Part shown: piece after piece, positions 1 through 64,000 of the stretch
How positions within the stretch are numbered: the stretch's first letter is position 1
How the letters are laid out: every line of letters begins with the position of its first letter
From: Bacillota bacterium
GTDB lineage: Bacteria > Bacillota > Proteinivoracia > UBA4975 > VEMY01
Direction of reading: 5' to 3'
DNA length: 64,000 nt
Assembly (NCBI GenBank): GCA_009711825.1
Contig: VEMY01000009.1
Span: forward strand, 78,283-142,282
Notes under the pieces: generated by a model
Database searches by the model: none
Seen by the model: only the letters and a program-made list of their open reading frames with translations
What the model was told of the DNA's origin: nothing
Made by a program: the position numbers and the translations under genes

Positions 1-93
1 ATCCTGCGTAAGGCCTTCCCAATCTATAGGATCCGGGCCAATAAGTTCGCGCTCGACAAAACTAAGCAATTGATTACGTCTGTTATCACTCAC
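1..93 (-). CDS. DrmA-like DISARM helicase, N-terminal 31 codons only
   Basis: Seen: a GTG start at 93 preceded by AAAGGAGG seven bases upstream, overlapping the stop of the NERD helicase gene by eight bases. The frame stays open to the window edge and gives a peptide beginning MSDNRRNQLLSFVERELIGP. Known: DISARM DrmA helicases begin with a short helix followed by a D/ELxGPD motif. Inference: the position downstream of a DrmE-like gene and a cytosine methyltransferase, together with the ELIGPD motif, suggests drmA. The helicase domain itself lies outside the window, so the call rests on 31 residues and on context. Confidence 0.55.
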   Translation of the reverse strand, partial: MSDNRRNQLLSFVERELIGPDPIDWEGLTQD

Positions 94-1828
94 GAAAAAG
101 CCTCCTTTGTAATAAGGTCAGATACTCTTTGGAAGCTGGCTTAGACTGCATAATGTACAACCCGGATCTCGCCCTGCTCAACCCAACGTACATTAGCTTA
201 TCCATGCTAAAGTCCTCGATATCAGTCAAAATAACCACGGTATTCTCCAAGCCTTTATAGGCCTGGATGGTACAAAAAGTAATGCTGTTATTCTCTTTGA
301 TACTGAAGTCCCTGATGTCAAATCTGTTAAGAAGAGAGACAACCGAATTCTCCCTTCTGTGTGGGGAGAGGATAGTAATACGCCCGGGCTCAATGCTCAT
401 ATCTGTCAGTTGATTTAGCAAATCAGCTAACTTATCCCGCTGGTCTTCAGAAGAGGTATAAGTGATATAGTCAACTGGGGGGCCATCCACCTTTGTCCAC
501 AATCCGGTAGGAGCTTCAAAACCGGTTACTGTTTGGATTTCTTCACAAATCGGCTTTGTGTTCCTACAATTAAGAGTCAGCCTAAAGCGGCTAAAAGAAG
601 TATAGTCTTCCAAGAGTTCCTTCATTTTCGCACCAGATTGTCCATTTGCGTAAATAGCCTGCATGGAAAAGTCACCAAACATGGTCCAGTGCCCCCGTAC
701 TATGCCTTTTCGCAGGCAAGCATTAATGACACTCAGATAGTCGACACAAATCAGATCCTGAGCCTCATCAATAACAATCTTATCAAAATGCTCTTCAGCT
801 TTGCACAGAGCTTTCAGTGTAGCACGAGGCAGATCCTTTTGATAGAATTCCTGTACTCCAACCTTTCCTTGAGGAGTTTGTAGGCTGACACCACGCTCTT
901 TGACAGTCTGGATCATAAATTTATGTAATGTCCCTACGTACTTTGGGCGCAAGGTTTCCGGCATATCATCGAAATAGCTTTTCAGCCATTCAGCAAGATT
1001 CGAGTTAAAGCAGAACAGCGCTGTTTGCTCACCCTTTGCAGCGGATTTCTTGACTTCCTCAACAGCCAGAAGAGTTTTCCCTGTTCCCGCCGGCCCATGA
1101 ATCAGGCAACGGGGATTATCGTCAAGCTGATCCAGACAACGGTACTGCTCTTTTGTAAGAGTAACTAATGCTTCGTCCGCAGTGCGAAGCTGAGCAATCA
1201 TGGAAATAGCATAATCAAAGTCCCCTCTAAGAAGTGATGCTAGATAACGAACGTCTTCAGCTGTTGGAAGCCTTGATTCATCAAAGTTGCCATATACACT
1301 TTCCCATTTCCGGCGCGCTCCATCTGCCAACCGTTCAATAAAACTCTTTACATGATTCGCGTCACGGGAATCAAAGACTTGCCATTGTTCTTCATCTATG
1401 CCTGCTGCTTCATATTCTATATCCGGGAACATGACGCCAAAGCCAAAAAACACATTTGAGAGATAACGATGGTCGCTATTGAGCCGCTTTTTCAGGGCAG
1501 ACACAATACTGAAGACACCATCTTTTGCCTGGTCAAACGGGCCGCGCACCTTTGAGTTCGTCTCTCCATACTTATTGGTAAAAAGCCATATCCCGTTTTC
1601 ACGTCTTACTCGGCCACCTTTGACCTCAAGAGCGAACAGTCCCATCCGAGGGACTAGAATGAAAAAATCAATTTCCCCGTAGATGACTTTGTTGTGCGTA
1701 GAGATTCCCAATGAGTGCAGGACAATCCAATTATCGGTCTGAGGTGAATTCTGAAACCATTTAAATACCCGACGTTCTGCAGAACTTTTTACTTCCGGAG
1801 AGATTACCGAAGGAATCATTATAGCCAT
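86..1828 (-). CDS. NERD-domain superfamily 1 DNA helicase
   Basis: A 580-residue protein with an N-terminal nuclease-related NERD domain (about residues 10-130, with EIDFFILVPRMGLFALEVKGG carrying the E-D...ExK pattern) followed by a UvrD/PcrA-like helicase core. Visible motifs are Walker A GPAGTGKT, Walker B VIDEAQD and a C-terminal VGLSRARSGL (motif VI). The start is placed at ATG 1828 because an AGGAGG lies six bases upstream; an upstream TTG in frame at 1849 would overlap drmE and lacks a site. It is ten bases from the drmE stop and overlaps the drmA-like start, so it is translated as part of the defence operon. NERD helicases are not among the five canonical class 2 DISARM genes. Inference: an accessory nuclease/helicase of this DISARM locus. 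Confidence 0.85.
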   Translation of the reverse strand: MAIMIPSVISPEVKSSAERRVFKWFQNSPQTDNWIVLHSLGISTHNKVIYGEIDFFILVPRMGLFALEVKGGRVRRENGIWLFTNKYGETNSKVRGPFDQAKDGVFSIVSALKKRLNSDHRYLSNVFFGFGVMFPDIEYEAAGIDEEQWQVFDSRDANHVKSFIERLADGARRKWESVYGNFDESRLPTAEDVRYLASLLRGDFDYAISMIAQLRTADEALVTLTKEQYRCLDQLDDNPRCLIHGPAGTGKTLLAVEEVKKSAAKGEQTALFCFNSNLAEWLKSYFDDMPETLRPKYVGTLHKFMIQTVKERGVSLQTPQGKVGVQEFYQKDLPRATLKALCKAEEHFDKIVIDEAQDLICVDYLSVINACLRKGIVRGHWTMFGDFSMQAIYANGQSGAKMKELLEDYTSFSRFRLTLNCRNTKPICEEIQTVTGFEAPTGLWTKVDGPPVDYITYTSSEDQRDKLADLLNQLTDMSIEPGRITILSPHRRENSVVSLLNRFDIRDFSIKENNSITFCTIQAYKGLENTVVILTDIEDFSMDKLMYVGLSRARSGLYIMQSKPASKEYLTLLQRRLFRE

Positions 1829-1838
1829 ATTCTGCCTC

Positions 1839-4424
1839 CTATTCTTCAATCAAGCGGTTGGTATCAGAGACTCCAACGACAATCGGCGAACCTACATCAA
1901 TAATCTTTAGAACCTTGACCAGTCCAATTCCCTCGATGGCCATCTCAATCGGCTCCCAAATATTAGATGGGTTAATCTCTCCATATTTTTCTAGGGCTTC
2001 CACAATCCTGCTTCGCAACAGCATAGATAGGGCTCGCCCGGCCTGTACATGTGCAGATCTAACTTCCCTTGCAGCATCAAATATCTGATCTATAAGTCCG
2101 TTTATCACGCTGTTTTCTGTTATAGCAGCTATGTGCTGGAGATCCTGCTTTTGTTGCGGCGCAATGACGTCTTCATCCATCAGCCAACCGCGTACCGTCG
2201 GGTATTCTTTCGTACATCCGGCATCCACAAGCTTCTGGTAAATCTCTTCTGGCGTCGATGACTGCTGCTCAATCTCAAGTGCTTCTTTCCATTTTGTTGC
2301 TAGCTCTCGAAGTCCGGGCTTTCCACTATTGGACAGCATAATATCAGCCATTTCTTTGATGAGGTCGCGATCCGCCTCTCGAACTACAACAAAATCTCCG
2401 ACACGAAGTTTATCCGGTAAAATAGAATCAATTTTTTCTGCATCCTGCATGATAACTCCTGTTGCAGAAATAACCTTGTGCCCTGTCTTGTAGAATGCCA
2501 GAAACCCGCCCACATAGTTTACAGGTATCACCTCAGCTGTTCCCTCCATGGATTTCATACCGCTGTTGGCGGCATATTGCCTGAACTTGTTTTCACGTAA
2601 AACGAGCTCAATTTCACTGAGTTCATCGATTTCGGTAGGCTCTACGGACTTTGGGTTGTAACTTGCCACAAAACGACGGGTGGAAATACTAACCTGATCA
2701 TTGCTGAAAGAGCGGGTAATTATTGCTTTATTGTCGGAGCTTTTTAACGCTGTATTCCATTTAGCCATCCCATAACTTTTCCAACGGTATTCATAGTCAT
2801 ACAGCAGGACAATGTATCGTGGCGTGTTGAAACTGTACAAAATCTTCCTCATAATCGCACGTTTTAGCCATCCGACGACAACTGTTGCTGAAAATGCTGT
2901 ACAGCTTGCAGAATAATATTCTGCAGGGTGTAGCACATGGACCATGGTGTGCAAATCATTCTGGCTGCACAATTCCTGCCAATAACTCCGAACGTGCTCT
3001 TTTTCGGACCTTTCCGGCACAACGATGCAAACATCTTTATAGTTTTCAACCTGCAGATGATCCGATAAAGCCTCCTGTTTAAGAAGACGGTAATCGGGAG
3101 AATATATTTTTTTCAAACAGGTGATGGCTTCCTTGTAGTCCTCATATGTCCCGGGTGCCAGAAATGGCTTTTCGGATGTTAACGTCTGAAGAGAGTCGTC
3201 AAGTAGAAGACCTGCTCTTTCGATCTCACTACTCTCAAATGGGATAGTCTCCCGAAGTGCAGCAAAGGCAAGCGCATTCAAGCTGTCGATTATTCGCATC
3301 AACTGAGCAGACTGTCCTTTTGATTCGTTTCTGCGGGAGGCAAGTCTGCGGATTGCATCACTTATTTCAGGCCCGTCAACTTCCAGATACTCAACCTGTC
3401 GAGTCGAGCAGTTTCTAATTTTTCGATCCATGGGCAGAGGGGAGACATCGTACAACTTCGGCGTAATACTCGTTTCGTCCCATCTCCAAATATTGAATCC
3501 CCGCATTTCAAAAGGCTGCAAATCGAAAGAGTTCACAACATCGGTGACACAGGTAATAGGAACGTTCACCCGCATCAAATCATCCAATGCATCTACCTGC
3601 GTCACAATGCTATTCGAATCAGACGCATCAATAATAATCGACTGGACAGGATGTTCATTTTCAGAAGCTGCTACAATAGAATACATATCAGGAGCCAATA
3701 CGATTGAAGGGATACCAGCCATCTGGCCCGCCCCAACATTTTGGATGGAACCGTTGTAATCAACCTGCCCAATGAGGAGAAGATCGTTGATCTTTTTTCC
3801 GCCAAGGCGGCAGCCAGCAAACGTCTCTTTCGCACGGATAATTGAAGTCATATTGAAGATGGAGCTGTTCATATGAGTCCTGTAGTCGGCGAGGTCATCC
3901 AGTAGTTGTCTATTAGGTGAAACATGCGTAATCTGACTCTCTACTTTTCCCTTGGCTGCAACAAATCGCTTATACTTGCTTAATCTGCGCTGTGTACTTG
4001 TGCGTTGAAAAAGCGGAAAAAACTCGATGGGCGCACTGCTAATCAAATCAGCGAGTCGTATTTTTAGACAAGTCTTCCCATCACGTTCTTCAAGACCAAG
4101 AAATTCCACCACCGCATTGCCCAACTTCAATTTTTCCCCAGATTGGAAATTGGAAAGACCATACGTCTTTTCAATTTTGCCTTGGGCAATATTATGCAGC
4201 AGTTTCATTAGGGTAAAAATAAAGATTGACTGCACTCTTTCCGGGAAAACCATTATGTTGTATTGCCCTTGATGTTGAATCATTTTATCAAGCATCAGGA
4301 TGCTTGATTTTATAATTGGAGGAACACCGGTGATTTTTGGATCCCCGTCAAATGACAAGCTGATGCCATCAAATGCGCTCTCCCTTAGCAGCAATTGCTC
4401 CACATACTCATGCCATTCAAGCAT
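1839..4424 (-). CDS. drmE: DrmE-like DISARM protein, 861 aa
   Basis: A large 861-residue protein with no motif I can name with certainty. The start is ATG 4424, preceded by AGGAGG seven bases upstream. A C-terminal stretch, KLRVGDFVVVREADRDLI (about residues 690-710), looks like a small beta-barrel or control segment. The middle carries mixed alpha/beta sequence without Walker motifs. Known: class 2 DISARM consists of a C5-cytosine methylase (DrmMII), DrmA helicase, DrmB (DUF1998), DrmC (phospholipase D) and DrmE, a large protein of unknown fold. Inference: the size, the location next to a C5 methylase and the DrmA-like start downstream make DrmE the best match. A profile search would settle it. 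It could also be an unrelated large defence protein. Confidence 0.6.
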   Translation of the reverse strand: MLEWHEYVEQLLLRESAFDGISLSFDGDPKITGVPPIIKSSILMLDKMIQHQGQYNIMVFPERVQSIFIFTLMKLLHNIAQGKIEKTYGLSNFQSGEKLKLGNAVVEFLGLEERDGKTCLKIRLADLISSAPIEFFPLFQRTSTQRRLSKYKRFVAAKGKVESQITHVSPNRQLLDDLADYRTHMNSSIFNMTSIIRAKETFAGCRLGGKKINDLLLIGQVDYNGSIQNVGAGQMAGIPSIVLAPDMYSIVAASENEHPVQSIIIDASDSNSIVTQVDALDDLMRVNVPITCVTDVVNSFDLQPFEMRGFNIWRWDETSITPKLYDVSPLPMDRKIRNCSTRQVEYLEVDGPEISDAIRRLASRRNESKGQSAQLMRIIDSLNALAFAALRETIPFESSEIERAGLLLDDSLQTLTSEKPFLAPGTYEDYKEAITCLKKIYSPDYRLLKQEALSDHLQVENYKDVCIVVPERSEKEHVRSYWQELCSQNDLHTMVHVLHPAEYYSASCTAFSATVVVGWLKRAIMRKILYSFNTPRYIVLLYDYEYRWKSYGMAKWNTALKSSDNKAIITRSFSNDQVSISTRRFVASYNPKSVEPTEIDELSEIELVLRENKFRQYAANSGMKSMEGTAEVIPVNYVGGFLAFYKTGHKVISATGVIMQDAEKIDSILPDKLRVGDFVVVREADRDLIKEMADIMLSNSGKPGLRELATKWKEALEIEQQSSTPEEIYQKLVDAGCTKEYPTVRGWLMDEDVIAPQQKQDLQHIAAITENSVINGLIDQIFDAAREVRSAHVQAGRALSMLLRSRIVEALEKYGEINPSNIWEPIEMAIEGIGLVKVLKIIDVGSPIVVGVSDTNRLIEE

Positions 4425-4435
4425 TGGTATCCCTC

Positions 4436-4585
4436 CTAAATTTTCAGCACCTGATTTGATTGCTTGTAACTCGGACGCTGGTATACTGATGCCTTTACAC
4501 GATCTTCAATCCGCCCTAAAAAGTGAAAGCTTTTAACAAACCGATCTTGTAGTAGGTCAAAGCCCCAAAGGGCAGCGTAGGAACT
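4436..4585 (-). other. 49-codon open frame, probable 3' gene remnant
   Basis: Between the methyltransferase stop and drmE the minus strand holds a 49-codon open stretch without a clear start. It ends with a TAG overlapping the drmE ribosome site. The translation contains ALWGFDLLQDRFVKSFHFLG and RIEDRVKASVYQRPSYKQSN, which has normal amino-acid composition and reads like the C-terminus of a real protein. I do not recognise it. It may be the tail of a gene whose 5' part was replaced when the methyltransferase moved in, or an unannotated small protein with a non-standard start. Confidence 0.3.
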
Positions 4586-4611
4586 TCAATGAATCAACAG
4601 GAGACTTATGT

Positions 4612-5889
4612 CTAGACATTTCTGTCTGCCTTGCAGAGTTGCTTATATATCTCTTCAGCTATAACCTTTGCCATCAATGGAGGTACTGCATTTCCTACTT
4701 GAACGAACTGAGCTGTGCGGGAGCCTTCAAAAAAATAATTGTCAGGAAAAGACTGTATTCTTGCAGCTTCACGAACTGTAATGGAACGATGCTGGTGGAT
4801 ATCCGGATGAATAAAGTAATGTCCGTCCTTAGATAGATGGGCCAGAATAGTGTGGCAACTATCCAGATCACCACCCACGACCTTATACCTGTCCGTGAAA
4901 GAGGTCCTATTACGGTGTGTTTTTAGTTCATCTGGTAGCTGGTTATAGTTTAATCGTTGACGACGATCTTCCCAAAGTTCAATAGCCCTTTTATAGATCA
5001 TAATGTCACGTTCAATGTGTGGTCGACTTTGATGAAGAGTCAATACATCGTCTGGAGTTCTTATAGCATTGTCTCGAATATAATTACTGTATCGGGTAGT
5101 TCGGTAATGTTTCCTCTCCTGACCAGGAGTCATTTTTGGGAGGTCTTGTAACAAGTCGTACACAGTTCCATTAATCTCAACGGACTTAAACTTGGGATAG
5201 TGTAAACCGCTCCCACGCCTCCATCCGATAATAATCATTCTGCGTCGATTTTGCATTACCCCAAAGTCACGTGCGTTTTGCTCGTGGCATTGAATGTCAT
5301 ATCCAACCCGCTTGAGTTCAAATTGAAGGCTCGTCCATGTCCGCCCACCGTTAGCACTTTCAATGCCCATGACATTTTCAAAAACAAACATGGTTGGCTT
5401 ATACCGTTCTAAAAAGCGGGAGTACAATAAATACAGGTTGTTTCTTGGATCCTGCTCCATAGGTGTTTCCATACGGCTACTTTGAGCCCTTCCCACTAGA
5501 GAGTATGCTTGGCATGGGGGGCCACCGACAATAACATCAACTTGAGTAGAATCATTTTCATCAAGGATCCCATCAATTCTGTTAAAAATATCCTTCATCG
5601 TACGCTCTGATATCTCAACGCACATGACAGCCTTTAGTACATTCTCGGGTATATGGTCCAAAAACTCCACCCGTGTCATATAACCGCGTAGGTAATCATA
5701 ATAAACATTCAGATTACCTTTGTTCTTCAAGTAATAATAACAACTTCTTGTTTCAAGTGTTCTGCATGCTATGGCATTCATTTCAATGTGTGCAATCGGA
5801 TTGAATCCGGACTGAATAAATCCTTCAGAGAGACCTCCGGCCCCCGCAAACAAATCAATGAAGCATAGTTTTGCATTCTTTACAAACAT
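4612..5889 (-). CDS. drmMII: DNA cytosine-C5 methyltransferase (DrmMII-like)
   Basis: A 425-residue C5-cytosine methyltransferase with its motifs in order: motif I FIDLFAGAGGLSEGF, motif IV GGPPCQAYS with the catalytic Cys, motif VI FVFENV, motif VIII QNRRRMIIIG, motif IX around REAARIQSFPD and motif X QVGNAVPPLMA. The start is set at ATG 5889 (AGGGGA site upstream) rather than a TTG 63 bases earlier. It would modify host DNA so that the defence system can tell self from phage. It leads the operon with the DrmE-like, NERD helicase and DrmA-like genes. A stand-alone restriction-modification methylase is the alternative, but no restriction endonuclease is seen next to it. Confidence 0.85.
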   Translation of the reverse strand: MFVKNAKLCFIDLFAGAGGLSEGFIQSGFNPIAHIEMNAIACRTLETRSCYYYLKNKGNLNVYYDYLRGYMTRVEFLDHIPENVLKAVMCVEISERTMKDIFNRIDGILDENDSTQVDVIVGGPPCQAYSLVGRAQSSRMETPMEQDPRNNLYLLYSRFLERYKPTMFVFENVMGIESANGGRTWTSLQFELKRVGYDIQCHEQNARDFGVMQNRRRMIIIGWRRGSGLHYPKFKSVEINGTVYDLLQDLPKMTPGQERKHYRTTRYSNYIRDNAIRTPDDVLTLHQSRPHIERDIMIYKRAIELWEDRRQRLNYNQLPDELKTHRNRTSFTDRYKVVGGDLDSCHTILAHLSKDGHYFIHPDIHQHRSITVREAARIQSFPDNYFFEGSRTAQFVQVGNAVPPLMAKVIAEEIYKQLCKADRNV

Positions 5890-6402
5890 AAAAATTCCCC
5901 TGCCTTTTGAGACTCCTTTTTGAGAGAGCTGAGCGCTTAAAAAGATCGCCAAGTATCAGCTTATTCCTAAAGTTAATCCCGTATGATTGTCTTGTGTTTT
6001 TCTGCATCCTAAGACTTTTATTTCGGGGCAAAGAGGCTCATCTATTTGGGTGTATCTCCGCCCATCTTTCGGCTTCTAATCACTTTGGGATGACCCAGAC
6101 CTTGCCGAGAGATTCAAGGCCGGGAATACGGCCCTTGCTATAGAGCACATGCACATGTCGTCGTGTGTGCCCCATTTCTCTGTGGCCTCCGCAATGGAAT
6201 TATAATCTATAAACGCTCCCCTCGTGTTTATATACAAAAACAGCCCTACATTTTGCAGGGCCTTCCTTGGCGGGCGCAGCTGGTTGCCAAAGTGCAGGCC
6301 CTTAAGCTTTGCGTCGCCAACTTTGCTGATATTTCGCATTATATATATCCAGTATATACCTTTTTGTGAACAATTGCAATATGCATTAAGCATTTTGCTG
6401 GA

Positions 6403-6483
6403 TCGGTTGGACATCTGCGCCACCTGGTCGCGGATTACAGCGACATGCGTTCCTTCTCTAGCTAGGTCGGCGAAGAGGGCGGC
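6403..6483 (-). pseudogene. Relic of ferritin-like gene
   Basis: The minus-strand translation AALFADLAREGTHVAVIRDQ followed by VAQMSNR matches AALFADLAKAEEKHIAVIRD and onwards in the intact gene at 30039-30335. DNA similarity continues a little upstream, where a few bases are missing and a TAA is created. Downstream the match is lost. This is a decayed copy of the same family and not expressed as a full protein. Confidence 0.75.
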
Positions 6484-6567
6484 GATTTAGTCTTGATGAG
6501 GCAGTAGATCATGATGGCCAAGAGGGCTATAGTTATGAGCGGGTACCATAGACAGGTGACATACCTA

Positions 6568-6675
6568 TCACCTATCTATAGTGTCGATCAAACTGATTTT
6601 GCCGATCTTGATACTCTTCACTAGCTGATTTGCCAATAAACCCTTGAGGTCGTCAGCGGCACCAATAACCACCAT
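6568..6675 (-). pseudogene. Unidentified 3' gene fragment, 35 codons
   Basis: An open minus-strand stretch encodes MVVIGAADDLKGLLANQLVK and a further SIKIGKISLIDTIDR before TGA. It has protein-like composition but no ribosome site, and a TAG lies a few codons upstream in frame. It is probably the C-terminus of a lost gene. Family not recognised. Confidence 0.3.
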
Positions 6676-6846
6676 ACATCTACAACCAAGCTATATTGGC
6701 TTCATGGCTAGACTAGGCTGCAAACTCATTACTGCGTTTGATTAAAGATTTAGCTGTTACTGGCCACAAATCGGTGGTTGCCAACATAAATTTGCTATAA
6801 TGTAGATGCGCATTGTGCTAATTTTAGTTTAAGGCTGTCAATAGCT

Positions 6847-7023
6847 ATGACAAAGATCAACTCTTTGAGCAAGGACGTCGATGTCCTGCGTCTTTTTCAT
6901 CGAACAACAGCAGGCCGGGATGAGCTGTTAGACGGTATTGGCAAACTGACTCTCTTGGGGGAACACTTGACCCCAGAGGAGTGGCGATGTTTGTTAACCT
7001 GGTCGGGGAAAGTGGTGGTTTAG
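6847..7023 (+). CDS. Possible 58-aa protein or relic
   Basis: ATG at 6847 opens 58 codons, starting MTKINSLSKDVDVLRLFHRT and ending TWSGKVVV. There is only a weak AAGG-like site upstream. The charged, helical composition is compatible with a real small protein, but it lies among gene relics and I recognise no family. It may equally be part of a decayed gene. Confidence 0.25.
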   Translation: MTKINSLSKDVDVLRLFHRTTAGRDELLDGIGKLTLLGEHLTPEEWRCLLTWSGKVVV

Positions 7024-7225
7024 GATCTGCTGATTCTGATCGGTAAGGTGTACTGAGTAGGTGCTACTGTACTTAGGGCATTACATTGGGCAAGAATGAT
7101 TTGACTAAGCAAAACCTAACGCACGATTAGATCGCTCGGCTCTATATGGCTAGGGGACGTTATTATCTCAAAATGACTCTGGAAGTAACCGCCTGCATAG
7201 GAGGCTTTTTGTCCCCGTTAAAGTA

Positions 7226-7331
7226 TTTGCCACAACGGTTTGCCAAATAATGATACGCCCAATCCCTTGATTGTCAGGGGGTTGGGCGTTAATGTATGGG
7301 TAGAGGAAATAGTAACGGTAAAAATTTGCCA
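7226..7331 (+). promoter_or_regulatory. Leader with three TTTGCCA copies and a hairpin
   Basis: Before the PRD regulator gene there are three direct copies of TTTGCCA, at 7226, 7239 and 7325. A 12-base imperfect inverted repeat (ACGCCCAATCCC ... GGGGGTTGGGCGT) lies between them at 7255-7289. The hairpin has no T tract, so it is not a classical terminator. It may be an attenuator, or the repeats may be operator half-sites of the downstream regulator. This is inference from position only. Confidence 0.4.
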
Positions 7332-7347
7332 CAGGGGAGGTGGTAAC

Positions 7348-9399
7348 ATGTTGAATGCACGGCTTGCGGAAATGACTCGTCAACTGATGGCCATAGCGGA
7401 CTTTCTGACCATAACTGAACTTGCCGACCAGCTCCAGGTTAGTCCAAGAACGGTTAGATATGACCTGGACAAGCTGGACGATTGGCTGGCTGCCAACGAC
7501 CTGCCCGGTCTTGACCGGCTGAGTGGCAAGGGGATTCGGTTGCGTTTGTCTGACTCTGAGCGCCAGCGTGTTTTGGCGGCTTTGCGCGAGGCTGGTTCTT
7601 ACGACTATGTGCTTTCTCCTGGCGAGCGCCGACAACAGATCTTTGCCGCGCTTGTGGGGGGAGGGGGCAGGGTTACCCTTTCTAAACTGAGCAAAGACCT
7701 GAGCGTGAGCAAGGTGACTCTGGTAAATGACCTGAAACAAGTCCGCAGGCGGTTACAGCCGCTGGGTGTCGTTGTCAGTTCGGATAATAAAGGACTGAGG
7801 ATCAGTGGCAAGGAGACTGACATTCGAGACGCATTTTACAAGCATGTGTTAACCGCTTTGGATGAACAACAGCTGTTTGAGTTGTTGTACGGCGAATGTG
7901 AGAACTGGCAATTGTACCTGAGGCGGGTGTTGCCCGGCAGCCTGGTTTCGTCGGTTGAGAAGGCGCTGCGGCAGTCTGTGCCCGGGAAGTGGTCTTCCGA
8001 GCACTTTGCCGGCTTGCTGCTGCTTGCCAGGCTGACCTTTGTGGTTCAGCGGATGCTTCAAGGCCATGTGGTCGCCCGGTTTTCGGCCCAGGTGGACGAT
8101 GCGTGGCTGGATTGTGGCCAGCTGATGCTAGATAGCCTGGTTGAGTTTGACCTGGATTGCAAGCAAGAAGTCCGGTATCTGGGTTGGTGTTTGCAGGTTG
8201 GCATTGTTGGCGATTCTCAGTTTGTGCGCGAATATGTGCGGGCGATGATTGATGCCATCAGTGAGAAGACAGATTTGCAGCTCCGGTTGGATTTGGAATT
8301 GGCAGAAGGGTTATATAACCATTTACTAAACTCAGGGATCCAGGCCGGCGCTGCAGTGGAGAACCCGCTCTTGTCGCAGATTCAAGCTAATCATGCGGAT
8401 ATCTATACCGAAATCGAGGAATGGTGCCAAGACAATGATTTTGGCGGTGTGATTCCCAGTCCGGGCGAAGTTGGTTACATTGCCCTGCATTTCGCCGCCG
8501 CCCTAGAGCGTCTGTCCGGGCAAACGGTTAAGCGCAAGGCCCTGGTGGTGTGCAGTAACGGGATCGGGACTGCGCGGATGCTGGCAGTGAAGGTGCAAAA
8601 CAACTTCCCCGCTTTGGAATTGGTCGAGGTGGCTTCATACAGCAACTTTCGTGAGCGCCAGGATTTTGAGGATATCGACTTGATAATTTCCACGCTGCCC
8701 CTGCCGGAAGTTCCCAAACCCGTGGTTGTTGTCTCACCATTTTTGTCCACTCAGGACATTAATCGCCTGGCCAGGTTCCTTGGCGACTCGGCTCCAGGTT
8801 GGCGAAATCAGGAGAAGCTCGTCGCGGATGTTCTGGACATTGTTGGCAAGCACAGTGACAAGGTCGACTATCTGCTGCTGCGGGCAGAGCTGAACCACTA
8901 TTTCAGACGTACTCATGCAAGCGAGGATAAGTCAGCACTGACCCGCCTGCTTAAGTTTGAGCATATACAGGTGTTGGCGGGCGGGGGGACCTGGCAGGAG
9001 GCGGTTAGTATGGCGGCAGCGCCCTTGCTGGCAGATGACTATATTCGGCAGCAATATGTGGATGCGATGCTCGCTCAGATTCAGACCCTGGGGCCGCATA
9101 TTGTGATTGCTCCGGGGGTGGCGATGCCCCATGCCAAATGGGAGGAAGGCGCCTTGCGCCCCGGGATTAGCCTCGCGGTACTCAGGGAGCCCGTGCGTTT
9201 TGGTCACAAGGCTAATGACCCGGTCAGATTGGTGTTTGTCCTGGTTCCTGGGAAGAAAAATGAACATTTATCTGCTTTGGAGGAGCTCTTTGATCTAGTG
9301 GCGTCTGAACGTAATGTCTGCGCGCTGGCGGAGTCCGATAACCCAACTGCTGTTTGGAAGATAATTACTCAATCAAAGGTGGAAGAACAATGCGACTAA
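7348..9399 (+). CDS. PRD-containing PTS-regulated transcription activator (BglG/MtlR type)
   Basis: A 683-residue multidomain activator. It has an N-terminal HTH (FLTITELADQLQVSPRTVRY, about residues 17-36), a second HTH-like segment near 130 and two PTS regulation domains (about 170-390). An EIIB-like domain follows (VVCSNGIGTARMLA, about 400-480, with a Cys), then a C-terminal EIIA-like domain with GVAMPHAKWEEG carrying the phosphoacceptor His. The start ATG 7348 has GGGAGGTGG in front; an upstream frame extension has none. It heads a PTS operon and overlaps the EIIA gene by ten bases. Phosphorylation by HPr and EIIB would set its activity according to substrate flux. Family assignment is firm; the inducing sugar is unknown. 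Confidence 0.9.
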   Translation: MLNARLAEMTRQLMAIADFLTITELADQLQVSPRTVRYDLDKLDDWLAANDLPGLDRLSGKGIRLRLSDSERQRVLAALREAGSYDYVLSPGERRQQIFAALVGGGGRVTLSKLSKDLSVSKVTLVNDLKQVRRRLQPLGVVVSSDNKGLRISGKETDIRDAFYKHVLTALDEQQLFELLYGECENWQLYLRRVLPGSLVSSVEKALRQSVPGKWSSEHFAGLLLLARLTFVVQRMLQGHVVARFSAQVDDAWLDCGQLMLDSLVEFDLDCKQEVRYLGWCLQVGIVGDSQFVREYVRAMIDAISEKTDLQLRLDLELAEGLYNHLLNSGIQAGAAVENPLLSQIQANHADIYTEIEEWCQDNDFGGVIPSPGEVGYIALHFAAALERLSGQTVKRKALVVCSNGIGTARMLAVKVQNNFPALELVEVASYSNFRERQDFEDIDLIISTLPLPEVPKPVVVVSPFLSTQDINRLARFLGDSAPGWRNQEKLVADVLDIVGKHSDKVDYLLLRAELNHYFRRTHASEDKSALTRLLKFEHIQVLAGGGTWQEAVSMAAAPLLADDYIRQQYVDAMLAQIQTLGPHIVIAPGVAMPHAKWEEGALRPGISLAVLREPVRFGHKANDPVRLVFVLVPGKKNEHLSALEELFDLVASERNVCALAESDNPTAVWKIITQSKVEEQCD

Positions 9400-9845
9400 A
9401 AGATCTAATACTACCGGAGTACATTTCGCTGTCCGTGGAAGCCAGGGATTGGCGGCAGGCAATCGAGATAAGTTGCGCCCCGCTCTTGGGCAAGGCGATT
9501 AGCGAGAACTATGTTAAGGCAATCATTAAGAACTTCGAAGAGCTGGGCCCCTATATGGTTATTGGGCCGGGGATAGCGATGCCCCATGCCCGCCCGGAGG
9601 AAGGGGTTTTGCAGACTGCAATGTCCTTGACGGTGTTAAAAACCCCGGTGGCATTCGGGCATAAGGCAAATGACCCAGTGCGACTGCTGATAACCCTGTG
9701 CGCTCTGGACAGTGAGATGCACCTGCAGGCTGTTGCTGAATTGATGGGTGTTTTGGAAAACAAACAAAGGGTAAATGCGTTAATGTCCGCTCAAAGCGTT
9801 ATCGATGTCTTAAGGGTTATTGAAATGAATGGAGGTGATGTGTGA
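9390..9845 (+). CDS. PTS EIIA component, mannitol/fructose (ascorbate-type) family
   Basis: A 151-residue EIIA domain with GPGIAMPHARPEEG, whose His at about residue 66 is the phosphorylation site. The start ATG 9390 overlaps the regulator stop and is preceded by AAAGGTGG. It closely resembles the EIIA domain at the C-terminus of the regulator just upstream (shared AMPHA, FGHKANDPVRL), suggesting a recent duplication or co-evolution. It takes phosphate from HPr and hands it to the EIIB encoded next. It is cytoplasmic. Confidence 0.92.
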   Translation: MRLKDLILPEYISLSVEARDWRQAIEISCAPLLGKAISENYVKAIIKNFEELGPYMVIGPGIAMPHARPEEGVLQTAMSLTVLKTPVAFGHKANDPVRLLITLCALDSEMHLQAVAELMGVLENKQRVNALMSAQSVIDVLRVIEMNGGDV

Positions 9846-10108
9846 TGAAGATTCTTACTGTTTGTGGCGCCGGAGTGGGCAGCAGCCTGATGCTGAAACT
9901 TTATGTTCAACAAGTATTGGATCAGGAGGGGATTGCCGGAGAGGTGGAATCCACAGATATTGGCTCAGTCAGTGACATGGGTGTAGATATTATCATTACG
10001 ACCACAGACTTGGCTAACACTCTTCGCAATACCAAAGCCAAGGTTATCGCCCTGGACAACCTGACCGACAAGCAGTTGCTGCGGGACAAGTTGTTAAGTG
10101 CAATATAA
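9845..10108 (+). CDS. PTS EIIB component, ascorbate/galactitol type
   Basis: An 87-residue EIIB protein with an N-terminal MKILTVCGAGVGSSLMLK loop; Cys7 is the phosphorylated residue. It overlaps the EIIA stop by one base, with GGAGG seven bases upstream of ATG 9845, so translation is coupled. It receives phosphate from EIIA and phosphorylates the sugar as EIIC transports it. The lactate/ascorbate-type EIIB fold is inferred from the P-loop pattern CGAGVGSS. Confidence 0.92.
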   Translation: MKILTVCGAGVGSSLMLKLYVQQVLDQEGIAGEVESTDIGSVSDMGVDIIITTTDLANTLRNTKAKVIALDNLTDKQLLRDKLLSAI

Positions 10109-10126
10109 TTAAAGGAGTGTAGTTTG

Positions 10127-11413
10127 ATGGATTTAATCCGGACTGTTTTTTTGTTCATAGTCGAAAACATTCTCAGTGAAGCAGCTTTTTTGGTTGGCCT
10201 AGTCGTTTTGATTGGTATGTTGGCCCAGAAAAAGCCGGCCAAAACGCTGGTAGGCTCGACAGTCAAGGCCACGGTTGGATTTCTATTAATTGACGCAGGC
10301 GCCAAGAGTATGGGAATTACTCTGCTGCCAGTGCAGCCGTTGCTCCAAAGTATCTTTAACATGGACATAACCGAGGTCAATTTGGATGCCGCAATTGGTT
10401 CTGGCATGGCTGCATTCGGCGCAACAGCTACTTTAATTTTCGCCTTTGGGTTTCTGGTCAATGTTTTGTTGGCTCGGATCACGAAGTATAAGTACATCCA
10501 CCTATCTGCCCATGTGTCCTTCTTCTATGCCGGTCTGATTGCAGCGCTGCTGACTGTTAATACTGGTCTGTCCACGCTGTGGATAACAATTGTTGGCTCG
10601 CTGATGCTAGGTGTCTATCTGACAGCTAGCTGTGCAATGGTCGCTCCGTTGATGAAGCATGTCCCCGGCGGTGAAGGGTTTACTCTCGGACACTCCAGTT
10701 CCATCGGTATTGTTATCTCGGGGCATCTGGGTAAATTGTTTGCCAAAGGCAAGCGCAGTCTGGAAGAGATTAAGCTTCCCGACAGTCTCAGTTTCCTGCG
10801 GGAGACCACCATTGCCCTCAGTGTCATAATGACTCTCTTCTTTGTCCTGCTGGTTCTTCTGGCTGGAGGCAGCTTTGTCCATGGTGAAGTCAGTGGCGGC
10901 CAGAACATGTTTATCTTTGCAATCATGCAGGGTCTGCAATTTGGTGTTGGCATCACAATCATCATTACCGGTGTGCGGATGATGCTCGGCGAGGTAGTTG
11001 CAGCGTTCCACGGTATTTCTCAGAAAATCGTGCCCAATGCGATGCCTGGCTTGGATGTGCCGCTTTTATTCCCCAATCATCCAACCTGTGTTATCGTTGG
11101 CTTCCTTTCCAGCTTGGTAGCAGCCACCCTGGGGATGGTAATCTTAGCTGCCACACATTATCCGATAGTTGTGTTCCCGCCCCTGATTCCCGTATTCTTT
11201 ACTGGCGCGATTACTGCTATCTTTGGTAACGCGACTGGTGGCCGCGTAGGCGCAATTGCCGGCTCATTCGTCAATGGTCTGATACTGATCTTTGGACAGG
11301 CACTTCTGTTGCCTTCCATTGGCGCATATGAGTCTGTGATGCGGGTGCTGTCTGAGACCGACTACGCATTCTTCGGCCCGATAATTGCCTGGATTCTGCA
11401 GCTGTTTGGCTAA
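10127..11413 (+). CDS. PTS EIIC component, UlaA/SgaT-like permease
   Basis: A 428-residue membrane protein with about ten hydrophobic segments. Its N-terminus (MDLIRTVFLFIVENILSEAA, then LVGLIGMLAQKKPAKTLVGS-like sequence) is typical of ascorbate-type EIIC proteins. The start is ATG 10127 after AAAGGAG. It is the transport channel of the operon. Known relatives import L-ascorbate, but this family also has members with unknown pentose or sugar-acid substrates. No ulaD/E/F-type ascorbate catabolic genes follow, so ascorbate should not be assumed. Confidence 0.88.
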   Translation: MDLIRTVFLFIVENILSEAAFLVGLVVLIGMLAQKKPAKTLVGSTVKATVGFLLIDAGAKSMGITLLPVQPLLQSIFNMDITEVNLDAAIGSGMAAFGATATLIFAFGFLVNVLLARITKYKYIHLSAHVSFFYAGLIAALLTVNTGLSTLWITIVGSLMLGVYLTASCAMVAPLMKHVPGGEGFTLGHSSSIGIVISGHLGKLFAKGKRSLEEIKLPDSLSFLRETTIALSVIMTLFFVLLVLLAGGSFVHGEVSGGQNMFIFAIMQGLQFGVGITIIITGVRMMLGEVVAAFHGISQKIVPNAMPGLDVPLLFPNHPTCVIVGFLSSLVAATLGMVILAATHYPIVVFPPLIPVFFTGAITAIFGNATGGRVGAIAGSFVNGLILIFGQALLLPSIGAYESVMRVLSETDYAFFGPIIAWILQLFG

Positions 11414-12132
11414 TGGATCGCTTTGAGGGGTTGCGGACAAGGAAAAGTCTTATTGGCTATCTTACACTCGGATATCCGGACAGGACACGGTTCTTTCAGG
11501 CCGTGGCCGCCGTTGGCAATGCTGGTATAGACGCACTGGAGGTCGGGCTTCCTTCCCGGGATCCGTACATGGACGGCAAGGTTATCGCGGACAGTCATGC
11601 TCATGCCCTGGAAAACGGATGGACGTCTGAAGACTTGCAGGATGATTTGCACAAGGTTCGGGAAATTATGGGAAATATTCCGCTGTTGTTGATGGGGTAT
11701 CGGCAGGATATTCAGGCGGTAATTCACGGTGATTTGAACGCTGTTGACGGGATTATCTGTCCCGACGGCCAGGAGTTGTCACTGCCGGAGTCGCTGGCAT
11801 CAATACAGATTTGCGACGAGACCATGGACGACGTGCTCTTGAAGGATAAGGTCTCCAGAGCCAGTGGTTTTATCTATGTCCTGTCTGCTAGGGGCAAGAC
11901 CGGGGCAAAACAGGAAGTCCCATCTGCCTATGTGCAAACAATCCAACGGCTGAAGAATCTCACAGATCTGCCGATGCTTGTTGGCTTTGGGGTTAACTCT
12001 CCAGATGCGGCCCGGACGGTGGTAAACAATAACGCCGATGGAGTAATCATTGGCAGTGGAATTGTGCAGCGCCTGGATGACTTGGACAATCTAATTAGAT
12101 ATTTAGTAGAAATAAAGTCGGCGCTTAGTTAG
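11413..12132 (+). CDS. TrpA-like TIM-barrel lyase in a PTS operon
   Basis: A 239-residue protein related to tryptophan synthase alpha chain: GYLTLGYPD near the start, ALEVGLPSRDPYMDG at 41-55 and GFGVNSPDAARTVV then GVIIGSG near the end. The two TrpA catalytic acids (Glu49 and Asp60 in Salmonella) appear here as Glu43 and Asp54 with the same spacing of eleven. No trpB or other trp gene is nearby, and the gene starts on the stop codon of EIIC (TAATG). Inference: a retro-aldol enzyme cleaving the phosphorylated product of this PTS rather than indole-glycerol phosphate. An indole-releasing TrpA/BX1-type activity cannot be excluded. Confidence 0.8.
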   Translation: MDRFEGLRTRKSLIGYLTLGYPDRTRFFQAVAAVGNAGIDALEVGLPSRDPYMDGKVIADSHAHALENGWTSEDLQDDLHKVREIMGNIPLLLMGYRQDIQAVIHGDLNAVDGIICPDGQELSLPESLASIQICDETMDDVLLKDKVSRASGFIYVLSARGKTGAKQEVPSAYVQTIQRLKNLTDLPMLVGFGVNSPDAARTVVNNNADGVIIGSGIVQRLDDLDNLIRYLVEIKSALS

Positions 12133-12148
12133 CGCCGACTTTATTTGT
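12114..12148 (+). terminator. Rho-independent terminator of the first PTS operon
   Basis: A perfect 12-base inverted repeat (AAAGTCGGCGCT / AGCGCCGACTTT) with loop TAGTT, followed by ATTTG. The left arm overlaps the last codons of the TrpA-like gene. It ends the regulator-EIIA-EIIB-EIIC-TrpA-like transcript. Confidence 0.85.
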
Positions 12149-12216
12149 AAAGTGCGGCAGGGATTATCTAAGCGGGGGCGTATTACTTCTTAGAGCCATT
12201 TGGGGGGGGGATAATC

Positions 12217-12382
12217 ATGAACTATACCCGTTTTGCCAATGCCGGGTTGCGGCCAGCTGCTGGCGGAGAAGAAGCAGAAGCTTATACTGCGCCCCTGGAA
12301 CCGGTTTGCTCCGGATTATACCGTATGGTGGATAGTGCCTGGCGCCGCCTGGCCTGCCTATCGTCACGGCAAGAAGAAATGA
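12217..12382 (+). pseudogene. Frameshifted small gene before the phosphotransferase
   Basis: ATG 12217 follows a G-rich site but its frame gives low-quality sequence. A shift of frame near 12238 opens a stretch reading QLLAEKKQKLILRPWNRFAP and DYTVWWIVPGAAWPAYRHGK, which looks like a conserved protein and stops at 12382, ten bases before the next gene. Inference: a truncated or frameshifted fragment. Family not recognised. Confidence 0.35.
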
Positions 12383-12391
12383 GGAGAACAT

Positions 12392-13426
12392 ATGTCTGAG
12401 ATAAGTAGATTACCGCTTCTACAAGCCCTGTCAAACATGCTTGGTGTTCAGGTGAGTGACGTGGCTTATGAAAGCGAGTTGCTTCAGGGGGGAGATGTGG
12501 GGGAAGTAAGCAAGATATCAGGACAGGCTTTTTCAAACGAGGGTTCCTACCCATTTTCACTCGTGCTAAAAAAGCAGCAGAAATGGGACCGGCACGGGGA
12601 TCCTGAGTGTTGGCGGCGGGAATACGAAATATATCGCCACGGGCTTGACCAGAAGCTACTTCAAACCATCAAGCTGCCCCGTTGTTATCTGCTTCAGGAA
12701 AGCGGGGATTTGACTCAAATCTGGATGGAGTACATTGAGGGTAAAACAGGTGATGACTTAATACACGCTCCGGAATTGGCACTTGCTGCTGAAAGACTTG
12801 GAAAGCTGCAAGCAGATTTTCATAAAAACGGTAAGCATGATTTGCCGTTTCTTAGAAGCTATCCAGCAGTTCGTTCCAGCTTTGATCTTTGGTGGGGGGA
12901 CATAAAAAAAGAGCTCGGCACAGAGATTGAGGATTTCCCCGAGGAATTGAGGCATACACTGAATGACTTTGCCGCTAGAGCTGAATCGCTGTTGGATGCT
13001 ATGGACAAGCTGCCACTTACCATATGTCAAGGAGACTTCTATCACGATAATATCATATTCAAGCCCGGACTTGATGGAACAGATATTTATGTGATTGACT
13101 GGGACTGTGCCGGATACGGCAGAATGGGCGAAGATGCAGTAGATATCCTAATGGAGGCCTTTGTCTATTCTGACAGGGATGTATCTCTTATGCCCGATTT
13201 CAAAAAGTGTATCATCGACGGATACCTTCGTGGGGTGCAAAGCGGTGGCATGGATTTTACGATGAATGAAGCCTTAGTGCGGGACATATTCGCACTTGCG
13301 TGGGGATTCCGTATTACAGACCAATATCTATACCATCTACATTACAAAGACGAACAGGCAAAAGAGCGTTGTATCGCAATTTTACGGACAATGTTTATGG
13401 GGTCGGAGTGTGAACCACGAGTGTAA
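12392..13426 (+). CDS. Aminoglycoside phosphotransferase (APH) family kinase-like protein
   Basis: A 344-residue protein with the APH catalytic loop ICQGDFYHDNIIF (Asp base, Asn metal ligand) and the metal-binding VIDWDCAG that replaces DFG. The start ATG 12392 has GAGGAGA upstream. APH-family proteins phosphorylate small hydroxyl compounds such as antibiotics, choline, sugars or homoserine; the substrate here is unknown. It lies between two PTS operons but has its own spacing, and an inverted repeat (ATGAGA ... TCTCAT) follows the stop. Confidence 0.85.
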   Translation: MSEISRLPLLQALSNMLGVQVSDVAYESELLQGGDVGEVSKISGQAFSNEGSYPFSLVLKKQQKWDRHGDPECWRREYEIYRHGLDQKLLQTIKLPRCYLLQESGDLTQIWMEYIEGKTGDDLIHAPELALAAERLGKLQADFHKNGKHDLPFLRSYPAVRSSFDLWWGDIKKELGTEIEDFPEELRHTLNDFAARAESLLDAMDKLPLTICQGDFYHDNIIFKPGLDGTDIYVIDWDCAGYGRMGEDAVDILMEAFVYSDRDVSLMPDFKKCIIDGYLRGVQSGGMDFTMNEALVRDIFALAWGFRITDQYLYHLHYKDEQAKERCIAILRTMFMGSECEPRV

Positions 13427-13622
13427 TGAGACTGTCGGAACAATCTCATTTGTTACGTCCTGATGATATACTTCCTTAGTGAAACAAATGATAATTGGGG
13501 TTAGTGGTGCTAAAAAGTATCATATTGCAGGAAGGATAACAGGGTGTGGCGTCCATAGGCGGCACGTTAAATCAATAAATTTTTTTGCTAAAAAAGAAGG
13601 AATACAAAAAGTAGTGACGAAT

Positions 13623-13648
13623 AACTTAGTATAAGAACATGTTAACAT
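13623..13648 (+). promoter_or_regulatory. Putative GntR operator, copy 1
   Basis: AACTTAGTATAAGAACATGT followed by TAACAT lies 22 bases before the GntR start. A very similar 26-base block (20 or more identical positions) lies before the PIG-L gene at 16015. It contains the palindrome ATGTTAACAT. Inference: the site where the GntR/UTRA protein regulates its own operon. Confidence 0.5.
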
Positions 13649-13669
13649 GAGCTGTATGGGAGGGATTTT

Positions 13670-14401
13670 ATGATTGATAGAACAAAACCAGAGCCATTGT
13701 ATTATCAAGTCAAAAACCAACTTTTGCGTAAAATAGAGAATGGCGACTATAAGGTTAATGAGCGTATTCCAAGTGAAAACGAATTGGTAAAAGTTTATGA
13801 CGTGAGCATGATTACTGTTCGTAAAGCATTATTAGAACTTGTCCAAGAAGGTATTCTCTATCGTATACAAGGGAAAGGCACTTATGTAGCAGAGCCAAAG
13901 GTTAAACGGTTCGTGAACTTGCTTAGTTTTACTCAAGAGATGAAGGAGAAAGGTATGTCTCCTTCAGCGAAGCTGGTTCGCTTCGCTAAAGAAACAGCGG
14001 ATGAGAAAATCTCTGGGATTCTTGGTCTGCCTCTAGATAGCCCGGTATGGGTTTATGAGAGAATCCGGCTTGCTGACCAGCAACCGATGGCGTTTCAGAA
14101 AAGCATACTGCCGTGCAAGATGTTTCCTGGTCTAAGTGGCCAGTTACTAGAAGAAAGTCAGTCTTTATACAAGGTTCTTTTTGAACACTATGATACGGAA
14201 ATTTATCGTGCAGATGAAGAATACAACGCAATAAGTATTAAAGATCAGATGATCGCTGATGAGTTGGGGGTAAGGGTTGGCGCAACTGCGTTCTTGGTGA
14301 AGCGTACATCGTATACAAAGCATGAAGAAGCTTTCGAGTATGCAGTAACGATGCTTCGCGGCGACCGTTATTCCATCAAGGTAAACCTGATAGCTGAGTA
14401 G
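13670..14401 (+). CDS. GntR-family regulator with UTRA effector domain
   Basis: A 243-residue repressor. The N-terminal winged helix is about residues 8-72 (NERIPSENELVKVYDVSMIT, then VRKALLELVQEG), and the UTRA effector-binding domain about 95-235 (ends DRYSIKVNLIAE). The start ATG 13670 has GGGAGGG upstream. UTRA regulators of the NagR/TreR group sense sugar phosphates, which fits the PTS and amino-sugar genes downstream. A repeated motif at 13623 and 16015 is a candidate operator. Confidence 0.92.
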   Translation: MIDRTKPEPLYYQVKNQLLRKIENGDYKVNERIPSENELVKVYDVSMITVRKALLELVQEGILYRIQGKGTYVAEPKVKRFVNLLSFTQEMKEKGMSPSAKLVRFAKETADEKISGILGLPLDSPVWVYERIRLADQQPMAFQKSILPCKMFPGLSGQLLEESQSLYKVLFEHYDTEIYRADEEYNAISIKDQMIADELGVRVGATAFLVKRTSYTKHEEAFEYAVTMLRGDRYSIKVNLIAE

Positions 14402-14464
14402 GAAGCAAGGGGACAGTCGGTAGTATTAAATAACTTATAATAAATTCTGAAGGAGTGGTTGATT

Positions 14465-15223
14465 GTGTCAGCAGGAGTTTTTCAAAGTAAATCGATGGAA
14501 GTGCTAGAAAAGATTCAATCTACTCAAATGGATAACATTAAGAAGGCCAGTGAGTTAATGGCGAAAAGTATTTACGACGGAAAGCTGGTTCATACTTTCG
14601 GTAGTGGGCACTCTGCGCTGCCAGCATTGGATATTTTCCCTCGCTATGGCAGCTACGTTGGCTTTCATCCAGTTGTAGATCCACGCTTAATTTGGCATAC
14701 TGCCATCGGTCCCGGTGGTGCGCGGGAATTGTTATGGATAGAGCGGCAGGAAGGCTATATAAAGAACTTTTTGCAGAGTTATTCATTCTCAGTGGGAAGC
14801 ACGTTTATCGTCTATTCCCATGGAGGGGCAAATGCTGCGCCCATAGAGGCAGGATTGTATGCCCGGGAGCAAAAAATGAATGTTGTGGCCATTACTTCAA
14901 TGGATAACTATCGCAACACAGAGAGCAAACATTCGAGCGGCAAGTGTCTTGCGGACACTGCCGATGTAGTAATAGATAATTGTGTCCCTCTTGAGGACTC
15001 TATGGTTGAAGTTGAGGGTCAAATAGCTAAGGTGGCTGCATGCTCATCAATTACTGCAATTTTTATCTCCATGTCTCTGGTAGCGGAAACGGCACAGTTG
15101 TTGAGAAAAATGGGTGTAAATATGCCAACATTCGTATCTCCCAATGTTGAGGGGATTGCTTCCAGCCATAATGATGAAGTTTATGCTGAGTACACTCAGT
15201 ATGTTAAGAATCAGAAGATATAG
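14465..15223 (+). CDS. SIS-domain sugar-phosphate protein (UPF0309-like), first copy
   Basis: A 252-residue single SIS-domain protein. The phospho-sugar loop is near VHTFGSGHSALPALD and a second one near FIVYSHGGANAAPIEAG. GTG 14465 is preferred because AAGGAG lies nine bases upstream; TTG 14459 would be too close to it. SIS proteins isomerise, deaminate or remove lactyl ethers from sugar phosphates. It pairs with a second SIS gene downstream, in an operon with EIIBC and a MupG-like hydrolase. Inference: an isomerase, deaminase or MurQ-like step on the imported amino sugar. Confidence 0.85.
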   Translation: MSAGVFQSKSMEVLEKIQSTQMDNIKKASELMAKSIYDGKLVHTFGSGHSALPALDIFPRYGSYVGFHPVVDPRLIWHTAIGPGGARELLWIERQEGYIKNFLQSYSFSVGSTFIVYSHGGANAAPIEAGLYAREQKMNVVAITSMDNYRNTESKHSSGKCLADTADVVIDNCVPLEDSMVEVEGQIAKVAACSSITAIFISMSLVAETAQLLRKMGVNMPTFVSPNVEGIASSHNDEVYAEYTQYVKNQKI

Positions 15224-15275
15224 TAGGTGCTCTTGAATCTTCGTACACCAATTGAATGCACAGGGAGAGTTGCAG

Positions 15276-16004
15276 ATGATTACCCAATATTTTAAGTTGG
15301 TTCAACGATTGCTGGATGACGTCCTGCTTTCCGAGAAGGACGAAATTGCAGAATCTGCTGCTATTGTAGCCAAGGCAGTGATAGATGGCGGCGTAATTCA
15401 TGTGTTTGGCTGTGGCCATTCCCATATGTTCTGCGAAGAGTTATTCTACCGGGCTGGGGGATTGGTGCCTGTTAAGCCGGTGTTTAACACTGGATTGATG
15501 CTACATGAGGGACCTCGGAAGAGCTCAAGTTTGGAACGCTTTCAAGGTTATGGGGCTATTGTAGCCCAGGATCATGATTTTCGCTCTGAGGATGTCATGA
15601 TTGTGGTGTCGAACTCGGGGCGGAATCCTGTGCCGATAGAAGTTGCGTGTGCAGCCAAGGAGCAGGGACTGAAGGTAATTGTTCTGACATCATTACAATT
15701 CAGCAAATCGCAACCGTCCCGGCATGATAGTGGCAAACACCTATGTGATTTTGGAGATGTCGTAATTGACAACAAAACTGTCCCGGGGGATGCCTCTCTC
15801 CGTTCTGAAGGGATAACGGAGGCTTTTGGGCCAGTATCTACAGTGGTTGGCGCTACAATCTTAAACGCTGTAATTGCTGACTCGATTCGGATTATGCAGG
15901 AGCAGGGCCATGAACCGCCAATATTCGTTAGCGGCAACCTGGAAGGTGCTGATGACCGAAACCAGGCGCTAATGGAGCAGTACGGGCACAGGATAAACTT
16001 TTAG
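15276..16004 (+). CDS. SIS-domain sugar-phosphate protein (UPF0309-like), second copy
   Basis: A 242-residue SIS protein with HVFGCGHSHMFCEELFYRAG and MIVVSNSGRNPVPIEVA, closer to the UPF0309 family than its neighbour. ATG 15276 has GGGAGAG upstream; a TTG 24 bases earlier lacks a site. It is related to the preceding gene (shared G-S/C-GHS, NxxPIExA motifs) but divergent, so the two probably form a heterodimer or do successive steps. It is cytoplasmic. Confidence 0.87.
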   Translation: MITQYFKLVQRLLDDVLLSEKDEIAESAAIVAKAVIDGGVIHVFGCGHSHMFCEELFYRAGGLVPVKPVFNTGLMLHEGPRKSSSLERFQGYGAIVAQDHDFRSEDVMIVVSNSGRNPVPIEVACAAKEQGLKVIVLTSLQFSKSQPSRHDSGKHLCDFGDVVIDNKTVPGDASLRSEGITEAFGPVSTVVGATILNAVIADSIRIMQEQGHEPPIFVSGNLEGADDRNQALMEQYGHRINF

Positions 16005-16014
16005 CTTTTACGTC

Positions 16015-16040
16015 AACTTAGTATGAGAATATGTTGGCAT
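16015..16040 (+). promoter_or_regulatory. Putative GntR operator, copy 2
   Basis: AACTTAGTATGAGAATATGT followed by TGGCAT repeats the block before the GntR gene (13623) almost exactly. It sits 33 bases before the PIG-L start and may create a second regulated promoter inside the operon. Confidence 0.5.
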
Positions 16041-16073
16041 ATATGCGAAGGTTTATTAAAAGGAGGTGAAGCT

Positions 16074-16760
16074 TTGCCAACTTTAGCGGTCTTTGGGGCG
16101 CATGCCATGGATGCGGAAGTAATGGGCGGCGCCATTGCCCGGGATCTTAGCTTGAAAAACTGGGACACCTGGCTAATTCATATGACAAGGGGTGAAAGGG
16201 GGAAAGGCCCTCATAAGTCAATTGAGTATGCAAAACAGCTGGAAGCGGAAATGGAGAACAGCGCAGCAAAGTTGAAATCTAAGTGTATTTGGATGGGCTA
16301 CAAGGCGGGAGAAATTCCGGAGGGAGAAGCGGGAATTATGGATATCGGGAATGTGTTAAAGAAAGTAAAGCCTGATGTCGTCATTACCCACTGGAAGGGA
16401 AGTTATCATCCTCGCCATGTGCAAACCCATGAGAGCGTGATCAATGGACTTAAATATATGGCAGATAACTTTAAGATGGAAGCCAGTCTGTATTTTGGCG
16501 AGAACTTGGAAGATTTAGAGGGTTTTCATCCCACAGCCTATTATGATATCTCAGAATCTTACTCCGCCTGGGTTGAGGCGCTAAACTGCTATGAGATGTT
16601 CAGGGAAAGTGTCAAGTTTCCTTACAGAGATTTTTATTCATCCAATTCAATCTCTAGGGGGGTGGAATCGGGGTTTAAATATAGCAAAGCTTTAATGCTT
16701 CCCAGAGTGAAAATCGCTGACCTGCGTCAAGACTGGAGTTTATGTGCTCCGAGGTATTAG
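16074..16760 (+). CDS. PIG-L family deacetylase with altered active-site motif
   Basis: A 228-residue PIG-L/LmbE-type protein. The start is TTG 16074, with AGGAGGTGA ideally placed; an ATG at 16023 lies inside the operator-like repeat. The usual AHPDDE motif reads AHAMDAE: the zinc-ligand His and the Asp three residues later are kept, but the catalytic Asp two residues after His is Met. A second zinc motif HPRHVQTH is present. Known members deacetylate GlcNAc-containing compounds. Inference: acts on N-acetyl groups of the imported disaccharide or its product, or is a catalytically changed member. Confidence 0.85.
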   Translation: MPTLAVFGAHAMDAEVMGGAIARDLSLKNWDTWLIHMTRGERGKGPHKSIEYAKQLEAEMENSAAKLKSKCIWMGYKAGEIPEGEAGIMDIGNVLKKVKPDVVITHWKGSYHPRHVQTHESVINGLKYMADNFKMEASLYFGENLEDLEGFHPTAYYDISESYSAWVEALNCYEMFRESVKFPYRDFYSSNSISRGVESGFKYSKALMLPRVKIADLRQDWSLCAPRY

Positions 16761-16810
16761 CATCGTTGAATGGTATCGCAGAACACTTCATTTAAATGGG
16801 AGGGAATAGA

Positions 16811-18160
16811 ATGGATTTATCCACTATTGCGAACAAAATTATTGAAGGTCTGGGTGGAACAAGTAACATCAACCATATTGAGTATTGTATGACAAGGTTA
16901 AGAGTTGATGTTGTTGACTCCAAAAAGGTTAATTTTGACGAGATAAAGGGCATTGAAGGCGTACTAGGGTCTACCACAAAAGGGGGAGATATTCAGATAA
17001 TCCTTGGACCCGGTACAGCTCAAGAGATTGCTCAAGCTCTCAATGAAATTCCCGAACTTAATATGGAGATTATCGATGAAGAAGAAGCTGGGGATGAAGA
17101 TTCGGGAGGAAAACCAAAAAAATTGGCTGTAAGCATGCTCAGTCAAATCTTTACCCCGCTTATTCCAGCGCTGATCGGCTCCGGTCTGGTGGCCGGGTTC
17201 GCTAAGTTTTTGCAGAGTCTTGGGGTAAGTATGGATCTTGGTTTTATGCAAGCACTTAATGCAATTGGGTTTGCCTTCTTCGGCTATATAATCATAATGG
17301 TTGCAATGAACACCGCAAAAGTATTCGGAGGGTCGCCAATTTTGGGTGCAGTCGCAGGTTCAATCCTCATTACTCCGGCGATAGGCAATCTCGGTCTTAC
17401 TCCTGGCCGGGGCGGAGTTATTGGCGCAATGCTTGCGGGAATTTTAATGGCATTGGTAGAGAGGTACCTGAGAAAGATTAGCCCGAATGCTATAAAAGTT
17501 CATTTCCCACCGACTTTCGCCGTTTTAATATCGGGTTTCCTGATCCTTTACGTCTTGCAGCCAGTTGCCGGTTTCCTTGCCGATGGTCTAGTTAATGCTG
17601 TGCTCTCACTGTTGGATGTTGGCGGGGCATTGGCCGGGGCAGCCATTTCCTTCTTGTTCCTGCCACTGGTTATGACGGGCCTACATCACGGGCTTACCCC
17701 AATCCACTTGGAACTGATTAATGAAATTGGCTATACCCAGCTACAGGTAATGAATAGTATGGCTGGTGCGGGGCAAGTAGGTGCTGGTATTGCTTTGCTG
17801 TTAAGGTATAGAAGTAATCTGGGTCTGAAAAACACAATTAAGGGTGCATTGCCGGTCGGAATCTTGGGTATCGGTGAACCGTTAATCTTCGGTGTAACAT
17901 TACCGTTGGGCAGACCGTTTATAACTGCTTGTTTGGGAGCCGCGATTGGCGGGGCTTTTGTCGGGGCAGTTGGTTTGGGTGCAACAGGGGTCTATGTTTC
18001 CGGTATCCTTGGCATAGCCATTGCCACCAACCCCCTCCACTATGTAATTGCATATACCCTTGCTGCAGTTGCAGGATTCGTGCTTACCTATATGGTTGCA
18101 GTTCCGAAGAACCTGCTAGATAGTTTGGAGGCCTCTTCGAAGAGCTCAATGAAAGCTTAA
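16811..18160 (+). CDS. PTS EIIBC, glucose/GlcNAc/MurNAc superfamily
   Basis: A 449-residue fused EIIB-EIIC. The EIIB domain (1-85) has Cys26 in EYCMTRLRV; a short acidic linker follows (about 85-110), then about ten membrane segments, with FLPLVMTGLHHGLTPIHLEL and GIGEPLIFGVTLPLGRPF as EIIC signatures. ATG 16811 has GGGAGGG upstream. It lacks its own EIIA, which is supplied by the gene at 19346 or 58233. The neighbours MupG, PIG-L and SIS suggest a MurNAc- or GlcNAc-containing disaccharide as substrate. Confidence 0.92.
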   Translation: MDLSTIANKIIEGLGGTSNINHIEYCMTRLRVDVVDSKKVNFDEIKGIEGVLGSTTKGGDIQIILGPGTAQEIAQALNEIPELNMEIIDEEEAGDEDSGGKPKKLAVSMLSQIFTPLIPALIGSGLVAGFAKFLQSLGVSMDLGFMQALNAIGFAFFGYIIIMVAMNTAKVFGGSPILGAVAGSILITPAIGNLGLTPGRGGVIGAMLAGILMALVERYLRKISPNAIKVHFPPTFAVLISGFLILYVLQPVAGFLADGLVNAVLSLLDVGGALAGAAISFLFLPLVMTGLHHGLTPIHLELINEIGYTQLQVMNSMAGAGQVGAGIALLLRYRSNLGLKNTIKGALPVGILGIGEPLIFGVTLPLGRPFITACLGAAIGGAFVGAVGLGATGVYVSGILGIAIATNPLHYVIAYTLAAVAGFVLTYMVAVPKNLLDSLEASSKSSMKA

Positions 18161-18178
18161 GTGTTATACTGGGAATAA

Positions 18179-18201
18179 AGGGGCCCTGCCAAAGGGCCCC
18201 T
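18179..18201 (+). terminator. Strong hairpin between EIIBC and mupG
   Basis: AGGGGCCCT / AGGGCCCCT with loop GCCAA. There is no T run, so it may be an RNA-processing or attenuation element that lowers expression of the downstream genes rather than a full stop. Confidence 0.5.
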
Positions 18202-18218
18202 AACTTACAAAGAAAGGG

Positions 18219-19349
18219 GTGAGTAAGGTAGCACGCAAGATTGATTTAGGCATTTCTGTGTATCCCGAGGCAAATGATAGATTTTGCGAGCAAAAAAACT
18301 ATATCGCCCTTGCCAAACTCCAAGGCTATAGCCAGATATTTTCCACCTTGCACTTACCGGAGTTGCCTCTAGAATCAATGCTTGAATATGCAAGGAATTT
18401 ATCTTCAGTTGTAACCGAGCATCAGATGCAGCTAACCCTAGATGTTTCCGCAACAAAGGTCCGGGAGATTGCTCAGGCTGAAAGCTACATCAATAAGATT
18501 AAAGATACTTCAATTGACTACATTCGTTTAGACTATGGCTTTACTGAGCATGACCTCAAACTGCTCAAAGATTGTTTAAACGTTAATGGGCTGGTTTTAA
18601 ACGCGTCAACACTCTCTGCCAGTGAAATTGATGACTTCCTCGAGATTATTACCAAGGCTGGATTCGACATGAGGAACTTAAAGGCTTGTCATAATTTTTA
18701 CCCCAGGGAAGAGACCGGGTTGAGTATGGAATTTTTAATTCAAAAGTGTCAGCTGTATAAGAAATACAATATACCGGTTACCACATGTATTGCGTCGCAT
18801 ACCAAACCGCGAGGGCCTTTGTATGCTGGATTGCCAAGTGTCGAAAAACAGCGTTATTCATCTCCTGGGAGAGCAGCCGCTGAGTTGATGGCCACAGGAG
18901 TGGTTGATGAAATATTATTCGGCGATTCATTTGTGTCAGCAGAAGAACTATCTGAAGTTGCTGCTGTAATTGATTCCGGATGCGTGGAGTTAAGAATTAA
19001 AATGCTTAGCAATAAAATAACTGAAATGGAACGGGCGATTATTGTGGAGCAACTTCATCTTGCCCGCCCTGATCAGGCTGAATTTTCGATTCGGTCACAA
19101 TCTTCAAGGGAAATGGCTTCATTTGCAGCTCGCGTAGAAGCAAGGTCACCTGAGCCAAGAATCAAATATGCTGTAACTATAGATAATGAAAAGTATTTGC
19201 GGTACTCAGGGGAGTTGCAAATTCTGTTAGCAGACCTACCCGAGGATGAAAGGATAAATGTTGTTGGGCATATTGTCTCTGAAGATCACGATTTGGTTCA
19301 TATGATTAAACCCGGCACAACTTTTAGATTTCAGGTGGTGGATGAATGA
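18219..19349 (+). CDS. mupG: MupG-like 6-phospho-N-acetylmuramidase (DUF871)
   Basis: A 376-residue protein with an N-terminal TIM barrel (IDLGISVYPE at 8-17, GYSQIFSTLHLPE) and a C-terminal cyclophilin-like domain (from about 260). This is the DUF871 architecture of Staphylococcus MupG, which hydrolyses MurNAc-6-phosphate-GlcNAc to MurNAc-6P and GlcNAc after PTS import. The start GTG 18219 directly follows AAAGGG, and no better start is seen. It overlaps the EIIA gene by four bases. MurNAc-6P would then need MurQ, encoded at 57274. Other DUF871 substrates are possible. Confidence 0.8.
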   Translation: MSKVARKIDLGISVYPEANDRFCEQKNYIALAKLQGYSQIFSTLHLPELPLESMLEYARNLSSVVTEHQMQLTLDVSATKVREIAQAESYINKIKDTSIDYIRLDYGFTEHDLKLLKDCLNVNGLVLNASTLSASEIDDFLEIITKAGFDMRNLKACHNFYPREETGLSMEFLIQKCQLYKKYNIPVTTCIASHTKPRGPLYAGLPSVEKQRYSSPGRAAAELMATGVVDEILFGDSFVSAEELSEVAAVIDSGCVELRIKMLSNKITEMERAIIVEQLHLARPDQAEFSIRSQSSREMASFAARVEARSPEPRIKYAVTIDNEKYLRYSGELQILLADLPEDERINVVGHIVSEDHDLVHMIKPGTTFRFQVVDE

Positions 19350-19816
19350 TGTTTAGAAAATCCGCCGAGCATATATATGCACCTGCAACTGGCACTACTA
19401 TGAATCTGCAAAATGTAGATGATGAGGTGTTCGCAAATGGAATGATGGGGCCGGGTTTAGTAATTAATATAGCCCCCTCGGAGTTATGTATCTATGCGCC
19501 AGCTGCGGGCACTGTTGATGCTCTGTATCCTACCGGCCACGCCCTAGGGCTCAAAACGAAAACCGGCACAGCACTCCTACTTCATGTTGGTTTGGAGTCA
19601 TTTAAAAAAAAGGGTCTGATAAAAAAGTATATTAGTAAAGGAGATATGGTGCGGAAGGGACAACTGCTTCTAGAGATTGACCCATCTATCGCGGACCCAA
19701 CCGATTTAATTATACTTTTGACTTTTCCAGAGCTATCGAAGACTTTGACCCCTCTATATGAGGAAGGAGAATCGGTTCAGTCCCGCAAACAGCGGATCTT
19801 CAGAGTAGATCCCTGA
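19346..19816 (+). CDS. PTS EIIA, glucose type
   Basis: A 156-residue Crr-like EIIA. His65 (TGHALGL) and His80 (TALLLHVGLES) have the canonical spacing of 15; His80 carries phosphate. It is translationally coupled to mupG (ATGA overlap) and serves the EIIBC at 16811. A second EIIA of the same family lies at 58233. Confidence 0.93.
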   Translation: MMFRKSAEHIYAPATGTTMNLQNVDDEVFANGMMGPGLVINIAPSELCIYAPAAGTVDALYPTGHALGLKTKTGTALLLHVGLESFKKKGLIKKYISKGDMVRKGQLLLEIDPSIADPTDLIILLTFPELSKTLTPLYEEGESVQSRKQRIFRVDP

Positions 19817-19835
19817 TCTAATCATCTTTCTAAGC

Positions 19836-19870
19836 ATCGGGTCATCGCTTTGTTGGAGTGATGTCCCGAT
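19836..19870 (+). terminator. Inverted repeat after the amino-sugar operon
   Basis: ATCGGGTCATC pairs with GATGTCCCGAT with one mismatch, followed by TTAAA. Probable end of the GntR-SIS-PIG-L-EIIBC-MupG-EIIA transcript. Confidence 0.6.
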
Positions 19871-19943
19871 TTAAAGTGTTGGCCCTCAGAGGCTGCGTAT
19901 ATCGTCAGAGGACGGAATTGTAACCAACACCCTTCATCCCATT

Positions 19944-19976
19944 AAAGTTGTGTCGCAGGACACAGCTTTATTTTTT
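19944..19976 (+). terminator. Rho-independent terminator or attenuator
   Basis: AAAGTTGTGTC / GACACAGCTTT with loop GCAG and an ATTTTTT tail. It lies 48 bases before the next gene, so it may back up the first terminator or attenuate the creatininase-family gene. Confidence 0.75.
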
Positions 19977-20023
19977 GTTCCAAGTAAAATAAGGTTAAAG
20001 GAAAAGACGGAGGAGGTGAGTTC

Positions 20024-20797
20024 TTGGTTAATAAAGTGTGGCTGCATCACAACAGTTGGGATGAGGCTTCGGAGTATCTGAAGCGGTCACAGACAATTAT
20101 TATCCCTGTAGGCAGTATTGAGCAGCATGGTGAGCACTTGCCCCTGGGCACAGACACAATGGTCGCGGAGGCAATTGCCGAGTCTGTTGCTGAGGAGGCA
20201 GGTGTGCTGGTGGCGCCAGCGGTCAGTTACGGCTGGAGCCCGCACCACATGGTCTTGACTGGCACTGTTACCATCCGCCCGGAAATTCTTATTGAGTATC
20301 TGTATGATGTAATCGAGAGTCTTTCTAAGCACGGGTTTAAGAAGTTTCTGCTGTTGAACGGGCATCGAATTGTCAACATCAGCTGGATGCAGATTGCCGG
20401 TGAGCGAGCAAAGCGGCAGCTGGAGGTTGATGTCTTGATTGCCGACCCGGCGTTTTTGTCCAAGGAGTTGGCAAGGAAGGAAGGTATGGGGCTTCTAGGC
20501 CATGCCGACGAGCTTGAGACATCCCACATGCTCTACGTTCGCGGCGATTTTGTGCAATTGGAAAAGGCCCGAGATTTTACCCACCAGCGCCCCGACTACA
20601 AACAGGTAGACCCCCGGGTGGAAAATGACATGCTCTGCTATATTCCCAGCACCGAAGAAGAGATGGAAGAGTCTGTTCAGGCCGCTGGAGGAACCTCGGG
20701 ACGGCCTACCAAGTCTACTGTTGAGTTCGGCAACAAGTATCATGACTGGGTAGTATCGAAGCTGGTCACAATCATTAATGAGTGGCAGGACAAATAA
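20024..20797 (+). CDS. Creatininase-family amidohydrolase
   Basis: A 257-residue protein with the metal-site sequence PVGSIEQHGEHLPLGTDT (Glu, His, Asp ligands), PHH near 68 and NGHRIVN where many members have NGHGGN. GHADELETS near 163 supplies the later Glu/His cluster. The start TTG 20024 follows AGGAGGTGAG. The family hydrolyses C-N bonds in creatinine, formylated riboflavin precursors or peptides. It is followed by a sodium:solute symporter pair, suggesting that it works on an imported nitrogen compound. Confidence 0.88.
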   Translation: MVNKVWLHHNSWDEASEYLKRSQTIIIPVGSIEQHGEHLPLGTDTMVAEAIAESVAEEAGVLVAPAVSYGWSPHHMVLTGTVTIRPEILIEYLYDVIESLSKHGFKKFLLLNGHRIVNISWMQIAGERAKRQLEVDVLIADPAFLSKELARKEGMGLLGHADELETSHMLYVRGDFVQLEKARDFTHQRPDYKQVDPRVENDMLCYIPSTEEEMEESVQAAGGTSGRPTKSTVEFGNKYHDWVVSKLVTIINEWQDK

Positions 20798-20805
20798 AAA
20801 TAGAT

Positions 20806-20853
20806 ATCTAATCTGTATCTAATCCGTGATCTAATCTGTCTGACTATCTAATC
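20806..20853 (+). repeat. Four direct repeats of ATCTAATC
   Basis: ATCTAATC occurs at 20806, 20817, 20829 and 20846 (spacings 11, 12 and 17), just before the symporter operon. A fifth copy is at 19816, after the EIIA gene. The near one-turn spacing suggests binding sites on one face of the DNA. Confidence 0.6.
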
Positions 20854-20894
20854 ATTTTGTCCTGCCGCTCCAAAAAAATGAAGGGGGATAAAGG

Positions 20895-21164
20895 ATGTCT
20901 TTAGCGAAGAAAGAAAATCTGATTGTCGCGGTCTTTTTCATCTTTACCCTGCTTATGACCAATCCGCCTGTAGTGAACTGGGTTAGCGCCTACGCCGAAA
21001 CCAACCCCTTGATCTTCGGTTGGCCGACCTTGTGGGTCTGGCTTCAGTTCTGGTACATGGCCATGATCGGTGGCCTGATCTGGTTCGGCCTCAAGTTCAA
21101 GACCTGGAATGTAGATTATATTGAAGAAACATTTGACCAGCATGTGGACGGGGGTGACAAGTAG
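20895..21164 (+). CDS. Small membrane partner of SSS symporter (DUF3311-like)
   Basis: An 89-residue protein with two membrane segments (about 8-28 and 48-68) and a charged C-terminus. ATG 20895 is preceded by AAGGGGGAT. Small two-helix proteins often sit directly before sodium:solute symporter genes. Here the stop overlaps the symporter GTG (TAGTG), so the pair is coupled. Its exact role, assembly or regulation of the symporter, is not known. Confidence 0.8.
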   Translation: MSLAKKENLIVAVFFIFTLLMTNPPVVNWVSAYAETNPLIFGWPTLWVWLQFWYMAMIGGLIWFGLKFKTWNVDYIEETFDQHVDGGDK

Positions 21165-22644
21165 TGGAAACTTGGATGATTGGTTTAACAATTATCAGTT
21201 TGTATCTTGTCATGGTCCTGTATTTTGGTTACCGGAGCTGGAAGTAGGCCAGAACAGTATTGAAGACTTTGCTGTCGCCAGCGGTTCCTTCGGAGTTCTG
21301 GTGCTCACCCTTACTTTTGCCGCTACTTTTCACAGCGCTTACGCCTTCACCGGCATAGTTGGCTTTGTCTATAATGACGGTGTCGGCTTCTGGGTGAACG
21401 GCCTCTGGCTGGTGCCGCCGGCCTTGTTGTTCTGGATCTTTGGGCGCAGGCTGTGGATTTTGGGCAAGAAGCATAAGTTCTTCTCTCTGGCCGAATATAT
21501 GGGCAAGTTTTATGACTCGAATCTGATAGGGTTGCTTACAGTTTTCATTCATGCCGTATTCATTACACCTTATATCGGGATTCAGTTGACTGGCTCGGGC
21601 TATATTTTCCAAACAGTAACAGAAGGTAAGATACCCTTTGCCTTGGGCGCTACGGTGATGATGATCATACTCGTGGCATATGTCTGGGCTGGGGGGATCC
21701 GGGCAGTGGCCTGGACCGATACCTTCCAGGGAATCTTCATGTTTGTCGGGATCTTGCTTGGCAGCTGGCTGATAGTGCGGAACGTAGCTGGGTCCTCGGC
21801 AGCTGCCTTCCAGGATGCAGTCCGGTCAATTCCAGAGTTCTTTTCACTGCCAGGACCCTCGGGGGCAATAACTACGTGGAATTATATCTCCCGCTGGGTG
21901 GTTATCTGTCTTGGAATGGCCATGGGACCGCATATCATTATTCGGATGTTTACAGCCAAGTCGTTGAAGGTCCTGAAGTGGGCCAGCATCTTTGGCGCCC
22001 TTTACCTGACGATTATCTACTGGTTCACACCGGCCGTTGGCGCCCTTGCTAGAGTTATTTCTCCCGGCGCTGGCAGCCCTGACCAGCTCATGGTTGACTA
22101 CTTGTGGCAATACACTCCGGTAGTGTTTGCGGCGGTTCTTCTTGGCGGCGGGTTTGCAGCGGCCATGTCCACGGCGGATTCCCAGGCCCACGCGGTCAGC
22201 ACAACCCTGGCTGTTGATGTCTATAAGAAGCATATTAAACCGGATGCTTCCTCTAGGCAGTTGACCATGGTCTCCCGCTGGATGATTGTTGTTTTGTCTT
22301 TGGTCAGTCTCTACATCGCCATCAGTCAGCCGACGATGCTGGTCAACTTGTTGGCAATCTCCACTGGTGGAATTGCCCAGCTGACCCCGGCTTTTGTCGG
22401 TAGCCTCTACTGGAAGAAGTCCACCAAGGCGGGAGCCCTGGCCAGCCTGTTTGGCGGTATGGGTGTGCTGATTCTCACCCAGTTCTTCTGGACAAACCCG
22501 TTCGGGCTTGGCATCCTGCCACCTTTCTGGGGCCTGGTTGCTGGCAGTATCTTGTTTGTTGTAGTTAGTCTCGTCACTACGCCGGTGGATGACAAGACTA
22601 TTCAGGAGACTCAGGTGTTCACGGATAATATTATCAACGGATAG
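21164..22644 (+). pseudogene. Sodium:solute symporter (SSS family) with one-base deletion
   Basis: The natural start GTG 21164 gives METWMIGLTIISLYLVMVLY and FGYRSWK, then hits TAG at 21245. The next frame continues at once as VGQNSIEDFAVASGSFGVLV and stays open to 22644 with about twelve membrane segments and typical SSS sequence (DSQAHAVSTTLAVDVYKKH). Adding one G between 21244 and 21245 restores RSWKVGQNS. The total would be about 494 residues. It is a real frameshift or a consensus error. Without repair only a start inside the first helix region could be used. Confidence 0.88.
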
Positions 22645-22654
22645 AAGTACAGCT

Positions 22655-22690
22655 GCGGCCCCGCTTTTGCGGGGCCGCTTTTACGTTTTA
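22655..22690 (+). terminator. Rho-independent terminator after the symporter
   Basis: A perfect ten-base stem GCGGCCCCGC / GCGGGGCCGC with loop TTTT, then a T-rich tail TTTTACGTTTT. Confidence 0.88.
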
Positions 22691-22752
22691 GCAGGATTCA
22701 GAGCCTGAGTGCAGTATTAATACGGTATAGATCAATAAGGGGGAGTCTGCAG

Positions 22753-23415
22753 GTGGATAGGTTGTTTTTAGAGCTTCTGGGCGATTGCGGAGTGTTGCGA
22801 ACCTATGAAACAAACGAGATTATTCACTTGGACCAGATTCCGCCGGAGTCAGTTTATCTTATTCATGAGGGCAAGGTTAAACACCTTGTTTATGATGAAA
22901 ACGGCGAAGAGAAGACTTTGTTGATCTTGAAAAAAGGAGATATTTTCGGCGAGGTTACTTATTTTCAGCAGGATATTAACGCCGTGGTGACTCAAGCCAT
23001 CAGTCCATGCCAGATTGCCTCAATTCCAGTTGCCGAGTTTGAGCGCATGCTTAAAGAGCATCCCGAGCTCTATGCAGAGATTGTCCGGTTGGTTACGTAC
23101 AAAATGCGGATAGTTATGTCCCAGGTCAAAGATATGGCATTTCAGACTGTCGAAGGGCGTCTCGCCAACTTGCTTCTGCGTCTCGCCGACCAGCAGGGTG
23201 TGCAGACGGAAATGGGCTACGTGATGATTGATTTTGATGTCACCCATCAGGAGTTGGCGAATATGATTGCCGCCTACCGATCCACTGTTTCCAGGATAAT
23301 GGGGCGCTTGTGCAAGCACCGGGTGATTGAAGTGGTGAACAAGCGAATTGTGATTCTGGATTATCTGGGGTTGCAGCAGATGGCTAATTCAGACTGTGGT
23401 AATCGCCAGAGATAA
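22753..23415 (+). CDS. Crp/Fnr-family transcription regulator
   Basis: A 220-residue protein with an N-terminal cyclic-nucleotide-binding-like barrel (about 15-120, LKKGDIFGEVTYFQ) and a C-terminal HTH (THQELANMIAAYRSTVSRIM, about 164-183). GTG 22753 follows GGGGGAG. No Cys cluster for an iron-sulfur centre is present, so a small-molecule sensor is more likely than an FNR-type oxygen sensor. It could control the preceding symporter operon, whose leader carries repeated ATCTAATC. Confidence 0.92.
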   Translation: MDRLFLELLGDCGVLRTYETNEIIHLDQIPPESVYLIHEGKVKHLVYDENGEEKTLLILKKGDIFGEVTYFQQDINAVVTQAISPCQIASIPVAEFERMLKEHPELYAEIVRLVTYKMRIVMSQVKDMAFQTVEGRLANLLLRLADQQGVQTEMGYVMIDFDVTHQELANMIAAYRSTVSRIMGRLCKHRVIEVVNKRIVILDYLGLQQMANSDCGNRQR

Positions 23416-23493
23416 AACTTCTCTCTGCATGCCTATGAGTTATTCAGTCGCATAGGTTGTGGGTAACTATATTTTACGAAAGAGGTTCTTGAA

Positions 23494-23865
23494 GTGCTTG
23501 ATACTTCAATTCAATACTATAACCTGATCATGATGCGTCGGGCAGGCACCCCTGTACCTGCAGTCGTCTTGCGAGAAGGATTTTCCTTTGTTAATTATGT
23601 TCCTGGTGATGAACAGGCCTAGTTGCTGCAAAAGGCAATTGAACTACGTCAGGAACGACCCGAGCGGAGCGTGGAACAAATAATCTTTATGCTAGAGGAG
23701 CATGGCGTTGTTGAAAACGGGGCCCTCACTTACAGCACTTTGGCTAGGCAATTGCGCCTGGCGGGCGCAACTCGCCGGGAGCTAGAGGCAAAGCGGATTC
23801 CTGACCCTCAAAACCCGAAACGTAAGAAGAGGAGAGCCCAAGGGCTTTTTTTTGTTTGTCACTAG
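23494..23865 (+). pseudogene. Transposase relic (IS481/Mu-like N-terminal part)
   Basis: A frame from GTG 23494 is interrupted by TAG at 23620 and continues to 23865. The second part (ELRQERPERSVEQIIFMLEE, then STLARQLRLAGATRRELEAK) matches the DNA-binding N-terminal part of IS481/Mu-type DDE transposases. The catalytic domain is absent, and the frame ends in a run of T. No terminal inverted repeats were found. Dead remnant. Confidence 0.65.
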
Positions 23866-23915
23866 TACACGATGACTATTGATCTCAACTCAAGCAATTT
23901 AATAAGCAATAAATA

Positions 23916-23942
23916 TTGACAGCAATCCCCAAGTGCTATACT
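23916..23942 (+). promoter_or_regulatory. Promoter of the TetR gene
   Basis: TTGACA at 23916 and TATACT at 23937 with a 15-base spacer and a TGC extended -10 element. The operator palindrome begins three bases after the -10 box. Confidence 0.7.
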
Positions 23943-23944
23943 CT

Positions 23945-23968
23945 AAAAGCGAATCATGATTCGCTTTT
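23945..23968 (+). promoter_or_regulatory. 24-bp perfect palindrome, TetR operator
   Basis: AAAAGCGAATCA followed directly by its exact reverse complement TGATTCGCTTTT. It lies between the -10 box and the TetR ribosome site, the usual place for autorepression. Confidence 0.8.
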
Positions 23969-23988
23969 ACCTTAGGAGGAGCACACAA

Positions 23989-24609
23989 ATGGCCCAGTAC
24001 AAAAAGCATGAAGTCCTCAATACCATCAAAGAAGTTGCAATGAATTTATTCCTGGAGAAGGGTTTCGAGCAGACACATATCAAGGACATTGCCCAAGGGG
24101 CAGAAATATCTGTTGGCAATTTATACAGATACTTCGCAAACAAGCAGGAAATCCTCTCTGCTCTGGTTCCTCCCAGTCAGATTCAAGCCCTGCAAGACTT
24201 GCTCATCACCCGCACCCATATTCTTCATAAAATGCAATTGCAGATTCCCTTAAGCAGTGAGGAGCAAAATTGGTACAGCAATGAATACTTCGATTTCCTG
24301 ATTGCCAACCGAAAAACCCTTGCCTTAATTTTTAAGTGCCGCCATGAAACTGTCTTTGCCAATGCCATCTCTAGCATTGTGGCAGAAATGCTCAAGCTTA
24401 AGTACCAACTTCTTGGTGAGCAAAAGCCGATTGAGGTTCCCGATGACCTAAACACTACCATGCAGATAATAATTGCCAAGACCATCGAACTAAACGCCGA
24501 GGTATTGAGCCTGGAAATTAAGCCTGCCGCCATGAAAAGATTGTTAGTTAACCTGGACCATTTCTACCAAAAGGGGACAGCAGCCCTGTGGAACAAGCTC
24601 ATCACCTGA
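23989..24609 (+). CDS. TetR-family transcription regulator
   Basis: A 206-residue regulator with N-terminal HTH (EKGFEQTHIKDIAQGAEISV, GNLYRYFANKQEIL, about residues 20-55) and a helical ligand-binding domain. ATG 23989 has AGGAGGAG upstream; an ATG 33 bases earlier lies inside the operator. The gene is probably autorepressed through the palindrome at 23945. The next gene is a broken surface protein, so the regulated target is not evident. Confidence 0.92.
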   Translation: MAQYKKHEVLNTIKEVAMNLFLEKGFEQTHIKDIAQGAEISVGNLYRYFANKQEILSALVPPSQIQALQDLLITRTHILHKMQLQIPLSSEEQNWYSNEYFDFLIANRKTLALIFKCRHETVFANAISSIVAEMLKLKYQLLGEQKPIEVPDDLNTTMQIIIAKTIELNAEVLSLEIKPAAMKRLLVNLDHFYQKGTAALWNKLIT

Positions 24610-24674
24610 TTACATCGGGCATTCCTGAGCACTCAATGCTACTGGAATAAGTTGTAATCAGAGGAGGATTAACC

Positions 24675-26522
24675 ATGGTAATACATAGTCCGCAGTACAA
24701 GGGGCACTGGTTCATAAAAGGTTTTTCTATCCTAATGGCACTGCTCCTGGCTAGCGCTCTATTACAAGTTTCTGAAGCCTCCCCGGGGACAAGTCCCCCA
24801 GAGGCGGACTTCACCGCCGATCCCCCTCTGGGGCGTTTCCCACTATTGTGCTTATGGGCGGCGGTGATTGGGGGACCAAAGCAAATGATGTATGGCGCTC
24901 CACCAATAACGGCGCCACTTGGACACTGATGACCGACGCTGCCCCCTGGTCGGCCCGGATGTGGCACACCAGCGTTGTCCTGCCTGATGGCAGTATTGTC
25001 CTGATGGGTGGCTGGGATGGCCAGCGTCGAAATGATATTTGGCGCTCCACAGACAAAGGCGCCACTTGGACTGAAATAACAGGAGCTGCCACATGGTCAG
25101 CAAGATATGCCCACACCAGCGTTGCCCTACCCGATGGGAGCATTGTGCTAATTGGGGGCGGGGATGGCGTATATACAAATGATGTTTGACGGTGGCAGAC
25201 GGCGGGATCCAATGAGCAGAATCCCAGCCACACCTACAATCTGCCAGGAAACTATCATGTGAAGCTGTATGCTTACAATCATAGTAGTGCCAGCTCCATA
25301 AGCAAGGAGTTTTCATTTCCCGGGGTAGATGTAGAGCTAAAGGCTTACCCAGCTGAGGGAGGCAATCCCAGCGGCAGCGGTGTTTATGTCTTGGGAATTG
25401 ACATTAACATATCTGCCGGAACCAACTCCGGCTACAGCTTTTTAGGCTGGTACATGGGCGATGACCTACTCAGCATTAATGAAAACTACACCTTTACTAC
25501 AAGCATTGAAGAATACAACCTGGAAGCCCGGTTCGAATTAAACAGCTACATCATCGATGTTGCTACAGTGCCCACGGCAAGTGGCTCTGTGACTGGAACT
25601 GGCACCTATGATCACGGCAACATAGTTACTCTAATGGCCACTGCCAATACCGGCTATACCTTCCTGGGCTGGTATGAAGAAGACGAACTAGTTGCTGCCA
25701 CAGCAGAATACCAGTTTACTGCTGAAGGGGCGAGGTCCTTAGAAGCCCGCTTTATCAGGAACTACGGCATCGGAATAATTGCTCTTCCGACAGAAGGTGG
25801 CACCGTTACCGGATCCGGCACCTATACGGAAGGCTCGGTGGCAGAACTTGAAGCTATCCCTGCTGAAGGATATCGGTTTGTGCAATGGCTTGAAGACGGT
25901 AAGGAAATCGGCACCGAGGCAAAGCTTGACTACACAGCCATAGCAGATGCAACCATCACCGCCGTATTTTGGCCCTATGATTCTGTGCGAACTGACTCAA
26001 AAACTGGCATCGACATCCCCGAGGAACCAGTTGTACTGCACTTCCATGGCAACAGGGTCACCATGATCGTCACCTCGCCCGAGGAAATTACCGGGGGGGC
26101 AAATCGACGTAACCCTCTATGATGAGGATGCAAAAAAGGGTAATCCCCCGGGAATGGTTCCTGGCGGGATATACCTGAGACTTCTGCGCACCGACAACTT
26201 TGCCGACAGCACAGTGCGAATACAGGTTAGCTTTAATCCCGAAAACCTACCCCTTGGAGTCAAGACAGACAGCTTAAAACTCTACCGCTACACCTTTAAC
26301 GAGGACACCGACAGCTGGGAGTGGGTGGAACTGCCCCGCCAGGGCGTAAACCTGGAAGAGCATTATGTCTGGGCCGAGCTCAGCGAATTTAGCACCTTTG
26401 GCATCTTTGGCGAGACTGAAGAGCTGCCGAAAACCAGCGGACAATTATTCTCCTACCTGTTAGCAATGCTGATTGTGGCAATGACTTACTTCTTGTTGAG
26501 GCGTAGGCTCATCAGCAACTAA
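24675..26522 (+). pseudogene. Sortase-anchored kelch/PKD/InlB-repeat surface protein, broken three times
   Basis: Pieces in order: a signal peptide (KGFSILMALLLASALLQVSE) and the start of a PKD domain (ADFTADPP); two kelch-like repeats (ANDVWRST, RNDIWRST); a PKD end (SHTYNLPGNYHVKLYAYN); three divergent InlB-type repeats (GYSFLGWY, GYTFLGWYEED, GYRFVQWLEDG); a C-terminal LPKTSG followed by a membrane helix and RRR, a sorting-signal layout. Breaks: a frame change at the C run 24822-24826, a TGA at 25187 where the repeats have Trp (NDVWR), and an extra G in the seven-G run 26093-26099. If repaired it would be a cell-wall-attached adhesin or binding protein of roughly 610 residues. Confidence 0.82.
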
Positions 26523-26736
26523 ATTCAACGACGGCAAAGCTCTCACTACGGTGGCGTAATGACGGTTAAGCTACCAGTGGCGGTGAGAGTTACGCCGTCA
26601 AACTTCGTGAGCGACGATACAATGGCCTGGATTTTATCTGGATGATCTAACTTATATATTAAAGGGTAATAAAAGGAGCCAGATAGTTCAGGTATTTTTT
26701 CCACTTCCACAACAGGGATTAGAATGCAGAACTAGT

Positions 26737-26772
26737 AAACTGACCTCCGGTCTGAACTGAGGTCAGTTTTTT
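26737..26772 (+). terminator. Rho-independent terminator
   Basis: A perfect eleven-base stem AAACTGACCTC / GAGGTCAGTTT with an 11-base loop, running into T6. The surrounding 26523-26859 region holds no gene that I can support. Confidence 0.88.
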
Positions 26773-26859
26773 ACTACAGATACACGAAAAATCTTGATGC
26801 AGATAGAAGGGATGTGTATTATCTAGGTAATTCAGTTTATCTGGTGGGGAGGAAATTAG

Positions 26860-27588
26860 ATGCTTAAGGTGACAAACCTTTTTCGTGATTACGGGAAGAC
26901 CCGGGCTGTAAATGATGTTAGTTTTGAGGTGAAGCCGGGAGAGATTTTTGGCTTTTTGGGCCCAAATGGTGCGGGCAAGACCAGCACTATCAAAGTGTGC
27001 ACAGGTCTTCTTAAGCCTACCGCTGGCAGTGTGAGTATCAATGGATATGATATTGTGCAGGAGCCGGTTGCAGCTAAAGGTCAGTTCGGGTATGTTCCCG
27101 ACAACCCGTTTCTGTACAATAAGCTGACCGGGTGGGAGTTCCTTCGCTTTGTTGGTTCCGTTTACCTGCGGGACAGTGAAGTTATCGATGAGCGCATCAA
27201 GGATGCCCTGGAGATGTTGGAGCTAACGGATAAGGCTGATGAGCTGCTGGGCAGTTACTCGATGGGGATGCGCAGGAAAACGGCAATTGCAGCGGCAATC
27301 TTGCACCGACCCCCGGTTTTGTTCCTTGATGAGCCAACCTCGGGTTTGGACGCAGTGAGCGCTAAACGGGTTAAGGATTTGCTCAGGACATTGGCCAATG
27401 AAGGGAGCGCGATCCTGCTGACGACTCATATAATGGAGATTGCGGAGCTGATTTCTGATCGGATTGGTGTTATTAACAAAGGGCGGTTGATTGCCACAGG
27501 TACCATGGATGAGCTTCGGGCACAGGCACCCGGAGCAACCCTGGAAGAAGTTTTCATGGCCCTAACTACCGAAGGGAGCAACCAATAA
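26860..27588 (+). CDS. ABC transporter ATP-binding protein
   Basis: A 242-residue ATPase with Walker A GPNGAGKTS, signature YSMGMRRKT (a variant of LSGGQ), Walker B VLFLDEPTSGLD and switch His in TTHIM. ATG 26860 follows GGGGAGG. It overlaps the permease start by one base (TAATG). The N-terminal sequence and short length fit exporters of the ABC-2 type. Substrate unknown. Confidence 0.93.
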   Translation: MLKVTNLFRDYGKTRAVNDVSFEVKPGEIFGFLGPNGAGKTSTIKVCTGLLKPTAGSVSINGYDIVQEPVAAKGQFGYVPDNPFLYNKLTGWEFLRFVGSVYLRDSEVIDERIKDALEMLELTDKADELLGSYSMGMRRKTAIAAAILHRPPVLFLDEPTSGLDAVSAKRVKDLLRTLANEGSAILLTTHIMEIAELISDRIGVINKGRLIATGTMDELRAQAPGATLEEVFMALTTEGSNQ

Positions 27589-29168
27589 TGTCCGGATTCA
27601 GGATGCTCCTGGGTTTACACTTGAAAATGCTTCGAAACGGGAGCAAGGAAAAAGGATTGGCTGTAGTTTTAATGCAGGTAATTCTAATTGGCGCTGGCCT
27701 AATGGGATTTACCTGGCTACTACAGCGTTATGTATTTTCCCGCTTTGCTGAAGGTTTTACCGGACCCGGGGCATGGATAATTTATACCTTTATATTGCTG
27801 TGGGTGTTTTTAGTTGTTTTGGTGCAGGGGTTAAGGAATTTAGTCCCTCACTATTATAAGTCTGCGGATCTGACTTGGCTCGTGACTACACCGTTACCGG
27901 GCGATCACGTATTCGCCTTTAAGTTTTTGACTAGTATCCTTAAAGGCTTTAAAGATACCATCTTTCTGTCGCTGCCTTTATTGTTAGCTGCCTGCTGGGT
28001 CGGGGGAATGCATTGGTCTTACTTTCCACTGCTGTTGGTAGTCATATTCGCCTTTACCATCGTCCCCTCGGCACTAGCCGTAGTTTTTGGTATGGCGGCT
28101 TTGCGGGTTGTATCTGTTAAAGTGTTTGGCGGGTTGGTAACGGCCCTGAATCTACTCCTCACAGCAGCCTTTTGGGTGGGAGTGTGGAATGCGGACGTAA
28201 TTGAGGGCCTGGCATTGTTTCTGTTTGAAGGCAGCGCCAACCTGATTCCGATGGTTTCCGCAGGTAAAATTGTAGATGCTCTTGTAATAGGTGCGATTGG
28301 GGAAGCTATCGTTCCTGCAGGGATTTTGTTGGCTACTGGCGTTGTAACATTGTTTCTCACATTTATGGTTTCCCGGTTGCTGTTTTACCAGGGCTGGCTC
28401 AACGTTCAGGATACGACGGATGCCAAAACCAGTTTCCGTAGGGGCAAGGGGACTTCTGGGTTGATCCCTTCCCTGTTATTTACCGAGTGGAAGTTCGCTC
28501 TGCGCAATCAGGAGATGCTTCCGGGCTTTATCATGATGCTGGGGATTTTTGTGGTTTCTGTGTTTCCATTTGCCCGGGGCAATTGGTTGGGCGGCAGTGT
28601 TGAAGCTGCTCTGGTGGTTGCAATGCTGGCTGCAGCCGTGCTGCCTGCCCTGGGCGTGATAGTCATGTTTGTGCCGATTGAAACAGCGACAAACAAGGGA
28701 CTTCTCAAGGGCAGATTTCAACTAATCAAGACCCTGGCCCTAGGGGCAAATACTGTTTTTGCCTACAGGATGCTACGAGTTTTTGTGCCCGCTGCTTTGC
28801 TGGGGGGAATCGGAGTTTTCCTGTTCAGTTTATTGTTAGATACCAGTCCCGTGTTAACATTGATGGCGGTGTTTGTCCTTCAGTTAGGATTTGTCGCTGT
28901 CCACGAAGCCACGGAATTGTTTTACTATGCCAAGCTTGATAAGCGTTATCCCATATTGGGTGAAGTGTTTTGCTGGGTGGCCCTGCTGCTTTATATAATT
29001 GGTGCCGGTGGCCCCTTGCTGTTATGGGCGCTTCGGGATGTGTTCACCATCTTCTTCACGCCAGCGTTTCTGCCAAGTGCAGTGATTTTGGTTGTAGCAT
29101 CTATTTTGACGGTGTGGGCAGCTAGAAAATTAGCTGTATATGCCTGGGATGAGATGGAGTTTGAGTAA
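27588..29168 (+). CDS. ABC transporter permease, about 12 membrane segments
   Basis: A 526-residue very hydrophobic protein coupled to the ATPase gene. N-terminal basic cytoplasmic segment, then two blocks of about six helices separated by a soluble stretch near 285-300 (DTTDAKTSFRRGKGTS). This is the layout of large putative ABC exporter permeases in Bacillota. The substrate is not predictable. Confidence 0.85.
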   Translation: MSGFRMLLGLHLKMLRNGSKEKGLAVVLMQVILIGAGLMGFTWLLQRYVFSRFAEGFTGPGAWIIYTFILLWVFLVVLVQGLRNLVPHYYKSADLTWLVTTPLPGDHVFAFKFLTSILKGFKDTIFLSLPLLLAACWVGGMHWSYFPLLLVVIFAFTIVPSALAVVFGMAALRVVSVKVFGGLVTALNLLLTAAFWVGVWNADVIEGLALFLFEGSANLIPMVSAGKIVDALVIGAIGEAIVPAGILLATGVVTLFLTFMVSRLLFYQGWLNVQDTTDAKTSFRRGKGTSGLIPSLLFTEWKFALRNQEMLPGFIMMLGIFVVSVFPFARGNWLGGSVEAALVVAMLAAAVLPALGVIVMFVPIETATNKGLLKGRFQLIKTLALGANTVFAYRMLRVFVPAALLGGIGVFLFSLLLDTSPVLTLMAVFVLQLGFVAVHEATELFYYAKLDKRYPILGEVFCWVALLLYIIGAGGPLLLWALRDVFTIFFTPAFLPSAVILVVASILTVWAARKLAVYAWDEMEFE

Positions 29169-29547
29169 TAGATCAATAAGACATTCAGCCTATTCCACGG
29201 ATGAGTTTAACAGGCGTGTTTATGAGCTGGTTCGTCAAATACCTGCAGGTAGCGTGATTGCCTACGGCCAAATAGCCGCTATGCTCGGCCGGCCTCGGGG
29301 TGCGCGGATGGTGGGCAGGGCGATGCGCTTGGTCCCGAAAGAGCTAAATCTTCCTTGCCATCGCGTGGTGAATAGCAAAGGCGAGTTGGCGCCGCCCCAT
29401 ATCTTTGGCGGCAAGGGTGTCCAGCGGCAGAAGCTTGAAGCCGAAGGAGTAATCTTTAAGGATAGTGGCCGCATTGATATGGAAAGCTGCACGTGGGAGG
29501 CAGTCGAGCTACATTATTTTGGTGTTGATGTAGAAGAACGGCCCTGA
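29140..29547 (+). CDS. Methylated-DNA-protein cysteine methyltransferase, C-terminal domain form
   Basis: Up to 135 residues: the DNA-binding and active-site domain of MGMT/Ada only, with VYELVRQIPAGSVIAYGQIA and the active PCHRVV motif including Cys. The N-terminal domain of full-length Ogt is absent, as in alkyltransferase-like proteins, but those usually have Trp in place of Cys. The start is uncertain: ATG 29140, ATG 29149 or TTG 29161, all overlapping the end of the permease gene. It repairs or senses O6-alkylguanine. Confidence 0.85.
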   Translation: MPGMRWSLSNRSIRHSAYSTDEFNRRVYELVRQIPAGSVIAYGQIAAMLGRPRGARMVGRAMRLVPKELNLPCHRVVNSKGELAPPHIFGGKGVQRQKLEAEGVIFKDSGRIDMESCTWEAVELHYFGVDVEERP

Positions 29548-29569
29548 ATCGTAAGGGATTCAGGGCCGT
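29538..29569 (+). terminator. Hairpin after the methyltransferase gene
   Basis: A perfect 13-base stem ACGGCCCTGAATC / GATTCAGGGCCGT with a six-base loop; the left arm overlaps the last codons. A TTTT follows ten bases later. Confidence 0.7.
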
Positions 29570-29696
29570 AATGTCGTTTTATGCGAGTAATGTGCATGGG
29601 CGCGATGATCTCTCTTTATTTACACTCTTTGCGTCAAGGGGCATAATTAGCATACAATAAGGATACAAATCGATTATATTTTGGAGGTGAGTGATA

Positions 29697-29978
29697 ATGA
29701 ATATACGACCTTCTGCTGCAATACGAAAGAATTACAAGGAGATTTCTGAGCTCTGTAAGCGCACAGGTGAACCGGTTTACCTGACGAAAAACGGCAGTGG
29801 CGATCTTGTGGTAATGGATATAGAGGCGTTTGCTCGGCGTGAAAGTATGTTGAAGCTCAGGGAGAAGCTGCTGCAATCAGAAATTGACATTCAAAAGGGG
29901 CGGACCTATTCCATAGATGAGACAGTCTCCGCTATGCGCCAGGCTGTCGCAGAGGGTGCCAATGACAGCAAAGAATAA
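29697..29978 (+). CDS. Phd/YefM-type antitoxin, orphan
   Basis: A 93-residue protein with the Phd/YefM N-terminal fold (MNIRPSAAIRKNYKEISELC, then EPVYLTKNGSGDLVVMDIEA). ATG 29697 is chosen because GGAGG lies nine bases upstream. The family binds its own promoter and neutralises a RelE/YoeB/ParE or Doc toxin. No toxin gene follows: a terminator comes at once and the next gene is on the other strand. Inference: a solitary antitoxin, perhaps acting on a toxin elsewhere. Confidence 0.88.
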   Translation: MNIRPSAAIRKNYKEISELCKRTGEPVYLTKNGSGDLVVMDIEAFARRESMLKLREKLLQSEIDIQKGRTYSIDETVSAMRQAVAEGANDSKE

Positions 29979-30001
29979 ATATTATACTGTTAATTAATGC
30001 G

Positions 30002-30032
30002 AGCGGCTCCGGAGAAATGTTCCGGAGCCGCT
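30002..30032. terminator. Bidirectional hairpin between convergent genes
   Basis: AGCGGCTCCGG / CCGGAGCCGCT with a nine-base loop, between the antitoxin gene and the ferritin-like gene on the opposite strand. Confidence 0.75.
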
Positions 30033-30038
30033 TATTGT

Positions 30039-30335
30039 CTACGAATCGTAATGGGCCAGGGGCGGGATATCTCCTGTGGTATGCTCATAGTTTGAGTTCT
30101 GGGAGTTATCTTGGTTGACATGTTGATAGGTGTTTAGCTTGTGGCCGTTGGACATCTTCGCTACTTGGTCGCGAATTACAGCGATATGCTTTTCCTCTGC
30201 CTTGGCCAGATCGGCAAAGAGTGCGGCGATATCTGTGTTCTTGCTGTCCTGGGCCTCCCGCATGTAGCGGACATATTGGACCAGGGCCTGTTCCTTTTGA
30301 TTCAGTGCTTCGTCTAAATGGCTAAGGGTGTGCAT
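30039..30335 (-). CDS. Small ferritin-like/rubrerythrin-like protein
   Basis: A 98-residue protein of two predicted helices: EALNQKEQALVQYVRYMREA and ALFADLAKAEEKHIAVIRDQ, with Glu and Glu-x-x-His residues placed as in half of a ferritin-like four-helix bundle. A polar tail rich in Asn and Gln follows. ATG 30335 has AGGAGG upstream. It may dimerise to form a di-iron site, or be a structural or spore protein. A decayed copy lies at 6403-6483. Confidence 0.65.
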   Translation of the reverse strand: MHTLSHLDEALNQKEQALVQYVRYMREAQDSKNTDIAALFADLAKAEEKHIAVIRDQVAKMSNGHKLNTYQHVNQDNSQNSNYEHTTGDIPPLAHYDS

Positions 30336-30464
30336 TACCTGCCTCCTATTGAATTGCTACCGATAGTTTTCCCAGAAGCGGTTATATATACTTTGACAGG
30401 ATTACTTGCCTGATGCGCGTAATAAAGGAATAGGTAGCATTGCTGTCGGAAAGGGGTTAAGTTT

Positions 30465-31037
30465 TTGCATTATAACTATATTGAATTTCTCTGGCCGGGA
30501 ATGTTGCTGCTGACCGTCTACATTTTGATCGACTTTTACCGTAAGCGTAAAGACAACCTGCTGCGGCGCCTGGTGTTTTATAGCTTTCTGTTTTATGTGC
30601 TTAATGTTCTGCATCAGGCCTTAGGCGGCATCTTTATTCCGCCTTTGCCGACTGATGGCTACCAAGGACCGCTTCGCTTATTCCAGCCGTATCCATTTTA
30701 TTTCGTTTGGGATTTTGTGCGGATGCTGGACTACGGCTTGGGACCAGCCTTTAGGATTGTCCGTCCTTCATTCTATAATCTGCTGTTTCTAGCGCCCTTG
30801 GGTTTTTACCTGCCCTGCTTGTTTCGGGTTAAATCCGTAATGCAGGTGGCACTGATTGCTTTCTTGGTCTCGCTTATGATTGAATCGGCCCAGTTACTTA
30901 CGACCGTTACTGGCTTGGTAATGCGTCGGAGCTTTAATGTCGATGATTTGCTGCTCAACACCCTGGGGGCGGTGCTGGTGTTTGTTTTCTACCCCCGAGT
31001 CAGCGAGTGGATATTTGGCGATCACTGGCGTCTATAG
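30465..31037 (+). CDS. VanZ-like membrane protein
   Basis: A 190-residue protein with about five membrane helices and the VanZ signature near the end (LIESAQLLT, then RSFNVDDLLLNTLGA). The start TTG 30465 lies eight bases after AAGGGG. VanZ proteins give low-level glycopeptide resistance in some hosts; the biochemical role of most members is unknown. It stands alone. Confidence 0.85.
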   Translation: MHYNYIEFLWPGMLLLTVYILIDFYRKRKDNLLRRLVFYSFLFYVLNVLHQALGGIFIPPLPTDGYQGPLRLFQPYPFYFVWDFVRMLDYGLGPAFRIVRPSFYNLLFLAPLGFYLPCLFRVKSVMQVALIAFLVSLMIESAQLLTTVTGLVMRRSFNVDDLLLNTLGAVLVFVFYPRVSEWIFGDHWRL

Positions 31038-31604
31038 GCATGTGTTTGTGCTGGAACCGCCTGCTGATATTGACACCTGGAATGTCTCAGTACTCATGGT
31101 GCAAGCATATCTTGATTCACCTTTGAGTTTGACGCTCATAGATTGCCAGTAGATTAGGTCGTAGGGATTCGGATGCTTCCGAACCCTGTTTAATTTAGTT
31201 CTACTTCATTTGGAGCTTTGTAAATGGAATTATTGCAGAAGAAGTTGTGGCTGCCTGAAAGCAGCCACTTTTTTAATGCTATTCTTGTTATCCGGTTACC
31301 TGGTGGCTGAGATTTAACCGCTTTACTCTCCTGAAGATCACTACCGGTGAAGGCGCCTGGGGGCAGACTCCATGTGGTTGAGAATGTGCATAATCTGCTC
31401 CTCCCTTGATGTTCTGATACTGTATTGCCCCAGAAACAGTTGGAAGTACTAGGACGTGTCTCGATTGCAAGAATAGTTGTAAAATTATTTATATTTCTAA
31501 CGATACGTGTTACCATTTATTAACTGGGTTTTTGTTACACTTGCTGTCGTAAAATTCTTGGTGAGTAACTACCAGCAGGATTCGTATCATTGAGGGTGAT
31601 ATAA
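31038..31604. other. Intergenic region with two terminators
   Basis: There is no supportable gene. It holds a hairpin at 31163-31187 (AGGGATTCGG / CCGAACCCT, one bulge) and a classical terminator at 31247-31274 (GTGGCTGC / GCAGCCAC, T6 tail). The minus-strand open frame through it lacks a ribosome site and protein-like composition. Confidence 0.6.
31247..31274 (+). terminator. Rho-independent terminator
   Basis: GTGGCTGC, loop CTGAAA, GCAGCCAC, then TTTTTT. Confidence 0.85.
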
Positions 31605-32261
31605 ATGGGACTTCAAACAATAGCCCGGGGAAAAATTAATATTCTCCATATTTTGATGGTGGTAATCCTCGTTTTCACAGGATATTTTCTCTATACTTCC
31701 CGAACGGAGATTAGGGAGCGCTACCTAAACAGGGGCTTAATTACCGAGGTGAAAAAGGAGCACGGAGATTATCTAAAGTTGGATTATATCAGAATGGATG
31801 ATGAACAAAAGCTTTGCAGTTTCACCTACGTAAGAAGAAAGGTGCACCCTGATGAGCCAGAACTATATAATCGGGTCCGAGAAACTGTAAACAGCTATCT
31901 TAAATCCAATCCCGATTTCTTCCTGAACGAGGGCTTTAAGATTGAGTTCATCATTAGGTATACAGGGAATAGCCCCCATATCGTATCTTTTGTAAACCAC
32001 AACTATTCTGAAGATGCCCTGCTTTATGACGGATTGCATGGTGTTACGACTGAGGGCGAAGAGCCGTTCTACTATTTAACTGATCTTGCTCCCTTTAGTA
32101 AGGTCAAGACATTAAGGATTTACAGAGTGAGTATTGACGACCTATCAATTCTCAGTAATTTTGATGACCTTGAGCGGCTCATCTTATATGACGGCTTCAG
32201 TGAAAAAGACATTTTAGAAATAAGACAGATATTGCCTGACAGTATTATCGAGGTTAAATGA
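31605..32261 (+). CDS. Membrane-anchored protein of unknown function
   Basis: 218 residues with one N-terminal membrane helix (ILHILMVVILVFTGYFLYTS, about 13-32) and a soluble outer part. The C-terminal third (FSKVKTLRIYRVSIDDLSIL, then FDDLERLILYDG) has a leucine-rich-repeat-like rhythm. ATG 31605 is preceded by GAGGGTGA. No family recognised. A strong terminator follows. Confidence 0.7.
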   Translation: MGLQTIARGKINILHILMVVILVFTGYFLYTSRTEIRERYLNRGLITEVKKEHGDYLKLDYIRMDDEQKLCSFTYVRRKVHPDEPELYNRVRETVNSYLKSNPDFFLNEGFKIEFIIRYTGNSPHIVSFVNHNYSEDALLYDGLHGVTTEGEEPFYYLTDLAPFSKVKTLRIYRVSIDDLSILSNFDDLERLILYDGFSEKDILEIRQILPDSIIEVK

Positions 32262-32296
32262 ACTAAGTTCTAGAGTAACGTAATAAGTGCATTATA

Positions 32297-32330
32297 AAAA
32301 CGGAGTGGCTTATCGACACTCCGTTTTTTC
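32297..32330 (+). terminator. Rho-independent terminator
   Basis: AAAACGGAGTG / CACTCCGTTTT with a nine-base loop and six T. It lies between convergent transcripts. Confidence 0.88.
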
Positions 32331-32332
32331 TC

Positions 32333-32521
32333 TCAGTGAAAGAATAATGCCAGAAATTGTTCAGTCGGATACAGATAACTGAGCGATCTGGTTGTGATTA
32401 ACAAGCTGGTTAAATAAAGGCCAACGATCAGGCTAAGGACTGCCGCATAGGAAAAGTCCATATCCAGCAGGAGGTTGCCCAGGGTCATTCCGAGGGCGGC
32501 CAGCAGGGAGAGATAGCGTGT
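32333..32521 (-). pseudogene. C-terminal fragment of a membrane protein
   Basis: Directly after the first DUF3798 gene, the minus strand has an open stretch ending in TGA at 32333. It translates to RYLSLLAALGMTLGNLLLDM and AAVLSLIVGLYLTSLLITTR, two membrane helices. No start or ribosome site is found. It looks like the tail of a permease or integral membrane protein whose front was deleted. Confidence 0.55.
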
Positions 32522-32523
32522 CG

Positions 32524-33735
32524 CTATCTGCCAAAGATAATGGGCTCAGACAGGTAGAGGTAATAATTATCGGTGCCGGGGTATTCGCTCAGTCCAACCG
32601 GGACACCGGAAATTTCTTCCATGATATTCAGCAGCGCCGCTTTGTTGTTGCGGTCTTCGATCTTGCCGTCAATCCAGTCGATGGCATAATAGGTGCCGGC
32701 CTGGACAAACAGCATGTTTGGCGGGATTGGCCAGGTTGCAATCCGGCCACCCCAGCCGTTTTCAAGCACCAGTTGGTTGACCTCCTGATGAATCCAGGGG
32801 ATCTCGGCTTGCTTGTTCTCCGGGACTTCGATGCCCAGCGCTTCCGGCAGCCAGTAACTATAGCCAAAACCGGTGTCATGAGTCTGGGCCGGGAAGATGC
32901 CGCCATGTTCCATGGTTTGGGTTAGCATCGCTTCCAGCATAAAGAATCCGTTCCCAATTATCGCTGTGCTAGGTCCATAGTCGGCGATTTTTTTGGGAAC
33001 ATCCTCGCTGACAAAGCTCTGTATTTCCGTATATAGCCGGTCATGAGCTTGGGGTGTGCGTTCGGGACTGTCTACCGAGCCGGAGGCAGGGGTGGTTACT
33101 TCCACGAACTGTAAGCCCTGCGCTTCGGCGTTAAGTTTAAGCGCCTCAACCGAGTCCGGACTAACCCAGCTCGCGGGACGGGTGTAATGGACAATCGTCT
33201 CGGCGCCCATGGCGCGGGCGTTTTCAATGATTTTGGGCACGCGTCCCGAGTAATCTGTGGCGAGGGCGATGTCGCTGATGTGAGCTATACTTTGTTGGGT
33301 TTCTCCGGGAGAGCCGACGATAAACAGAAGGTCCGGGCGGATTTCTCTGGCGGTGCTAATAGCCAAGTACGTACCTGGTATACCCGGCGCGATGATAATT
33401 GCCTTGACCGCAGGATCCTCTGCCATCTCCGTGACCAGGTTCATGGTTGTTTCTTGTTCAGCCATATAGCGATTGGGCGGGCTGACGATGATGATATGTT
33501 CTTCACCAAACTCCGCCTGCATTTGTTTTGCCATAAAATAGGCCTGGCCGTCACTGCCTGCTTGCGTAAACGGGTTTTCGGCAATCATTTCCGGGCTGGT
33601 GGCCATGATGCCTAGCTTCCAATCGCCAGCCTGGTTCTGGTTAGTAGATGAACCACAGGCGACCAGTGGGAGTAACAGGACGGCAAATAGAAGAAACCCG
33701 AAGGATTTAAAGAGCCACTTTTTACGCTTTGACAA
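32524..33735 (-). CDS. DUF3798-type lipoprotein, copy 1
   Basis: A 403-residue lipoprotein. The start is TTG 33735, with AAGGTG six bases upstream. A GTG at 33774 would overlap the previous gene and has no site. Signal peptide ends LLPLVACGSS (lipobox VAC). The rest resembles a periplasmic-binding-protein fold (WKLGIMATSP, AIIIAPGIPGTYLAISTARE, ADYGPSTAIIGNGF). DUF3798 proteins are uncharacterised Clostridia lipoproteins. It is the last intact gene of a minus-strand operon with two paralogues and a membrane/FG-GAP gene. Inference: a solute-binding or sensor protein. Confidence 0.8.
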   Translation of the reverse strand: MSKRKKWLFKSFGFLLFAVLLLPLVACGSSTNQNQAGDWKLGIMATSPEMIAENPFTQAGSDGQAYFMAKQMQAEFGEEHIIIVSPPNRYMAEQETTMNLVTEMAEDPAVKAIIIAPGIPGTYLAISTAREIRPDLLFIVGSPGETQQSIAHISDIALATDYSGRVPKIIENARAMGAETIVHYTRPASWVSPDSVEALKLNAEAQGLQFVEVTTPASGSVDSPERTPQAHDRLYTEIQSFVSEDVPKKIADYGPSTAIIGNGFFMLEAMLTQTMEHGGIFPAQTHDTGFGYSYWLPEALGIEVPENKQAEIPWIHQEVNQLVLENGWGGRIATWPIPPNMLFVQAGTYYAIDWIDGKIEDRNNKAALLNIMEEISGVPVGLSEYPGTDNYYLYLSEPIIFGR

Positions 33736-33766
33736 TTCACTCACCTTTTTTCTGTTTAGTTTCTCT

Positions 33767-34948
33767 TTATTCACTCAAGATGACAGAGTCGAATAGGTAC
33801 AAGTAGCAGTTGTCGGTGCCGGGATAATCTTGCATTTGGAGCGGCGCGCCGGCCACGTCTGTCATGATTGCCTGCAGCGCTTCCTTGTCGTTGCGGTCTT
33901 CGATTTTGCCGTCTAGCCAGTCCATGGCGTAGTATGTGCCGGCCTGGATGGACATAAGGTTTGGCGAAACCGGGCTGGTAGCGATGCGGCCGGCCATGCC
34001 CATTTCTGTTGCTTTGTCATTCACCTGGTCGAGAATCCAGGGTAAGTCGGCCTTTTGGCTCTCGGGCACGTCAACACCGAAAACGTCCGCAAGGATATGA
34101 TATGTGGGCGAAAAATAGCCGGAGTCGTTGAGTCCCGGGAAGATGCCACCATTTATAATTACCTGGGTAAGCATTGGTTCCATCATCGCTTCGCTGGTGC
34201 CAAAAAACGCGGTGTCGGGGCCATACTCGGCAATTTTTTGTGGAACATCCTCGATGATAAAAGCCTGTAAGCCGTCTACTGTAATGTCTACAGGGTCGGC
34301 CGTTACTACTTCCACAAAATCCAGGCCCAGTTCTTCGGCCGTTTGCTTCATTAGCTTCAGGCGCTCCTCAATAATATCAACTGACATGTGACGGTCGAAG
34401 GAGTAGTGGACAAAGGTCCCTGCGCCCATTTTATGGGCTTGTTCTACTAGTTTAGGGCCGCGGGCAACTTCGTCGGGGTGGATGACAATATCGCTGGCGG
34501 CGACATCGTCAGGGTTATACATAGGGGAGGCGACGAAGAAGAATATATCTGGGTGCACAGCTCGTACTGCACTGATATAGTGATTTACGCCCACTATCCC
34601 GGGGGTGACGATAATCGCTTTAACACTGGGGTCTTCGACAATTTCCAGCAGCATTACCGTAGTGTCGGTGTAACTGGATTGCCACGACTCGTGGGGACTG
34701 GTGACAATAACTCTGTCGCCAAACTCGGCCTTCATTTGCTCGGCAATCGTGTGTTCCTCCCCCTCGCCTCTTCCGAAATCTACATGCGTGCTGGTGGCGA
34801 GGATGACAACTTTCGCTTCTTCGTCCTGGTCGCCGTTGTCATCTGGGAGTCGGTCCGGGTCATCTCCATCCTGGGGACTGCATGCCAGTAATGCTGTAAG
34901 GAAGATACAGAGGAGAACAGTTAGCGTCGTTTTGCCTTTAGGCAACAT
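33767..34948 (-). CDS. DUF3798-type lipoprotein, copy 2
   Basis: A 393-residue paralogue of copies 1 and 3. ATG 34948 lies eleven bases after AAGGAG; GTG 34960 overlaps that site. Lipobox LTALLACSPQ, followed by an Asp-rich linker. Conserved blocks are shared with copy 1: KAIIVTPGIVG, AQKIAEYGPDTAFFGTSEAM-like and TYYAMDWLDGKIEDRNDKEA, ending DYPGTDNCYLYL. The strong conservation of the C-terminal DGKIEDRN block among copies suggests a binding site or partner surface. Confidence 0.8.
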   Translation of the reverse strand: MLPKGKTTLTVLLCIFLTALLACSPQDGDDPDRLPDDNGDQDEEAKVVILATSTHVDFGRGEGEEHTIAEQMKAEFGDRVIVTSPHESWQSSYTDTTVMLLEIVEDPSVKAIIVTPGIVGVNHYISAVRAVHPDIFFFVASPMYNPDDVAASDIVIHPDEVARGPKLVEQAHKMGAGTFVHYSFDRHMSVDIIEERLKLMKQTAEELGLDFVEVVTADPVDITVDGLQAFIIEDVPQKIAEYGPDTAFFGTSEAMMEPMLTQVIINGGIFPGLNDSGYFSPTYHILADVFGVDVPESQKADLPWILDQVNDKATEMGMAGRIATSPVSPNLMSIQAGTYYAMDWLDGKIEDRNDKEALQAIMTDVAGAPLQMQDYPGTDNCYLYLFDSVILSE

Positions 34949-34984
34949 GTTCGATAACACTCCTTTTCAAGCCGAAGTAGTGGT

Positions 34985-36794
34985 TCACTCCTTATATTTA
35001 TACTGAGAGTTGTAAGTAGAGAAGTTTGTTCCCGAACCCAGGGGCAGGGAGGGGCGAGGGGGTGCTGCTTCATTGGCGTAGATTAGTAGCTCGTCGCCCG
35101 CAATGAACAGGGCATCACGTGCGCCGTTCCCGGTGATATTCCCGGTCTGGAACAGATAGAAGTCGGTGTTGATGGCAATTAACGCGCTCTCTGCCTTTGC
35201 GTCCGTCTCTTGCTTGGGTACAAACAGCAGCTGATCTCGCCCGTTGTCAAGCCAGTTTGCCGGATGGGCGCGGTGACTGCCCCGCAGGGTGGCCAGGTGG
35301 ACGCCTGTTTCGCTAAGGATCCAGCACTCCCCTGGCTCATCCATGGCAAGATGGGAAACATCTACCACAAGTTGCAGCTCATTCCGGTCAGGGAGCAATC
35401 TTGCCGCAGAAACTGTTTCGAAATGGCGCCCAGTTATTTCCCAGAGCTGCTTGCCGTTTCCGTCCAACATGGCAATACCGCCGGCATCACAGTAAGTAAT
35501 GACAATGCGGGTGTTTTCCGGGTATTCTTGGTCCAGGCGCAGAACCTGGGCGCTGTCCAGATGGCCGCCAAACCAGAGCTTTACTGTATTTGACTCATAC
35601 ACCCAGCGAGTGCTGCCATCGTGATTGAGCAGGGCAAAGCCGGCAAGGATTTCGTCCCGGCCGTCGCCGTCCAGGTCAAAGGCCAGGGGCTGGTGGGCCA
35701 GCATATAGCCGCCCGGGTCCCGGACGGACCAGAGCAAATTGCCATCCTCGTCATAGACCCAGAGCCGGTGGTAGCGGTCCTTAATTAGTATATCTGTGGC
35801 CCGCTCTTTGCCGCTGACATTGACAAACATCAGCATGTCGCTGGCATGCTTGGGGATTGGCCAGCGGCGCAAAACTGTCCCCTGCCGGCCGTCCAGTTCA
35901 ATCAGTTCCCGGTCGGTGAGCAAAATGACATTGTTTTCTTTGGTCCCCCGCCAGTCATAAATCTGGCAGGCCACGTCAAAGCTGCGGCCCTTCTTGCCCG
36001 CATTTGGGTCGCCCCAGCGCCAGAGGACAGTGCCGTCCAGCCGTTGGGCGCAGACGGTGGTCGTATGGTGATTGTCGAAGCGGTCGGCGTTCTGGGCGGT
36101 GACAAGCTCCACCTGGCCGTCACCGGTGAGATCTCCGGCCACAAGCCAATTGCCCCCGTATTCCGGGTCCAGCCGAATTCGTTTCCAGGGTGGGGGGTAA
36201 GGGGTGGATTTCCGGGTATGAAAGTCGTAAATGCCCGTTGCCCGGTCCTCAAAGTAATCCGGGGATTTGGGGGGGAGGGGTCCTCCATTTGGCTGTGCGG
36301 ACTATGCGCAGCAGCCCAAGGGCAAGGAGCAGGGTTGTCAATGTTATGGTGTTTAAGGCTGCTAAGGTGTAGCCGCTCAGCTGCGGGCTTACAGTCAGGG
36401 TGTGGTAGAGGATGAGGGTGCCGGCAACCATGAGTAGAGAGAGCAGCCAGACGGCAGGTCTTCTTAGCAGTCGGCGCATAGGAATGCGCCAGTACATGTT
36501 ATATGTCTCCAGGCCAAGAAATACATAGAGCGCGGTCCAAAGCAAAAATATTGGGAGAGGCAATACGCGCAGGAGCGTATTTAGTGCCGGAAGATCAAGC
36601 ACTGCGGTTGTTACCACAAGTGCCGCCAGTATTGCTGCAACTAAAGATGTGATCAACAGGCTGATGGCCAGCCAGTTGGCGCGGATGCCGGTGGCCCGGG
36701 TGATGTAATTATTGATAATTGCCCAGATATTGCGTTTGAGCAGAAGGATAACAATGAATATAAGCAGGTAGGTGAGAATGAGGGCAGCACTCAT
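34985..36794 (-). pseudogene. Membrane-anchored FG-GAP/VCBS-like protein split by a C-run frameshift
   Basis: ATG 36794 (AAGGAG upstream) starts a frame with about five membrane helices that reaches RTAKWRTPPPQIPGLL and stops. One frame over, sequence starting PPKSPDYFEDRATGIYDFHT continues without a start codon through a beta-propeller-like outer domain (VAGDLTGDGQVELVTAQN, DLDGDGRDEILAGFALLN, NITGNGARDALFIAGDE) to 34985. The change happens at the seven-G run 36269-36275 (C run on the coding strand); six would join the two as WRTPPPKSPDYF. Inference: one protein of about 600 residues with a calcium-binding propeller outside the membrane. Otherwise two genes. Confidence 0.75.
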
Positions 36795-36827
36795 CAGCTT
36801 AATCTCCTTGTGGTTCGGTTATGAGCA

Positions 36828-37958
36828 TTAGTTTTCACCGAAAATGATTTGCCCCGATAGGTAGAGGTACCAGTTGTCGGTGTCAGGTTTTTCGCTCAGG
36901 TGAACCGGAACCTCGATGATTTATTCCATGATTTTTTGGAGTGCGTCCTTATCATTGCGCTCCTTAATGGCACTGGCAATCCAGGCCACGGCGTAGCGTG
37001 TGCCCGCCTCGACTACCAGCATATCCGGAGGCAGTGGCCAGGTGGCAATCCGTCCGGCGCCGCCCAGCTCAACAATTCGTTCATCGATTTGCGCCAACAG
37101 CCAAGGTGCGTCGCCACGACTTTCATCTAGTAAATTAATACCCAGGGCTTCCGGCATGATGTGGTAAATATCAGGACAACATTGGGCGGGAGAGATGCCG
37201 CCGTGCTCCAGTATTTGAAGAAGCAGCGGCTCTTACATGCCGCAGTTGGTGCCAAAGAACGCCGTGTTTGGTCCGTATTGGGCAAGTTTTTCCGGGACAT
37301 CAGAGAGGATGAACTGTTGGGTGCCGGCGACGCCGGCATCTTCAACTGGGTCGGGAGCCTCCACCTCTAAAAAAGTGAGGCCAAGTTTTTCCGCCTTTTG
37401 CCGCATCAGGTCCCGCCGGGCTGCCAGCGTTTAAATCTCCATGTGGCGGGGGAAAGAATAGTGGACAAACACCTCTGTGCCCATTGCCACCGCCTGCTCA
37501 ACAATCTGGTGGCCGCGACCCACGAAGTCGATGTCCATAACGATATCGCTGATGGCTGTGATTATATCTGGGTTTTCAAGGGGCGTGCCGAGGATAAAGA
37601 GGATATCGGGGCGGGCTTCCCGGGCCTTTGTCACCGCTTCTGCAACACCAGATACCGCCGTGGCAATGATAATTGCTTTGACATCCGGGTCATCGGCCAT
37701 GCCTGCAATGGTTTCGTCGATATGGTCAAGGTTGGAAATCCAGCGGTCGATGCGGGTGCTGGCCAGCCAAATCCTTTCCTGGCCAAATTCTGCTTCGAGC
37801 GCTTTGGCACTCTGATACCCGGTGTCGTCTTCGAGGTCGGTTAAAGTTATGATGCCAAGTTTCCAGTTCTGCGGCGCTTTGCTACAGGCCGGGGTGACAA
37901 GCAACCCAATTATAAGCACAGAGATTAAAGTGGATTTCAACCATGGTTTAATCGACAT
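36828..37958 (-). pseudogene. DUF3798-type lipoprotein, copy 3, with three in-frame TAA codons
   Basis: A full-length copy (376 codons, start ATG 37958, lipobox VTPACSKAP) that keeps one reading frame throughout but carries TAA at 37431-37433, 37233-37235 and 36921-36923. By alignment with copies 1 and 2 the stops replace Asp or Glu, Met or Leu, and Glu; single-base changes can explain at least two of them. No indel is seen. Conserved blocks (LAQYGPNTAFFGTNCGM, RIATWPLPPDMLVVEAGTRY) remain clear. Only the first 175 residues would normally be made. Confidence 0.85.
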
Positions 37959-38417
37959 AGTGCTTCACTCCAATCAAAATTGTGGACGGGAGTTGAACGA
38001 ATTTTGTGTACAGTAATACATACTTCTAGTTTTGGTAGTGAATTCCTTTAATCCCTGCTGGTCAGACAGCGGAAAGACCACGCAGTGTTGACTTTAGTTG
38101 CTTTTTAATGGGGGGTTGGGCTTTGGCAAAGGAGTCCCAGTGTGATATCTCACCTTTCAGGGAGGTAGTAAAAAGCAAGCAAGCTTTACCATCTATTTGG
38201 GAGAGGATTTTCTTACGGGTAAAATTCGGAGGGATTCGTTAACTAAAATTAAAAAAATAAACAAAAAACTGACTACTTGAAGGTGTTAACGTATCGAACG
38301 CGAAATATTGTTAAGAGAAGCCAAACAACAGCCAGTTGGTTTTCGCGGTTATTTGTGCTTCACCTTGTGGGGAAGAATGTTTATATTGCTGGTGAGAAGA
38401 AAGAAAGGAGAGAGCTT
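37959..38417. other. Intergenic region, divergent promoters expected
   Basis: About 460 bases between the divergent DUF3798 operon and the DUF805 gene. It is AT-rich with no convincing gene; the upstream extension of the DUF805 frame has no ribosome site. No clear operator repeats seen. Confidence 0.5.
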
Positions 38418-38777
38418 ATGAGTTGGTACATTGCAGTTCTGAAGAAGTATGCTGATTTCAACGGCAGGGCCAGAAGAATGGAATATTGGATGTTTGTTCT
38501 CTTTAATGTGATTTTTGCAATCGTGGCCGCAATTATTGATCAATTACTAGGAACTTATATGGTAATTTACGTGCTTTACATGTTAGCAGTTTTAATTCCC
38601 GGGTTGGCTGTTTTCGTTCGGAGATTGCACGATATTGGCAAAAGCGGATGGTGGTTTTTCATTTCCCTGGTTCCTATCATTGGGGGCATTTGGTTGCTAA
38701 TTTTGCTTCTGACTGATAGTCAGCCGGGCACCAATGAATACGGAGCAAATCCAAAGGAAACGGGAGTCGCCGCCTAA
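38418..38777 (+). CDS. DUF805 inner-membrane protein
   Basis: 119 residues. ATG 38418 is preceded by AAAGGAG. The N-terminal MSWYIAVLKKYADFNGRARR and the motif RRLHDIGKSGWW before the last helices are typical of DUF805. Four membrane segments. Members are widespread and of unknown role, some phage-encoded. Stands alone. Confidence 0.92.
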   Translation: MSWYIAVLKKYADFNGRARRMEYWMFVLFNVIFAIVAAIIDQLLGTYMVIYVLYMLAVLIPGLAVFVRRLHDIGKSGWWFFISLVPIIGGIWLLILLLTDSQPGTNEYGANPKETGVAA

Positions 38778-38951
38778 TAAGTGTTAGATATATAGGTTAG
38801 TTTGTATTTCTTCCCTGCAAAGATATGGTTTGGAGCAGATATCTGCGCCAAACCATGTTTTTTGCATTTCCTAGGGACAGGTACATTTAGTCGGCAATGA
38901 GGGCAAAAAGCATAAAAGAGTCCCCCGGCGATATGCAGGGGGACACTCGGT

Positions 38952-40134
38952 TTACTCAATTATCAGGTTTCTCGGGTTTAGGCCGAGGATGCGGCCCGAG
39001 GGCAGCCAGGCGCTGAGCAGTGCCACAGCCAGGCAGACAGGAATTACCGCCAGGGTTCCCCAGAGGGTGATGTCGAAGGGGAAGCTGACCAGACCCATAT
39101 TGGTGAGCAGCACTCCCAGCATCCCTGGGGTGGTGGCCAGGGCCAGGGGCATGCCGATTGACACGCCGACGGCTGCCAGGAGCGCAACCTTCCAGACCAT
39201 GGAGAGCCGGATCTGCAGCGGGGTCATCCCAAAGGCCTTGTAGATGCCGAAGGTCTTTTTGTCGCTGTAGATGCTAATCAAGGTTGCGTTAAAGGTAATA
39301 ATCGAGGCAACGGCCATGAAAATGATGCTGAGGATTATCGCCACCAGAGCCATGTTCTAGGTTATCGCCGAGAAGTTGATCTCGCCACTCTCAGCTGCCG
39401 TGCGGACATTGTAGCTTTGGCCCAGTTGCTGCTGCATATCCCGAGCAAACTGAACCGGGTCGGCGTCTGCGTGCAATTTGACGGCGTAGGTATTGGCGTG
39501 AACGTCTGGGTTGACTTCCTGCAGGGCTGACTCCTGGATACGGAAGCCGAAGCCGCCTCCGTTCAGGGACTGGTAGATGCCGGTAATAAGGTAGGTGCGT
39601 CTTTCCCCTTCGATATAGACATCCACCGTGTCGCCCACGCTCTTGTTGTATTTCTCAGCGGTGAGCACCGAGATGGAGATTTCGTTTTCCCGCTCGGGAT
39701 GACGGCCCTCCAGGTTGAGCATCTCGATGGCGTCCATGTCGCCGTGGTAGCTAAAGCCGATGACGTTGGTGGAGGCAATGCCGCCCTGGTCCGCGATGGC
39801 GGTCATTACTACATCTCGGGGCACGATTGCCCGAACCCGGTCATCTTTCTTGAGGGTGGACATGACCTGGTCGTGGCTTTCGCCGCCCTCCCGGGACACA
39901 TAGACATCTGAGTTGTCGAAGCCCCAGAAGGCAAGGTTGTGGTTCAGGTTGAGTACCGAGTTGTAGGTGTTGAGGGAGAAGGTGAGCACAAAGGCCATGA
40001 TTGCTGCCGCCGCTACCATGAACAGGGCGTGCCTTTTGCCGGTGAGGGTGTTTTTCACTGCCAGAAGCACTGAAACCGGAAGCGTTTTTAGGGTTGTGAT
40101 ATCGAAATGCTTTTTGACGTTGGAAAGGATGTTC
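38952..40134 (-). pseudogene. FtsX-like ABC permease, N-terminally truncated with internal TAG
   Basis: Minus-strand frame covering the C-terminal half of a large FtsX-type permease: a membrane helix (FMVAAAAIMAFVLTFSLNTY), a MacB-like extracellular domain (DNSDVYVSREGGESHDQV, YLITGIYQSLNGGGFGF) and three final helices with YKAFGMTPLQIRLSMVWK. A TAG at 39357 cuts it between the outer domain and the last helices. Upstream coding similarity runs to about 40134 (HFDITTLKTLPVSVLLAVKN) and ends at a junction with another truncated gene. The N-terminal helices and the partner ATPase are missing. Confidence 0.85.
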
Positions 40135-40659
40135 GATGAGCTCGGGGCCTATTGGTTAGAAGTTGATAGAAGCAGCGGTACATCTGACACTAACCTAAGC
40201 GAGATAGAACAAGCAGCGCTGAGCGAGTATCTTGAGGAGAAGTTTCCCGAACGCTCTTTTTCTGAGAGCATACGTAGTGGCGATACAGAAAGCATAGAGG
40301 AAGCACTGAGAGAACGGGTTCGGCAGGAATTGTTGGAAGACTCATTTCTGATTCTCGGAGAACCGCCTGCATCTGCCAGCGATCAGGTGGAATGGGCTTT
40401 GTGGATAAGTGATTTAAGCAATTTCGCTGCCAATGTGGGATTGGGAGCCAAATACTATTATCCGGATGGCCCGGTGGTTTCTCATGGCGCTGAAATAACT
40501 GGCTACTTTTCAGTTGGAATAGACCCTGACCGCTACGATCAGGAGATTGTGGATGACATATATAGCATCATTTCTGAAAAAGCTGCGGAACATGATGTTG
40601 ATGTTCCCGTTTTGTTCAGGTTCAGCGGTCCGCCCGAATTGCAGTCAAAAGCCCCATAG
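40129..40659 (+). pseudogene. Truncated protein of unknown function, 5' end deleted
   Basis: The open frame from about 40129 has a strongly charged, soluble C-terminal region (DTNLSEIEQAALSEYLEEKF, ISDLSNFAANVGLGAKYYYP) and stops at 40659. The apparent upstream extension is antisense to the FtsX gene and has no ribosome site. Inference: the 3' part of a gene that lost its start in the same deletion that truncated the permease. Family not recognised. A short inverted repeat AAAGCCC / GGGCTTT follows. Confidence 0.55.
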
Positions 40660-40683
40660 CGCATGCTACAGGGCTTTACCTTG

Positions 40684-41244
40684 TCAGGAGTTTTCGGGCT
40701 TTGCGATTGTAAAGGTGTATTGGAAGTATTTCGAACCCTCAAAAACGCCATCGATTTTAATCGTTACATCGTGGCCTTTGTAGGTCCACTTGCCTGCTTC
40801 TGTGTCTACGGTCTCAAAATCTTCTTGGTCTGTGGCCATTTGCGCGTAGTACGCAAGCATCTCATCAATTGTTGTATCTCCAGGCGCCAGCAACACCCAT
40901 TGTGGATTACTTGCTAGACCAATGCTGTACAAATCGATTTCAACACCGGACCCAGGGTAGGCCAGCCAGGGTTCGGGCAGGGCCGAGGCGGCATCATCCA
41001 ACTGAGCCAGGTAGTCATCTTCTGGGTCAAGGGCTTGATGCTCATCGCAGTCGGGGTCATCACAATCATTTTCACCATGATTCCCGTTGTTTTCGTCGAC
41101 ATCATCAACGTCACCATTGTTCTGCTCACTGCCATTGGCCGGAGGTTCATCCTGTGGCGGCGCTTCCGGAGCACTGACGCTACACCCGGCAATTAGGGCG
41201 AAAACAAGTATTAAAACAGCAATTAAATATGCTTTTTTTTGCAC
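40684..41244 (-). CDS. Lipoprotein with acidic linker, paralogue of the gene at 50492
   Basis: 186 residues: signal peptide with lipobox ALIAGCSV, an Asp/Asn/Glu-rich linker of about 50 residues, then a globular domain (LPEPWLAYPGSGVEIDLYSI, WVLLAPGDTTIDEMLAYYAQ). GTG 41244 lies seven bases after GGAGG. The domain is shared with the lipoprotein at 50492 (LPDPWLAYPGSAV, LVAPGGTTREEVIDYYLEV). Unknown function. Exported and membrane-anchored by inference from the lipobox. Confidence 0.8.
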   Translation of the reverse strand: MQKKAYLIAVLILVFALIAGCSVSAPEAPPQDEPPANGSEQNNGDVDDVDENNGNHGENDCDDPDCDEHQALDPEDDYLAQLDDAASALPEPWLAYPGSGVEIDLYSIGLASNPQWVLLAPGDTTIDEMLAYYAQMATDQEDFETVDTEAGKWTYKGHDVTIKIDGVFEGSKYFQYTFTIAKPENS

Positions 41245-41476
41245 GCTTTTTCCTCCAGTCTATAGGGCATAGATATTGCTACTGCTGTTGTATATTCTGC
41301 ATTCCTATCCCAATTTCCTCTGAGTATTTTACTATTAAATATTTGCCAGTAAAGCTGAGATGTCTTGAAGATGCTGCGTTGGCTGTACAGGCGTACAGTA
41401 GCAAATGGCAGCATTCTATTTTATTTTTTTCGAGGCTAAAGTATAATAAATTCAGCGTGAGCAAGGGGGAATAGTC

Positions 41477-42487
41477 GTGAATGAGGGAAAGCTCCGGGAA
41501 GCAATCAGTGTTTTCGTTGGCGAGATCACCGATATTGATTCTATTGGCACTGGCAATATATGCGACACATGGCTGGTTTCGGCGGGGAGGGGGAAGTATG
41601 TTGCCCGTCTGCGGCCAATCGGTTTTACTCGGGCGCATGTAGAAGCGGACCAACGCTTGCTATTATGGTTGGCTGAACGGGGCTTTCCGGTGGCTAGGGT
41701 TGTTTCTTCACCTTTTAGTTTCGTGGTATCGGTCGAGGGTCGTTGGCTTGAGGTGCAGGAATGGGTGAGCCACGATTCCGTCTATGGCGAAGATGATGAT
41801 CAGTACCGGGACAAACTCCCCGAGCTGGCAAAATTGCAGGGTCAGTTCCACGCCCTGACTCAGGAATACCCGGAGCAGATAACCAAGCCTGAGCGCCTTG
41901 GGGCGACACCGATTGGTTTTATGGCTAAGTATTTTGAGGACCCAATCAAGGTTGGTATGGCCAGATATCGTCAGGTGGCGCCTGAAGACCGAAAGCTTAT
42001 GCAGTTGGTGGCCTGGTTCGAAAAGCAACTGCTCAGCATTCGTGAGCAGATTTTGTCCGCCCTCCCGTCCCTACCGGAAGTGGTTAATCACAATGATTTT
42101 ATTCTCGAGAATTTACTCTGGGAGCAGGACAAGGTTGCAGCTCTGATTGATTTTGATTTTGCCTGTAGTGGCCCTCACTATATTGATCTTGTAGAAGGGG
42201 TGCACGGGGCGGCTGTTTTCAACGGCAAAGAGCTCGTTCACTGGGGTATTGATAGCGATGGTTCCGTGCGATTTGAGGAGGGGCGTGCCTACCTAAATGC
42301 CTATTTCCAGGAGTTTTCATGTCCCGGCTTTGATTCGGAACTATTTGCCAAGTTTCTTCAGGCCAAAGTTATCAGCCTGAACTTTTATCCGGCGTTTGAC
42401 TTCGCCGATACCGGTGTCAAGATGGCCGAGAATGCTCGACGGCTTCGTCTGCTTGTCGAGAATCTATCAGATAAACAGCTTTATTGA
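41477..42487 (+). CDS. APH-family kinase-like protein (homoserine-kinase-like)
   Basis: 336 residues. Catalytic loop VVNHNDFILENLLW, with Asp-Asn as in APH although His replaces the usual Gly, and metal motif LIDFDFACSGPHYIDLVEG. GTG 41477 follows AAGGGGGA. The fold and motifs fit choline/homoserine-kinase-like enzymes. The small-molecule substrate is unknown. It is distantly related to the APH gene at 12392. It precedes the yhf operon but is separated from it by a terminator-like repeat. Confidence 0.83.
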   Translation: MNEGKLREAISVFVGEITDIDSIGTGNICDTWLVSAGRGKYVARLRPIGFTRAHVEADQRLLLWLAERGFPVARVVSSPFSFVVSVEGRWLEVQEWVSHDSVYGEDDDQYRDKLPELAKLQGQFHALTQEYPEQITKPERLGATPIGFMAKYFEDPIKVGMARYRQVAPEDRKLMQLVAWFEKQLLSIREQILSALPSLPEVVNHNDFILENLLWEQDKVAALIDFDFACSGPHYIDLVEGVHGAAVFNGKELVHWGIDSDGSVRFEEGRAYLNAYFQEFSCPGFDSELFAKFLQAKVISLNFYPAFDFADTGVKMAENARRLRLLVENLSDKQLY

Positions 42488-42506
42488 CGGACAGGGGTGC
42501 CAGGAC

Positions 42507-42541
42507 GGACAGGGGGACAGGTCCCTTGTCCGGTTTTTTTT
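42507..42541 (+). terminator. Terminator made from a repeated 25-base element
   Basis: GGACAGGGGGACAGGTCCCT plus TGTCC, then eight T (42534-42541). GGACAGG and CCTTGTCC arms can pair. A near-identical copy without the T run is at 54680. It ends the APH transcript. Confidence 0.6.
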
Positions 42542-42563
42542 CTTGCCAGTAGAGCGTTGATAT

Positions 42564-42579
42564 GGTATAGTCAATATAC
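42564..42579 (+). promoter_or_regulatory. Putative YhfZ operator 1
   Basis: GGTATAGTCAATATAC contains the inverted halves GTATA and TATAC, 28 bases before yhfZ. It shares CAATATAC with the site before yhfY (43557). Confidence 0.5.
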
Positions 42580-42607
42580 AAATAAATGTACATTCAGGGT
42601 GGCTGCT

Positions 42608-43540
42608 ATGACAGAATACAAGTCGGTTCTACTGTCCAAAAACGGTCGCGTGATTTTAGCGCTGGCCCGGGAGTTTCTTGCTTGTAAGCCCGGAGACCGG
42701 ATTGGCACAGTGGAACATTATTCCCAAAAATATAATATCGGTCGGGGAACAGTGCAGTCGGCGCTTAAGTTTCTGCAGTCTATTGGGGCGGTGCACCTGG
42801 AATCTAGGGGGCATCTGGGTACTTACTTGGAGGGAATGTCCCATAAGAAACTCTGGGAAGTTGCAGACTACGGCGTAATTATGGCAGTTATGCCCTTGCC
42901 TTATTCCAAGCGCTATGAGGGGCTGGCTACAGGTCTGTTCATGGCCTTTGAGGAAGCAGACTTGCCCTTTAGTCTCGCCTTTATGCGAGGCGCCAGCAAA
43001 CGGCTGGAGGCGCTGGAGCTTGGGAAGTATAACCTGGCTGTGCTTTCCAAGCTGGCGGCCCGGCTGGAGATTCAGAAGGGCACGCCGATTGAGATAATCC
43101 ATGAGTTTGGCGTGCAAAGCTATGTTAGCGATCACGTTGTCATCTTTCGTGACGATGCCCGGGAGCAGATTGAGCCGGGGATGCGGGTGGCGGTTGACCC
43201 GGCGTCGGTGGACCAGACGATTCTCACCTGTTATGAATGTGAAGGCATAGAGGTTGACTATGTGGAAACCTCCTATGCCCAGATTTTACACAAGCTGGCC
43301 GAAAACCAGATTGATGCCGCGGTTTGGAATTTGGACGAAGTAGTGGAGCGCAAGCTGAATTACCAGCCACTCAGGAACCGTAAATCCCAGGAGGTGGCCC
43401 GGGAGGACACAACGGCGGTGCTGGCGGTGCATCGGGATGAGAAGGTGCTGGGCAATGTGCTCAGGCGCTTGGTGAATATGGAGGGAATTGAGGCAATTCA
43501 GCGCCAGGTAATTTCAGGCGAGTTGATTCCATCGTATTAA
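42608..43540 (+). CDS. yhfZ: YhfZ-type transcription regulator
   Basis: 310 residues (E. coli YhfZ is about 300). An N-terminal GntR-like winged helix (VEHYSQKYNIGRGTVQSALK, about residues 35-54) is joined to a periplasmic-binding-like effector domain (EVADYGVIMAVMPLPYSKRY to the end). ATG 42608 has a weak AGGGTGG site; the longer frame has none. It heads a full set of yhf genes and probably binds the two CAATATAC-containing palindromes around itself. The effector should be a metabolite of the yhf pathway. Confidence 0.9.
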   Translation: MTEYKSVLLSKNGRVILALAREFLACKPGDRIGTVEHYSQKYNIGRGTVQSALKFLQSIGAVHLESRGHLGTYLEGMSHKKLWEVADYGVIMAVMPLPYSKRYEGLATGLFMAFEEADLPFSLAFMRGASKRLEALELGKYNLAVLSKLAARLEIQKGTPIEIIHEFGVQSYVSDHVVIFRDDAREQIEPGMRVAVDPASVDQTILTCYECEGIEVDYVETSYAQILHKLAENQIDAAVWNLDEVVERKLNYQPLRNRKSQEVAREDTTAVLAVHRDEKVLGNVLRRLVNMEGIEAIQRQVISGELIPSY

Positions 43541-43556
43541 GGATTTTTTATTGAAG

Positions 43557-43580
43557 CAATATACAGCGAACAGTATATTG
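43557..43580 (+). promoter_or_regulatory. Putative YhfZ operator 2
   Basis: A perfect inverted repeat CAATATAC-N8-GTATATTG whose right arm touches the yhfY ribosome site (GGAGGG). Binding here would block yhfY and downstream expression. Confidence 0.6.
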
Positions 43581-43591
43581 GAGGGTTGAGT

Positions 43592-43972
43592 ATGGATAGT
43601 AATTTGGCAAAAAGACTTGAAATTCTAAAACATGCTGGTGAAATCGATGTTAAGATTCACGATTCTGTGCAATATTTCCTTGGAATACTGGAGCAAAAGT
43701 ACGACATTCAATTGACGGCCCACAATGGAGCTGCGTTGGTGACTCATCTGGCGATGGCGCTCGCGAGAATTGATAAAGGCAAAGATGTTCAAGGAATGTC
43801 ATCACAGCTTATGTCAGAGGTAGAAAAAAGCAAGTACTATAATGATTTAACACCGTTGATTGTAGAACTTGAACGACATAGCGGACTGGTAATTCCTGAT
43901 TCAGAGCAAGGGTATTTGGCGCTTCATCTTGCTAGTCTGCTCGAAAATATCAAAGGGGGCGAGAATGAATAA
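43592..43972 (+). CDS. yhfY: YhfY-like PRD-domain protein
   Basis: 126 residues forming a single PTS regulation domain (about 20-115; conserved THLAMALARID and SEQGYLALHLASLL with the PRD histidines). ATG 43592 lies six bases after GGAGGG. In E. coli YhfY is about 120 residues and sits next to yhfZ. No DNA-binding part is present, so it may tune YhfZ or respond to HPr phosphorylation. Confidence 0.87.
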   Translation: MDSNLAKRLEILKHAGEIDVKIHDSVQYFLGILEQKYDIQLTAHNGAALVTHLAMALARIDKGKDVQGMSSQLMSEVEKSKYYNDLTPLIVELERHSGLVIPDSEQGYLALHLASLLENIKGGENE

Positions 43973-44061
43973 TCTGTCGCCATGCAAACGGGGAGTTGTT
44001 GCAATCGAATCTTTGTGCAGGGAAGGTACAGTAGGAGCAAATAAAGCCTAGGAGGATAGCT

Positions 44062-44424
44062 ATGATAAAAATCGTTGTCGGAGGCCAAATGGATAAAAAT
44101 AACATCGCCGAATTGCTTGAGCGTCACGGGCAAGACCAGGTAGAGGTAAGTATAAAAAGTGACATAGAGGCAGCACTAGCTGTAAAAAACAATCAGGCAG
44201 ATTATTATTTTGGTGCTTGTGCGACTGGTGCAGGAGGCGCCTTGGCTATGGCTATTGGATTATTGGGCGCTCAATATAGTCTTTCCGTCAGTATGCCGGG
44301 CAAAATTATCGCTGAAAATGAAATTCGTGAGGGGGTGAGGAATGGCAAAAAGGCATTTGGGTTTGTCAATACCGATGCTGAGAAGGTTGTACCCGTTATA
44401 ATCGATGAGATTCTAAAGAAATAG
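44062..44424 (+). CDS. yhfU: YhfU-like DUF2620 protein
   Basis: 120 residues, start ATG 44062 after AGGAGGA. Contains GACATGAGGALAMAIGLLGA and SMPGKIIAENEIREGVRNGK, characteristic of DUF2620. Unknown biochemical role; a small cytoplasmic protein always next to the YhfT membrane protein, which suggests that the two work together in transport. Confidence 0.9.
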   Translation: MIKIVVGGQMDKNNIAELLERHGQDQVEVSIKSDIEAALAVKNNQADYYFGACATGAGGALAMAIGLLGAQYSLSVSMPGKIIAENEIREGVRNGKKAFGFVNTDAEKVVPVIIDEILKK

Positions 44425-44432
44425 GGGGAAGA

Positions 44433-45749
44433 ATGATGGCTTACGATATTAATGTGCTAACTATTGTTGTAATGGCGGCATTGGGAGCAATTTGTGCTTA
44501 CCTTGCCAACCAGAACCTGGCAGTATTTCACGATGGGTTGCGTCCTGTCTATACTCAGTACCTCAACGGTGCGATGGACAGAAAAACCTTATTTGCTACA
44601 AGTTTTGCTTTATCAATCGGTCTGGTCGTTGGGTTTGGAATACCCACCTCAATTGCCGGCACAATTATTATTGTTCATACGGTCATGTTATCTTGTGATA
44701 TGATTGGAACCCTGTTCCAGGAGAAGACCGGAAAATGGCTGGCAACGGCGGTCGGTGCCCTGTTTGCTGTAGCATTGTTGTTTGGCATGCAAACTATTAT
44801 GAATTTGTTTGAAGTACTGCCAATCAATTTCACAGACGATTTAAGCAGCGTTGGAGCTTTGATTATTGTTGCTTTTTCAGTTTTCCCGGCACTGGCTGTT
44901 GCCTATCAGGCAGGATTTAAGAGCGGTGCAGTAGTTCTATTGCTGACCATGCTTGTTAAGCAAGTTACTGTAGTTTATGGTAGTTTTACATTTAATTCAG
45001 TAAACGTAGCTCTGAACCCTGATGGAATGGCTCTCTTATTTGCAATTCTTGCAATGGTGTTTGTGGCCGCCAGGAGTTCCAAAGGTGAAGGATCTGAAAC
45101 AGCCGATGCTTTTGCAATATTCTCAGCAAATATTGATCGCATTAAACAGAACATTTTTATTCTCGGAATTAGTGGCGGTATCGTAGCTATTGCAACAACA
45201 CTGCTTCTGATTGCAGAGGGCCCTGCTTCTCTGGTGCTTACGGTTGAAGGGCAATATAATGAGGCCGCGATGGTCGCACTCGGGAGGGCTATGGGCTTTA
45301 TTCCCCTGGTCATGACCACTGCAATTGTTTCGGGCGTCTACTCGCCCGCAGGTACCAAGATGGTCCATATCCCCGCTATTCTTTTAATCAACGCAGGGAT
45401 CATGGGATTAGTCGGTTCTTTTGTGATTGGTGCTTTGATAATGGTAATCGAAGTGCTGCTCCTTGGTTTTATTGCCAGAGGTTTGGACAAGTTCCCCGGC
45501 ATGAAAGAACTTGGTGATAATACACGGACTGCAATGTCCAAGGTGTTGGATATCGCTCTGCTGGTTGGTGGTATGTTGGCGGCCAACGCAATTGCCCCAA
45601 CTTTGGGTTACATTTGGGTAATCGGGTTGCATTTCCTTAATCAGTCTTCACCAAAGCCAATTCCTTCAATGGCAGTTGGACCTCTTGGTGCGATTACCAT
45701 TGGCTTGCTCGTCAACGTATTGCATTTAATCGGGTTATTCCCGCAATAA
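44433..45749 (+). CDS. yhfT: YhfT-like membrane transporter
   Basis: 438 residues with about eleven membrane helices, length matching E. coli YhfT (about 434). ATG 44433 follows GGGGGAA. The N-terminal AYLANQNLAVFHDGLRPVYT and central NPDGMALLFAILAMVF are recognisable. It is the probable importer of the yhf pathway substrate, with YhfU as partner. Substrate unknown. Confidence 0.9.
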   Translation: MMAYDINVLTIVVMAALGAICAYLANQNLAVFHDGLRPVYTQYLNGAMDRKTLFATSFALSIGLVVGFGIPTSIAGTIIIVHTVMLSCDMIGTLFQEKTGKWLATAVGALFAVALLFGMQTIMNLFEVLPINFTDDLSSVGALIIVAFSVFPALAVAYQAGFKSGAVVLLLTMLVKQVTVVYGSFTFNSVNVALNPDGMALLFAILAMVFVAARSSKGEGSETADAFAIFSANIDRIKQNIFILGISGGIVAIATTLLLIAEGPASLVLTVEGQYNEAAMVALGRAMGFIPLVMTTAIVSGVYSPAGTKMVHIPAILLINAGIMGLVGSFVIGALIMVIEVLLLGFIARGLDKFPGMKELGDNTRTAMSKVLDIALLVGGMLAANAIAPTLGYIWVIGLHFLNQSSPKPIPSMAVGPLGAITIGLLVNVLHLIGLFPQ

Positions 45750-45756
45750 CCGATTT

Positions 45757-45779
45757 GGATGGGGGGGGGACCCCCATCC
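45757..45779 (+). terminator. Hairpin between yhfT and yhfS
   Basis: GGATGGGGG / CCCCCATCC with a G-rich loop. There is no T run; probably partial termination or processing within the operon. Confidence 0.5.
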
Positions 45780-45932
45780 AGCCTAATTATTACTAACTTT
45801 GCCAATACCTGAACGTAGGTTCTGAAGAATTCGATTTCCAATGATATGTGCTCCAGGCCTGCGTAAAGTTTCATATAGGTTAGACTATAGGCAACCGTTT
45901 AACGTTGCCAATGTATGGAGGGAGGCATTATT

Positions 45933-47030
45933 TTGAGAACGTATCCGCTTCACAGTATAGATGTTGAACAGGCTAAGCAATTGCAGTTCAAACTGGTGGA
46001 TGTGATACATCGGAATTTTAGTGGTGAGGAGTTTTTACAGGCCGGTGATTATGGAGTCGTTCCCGGTTTGGGGAAACCGCAGCAGACAGTTAAAGTGGAA
46101 AAAGTGCTTGCAGATTTCTTTGATTGTGAGGCGGCAATATTGGTAAGGGGCGCGGGAACAGGAGCCATCAGGAATGTTTTCCACGCTGTTGTAAAGCCCA
46201 ATCAGAGAATAATAGTTCATCAAGCCCCTGTCTACCCATCTACCAAGGTGATAATCCACTCTATGGGGTTAAAGCAGGTCCCCTTAGACTTCAATGACAT
46301 TAACTCCTTTGACGAAGAACTAATTAAGTCATCAGACTTTGCCCTGATTCAATACTCACGACAGCAGCTCAACGACAGTTATAATATGAAAATTGTGATT
46401 GATAGATTAAAGGCGATTAACAAAGATATTATTATTCTTACCGATGATAACTATGTTGCGATGAAAACCGCAAAAATTGGCGCCCAATTAGGGGCGGATG
46501 TTTCAGCATTTTCTCTGTTTAAGCTATTAGGCCCTGAGGGTATAGGGTGTGTTGTAGGTTCGCGGAGAATAATTAATAGAATCAAGGAGCTCAATTATTC
46601 AGGAGGCAGTCAAGTTCAGGGGGCCGAGGCGATGGAGGCGCTGAGAGCATTGGTCTATGCGCCAGTAGCCTTGGCTATTCAAGCGGAGGAAGGCAATAAG
46701 ATTGTGGACAGGTTGAAATCTGGCGAGGTGTCGGGAGTCAAAACCGCGTACATCGCCAATGCCCAATCACGAGTTATTCTGGTGGAATTTGAGCGGCCTG
46801 TGGCAAAGAAAGTGCTACAGAATTGTAATCAGCTTGGTGGCGCGCCTCATCCCGTGGGGGCTGAGTCTAAATACGAAGTGACTGCTATGTTCTATCGGGT
46901 CTCTGGTACTTTTTTGGAAAAAGACCCCGGCCTTGCAGATCGGATGATTAGGATTAACCCCATGCGTGCAGGGGCGGACACAGTGATAAGAGTTCTAAGC
47001 GAGGCCTTGGAGCAGTTAGGTGTGTGTTAA
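45933..47030 (+). CDS. yhfS: YhfS-like PLP-dependent enzyme
   Basis: 365 residues; the start is TTG 45933, with AGGGAGG about eight bases upstream, rather than the ATG that overlaps that site. Fold type I PLP enzyme: ILVRGAGTGAIRN near 80 for cofactor phosphate, TDDNYVA for the Asp, and the Lys in FSLFKLLGPEGIG. Related to cysteine-desulfurase or aminotransferase-like lyases. Fits an amino-compound pathway with YhfX (racemase-like) and Php. Confidence 0.88.
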   Translation: MRTYPLHSIDVEQAKQLQFKLVDVIHRNFSGEEFLQAGDYGVVPGLGKPQQTVKVEKVLADFFDCEAAILVRGAGTGAIRNVFHAVVKPNQRIIVHQAPVYPSTKVIIHSMGLKQVPLDFNDINSFDEELIKSSDFALIQYSRQQLNDSYNMKIVIDRLKAINKDIIILTDDNYVAMKTAKIGAQLGADVSAFSLFKLLGPEGIGCVVGSRRIINRIKELNYSGGSQVQGAEAMEALRALVYAPVALAIQAEEGNKIVDRLKSGEVSGVKTAYIANAQSRVILVEFERPVAKKVLQNCNQLGGAPHPVGAESKYEVTAMFYRVSGTFLEKDPGLADRMIRINPMRAGADTVIRVLSEALEQLGVC

Positions 47031-47062
47031 TTACAATATCCCGTTAATGAGAGGTAGGTTGA

Positions 47063-47977
47063 ATGTATATACAAACTGTGCAGGGTTGGAAAGAAGCTGA
47101 TGAGCTTGGCAAAACCTACTGCCATGAACATTTGCAACTAGATCTATCTGGCCAAAAGCAGGACCCGGACACCAACTTCGACGACCTAGAGGCAGTGATC
47201 GCGGAGTGCTCGCGTCTGGCCGACCGGGGTCTTGGCGCGCTGGTGGAAGTGACCAATCGGGGCATGGGCCGCAATGTGGCGGCAATGCAGCGGGTAAGCA
47301 GTGAGACCGGTATCCATGTAATTGCTTCCACCGGATTTTACAAAGAACCGTATCTGCCAGACTATTTCTATACTGAGACAGAGGCGGCCCTGGTCAGAAT
47401 GTTGCTCACCGATATCCTGGAAGGGATGGACGGCACTGGTGTGAGGGCCCATGTCATAGGCGAGGTGGGCACCAGCAGAGATCAGATCACTGACGAAGAG
47501 CGCCGGCTCTTCCGGGTGGCTGCTGCTGCTCATTGTGAGACGGGGCATCCTGTCTACACTCATACCACCCTGGGCACAATGGCCCTGGAGCAGCTGGCCC
47601 TGTTGAAGGAGCGGGGAGTGGACCTGACCCGGGTGGCAATTGGCCACTTGGACTTAGCTTGCGACCGGGAGTACCATCTCCGGATTGCCGATCAGGGATG
47701 CTTTCTTGCCTTTGATACCATTGGCAAGCTCAATTACGAGCGTGATGAAGCCCGGGCTGAGCATCTGCGAGCCCTGTTTGACCGCGGCCATGGCGGGCAG
47801 ATTCTCCTGTCCCAGGATGTTACTCGCAAATCTCATTTGGAGAAGAACGGCGGCATTGGCTACAGTTATCTGCTGGATAAATTCGTGCCGCTGTTGCAGG
47901 AATACAGGTTTACCGACAGCGACTTGGAGCAGGTGCTTGTCACCAACCCGGGTAAATTCCTGGCCGTGAGCAGGTGA
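47063..47977 (+). CDS. php: Phosphotriesterase homology protein (Php)
   Basis: 304 residues, start ATG 47063 after GAGAGGTAGG. An amidohydrolase-superfamily TIM barrel with metal ligands in CHEHL (His21, His23), GEVGTS (Glu where phosphotriesterase has a carboxylated Lys), THTTLG, GHLDL and SQDVTRKS (Asp). Known homologues in E. coli lack phosphotriesterase activity; lactonase or related hydrolysis is likely. It lies within the yhf operon. Confidence 0.92.
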   Translation: MYIQTVQGWKEADELGKTYCHEHLQLDLSGQKQDPDTNFDDLEAVIAECSRLADRGLGALVEVTNRGMGRNVAAMQRVSSETGIHVIASTGFYKEPYLPDYFYTETEAALVRMLLTDILEGMDGTGVRAHVIGEVGTSRDQITDEERRLFRVAAAAHCETGHPVYTHTTLGTMALEQLALLKERGVDLTRVAIGHLDLACDREYHLRIADQGCFLAFDTIGKLNYERDEARAEHLRALFDRGHGGQILLSQDVTRKSHLEKNGGIGYSYLLDKFVPLLQEYRFTDSDLEQVLVTNPGKFLAVSR

Positions 47978-48087
47978 TGCAGCATCCTCTGCTAACGGGC
48001 TGACCATCGACCGGGTACAGCAATGCAGTGGTGGATATTAGTCGAACGAGGTTTTGAGTTCCATTGACAGATAGGTGGTGACAGTGA

Positions 48088-49266
48088 ATGTTTCTGGAAG
48101 CGACAATGAAGAGAAATCCCCGGCTGATGGAGGCAGCGGTTAGACTGCACCGGGATGGGCATATCCGGCCCAACACCTATGTCATCGACATGGATGCCCT
48201 GCGCCAGAATGTGCGGGGACTGGTGCAGGCTGCGCGGCAGTCCGGGCTTGAACTATATATGATGACCAAGCAGGTGGGGCGGAATCCGGCAATTGCCCAG
48301 GAGATTGCCGCCTGTGGGATCGAAAAGGCCGTGGCCGTGGACCCTTGGGAGGCATTGACACTGGCTAAGGCAGGCATTCGGCTTGGTAACGTTGGCCATC
48401 TGGTGCAAATTCCCTCCGGCATGCTGCGGGAGATTATTACCCAGCGGCCGGAGGTAATTACCCTTTTTTCTGTAGCCAAGGCCAGGGAAGTGAGCGCTGT
48501 TGCCGCCGAACTGGGGGTTACGCAGAAGGTCCTGATGAAGGTTGTCGGCCCTGAAGACATGATTTATGAGGGGCAGACCGGCGGTTTCCCGGAGGCGGAG
48601 CTTGTGGCTGCGGCCCAGGAGATTGGCGCCCTGCCCAACCTCCAGATTGCCGGGGTGACGGCGTTCCCCTGTCTACTCTATGATGCCGAGGCAGCGGAAT
48701 TTGCCAAGACACCCAACTTCGCCACCGTACTTAGGGCGGCGGAAAGCCTGCGCCAGGAATTGAATCTGGAGATTGAGCAGGTCAACACTCCCAGCGGCAC
48801 ATCGATTGCCACGCTGCCCATTCTGGCGGAAACAGGCGCTACCCACGGTGAGCCCGGCCATTCTTTTACCGGCACAACCCCCTCCCATGCCAATCGGGAT
48901 TTGCCGGAGTTGCCGGCAATGGTCTATGTGACCGAGGTCTCCCATATCTACGACAATCTGGCATATGTTTATGGCGGCGGCTTCTATCGACGCTCAAATA
49001 TGAGGCAGGCGGCTGTGGGAAAAGGATGGCCGGAAATGGCCGCTAATATCCTTGCGGTGCGAGAGATTGCCCCCGAGGCCATCGATTACCATGGCGTGCT
49101 CAGTCTGGAGTCGGGACGTGCCCAGGTGGGCGATACCGCTATCTATTCCTTCCGCACCCAGATTTTTGTCACCCGGGCGGAGGTGGCCCTGGTGTACGGA
49201 ATCAGCAAGGGAGAGCCGAAGCTTGCGGGGATTTACGACAGTCTGGGTAGGGAAAGCCAATGGTAA
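48088..49266 (+). CDS. yhfX: YhfX-like alanine-racemase-fold protein
   Basis: 392 residues, start ATG 48088 after AGGTGG. The N-terminal PLP barrel of alanine-racemase type is seen in NTYVIDMDALRQNVRGLVQA and MMTKQVGRNPAIAQ, where the Lys is the likely PLP anchor. A C-terminal beta domain follows. Overlaps yhfW by seven bases. Probable racemase or PLP lyase on an amino acid or phosphonate-like amino compound; unproven. Confidence 0.9.
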   Translation: MFLEATMKRNPRLMEAAVRLHRDGHIRPNTYVIDMDALRQNVRGLVQAARQSGLELYMMTKQVGRNPAIAQEIAACGIEKAVAVDPWEALTLAKAGIRLGNVGHLVQIPSGMLREIITQRPEVITLFSVAKAREVSAVAAELGVTQKVLMKVVGPEDMIYEGQTGGFPEAELVAAAQEIGALPNLQIAGVTAFPCLLYDAEAAEFAKTPNFATVLRAAESLRQELNLEIEQVNTPSGTSIATLPILAETGATHGEPGHSFTGTTPSHANRDLPELPAMVYVTEVSHIYDNLAYVYGGGFYRRSNMRQAAVGKGWPEMAANILAVREIAPEAIDYHGVLSLESGRAQVGDTAIYSFRTQIFVTRAEVALVYGISKGEPKLAGIYDSLGRESQW

Positions 49267-50453
49267 AGAAGCGAGTGCTATTATTGGTTGTCGACAGTCT
49301 TGGCGTCGGCCATATGGCTGATGTCCGGGAGGTTCGCCCCCAGGACGAGGGCGCCAATACCCTGGGCCACATTCTCGAACAGCTGCCCAATCTGCGAATC
49401 CCCAATCTGCTAGCGCTGGGCGCCGGTAAATTGCTTGGGGACAACACGCCGGCGCGGGGTGTCTACGGAAAGTTGAACTTGCAGCATCAGGGCGCCGACA
49501 GCTATATGGGTCACCAGGAGCTGATGGGATCCCGGCCCCAAAAGCCACTACTCGTGCCCTTTGAAAATGTAATTGATGAAGTGAAGGCCGGCCTGGAGGC
49601 AGCCGGTTTTACGGCCGAGATTCCCGAACCCCAATTACCCTACCTGCTGGTGGAGGGTTTGGTGGTCGTGGCGGACAATATCGAGACCGATTACGGACAA
49701 ATCTATAATGTCTCGGCGTCGCTGACCGAGATTAGCTTCGAACATGTGCTGGCGATTGGACGCAAGGTCCGAGAGCTGGTCCAGGTGAACCGGGTAATTG
49801 CCCTGGGCGGTATGGTCAGCCCGGAGCAGCTAAGGGCAAGCATTGAGCGGCGGGATGATGGCTTGGTCGGTGTGAACTCGCCTCGCTCCGGCGTCTATGG
49901 GTCCGGCTACCGGGTCCGGCATCTGGGGCTGGGGATTGACCCCTCCCAACAGCTGCCGGCCCTGCTGGCGGAAAAAGGTTGCCAGGTCAGCCTGATAGGT
50001 AAGATGCAGGATGTGATCGAGGCGGAGCAGGCACAAAAGCTTCCGGCGGTGGAGACGGATTTGGTTCTGTCCTTGGCGGAGGAACAATTTCAGGCTATTG
50101 AGTGCGGTTTAGTGGCGGCCACGGTCCAGGAGACAGACCTGGCCGGCCATGCCCAGGATGTGGAGCGCTATGGACGCAAGCTGGAGCTGGTGGACGTTTT
50201 TCTCGGCAGGTTTATGGAGCAGATGAATGCAGGCGATGCGCTCTTTGTGACCGGCGACCACGGCAACGACCCGACCATCGGCCACAGCCAGCACACCCGG
50301 GAGAAGACACCGCTATTGGCATATAGCACACAGTTCCGGGCGGCAGGCATCGGCGAGCGGACGACCCTCTCGGATATAGCGGCAACAATTGCCGCATACT
50401 TCGCCAGTAGGCCCCCGGCCAACGGCAGGAGCTTCCTCGGCGATATAACGTAA
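49260..50453 (+). CDS. yhfW: YhfW-like phosphopentomutase-superfamily protein
   Basis: 397 residues (E. coli YhfW is about 408). Alkaline-phosphatase superfamily: N-terminal VVDSLGVGHMAD metal site, and GDHGNDPTIGHSQHTREKTP near the end, the DH...H ligands shared with phosphopentomutase. Suggests phosphate transfer within the pathway substrate. Its start overlaps the yhfX stop. Last gene of the operon. Confidence 0.9.
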   Translation: MVKKRVLLLVVDSLGVGHMADVREVRPQDEGANTLGHILEQLPNLRIPNLLALGAGKLLGDNTPARGVYGKLNLQHQGADSYMGHQELMGSRPQKPLLVPFENVIDEVKAGLEAAGFTAEIPEPQLPYLLVEGLVVVADNIETDYGQIYNVSASLTEISFEHVLAIGRKVRELVQVNRVIALGGMVSPEQLRASIERRDDGLVGVNSPRSGVYGSGYRVRHLGLGIDPSQQLPALLAEKGCQVSLIGKMQDVIEAEQAQKLPAVETDLVLSLAEEQFQAIECGLVAATVQETDLAGHAQDVERYGRKLELVDVFLGRFMEQMNAGDALFVTGDHGNDPTIGHSQHTREKTPLLAYSTQFRAAGIGERTTLSDIAATIAAYFASRPPANGRSFLGDIT

Positions 50454-50456
50454 AAT

Positions 50457-50487
50457 ATTAACGGGCGGCCACTGGCCGCCCGTTAAT
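50457..50487. terminator. Bidirectional terminator, 15-base arms
   Basis: ATTAACGGGCGGCCA and its exact reverse complement around one C, between the convergent yhfW and lipoprotein genes. Serves both strands. Confidence 0.85.
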
Positions 50488-50491
50488 ATTG

Positions 50492-51025
50492 TTAATCTAT
50501 ATCTTCCTCAAAGAACACTTGTATCTGAACATAGTCAGGATCGTTATACCACAAATCTGTTTCAATCATTACCGCAAATCCATTCCACAACCAGTTGCCG
50601 CCAATTCCATGCCAGGTTTCCACCATTTCAAAACTACCTTGGGCCTCGGCTACTTCCAGATAGTAATCGATTACTTCTTCCCGGGTGGTTCCGCCGGGAG
50701 CAACAAGTGTCCAGCCCGGATAATCACTGTTCCAAGGTGGCTCATGCCAGGCAGCGTCCACTGCAGAACCGGGGTATGCCAGCCAGGGGTCTGGTAATTC
50801 ATCAGCGGCGTCCGCCTGATACCCTTCAGGCAAGCCGTCGGCATGACCATTATCACCATTACCGTTGTCGTCATCGACAGGTCCAGGTTCATTTACACCG
50901 TTATCTACACCGTTATCAGGCCCATCAGCATCATTGCCATCATCCACCGGAGCGCCGCCACACCCTACAGCCAACACAAGCACTAGCAAAATAAGGCCCG
51001 CGACATATAATCTACGCTTATACAT
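50492..51025 (-). CDS. Lipoprotein with acidic Asp/Asn/Gly linker
   Basis: 177 residues: lipobox LAVGCGGA, a low-complexity linker rich in Asp, Asn and Gly (about residues 25-65), then a domain starting LPDPWLAYPGSAV that is shared with the lipoprotein at 40684. ATG 51025 has AGGAGG eight bases upstream. The linker may act as a spacer through the cell wall. Unknown function. Confidence 0.8.
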   Translation of the reverse strand: MYKRRLYVAGLILLVLVLAVGCGGAPVDDGNDADGPDNGVDNGVNEPGPVDDDNGNGDNGHADGLPEGYQADAADELPDPWLAYPGSAVDAAWHEPPWNSDYPGWTLVAPGGTTREEVIDYYLEVAEAQGSFEMVETWHGIGGNWLWNGFAVMIETDLWYNDPDYVQIQVFFEEDID

Positions 51026-51209
51026 AGCCCATTCCTCCTAAATCAAGATTATATCATCATTATTAGATTTCTCGTTTAATTATCAAAACCCTTTTAATTA
51101 ATAATTTTATGAACCTTTGTTGCTGCATTGGCCACCACTGGCGACTACTCTAATTCTTATAAGAAAACAGTGTTATCTCTTTAGGTAAGCTCTTCGCGTA
51201 GCGGCTTGG

Positions 51210-51773
51210 CTATTCCTGGCTAAACAATTGCACAACAAATTCATCTTCTGTCAGACTCAGGCTGTCATCTTTGAGATATAGAAACGGCTCATCTATATCT
51301 CGCTGTCCGGGCAGGTAGTCACTAAGTGAACCCTCATGGGATCCGCAAAGGACGTAGGCGCCTGTCAGGTCTTCTATTGGGTTGATACTTTTTGTAGCCA
51401 GAAAAAATTCCTCCGGATCATCAACTTCAATGTTCAGGTCCATGTTAATATAAATAGTTTCTCTGTATAGGCTCTCTCGTGCGCGCAATTTCGGCCTCCG
51501 CCTAGGGATAGAAACAAATCCATTTCTATCTGTCGTGAGCCTTTCTACATAGACCGATCGGTATTTGGTGGATTGCAGGGTGGGGATGCCCAGGAAATGG
51601 GGGTTTTGGGCCGACTGTAAACGGTAATACACAACAGCGTTGGATACCGGCTCCATTGTTTCATCAGCCAAAACCTGAATTGTCAGCGGTCGCACTTCAT
51701 TTGTCCATAATGGTATGTGATACGCGCTAGCCACAATCAGCAGGCCTGTCGCTGCCAAAATCAGTTTCTTCAT
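51210..51773 (-). CDS. Exported or membrane-anchored protein of unknown function
   Basis: 187 residues with an N-terminal hydrophobic segment (KKLILAATGLLIVASAYHI). The outer part begins with LTIQVLADETMEPVSNAVVY, which looks like the first strands of a carboxypeptidase-regulatory-like (Ig/CNA-B type) domain. ATG 51773 overlaps the previous gene by four bases (ATGA), so the two are co-translated. Family not certain. Confidence 0.65.
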   Translation of the reverse strand: MKKLILAATGLLIVASAYHIPLWTNEVRPLTIQVLADETMEPVSNAVVYYRLQSAQNPHFLGIPTLQSTKYRSVYVERLTTDRNGFVSIPRRRPKLRARESLYRETIYINMDLNIEVDDPEEFFLATKSINPIEDLTGAYVLCGSHEGSLSDYLPGQRDIDEPFLYLKDDSLSLTEDEFVVQLFSQE

Positions 51774-52374
51774 TCGGCGTAATCCTCAATCAGCAGAGAA
51801 ATAATTCGCACCCGGCGCTGGCTGTTTATGAGATTCTCCCGTGTATATGAGCTCAGTTCCTCATTCAATTGGCCGCCAGAAAGAAAGTAGGCCAGCATAA
51901 CTGGTTCTCCCACCGTGAGATCTTGAGCGGGTAACTCCAGGGTTGCTACGCCGGAAGTCGGATCCTCGGTTAAGATGCCTCTGTTGTGGAGCATGGTTTT
52001 GCCATTAGTCGACCCCGCCTGAAAGTAAAACTGCCATAAGAAGTCCGATTCAGCGGTATCCAGGCGATTGAAGGAAAGGTGTAGACGACCAATGAAATCA
52101 AAATCGGGGTCATTGCTGGTATAGGGATTGTGATTTTCTCATAAAAAGCAAGTCGTTCCACATGCTTGCCGTCTTCGTAGGTGTCCATCCACACTGACAG
52201 CTGTTTGGGATTGTCCAAGGGTATGTTTAGGTCATAAGTAATTGCCATGTCGTTAAAATTTTGAGTGGTTTCTAGTACGGAGTCATCAACGGGCATGATA
52301 TGATAGGTATCTTGGGCGCAACCAGCAAAAGCTATGGACAATAATATAGCGAGCAGCAAGGAAAAGTTCCTCAT
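51770..52374 (-). pseudogene. Lipoprotein gene with single frameshift
   Basis: ATG 52374 (GGAGG six bases upstream) starts a lipoprotein with lipobox SIAFAGCAQ. It runs to about LAFYEK, after which its frame loses protein character. One frame over, coding-like sequence continues at once as ENHNPYTSNDPDFDFIGRLH and onwards to RVRIISLLIEDYAE, stopping at 51770. Adding one G in GAGAAAATC near 52140 would join them (YEENHN). About 200 residues if intact. It is coupled to the gene at 51210. Confidence 0.75.
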
Positions 52375-52394
52375 TCCGGACCTCCTTTGATAAA

Positions 52395-52431
52395 TTGACC
52401 CATTATTTGGTCTTTTATGGTATAATATACC
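52395..52431 (+). promoter_or_regulatory. Promoter with palindromic -10 region
   Basis: TATAAT at 52421 with a TGG extended element, inside the palindrome GGTATAATATACC. TTGACC lies 20 bases upstream, a longer spacer than usual. It drives the DinB-like gene at 52472. Confidence 0.5.
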
Positions 52432-52471
52432 AGCCATAAACACCGAAAGCCATGAAGAGAGAGGAAACCAT

Positions 52472-53191
52472 ATGGCGCAGTTGAAGGTATTTGCCGAAAC
52501 AGGAGCAGATGGCGGCTGTCTGCTTTTCACCTTTGAGCCGCCAGGAATGTTGGCTCGGGGAAACAGTGTGGAGGAAGCTCTGGGGCAGGCGTCTTCGGCG
52601 GCGTCGAGACTTGATACTTTTCTTGCCGAATGTGGCCGGCCATATCCCGGTGCCGGGCCCAGTCCGGAAATCCTTGTCGCTGAAACAGTTAAGCGCCGCG
52701 GCAAAGTGGCCAATGGCAACACATCGGTCAGCTTCCAGAAAGATAAAGAACCCCTGGAGGCAGAAGAGATACCCCGATTCCTGACAGTGCTGGCGCATCA
52801 GCGCAAGGAACTGTTGGACCTGAAGGCGGAAATTCCCCAGGAGACCTATGGATTCAAGTTCCTCCCCCATCGTAAGACCATTGAGGAGCAGCTTAAACAT
52901 ATCGCCGCCTGTGAGCGTTGGTATTTATCCCGCCTCTGGACTGATTTGCCCCGATTGCCCAGAGCCAAGGACGTTTGGGAGAAGCTGGCTCTGAACCGTG
53001 AATTGGTTGAGCAAGTGATGCAGGATCTCACCCCTGAGGACCGGGCCCGGGTTGTCGGGATAGAGGGGGAGGTATGGACCTGTCGCAAGGTGTTGCGCAG
53101 GCTGATGTATCATGAGCGCTTCCACATCGATACAACTAAGCGGGACTTGAGCATGTTTTTGTCAGGATGCCGAAATGATAGTGAGAAATAG
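52472..53191 (+). CDS. DinB-family protein with HicB-like N-terminus
   Basis: 239 residues. The first 75 resemble a HicB-type domain (GCLLFTFEPPGMLARGNSVE, EEALGQASSA). The C-terminal 140 form a DinB-like four-helix bundle (EQLKHIAACERWYLSRLW and RRLMYHERFHIDTTKRDL, with metal-type His). ATG 52472 follows AGAGGAAA. DinB proteins are metal-dependent thiol-transferase-like enzymes or stress proteins of unknown activity. The fusion is known in Clostridia. Confidence 0.8.
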   Translation: MAQLKVFAETGADGGCLLFTFEPPGMLARGNSVEEALGQASSAASRLDTFLAECGRPYPGAGPSPEILVAETVKRRGKVANGNTSVSFQKDKEPLEAEEIPRFLTVLAHQRKELLDLKAEIPQETYGFKFLPHRKTIEEQLKHIAACERWYLSRLWTDLPRLPRAKDVWEKLALNRELVEQVMQDLTPEDRARVVGIEGEVWTCRKVLRRLMYHERFHIDTTKRDLSMFLSGCRNDSEK

Positions 53192-53315
53192 GAGTATAAC
53201 ATACAACCGTGTTGCCTTCACTGGCCACACGGTTTTGTTTGTATTGGTCGTCAATAGTTCCTTCTAGTTGCCAAGAGACAGAAATTTAAGTATAATTATG
53301 CTGGAGGTGATTCTT

Positions 53316-53872
53316 TTGTCTGGGTGTGAACCCGAAAAACTCTATACCTACCAAGACTACCTTCAGTTGCCTGAAGAACCAGGCTATCGATATGAAATTC
53401 TTGAAGGGCAGCTGGTGAAAGATCCTGGCCCCTCAACGCTTCACCAGTTTGTTTCTCAGCGCGTCTTTGAGATTATCAAAGCGTACTTTAACCAACAAGA
53501 CTCAGGCGGCCTCGTTTTCTACGCTCCGCTGGATGTGACTTTGGCTGATACAACCGTCGTGCTCTTTATATTTCAAGCGAACAGCGACACATAGTTAAAG
53601 ACACACACATTGATGGTTCACCGATTCTAATTGTAGAGATATTGTCGGCGTCAACAGGAATGAAAGACAAAGTGAGAAAGCTGCAAATCTACCAGAAGGC
53701 CGGTGTTAAGCATTATTGGTTGGTTGATCCGGAGAACCAAAGTTTTAAGGGCTTTGTTTTAGAGGGTAGTTTATATAAACTTGCTGTCTATGGAAAAGCA
53801 ACTGACAGAATTATTCACCCTGTTTTGCCCGGAATGGAGATAGATTTGCAGACCTTATGGCATATGGATTGA
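53316..53872 (+). pseudogene. Uma2-family nuclease with internal deletion
   Basis: TTG 53316 follows GGAGGTGA. The first part (YTYQDYLQLPEEPGYRYEIL, EGQLVKDPGPSTLHQ) and the second, in another frame (RHIVKDTHIDGSPILIVEIL, YQKAGVKHYWLVDPE), belong to one Uma2 PD-(D/E)xK protein. Between them the sequence that should read VxPDxLYISS is shortened, so both the frame and the catalytic PD are lost near 53555. Dead unless the consensus is wrong. Confidence 0.8.
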
Positions 53873-54040
53873 AAGGCTTCGTTTAAATGAGACCTGTGCG
53901 TGCGCGCAGGTTTCTTTGATCGCCCGATGGTGTTGTCGCTTGTAGGCATCCGCACATTTTCAGTATTTCGAGGGAGAAGCACCGATAGCCGGCATAGAAT
54001 GGAGTGAGAAATGTGAGATTTTGAGGAAAGGAGCGTCTCT

Positions 54041-54478
54041 ATGCATCCACGTGTTCCCAAGCACTGCCCGCCTGGTTTTATGGGTCGCTATACTGTTGTC
54101 CCCGGGGATACAATGTTTTTTATCGCCCAACGCTTTGGTGTTTCCCTGGACGCACTGATTGCAGCAAACCCCCATATCCCCAATCCCAACTTGATCTTCC
54201 CCGGTGATGTACTGTGTGTCCCGCAAAAGTTCCCGCCGCCACCACCGCCACCCAAAAAGGATTGTCCCTGTCCCGTAACCCTGTTTGATTTCATTAATCG
54301 CCTGGTCGAAGTCACAACTGAATGCGGTGTCGTAGTTGGAAATCTGGATTTTGTCGGTGAGGATTCAATTATACTCAGCGACCCCAAGACAAAGAGAAAG
54401 ACGATCGTCCTCTGTAGGGAAATATGCTTTGTCCGCGTTTTGAAGCATTTCCGGGAGGAGGGTAATGATGAGTTTTAA
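54041..54478 (+). CDS. LysM protein with C-terminal small beta domain
   Basis: 145 residues. LysM domain (about 15-62: YTVVPGDTMFFIAQRFGVSL, NPNLIFPGDVLCVP), a proline stretch PPPPPPPKK, and a C-terminal domain FINRLVEVTTECGVVVGNLD ending VLCREICFVRV. No signal peptide is seen, which fits spore-coat or cortex LysM proteins. AAAGGAG lies before ATG 54041. The C-terminal domain is repeated as a stand-alone protein in the next, overlapping gene. Confidence 0.85.
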   Translation: MHPRVPKHCPPGFMGRYTVVPGDTMFFIAQRFGVSLDALIAANPHIPNPNLIFPGDVLCVPQKFPPPPPPPKKDCPCPVTLFDFINRLVEVTTECGVVVGNLDFVGEDSIILSDPKTKRKTIVLCREICFVRVLKHFREEGNDEF

Positions 54479-54671
54479 TCGCTGTCAGTGCCCGAAAGGA
54501 TTAGAACAGTTTTTAGACAGAAGGGTAAAAGTGGCTACAAAATGCGGGGACATAACTGGCATTCTCCGCGCTTTTGGCGAAACCTTCCTGGAAGTGCAAG
54601 AAGAGCATCCTAAAACCGTATTGACCATCATCCAGTGTGAAAAGGTTTGTTTTATCACACGAATCGGGTAG
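54465..54671 (+). CDS. Stand-alone copy of the small beta domain
   Basis: 68 residues, start ATG 54465 or 54468 after GGAGGAGG, overlapping the LysM gene by 14 bases. RRVKVATKCGDITGILRAFG and TIIQCEKVCFITRIG align with the C-terminal domain of the LysM protein (V-x-T-x-CG, then C-x-x-x-CF). The pattern suggests an Sm-like or SH3-like barrel. Probably works with or caps the LysM protein, perhaps in the spore coat. Confidence 0.75.
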   Translation: MMSFNRCQCPKGLEQFLDRRVKVATKCGDITGILRAFGETFLEVQEEHPKTVLTIIQCEKVCFITRIG

Positions 54672-54679
54672 CTGTTTTC

Positions 54680-54704
54680 GGACAGGGGGACAGGTTCCTT
54701 GTCC
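54680..54704 (+). repeat. Second copy of the GGACAGGGGGACAGG element
   Basis: GGACAGGGGGACAGGTTCCT plus TGTCC differs by one base from 42507-42531. Small dispersed repeat that can form a hairpin. Confidence 0.6.
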
Positions 54705-54793
54705 AGACAGGCCGCCTATTATACTCCCCAACTGTAAATGTTTGGCAAGGTGGTCCATCTAAAAAAAGAAAATGGTTTTAGTCAGTAATATAG

Positions 54794-54818
54794 TACAGCC
54801 ATCATTTTGATGGCTGTA
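54794..54818. terminator. Inverted repeat before the RDD gene stop
   Basis: TACAGCCATCA, loop TTT, TGATGGCTGTA, between convergent genes. No strong T run on either side. Confidence 0.55.
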
Positions 54819-54824
54819 GCTATA

Positions 54825-55349
54825 TTAGGCTGCATGGTTGACAAAGGTTCCGGCAAACCGGTCGTATACCGACTGGTGTTGACTGTTGAAAGCTATGTGT
54901 ATAACAAACAATAATACAAGCAGCTGGGCGCCGATTGAAAGGAGCATCAGGCCAGTTGAAGGTCCGGCCAGGGTAATCCGAATCACAGCCGTATGGGCCA
55001 GTTGCCAGGGGAGGAACTTGATAAGTGAACGCAGTAGGGAGCGGCCAAAGCTAATGCGCTGCCCCTTGCTGTCTACAACCCGGATCTTCAAGGGCCGTTT
55101 ACCAACGGTGCCCTGATGTTTCGAACTTTCCATGAGTGAAAAGTAGAGAATCAGGGGGAGGATAACAGTGGAAAAGGCCAAGGCATCAAAGGCCAGGGGT
55201 GAGGAGAAGATTGTGGGGTAAATCCGTTCTAGTACGTCAGAGAGCCCGGCCATGTTTACGGCAAAAAAAGCTGCCAGGTAGAGGGCAAAGAGCAGGAGGT
55301 CAATTGCGAACGCGAGCATACGTGGTTTCAGTCCGGCACGGGGGTGCAT
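54825..55349 (-). CDS. RDD-family membrane protein
   Basis: 174 residues, start ATG 55349 with AGGAGG seven bases upstream. RDD signature: RMLAFAIDLLLFALYLAAFF at the start, GTVGKRPLKIRVVDSKGQRI in the middle, SVYDRFAGTFV at the end. Three or four membrane helices. RDD proteins are suspected sodium/proton antiporters or solute channels. It lies 13 bases after the MutS-like gene in the same transcript. Confidence 0.92.
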   Translation of the reverse strand: MHPRAGLKPRMLAFAIDLLLFALYLAAFFAVNMAGLSDVLERIYPTIFSSPLAFDALAFSTVILPLILYFSLMESSKHQGTVGKRPLKIRVVDSKGQRISFGRSLLRSLIKFLPWQLAHTAVIRITLAGPSTGLMLLSIGAQLLVLLFVIHIAFNSQHQSVYDRFAGTFVNHAA

Positions 55350-55362
55350 ACTTGTTCCTCCT

Positions 55363-57087
55363 TCACTGGATAGCCTTATTGGCCTGTTCAATGATCTGCT
55401 TCGGATAACCTAGGTATTCCAGCAGTTTGATGGCATTGCGGGACTTGGCCACCCCTTCTTTAAGGGTAAAGTCAAAGTCCAGGCCGCTCTTGTCGACTTT
55501 GTCGGAGAAGTGATAACACTGGTACTCACCGGGTAGTTCATCAGCCAGGTCCAGGTCGTGGGTAGCGACGATAACCAGGGCGTTTTTGCGCTTGAGGTAG
55601 GCGAGAATTGCCCGGGAGGCCGCCAGCCGCTCCAGGTAATTGGTGCCAGAAAGCAGTTCGTCGATCAGGCAGAGGGCGGGGTAATCCTTATACTCCGGTG
55701 CGATGATTGTGCGCAGTCGTTCCGCTTCGGCGAAGTAGAAGCTCTTGCCTTCAGCGATATTATCGGCCTTGTTTATGGAGGAGATGATTTGCACGAAGCT
55801 CCCCCGGTAACTTGTGGCCAGGGTGGTGCAAATAGTTTGGGCCATCAGGGCATTGATGCCGATGGTGCGTAAAAACGTCGACTTCCCAGACATGTTGGTG
55901 CCAGTGATTAATATACCCTGGTCACTAATTGTAATTGAGTTTGCCACTGGCTTTTCCAGCAGGGGGTGGCGAACGCTTTGTAAGTCGAGCATCTTTTCGC
56001 TTACAAACTTGGGCTCGCTGTATTCAAGCTTGGTGCGGTAAGAAGCCACCGATTGCAAGGCATCGATGGTGCCAATAGCTATATAGCTGCTTTGCAGATG
56101 CTTGACTTGACGATTTATTTCTTCGATTGCGCCATAGAAGCTGCGTACTTCCATGAGGAAGAAAAGTTTTAGGTAGTCATAGATGAAATCAAAGTCGGAA
56201 GCGGTTACTTTATTAAATAACCAACGGGTTTTTTTGATGATTTTCCGTCCGGCCCGGGCAGCTTCCGCCAATTCTTTTTGATACTCTTCGAGGCCGGTTA
56301 CAGAGAGGCCGGCAATGCGTCCTGCCGCCCGGAGCAGCGAGCTTACGGTGGAGATGGCAGGAATCTGGTAGCTGTAAGTTTTGCTAACTTTGTAGTGGAT
56401 GTAGGAGTTGAGGCTGAACATCATCATAATCAGGAAGACACCCCGGGCGCCCCAAATAAATGGGGTGAGGAGGGAGAACAGGGCAGCCAGCGCCAGCAGG
56501 GTATAAACGGGCGCCAGGGCGCTCTTCTGCGGTCGCTTGCCCCAGAGCAGCTGGGTGAGGCTGTTATCCCGGGGGCGCTTAAGCTTTGTGAGCTCGATTT
56601 GCACGCTTTCCCGGAAGGATTGGTCCTGCTGGAAGCGGGTGATGATTTTATTGCGCTTAGCTAATGCTTCCTCTGAGAAGCTTGGTGTTCGCAACAGGTG
56701 GTAGAGGACAGATTCGCCGGGTAAGGTCAACGTGCGGTCAATCAGGGCATAGAAGCTGTCCATGTTTAGATCGTCCCAGGTCTGCTCGTCTATCGTGAAA
56801 CCTGCTTCCTGTTGATATTTGTGCAGGGCGGCGATTTCAGTAATTTCCCGTTTGCGTTGAGATTTGTATCCCCAGGTGTTACGCAGTTCAGCCAGGATGG
56901 CTAATTTTTTGTAGCGGAAATATAACCAGATTGTAACGACTGCAAGCGGTAGGGCAGCCAATGCCCAATATAAAGATGTCGCAAAAACTGCCGCCAGATA
57001 GATGGCGCCAAAGAAAATGAACAGGGTCAGGCCCAGCATGCCTTTGTAGATGCGTTTATGTAACTTGGGATTAATGTGATCAGCCAC
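55363..57087 (-). CDS. Membrane-anchored MutS-like ATPase
   Basis: 574 residues. Two N-terminal membrane helices (about 17-60), a helical region, two more helices (about 213-250), then a MutS lever and ATPase domain with Walker A TGTNMSGKSTFLR, Walker B LCLIDELLSGTN and THDLDLA. It lacks the mismatch-binding domains, so it is not a mismatch-repair MutS. GTG 57087 lies eight bases after AGGAGG. Such MutS-like membrane proteins occur in many Bacillota and Bacteroidota without a known role. Confidence 0.88.
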   Translation of the reverse strand: MADHINPKLHKRIYKGMLGLTLFIFFGAIYLAAVFATSLYWALAALPLAVVTIWLYFRYKKLAILAELRNTWGYKSQRKREITEIAALHKYQQEAGFTIDEQTWDDLNMDSFYALIDRTLTLPGESVLYHLLRTPSFSEEALAKRNKIITRFQQDQSFRESVQIELTKLKRPRDNSLTQLLWGKRPQKSALAPVYTLLALAALFSLLTPFIWGARGVFLIMMMFSLNSYIHYKVSKTYSYQIPAISTVSSLLRAAGRIAGLSVTGLEEYQKELAEAARAGRKIIKKTRWLFNKVTASDFDFIYDYLKLFFLMEVRSFYGAIEEINRQVKHLQSSYIAIGTIDALQSVASYRTKLEYSEPKFVSEKMLDLQSVRHPLLEKPVANSITISDQGILITGTNMSGKSTFLRTIGINALMAQTICTTLATSYRGSFVQIISSINKADNIAEGKSFYFAEAERLRTIIAPEYKDYPALCLIDELLSGTNYLERLAASRAILAYLKRKNALVIVATHDLDLADELPGEYQCYHFSDKVDKSGLDFDFTLKEGVAKSRNAIKLLEYLGYPKQIIEQANKAIQ

Positions 57088-57273
57088 GGAGAAAACCTCC
57101 TGTTAAAAAACTGTGTATATTTTAACATAATTTCCGGATTTGGATGGCTATCATGTTAAATTTCCCTAACAACTTCACCGTCGGCAGGTTTTTGTCAGGA
57201 GGCCAGAGAAGTATATTTTCAGACTTGCAATCAGCTTTAAGAGGTATAATGTATCACGGGAAGGGGAACTAAA

Positions 57274-58167
57274 ATGACTTTGGATCTTTCCAAAATGTCC
57301 ACTGAGCTGCGAAACAGCCACACAATGGATCTGGACACAATGTCTATACATGATGCGTTGAAAGTGATGAATGAGGAAGACGCTAGGGTGGCGGATGCTG
57401 TGGGGCAGGCATTGCCCCAAATTGAACGCGCGGTAAAAGCGGTGATTAAAGCGTTCAAGGCCGGCGGGCGCCTGATTTATGTGGGCGCCGGAACCAGCGG
57501 TCGGTTGGGGCTGATGGACGCCGCCGAATGTCCGCCCACCTTCGGCACCGATCCAGGTATGGTGGTGGCGCTCTTGGCCGGTGGCGATAAAGCGTTTACC
57601 CAGGCAGTTGAAGGCGCCGAGGACAGCGCTGCCATGGGCGCCGAGGATTTGAAGGCCATCAATCTCCAGGCCAAAGATGTTGTGATTGGTATCGCCGCCA
57701 GCGGACGTACGCCCTATGTGCTGGGGGCTCTGAACTATGCCCGGGAGGTGGGGTGCACCACTGCCGCCATTGCCTGCAATCATGGTTCAGCTGTCGGCGC
57801 TGCCGCCGATATTGCCATCGAAGTAGTGCCCGGGCCGGAGGTGCTCACCGGCTCCACCCGCCTGAAGGCCGGGACTGCGCAAAAGCAGACCCTGAACATG
57901 ATCTCCACAATGTCGATGGTGGGGATCGGCAAGGTGTATCAAAACCTGATGGTTGATGTCAGGCGAACCAATGAGAAGTTGGAGAAAAGGGCGCTAAACA
58001 TTATTGTCAATGCCACCGAATGCGACTGGGATACGGCGTCCCGGAAGCTGCAAGAAGCAGATGGCAGTGTCAAGTTTGCCATCACCATGATCTTGCTAAA
58101 CTGTGATCTGGCAACTGCCCGGTCCCGTTTGGAGGCGGCCGGGGGCCATATCCGCAAAGCACTTTAA
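57274..58167 (+). CDS. murQ: N-acetylmuramic acid 6-phosphate etherase
   Basis: 297 residues, start ATG 57274 after GGAAGGGG. SIS-fold etherase with LIYVGAGTSGRLGLMDAAEC then PPTFGTD, and a C-terminal helical part with ATECDWDTASRKLQEADGSV. MurQ removes the lactyl ether of MurNAc-6P to give GlcNAc-6P, the step expected after the MupG-like enzyme at 18219. It is followed by a glucose-type EIIA, so the pair forms a small amino-sugar unit. Confidence 0.95.
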   Translation: MTLDLSKMSTELRNSHTMDLDTMSIHDALKVMNEEDARVADAVGQALPQIERAVKAVIKAFKAGGRLIYVGAGTSGRLGLMDAAECPPTFGTDPGMVVALLAGGDKAFTQAVEGAEDSAAMGAEDLKAINLQAKDVVIGIAASGRTPYVLGALNYAREVGCTTAAIACNHGSAVGAAADIAIEVVPGPEVLTGSTRLKAGTAQKQTLNMISTMSMVGIGKVYQNLMVDVRRTNEKLEKRALNIIVNATECDWDTASRKLQEADGSVKFAITMILLNCDLATARSRLEAAGGHIRKAL

Positions 58168-58232
58168 GCTTCGCAGAATTTAATCAATCTAATCGCCGGA
58201 GTCCAATTATACTATTTTGTAGGGGTGAAAGA

Positions 58233-58754
58233 ATGAACAATTATGAACAGCATACTTCCAACCGGCAAACCCCAAATCTAGGCAGCGATGTCCTGCAGTT
58301 GATGGCGCCCTTGGATGGAGATGTTGTATCACTGACCGATTTTCCCGACCATATCTTTGCCAGCGGCATGCTGGGAGTGGGCATTGGCTTTATGCCCACA
58401 GGCAATTTGTTGGTGGCGCCTGCGGCCGGCAAGATTCACAAAGTTTTGCCCGGCAACCACGCTTTGGTGTTGCGCACCTGGGAAGGGCTGGATTTATTGT
58501 TGCACCTGGGCCTTGACACCGTGGACATGGACGGCGCCGGCTTTGAGCCGCTTTGCGCCGAAGGCCAGGAGGTGGAGTCCGGCCAGCCTCTGATTCGCTT
58601 TGACAGTGAGACGATTCTTGCCGCCGGAAAGCATATGCACACTGCGTTGATTGTTACGAATAAAGAAGCGGTAGCTGAGTATAAGGTGCTCGCTACCGGC
58701 ACAGTGGAACTTGGCGTGACGCCTGTTTTAAGTTTCCGGATACAAAAGCAATAA
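58233..58754 (+). CDS. PTS EIIA, glucose type, second copy
   Basis: 173 residues. His76 (NHALVL) and His91 (LLLHLGLDTV) have the standard spacing of 15. ATG 58233 follows AGGGGTGA. Functionally equivalent to the EIIA at 19346 but only moderately similar. Its link to murQ suggests that it energises a MurNAc-type EIIBC, perhaps the one at 16811. Confidence 0.93.
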   Translation: MNNYEQHTSNRQTPNLGSDVLQLMAPLDGDVVSLTDFPDHIFASGMLGVGIGFMPTGNLLVAPAAGKIHKVLPGNHALVLRTWEGLDLLLHLGLDTVDMDGAGFEPLCAEGQEVESGQPLIRFDSETILAAGKHMHTALIVTNKEAVAEYKVLATGTVELGVTPVLSFRIQKQ

Positions 58755-58764
58755 TTCCACACCG

Positions 58765-58792
58765 AAAACCCGCCTGCTTTCAGGCGGGTTTT
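58765..58792 (+). terminator. Rho-independent terminator after murQ-EIIA
   Basis: AAAACCCGCCTG, loop CTTT, CAGGCGGGTTTT. It overlaps the 3' end of the convergent nucleotidyltransferase gene. Confidence 0.88.
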
Positions 58793-59091
58793 GTGTATAG
58801 TGGTTTGGCGTATTTGTCAATATGCTCTTTAAGTGACGGGGATGTAAGTTGTTCATAGTGTATGACATCAAAGTGATAGGGTAAAGGCAGTTCTTCATTC
58901 AACAAGATTTTTAATTTGTCAACGGTGGCCTCTCGGATGTTGGCACCATAGATGACAAGGTCTATGTCCGAGCCATTTTTGTGATTACCGATTGTCCTGC
59001 TGCCAAAGACAGCGGCCTCTTCAATATCTCCGAACAGTGCTAACGTATCGATTATAGTGGCAAGGCTTCTTTTCGGAACTCCGAAACTCAT
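58780..59091 (-). CDS. Minimal nucleotidyltransferase (MNT)
   Basis: 103 residues with the nucleotidyltransferase motif AAVFGSRTIGNHKNGSDIDL (GS then DxD-like SDID). Start ATG 59091. MNT proteins are usually the antitoxin of a HEPN-MNT pair and add AMP or a nucleotide to the HEPN toxin. Upstream only a C-terminal fragment of a possible partner remains (59102). Confidence 0.88.
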   Translation of the reverse strand: MSFGVPKRSLATIIDTLALFGDIEEAAVFGSRTIGNHKNGSDIDLVIYGANIREATVDKLKILLNEELPLPYHFDVIHYEQLTSPSLKEHIDKYAKPLYTKPA

Positions 59092-59101
59092 AGCTTAGAC
59101 C

Positions 59102-59190
59102 TTAATTCCAGATAAACTTGTCTGCTTGGTATTCTTCACTGATTTTTGCAATAGCTTCCATAAACCTGTTTTCATCGTAGTTGAGAGCAG
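59102..59190 (-). pseudogene. 3' fragment of a small gene, perhaps the HEPN partner
   Basis: Open minus-strand tail reading LNYDENRFMEAIAKISEEYQ and ADKFIWN, stopping eleven bases before the MNT start. The upstream part is missing; the sequence passes directly into the ABC ATPase fragment. Position suggests a HEPN-type or substrate-binding partner, but the remnant is too short to prove it. Confidence 0.4.
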
Positions 59191-60075
59191 CGGGTTAAAC
59201 AAACAGTTTGGCAGTGTGCGTGCTGTCAATAATCTGTCCTTTACGATTGAAGGTGAGAAGATAACCGGTCTGATCGGGCCCAATGGCGCTGATAAAACTA
59301 CGCTCCTTAAGATGATGGCGGGATATTTGCTACCTACCGCAGGGGATTTGCAGGTCCTTGGTGAGGTGCCATTTAATAGCCTGAATGTCGCAGCAAACAT
59401 GGTTTTTGTTGACGATAACATGACCTTCCCCGCCAGCCTCTCAGCACTGCTGAGCTTCTGACAGCCGCCGGTGGATTTTACGCCAATTGGGATGCGGGGC
59501 TGGCCGAGCGCTTGTTTGAGTATTTCGAGTTGAATCCAAACCAGTCTCATCAGAGGCTATCCAAGGGCAAGAAGAGTACATTTAACATGATTATTGGCAT
59601 TGCTGCCCGTTGCCCCCTGACAGTTTTCGATGAACCAACCACGGGCATGGATGCAGCGGTGCGCAGGGATTTCTATCGGGCCTTGCTCAATGACTATTTG
59701 CAGCATCCCCGGACGATAATTCTATCCAGTCATCTGCTGGGGGAGATAGAGAATCTGTTAGAGGACGTTCTACTGATTGACAAGGGCAGCAAACTTCTGC
59801 ATATGTCGGTGGCAGACCTCAAAGAATATGCAGTCGGCCTCCGTGGTCACCCCGATATAATTGCCCGGTTTGCAAAAGACAAAGAACTTCTCCATCGGGA
59901 GCGTTTCGGCAAGGACGGTCAATATGCTGTTGTTGAGAATCAGTTTTCGGCCAGTGATGTCCAGGCTGCCCGCGGGGCAGGTCTGGAAGTGCTGCCGGTG
60001 AACGCAGCAGATTTATGTATTTATCTGACCAGCAGGGGCAAAGGAGGGATCGACGATGTATTCAACCAGGACTAA
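59180..60075 (+). pseudogene. ABC transporter ATPase, broken and with altered Walker A
   Basis: An ATPase without a start codon of its own (GLNKQFGSVRAVNNLSFTIE from about 59190). A frameshift near 59430-59445 switches to a frame that continues LLTAAGGFYANWDAGLAERL, with Walker B LTVFDEPTTGMD and SSHLL. The Walker A reads GPNGADKTT, where the second conserved Gly is Asp, which should impair ATP binding. The signature region reads RLSKGKKST. It overlaps the permease by 20 bases. Three independent defects argue for decay. Confidence 0.82.
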
Positions 60076-60805
60076 TCTCTGGTCCGTTGTTAAAAGACAG
60101 TTGGTTTTTAAGCTAAAGGCCAATAGCGGCATGTTCATTACAATGATGGTTGTCCAGGCAATTGCTCTCTTCTTTCTCTTTAGCGGCATGAGCGGTACCA
60201 GTAGCTCCAGCACTGGTCAGCTTCAAATAACCATCAGGGTGTTTTCTGGTTCAGGGTTGATTGCTTTTACGCTGATCTGGGCGGCGATTATTGCCTTTGC
60301 CCTCACAACTGAAATTAGTCGCAATAGTGATTTTGCCTTTGTGTCCAATCGCTTGAGCAGTAATTTCGCCAATGTTTGCTTTTTGGCCTTGGCCAGCGTA
60401 CTTGCCGGTTTTACCGCGGTGCTGGGCAGCATTTTGCTCCGGAACTTAATTTATGTGTCGGTTGGAGTGGAGCATATTATTGCCAATAATTTCTATCTCG
60501 GCCCCGGTGAGCTCTTGACGGGCCTGGTGGCGACTGTGTTCTACATGTTTGTGGTTAGCGCTCTTGGCTACATGTTCGGCGCCCTGGTCCAACTGTTTAA
60601 GCCCCTGGTGGTGATTCTGCCAGCGGTTTTGCTGGGGAGCTTAATCATGGAAGCTCGTACTGAATTCAGGTTTTTGCTCAGGATGGTTGATTTTTTGATT
60701 ACCGAATCGGCGTTGCTGGTCTTCGTCTTAAAAGCCCTGGTTGTGGCTATCCTGATGTTTGGTGCGGCTGCCCTGATTACCAACAAACTAGAGGTGCGGC
60801 GATGA
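60056..60805 (+). CDS. ABC-2-type permease subunit
   Basis: 249 residues with six membrane helices. ATG 60056 has AAAGGAGGG upstream and lies inside the end of the ATPase fragment. It would need an ATPase partner, and its own is broken. It may therefore be on the way to becoming a pseudogene, although its frame is intact. Confidence 0.75.
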   Translation: MYSTRTNLWSVVKRQLVFKLKANSGMFITMMVVQAIALFFLFSGMSGTSSSSTGQLQITIRVFSGSGLIAFTLIWAAIIAFALTTEISRNSDFAFVSNRLSSNFANVCFLALASVLAGFTAVLGSILLRNLIYVSVGVEHIIANNFYLGPGELLTGLVATVFYMFVVSALGYMFGALVQLFKPLVVILPAVLLGSLIMEARTEFRFLLRMVDFLITESALLVFVLKALVVAILMFGAAALITNKLEVRR

Positions 60806-60836
60806 GGCCGCGGGGAAAATGTCTTTTGATTAGGAG

Positions 60837-61437
60837 GTGGCTGCGAAGCGCTTCAAGCTTGTAAAATCCGTTGTGCTGGCCTATTGCGTGTTTTTAACCG
60901 TATCCTTGGCTGCGTTTTATCTGCTGTCCGAATACCCTGAGCGAGATGCCGCCAGCGGCGATACTCGGAGCGAGTGGTCCTTTGAGTCCAGGGAGGGATG
61001 GCAAGACCAGTTTGCGGGGATTCACGTGCGGGAACAGTGGCAATTTGCTCCCCCGGGGGGAAGCCTGGTGATTACCGCCACCGAGCCGCTATCCGGCCTT
61101 TGGGTGCTGGTGGAGCGCACGGATGGCGATAAAGTAGAGGTTATCGAATATGGAGTTGCCCCGCAGTTTGCCGATTTAATCAGATCTTATGCGGTAGAAC
61201 TGCGGGATGAACAGCTGGTAATCACGCCGCCACCGTTTTATGAAGTGGAGCTGGCGTCGTTTTCCAGAGATTTCACCGAGGTGCAGTTTTTCAAAGGCGA
61301 TGACCCGGGCCCGGATTACGGCGGCGGGCATAGCTGTCAATCTTTTGTTCAATCGGCAGATTATGTTGCTCAACGTGCCACGGAATATCGAAATGGAGTT
61401 TGTTGAAAAGAATATACACCCAATTAGCGTATGGGAC
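60837..61437 (+). pseudogene. Membrane-anchored protein, C-terminal frameshift
   Basis: The frame from GTG 60837 has one N-terminal helix (VVLAYCVFLTVSLAAFYLLS) and an outer beta-rich domain (GGSLVITATEPLSGLWVLVE). Near 61330 it changes to frame-shifted sequence, while the neighbouring frame continues well (VNLLFNRQIMLLNVPRNIEM, EFVEKNIHPISVWD) to 61437. The GTG overlaps its own GGAGG, so the start is doubtful. Unknown family; follows the permease as a third operon member. Confidence 0.55.
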
Positions 61438-61448
61438 TAACCAGAAAC

Positions 61449-61478
61449 CGTCTGTTTAAAGCGAACAGACGTTTTTTT
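61449..61478 (+). terminator. Rho-independent terminator
   Basis: CGTCTGTT / AACAGACG with a seven-base loop and T7. Confidence 0.88.
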
Positions 61479-61651
61479 ATAAAAATACTTATTGGCTAAA
61501 TGCCAAAGCTAAACTTCCACGACAAAGAGGTGGGAACGGTGATTTTTCGCACTGCTTTAGCTATTTATACCAACTAAACTGGGAGTGGATGAACTTGCCC
61601 ATCATACCATGTGGGGGTATAATGGGCGTATATTGAATTGGAGGCGGTAGT

Positions 61652-62134
61652 GTGTACAATATTGCAGTATATGTACTTGCCTTGGTGCTATTGGCCGTGT
61701 CCTGGCATAAAAACAAACAGAAAACGAAACTGGTGTTTAAAAAAGCCGGCAAATCGTTCATGAATATCCTGCCGGAGATGCTGTCGATCATTATCTTTAT
61801 CGGAGTGGTTTTGGCTGTGATGGATGCAGAGACCATTTCCAGTCTAGTGGGCGCTGAATCTGGCGTGTTGGGACTCGTGCTCAGTGCTGTTGTCGGGGCG
61901 ATTACCTTGATTCCTGCCTTCATTGCCTTTCCCACCGCAGCAATGCTTTTGGAGGGCGGTGCAGGTACTTTGCAGATTGCCGTCTTTATCTCAACCTTGA
62001 TGATGGTAGGAGTGGCAACGGCACCCCTGGAGATTCGCTATTTTGGCCGTCGGTTTACTCTGGTGCGTAACGGACTTGCCTTTGCTTTTTCCTTCGTTAT
62101 CGCATATTTCGTCTATTGGGTGGTGGGAGTATGA
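61652..62134 (+). CDS. Half-size permease (nucleoside-recognition/COG0701-like), subunit 1
   Basis: 160 residues, about five membrane helices, start GTG 61652 after GGAGGCGG. Conserved loop IPAFIAFPTAAMLLEGGAGT. Its partner overlaps by four bases. Together the two match the size of a full-length two-repeat permease. Proposed role: transport or export of an unknown small molecule. Confidence 0.72.
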   Translation: MYNIAVYVLALVLLAVSWHKNKQKTKLVFKKAGKSFMNILPEMLSIIIFIGVVLAVMDAETISSLVGAESGVLGLVLSAVVGAITLIPAFIAFPTAAMLLEGGAGTLQIAVFISTLMMVGVATAPLEIRYFGRRFTLVRNGLAFAFSFVIAYFVYWVVGV

Positions 62135-62667
62135 AACTTAACAAGCGCTACCTGCTTGTGGTTGGGGCCGCAGGCGTGCTTCTACTCAGTGCCGTGATTG
62201 ACTGGAATGTCTCTGTCCGGGCAGTGCAATTAACTTTCAGCAGTCTGATGCAGCTGATTGTCATTCTGCCGCCAATCTTTATCCTGATGGCACTGCTGGA
62301 CGTCTGGGTGCCCAGGGAAACCTTAATCCGGCTTATGGGCGGTAACTCCCGCCTGTTGGGGGTGGGACTGGCTTTCTTTCTTGGCTCTGCCGCGGCAGGG
62401 CCCCTGTACGTTGCATTTCCCGTAGCCGCTCTGCTCTTGAAAAAAGGCGCCTCCTTTACCAATGTGGCCATTTTTATCGGCGCCTGGTCCACTACAAAAA
62501 TCCCATTAATGATGTTTGAATTGGCCGCCATGGGGCCTGTATTTACCGGCGCCCGGCTCCTGATTAATATTCCGGTAATTAGTCTGATTGCCATAGTCAT
62601 TAAACTTGCCCTCGGGCATGAACAGCAACAGGCAGTGCGGGAGAAGGCAGCGTCGATGCTTGAATAA
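62131..62667 (+). CDS. Half-size permease, subunit 2
   Basis: 178 residues, about five membrane helices, start ATG 62131 within the ATGA overlap. GSAAAGPLYVAFPVAALLLK matches the loop of subunit 1 (AFxAFPxAAxLLxxG), so the pair arose by duplication and probably forms a heterodimer with inverted or parallel topology. Confidence 0.75.
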   Translation: MKLNKRYLLVVGAAGVLLLSAVIDWNVSVRAVQLTFSSLMQLIVILPPIFILMALLDVWVPRETLIRLMGGNSRLLGVGLAFFLGSAAAGPLYVAFPVAALLLKKGASFTNVAIFIGAWSTTKIPLMMFELAAMGPVFTGARLLINIPVISLIAIVIKLALGHEQQQAVREKAASMLE

Positions 62668-62673
62668 GCATGT

Positions 62674-62703
62674 CCCCGATACTAATGCAGTATCGGGGTT
62701 ATT
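62674..62703 (+). terminator. Terminator after the permease pair
   Basis: CCCCGATACT, loop AATGC, AGTATCGGGG, then TTATT. Confidence 0.78.
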
Positions 62704-62785
62704 GCTTCGACCTGCAAATGGCAGGAATTTTCCCTGTGTTGGTTAAATACTTCAATAAAGAGAGTATTTTTGCGAGGTGGATGAA

Positions 62786-64000
62786 ATGGATGTTGTGGTA
62801 ATCGGCGCTGTCGCTGCCGGCATGAGTGCCGCCAGTAAGGCAAAGCGGACCGAGCCCGAGGCCCGGGTTCGGGTTTTCGGACGGGAGGATAATGTATCTT
62901 ATGCCGCCTGCGGTCTGCCCTACTATATAGGAGATGTGGTGCAGGACCAGGCGCAGTTAATTGCCCGCACCCAGGAGGAATTTGCTCGTCAGGGTATTGA
63001 GGTTAATGTTGGCCATGAGGTGAAAAAGATTCTGCCAAAAGAACGACAACTGCTTGTGCTTGACGCCAGCGGAGAGGAACAAACGGTCAACTATGATAAG
63101 TTGGTTATTTGTACCGGCGCCCGGCCGGTGCTGCCGCCAATTGGCAATAGCGATTTGGCCAATATTTTTACCGTCAGCTCGATTCCTGATTCGGAAGCGG
63201 TTAGAGCCGCCATCGAAGCCGGCGCGAAGCGAGCTGTGATTGTCGGAGGCGGTTATATTGGCCTCGAGATGGTGGAGGCCTTGCGACTTAAGGGCTTGGA
63301 AGTTAGTGTGATAGAGCGTTCAGAGCAAATCGCTGGAACGATTGATCCGGAGATGGCGAAAATTGTCAGGGATTATCTGCTGGCTGAGGGTGTGGATGTG
63401 CAAACCGGTGTCGCCGTCGAGGAGTTCATTGGCGAAGAGACTGTCCGGGGCGTGCGCACCAATCAGGGGACTGTGCCTTGTGATCTGGCAATTATCGCTG
63501 TCGGGGTTGCGCCAAATAGCGAGCTGGCCCGGGATGCAGGTATCGAACTGGGCGTGCGGGGGGCAATCCGGGTCAACCGGCGCATGGAGACCAATCTGCC
63601 CGATATCTATGCCGCCGGCGATTGCGCTGTCGCCTGGCACGAGCTGTATCAGGACAACACATACATTCCCCTGGGGACTACTGCCAACAAGCAGGGGCGG
63701 ATTGCCGGCGAAAACGTCGTCGGCGGTCAGGCAGAGTTTGCCGGCATCGTTGGCACCGGGATAGTGAAAGTCATGGAGCTGGGAATCGGTCGCACTGGCT
63801 TGAGCAATCGCGAGGCTGAGACGTTGGGTAAAGAGCTGTTATCAGTGCGGGTGGAGGTCAACAACCGTGCCGGCTACTATCCTCAAGCGGGGAAAGGAAC
63901 GGTGAAACTGCTGTTTGACCACGAAGGCAAGGTTTGGGGGGCGCAAATGGTTGGCAGCGACAACTTCGCGAAACGCATCGATGTCCTGGCTGCCGCCATC
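62786..64000 (+). CDS. CoA-disulfide reductase/NADH oxidase family flavoprotein, 3' end outside window
   Basis: 405 codons from ATG 62786 (AGGTGG upstream) to the window edge, no stop. FAD motif VVIGAVAAGMSAASKAKR (GxVxxG where most have GGVAAG), redox Cys in YAACGLPYYIGD, NAD motif VIVGGGYIGLEMVEAL and FAD-ribityl site DIYAAGDCAV. These are the signatures of the CoADR/Nox/persulfide-reductase group. Roles include reducing CoA disulfide, peroxide or oxygen, or polysulfide. A rhodanese extension may follow outside the window. Confidence 0.92.
   Translation, partial: MDVVVIGAVAAGMSAASKAKRTEPEARVRVFGREDNVSYAACGLPYYIGDVVQDQAQLIARTQEEFARQGIEVNVGHEVKKILPKERQLLVLDASGEEQTVNYDKLVICTGARPVLPPIGNSDLANIFTVSSIPDSEAVRAAIEAGAKRAVIVGGGYIGLEMVEALRLKGLEVSVIERSEQIAGTIDPEMAKIVRDYLLAEGVDVQTGVAVEEFIGEETVRGVRTNQGTVPCDLAIIAVGVAPNSELARDAGIELGVRGAIRVNRRMETNLPDIYAAGDCAVAWHELYQDNTYIPLGTTANKQGRIAGENVVGGQAEFAGIVGTGIVKVMELGIGRTGLSNREAETLGKELLSVRVEVNNRAGYYPQAGKGTVKLLFDHEGKVWGAQMVGSDNFAKRIDVLAAAI

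Follow-up and report, generated by a model that had tools for sequence, protein, structure and literature searches.

A class 2-like DISARM locus in a Bacillota genome with a NERD nuclease-helicase between drmE and drmA and without drmC

The analysed stretch of DNA (the window, 64,000 nucleotides, G000:C9:78283-142282) opens within a minus-strand operon, in which a gene for a NERD-type nuclease fused to a helicase lies between a drmE-like gene and the start of drmA. Is this a class 2 DISARM operon that has picked up a foreign gene, or a distinct form of DISARM in which the helicase belongs to the system? A sequence-only reading proposed a class 2 locus with an inserted helicase, possibly a new subtype. 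Its gene positions and spacings proved exact, and the gene order 5' to 3', including the part of the operon left of the window, is as follows:

4612..5889, minus strand: drmMII, C5-cytosine DNA methyltransferase, 425 aa, first gene of the operon (ATG at 5889; PADLOC, Pfam, PPCQ motif)
1839..4424, minus strand: drmE-family gene, 861 aa (NCBIfam NF038316; Pfam DrmE_C)
86..1828, minus strand: NERD (PD-(D/E)xK-type) nuclease fused to an SF1 helicase, 580 aa (PADLOC, invariant residues, SF1 fold)
1..93, minus strand: drmA, first 31 codons, the rest lying left of the window
G000:C9:74944-78375, minus strand: drmA, complete, 1143 aa (ORF; PADLOC DrmA)
C9:73103-74941, minus strand: drmB, 612 aa (ORF; PADLOC DrmB; NF038324)

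The methylase and drmE-family genes are separated by 187 bp, the drmE-family gene and the helicase gene by exactly 10 bp, and the helicase gene overlaps drmA, which starts at window position 93, by exactly 8 bp. The helicase start at ATG 1828 (580 aa) is backed by relatives; an upstream TTG at 1849 would give 587 aa. According to the open reading frames left of the window, drmB directly follows drmA and is succeeded by a convergent pair of genes for a PLD-helicase and a HIT protein. Scans for tRNAs, promoters and terminators gave nothing informative. The PLD-helicase/HIT pair flanks the DISARM operon in both the window genome (L002:4205-6991, equal to G000:C9:70204-72990) and its closest relative (L010:1580-4320), with the orientation of the operon relative to the pair inverted between the two. 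Over 9.7 kb the operons of these genomes share about 90% identity, the pairs only 68%, which suggests separate transfer.

The DISARM character of the operon follows from the matches of its core proteins. The methylase matched PADLOC DrmMII (9.4e-166, 550 bits) and Pfam PF00145 and carries the PPCQ catalytic motif. The gene cut by the window edge is drmA, as predicted: its product matched PADLOC DrmA with 731 bits and the solved DrmA structure (PDB 7s9v) at 7e-136, and its NF038325 score of 929.6 is slightly below the cut-off of 950. The DUF1998 protein encoded next to it is DrmB (NF038324 DrmB_fam, 454 bits vs a cut-off of 240; PADLOC DrmB, 229 bits). The class 2 features of a YprA-like DrmA helicase core, an adjoining drmB and a DrmMII C5-cytosine methylase are thus all present; of the two genes expected to follow drmA, drmB was found and drmC was not. 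The operon consists of drmMII, drmE, the NERD helicase, drmA and drmB only, and the class 1 proteins DrmD and DrmMI are missing from it.

The 861-residue protein also proved to be a DrmE, in the sense of a broad family: it matched NCBIfam NF038316 DrmE_fam over residues 34-859 (450.9 bits vs a cut-off of 80) and Pfam DrmE_C (36.7 bits, above the gathering cut-off of 27). Profile searches with the canonical DISARM_DrmE equivalog NF038323 and with PADLOC DrmE gave no match to it, and none of 300 genomes of the phylum had a protein above the NF038323 cut-off. The relatives L012 and L033 scored high with the broad model and low with the canonical one, indicating that the two DrmE groups are homologous but distinct. 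An L. plantarum plasmid locus (L073) considered as a canonical class 2 comparison was dropped, as its 801-aa protein matched no DrmE model. Because both canonical DrmE models were unmatched and drmC is absent, the locus is not a canonical class 2 system, and the class 2 label holds only as a likeness in gene set.

The predicted DrmE structure (mean pLDDT 84.8) recovered SF2 helicases in a fold search (MDA5, LGP2, RIG-I, Hef and FANCM, E about 1e-6) with a low whole-chain TM of about 0.24, which differently arranged RecA-like domains would explain. A motif search found neither Walker A nor DExH motifs in the window protein, and no GxGKT or DExH-type motif in any of 25 DrmE relatives. With moderate confidence, DrmE may therefore be a catalytically dead SF2-like helicase scaffold. 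Profile-profile comparison against alignments of SF2 and SF1 helicases returned nothing significant, so that this idea draws on the fold comparison and the missing motifs only. In an Actinomycetota/Chloroflexota-rich branch (L045, L047-L052, L054-L056, L058, L060-L062, L064, L066, L067) DrmE is split into two adjoining genes of about 330 and 510 aa, and hhalign places the first at the N-terminus of DrmE (P 1.5e-5, probability 80). In a Paenibacillus locus (L030:1486-8259) a block of opposite-strand ORFs interrupts drmE and leaves it in pieces, as an insertion element would.

How often NERD helicases sit between drmE and drmA was surveyed by scanning genome contigs with DrmA alone, without reference to the helicase. 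This gave 54 loci, four of which begin inside drmA and were left out. In 47 of the 50 informative loci the gene directly 5' of drmA encodes the helicase (46 aligned over at least 400 residues, one cut by a contig end). The exceptions are L033, with only a 66-aa C-terminal helicase remnant, and L055 and L065, with no helicase; two further apparent exceptions, L039 and L046, were rejected when tblastn recovered the full helicase. At 47 of 50 loci found without reference to the helicase, the arrangement is far beyond chance. Since the search patterns were built from the window DrmA, the sample represents that DrmA clade. By their record titles the surveyed loci span about a dozen phyla, among them Bacillota, Bacteroidota, Actinomycetota, Chloroflexota, several proteobacterial lineages, Nitrospirae, Acidobacteria-type soil bacteria, Gemmatimonadota, Verrucomicrobia and two candidate-phylum groups, and as one layout recurs across them, this is a real DISARM subtype and not a one-genome oddity. 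The junctions are tight, 43 of 46 between drmE and the helicase falling within -62 to +21 bp and 47 of 49 between the helicase and drmA within -77 to +30 bp; these figures use longest-ORF starts, which makes the overlaps maximum values, and include two near-duplicate loci. In one 57-row clade of the DrmA tree (SH-aLRT 99) the helicase is usually present, its absences being scattered, and L012, outside this clade, also carries it. A more distant sample of DrmE-family loci included L085, L087 and L088, in which drmA directly follows drmE; L055, L065, L013, L071 and L072 are further DrmE-family loci without the helicase.

The tight spacing had suggested that the helicase is part of the operon, and its evolutionary history agrees. 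A quick, unrooted tree of 73 NERD helicases has a branch (SH-aLRT 95) that sets the 47 from drmE-helicase-drmA loci apart from all others, and the six best helicase matches among 300 genomes searched all adjoin drmA, drmB or drmE. The pairwise divergence of the helicase correlates with that of DrmA (r 0.957), DrmB (0.952) and DrmE (0.954) as it does between DrmA and DrmE (0.955), while the methylase follows more loosely (r 0.76-0.77). Its tie to the core is hence as close as that of DrmE and closer than that of the methylase, which supports the helicase as an integral, conserved part of the operon.

The helicase protein combines PD-(D/E)xK-type residues and SF1 motifs in one chain, as in the NERD-helicase family. 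Its best PADLOC match was the DRT-associated RTasNERD-Hel (2.8e-44, residues 8-572), followed by NERD+UvrD (1.9e-22); the Pfam NERD model failed to match the window copy, yet matched 21 of 36 orthologues. In alignments of 37 and 36 orthologues with identities down to 28%, E25, D61, E75, K77, Q107, K258, D361, E362 and R559 (587-aa numbering) are invariant. The first five constitute a complete PD-(D/E)xK-type set (E-D-ExK-Q), and the invariant helicase positions comprise the Walker A lysine and threonine, the DE-Q-D box and R559. The AlphaFold2 model (mean pLDDT 88) has an SF1 helicase fold, with Schlafen, Upf1, RecD2, UvrD and Dna2 among its fold-search matches. Taken with the invariant residues, this fold suggests that the predicted nuclease and helicase activities are probably both live. 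Among the patterns scanned over viral contigs, the helicase alignment gave weak partial matches. The window genome encodes a second, distant NERD helicase with 30% identity outside any DISARM locus (G000:C39:51927-53510; L121, L136).

Canonical class 2 (type II) DISARM comprises drmA, drmB, drmC, drmE and drmMII, and the present operon shares with it DrmA, DrmB, DrmMII and a DrmE-family protein, but differs in the NERD/SF1 helicase between drmE and drmA, in the lack of drmC, and in a DrmE of the broad family instead of the canonical equivalog. No drmC occurs in the operon or after drmB. A DrmC hidden elsewhere in the genome was rejected, as the NF038319 search gave sub-threshold matches only and the PLDc_2 search only PLD proteins of about 500 aa elsewhere and the neighbouring PLD-helicase. 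Among the helicase-bearing loci, phmmer with DrmC, an HKD-motif search of all ORFs and Pfam PLDc_2 (48 source genomes or records; matches compared with the locus coordinates by eye, among the matches listed) found no PLD gene of DrmC size, while DrmC was recovered in two positive controls, the class 1 locus L095 and the helicase-less DrmE-family locus L088 (PADLOC DrmC 2.7e-17). The absence of DrmC from helicase-bearing loci is therefore well supported, if not absolute. The idea of a new subtype is borne out by its recurrence, but the helicase appears to take the place of DrmC instead of being added to a full five-gene set. As most DrmE-family loci without the helicase also lack DrmC, the replacement or mutual exclusion may be less than strict.

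Other known systems resemble the operon in part. It shares the DrmA-DrmB pair with class 1 (type I) DISARM (drmD, drmMI, drmA, drmB, drmC), but lacks DrmD, DrmMI and DrmC; in the class 1 control L095 all three are present, with no NERD helicase between the upstream gene and drmA. A helicase of the YprA family together with a NERD-type nuclease is also found in TALON, an ARMADA-like single-gene YprA protein with TPR-CSD and TBP genes (PMC12458937), whereas our operon has neither of the latter genes and encodes DrmA and DrmB separately. Nhi and the DRT-associated NERD helicases likewise unite a nuclease and an SF1 helicase in one protein, but stand alone or accompany a reverse transcriptase, while the present protein has its fixed place within a DrmA/DrmB operon. 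GajB of Gabija is also an SF1 (UvrD-like) helicase serving a nuclease, with weak PADLOC profile similarity; it has no NERD domain, and the Gabija nuclease is the separate GajA.

On balance, we favour reading the locus as an anti-phage system of the DISARM type, in a distinct, class 2-like subtype without drmC whose built-in nuclease is the NERD helicase. According to published work, DrmAB is stimulated by, or depends on, unmodified 5'-overhang DNA, its ATPase activity falls with methylation, and DISARM can do without DrmC, which is often missing (PMC9142583). In the proposed mechanism, DrmMII would place 5mC on the host genome as a self mark, and DrmA and DrmB, a split YprA-family helicase, would load on unmodified single-stranded or 5'-overhang phage DNA and translocate. 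The NERD helicase would be brought to the DrmAB-bound DNA, perhaps via DrmE as a catalytically dead helicase-like scaffold, and would unwind and cut phage DNA, the role assigned to DrmC in other DISARMs. The formation of a physical complex, and cleavage as a killing rather than an end-processing step, are the least certain parts of this scheme. The helicase-less DrmE-family loci, the Pfam NERD model unmatched by the window copy, and a dead-helicase reading of DrmE taken from a low-TM fold comparison unconfirmed by sequence profiles count against it. A bolder version, in which a NERD/SF1 effector replacing DrmC, a dead SF2-like DrmE and DrmAB would form a distinct class acting as one 5mC-gated DNA-end-processing machine with RecBCD/AddAB-like logic, is put forward tentatively.

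Other explanations assign the helicase a lesser part. It could be an end-processing or ATP-sensing helper of DrmAB, with killing by a DrmAB replication block or a host nuclease and the NERD domain auxiliary; one proposal is that DrmAB itself obstructs phage DNA or brings in further nucleases (PMC9142583). GajB-type SF1 helicases likewise assist a separate nuclease, yet the PD-(D/E)xK-type residues are invariant in every aligned orthologue, which argues for a needed cleavage activity and makes the helper role unlikely. Still less probable is a stand-alone role, in which the helicase, like Nhi or other single-gene nuclease-helicases, would act on its own and be carried along with DISARM in a defence island. 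In favour of it, many genomes encode NERD helicases away from DISARM, the second copy here (G000:C39) among them, and the helicase has weak PADLOC similarity to Nhi (3e-8). Its fixed, overlapping position between drmE and drmA, its single clade and a co-divergence as tight as that of DrmA with DrmE are unlike a freely moving island gene. Least credible is a canonical class 2 system with a recent local insertion in this lineage: the order drmMII, drmE, drmA, drmB is class 2-like, but the DrmE fails the canonical models, drmC is lacking, and the arrangement common to 47 of 50 loci from about a dozen phyla contradicts it. The drmA-anchored survey thus led us to reject an insertion in one genome; of the sequence-only reading, the position of the helicase stands, as the rule in a multi-phylum clade.

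Several related loci carry further genes. A protein of about 680 aa of the AIPR (abortive infection phage resistance) type is encoded just before drmE, usually after drmMII, in 15 relatives (L016-L021, L023-L026, L028, L029, L034, L036, L043; e.g. L017:3583-5640); the window locus and L015, its closest relative, lack it. A 339-aa protein of no known family, whose C-terminal part resembles the C-terminus of PLD-helicase-type proteins, follows drmB in L016:15268-16287, L020:15265-16284 and L026:15206-16255, and in shorter form in L018 and L028. In L049:16406-17233 an HhH-GPD DNA glycosylase gene lies directly after drmB-methylase, and L053:8152-8982 is an ORF of the same size and place. A second arrangement, UvrD helicase - drmA - drmB - NERD helicase, occurs in L127 (G080:C159) and L093 (Rhizobium plasmid); in L127 an Hsp70-like protein and two unknown proteins precede the UvrD helicase, with no methylase seen in the stretch, and L128 holds only drmB-NERD helicase before the contig end. 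A hybrid-looking DISARM locus on a Tsukamurella plasmid (L096, 3783-18940) encodes, in order, a cytosine methylase, a weakly GTP diphosphokinase (RelA/SpoT)-like protein, a UvrD helicase, DrmA, DrmB, a DEAD/DEAH helicase and a restriction-type methylase.

The drmMII-drmE-NERD helicase-drmA-drmB layout is apparently an undescribed DISARM subtype, as we found no description of it in the open-access literature searched in full text, and a survey of the YprA family mentions NERD for TALON only (PMC12458937). The PADLOC type II definition comprises A, B, C, E and MII and does not include the helicase (PMC9252829). With the PADLOC DrmE model unmatched and DrmC absent, it would miss this subtype, and DISARM is probably undercounted. 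How phage DNA is broken down by DISARM is an open question, with no nuclease known in DrmAB (PMC9142583). With a NERD helicase that is genetically fixed, intact in its catalytic residues and unaccompanied by DrmC, the subtype offers a direct candidate for the missing DISARM nuclease.
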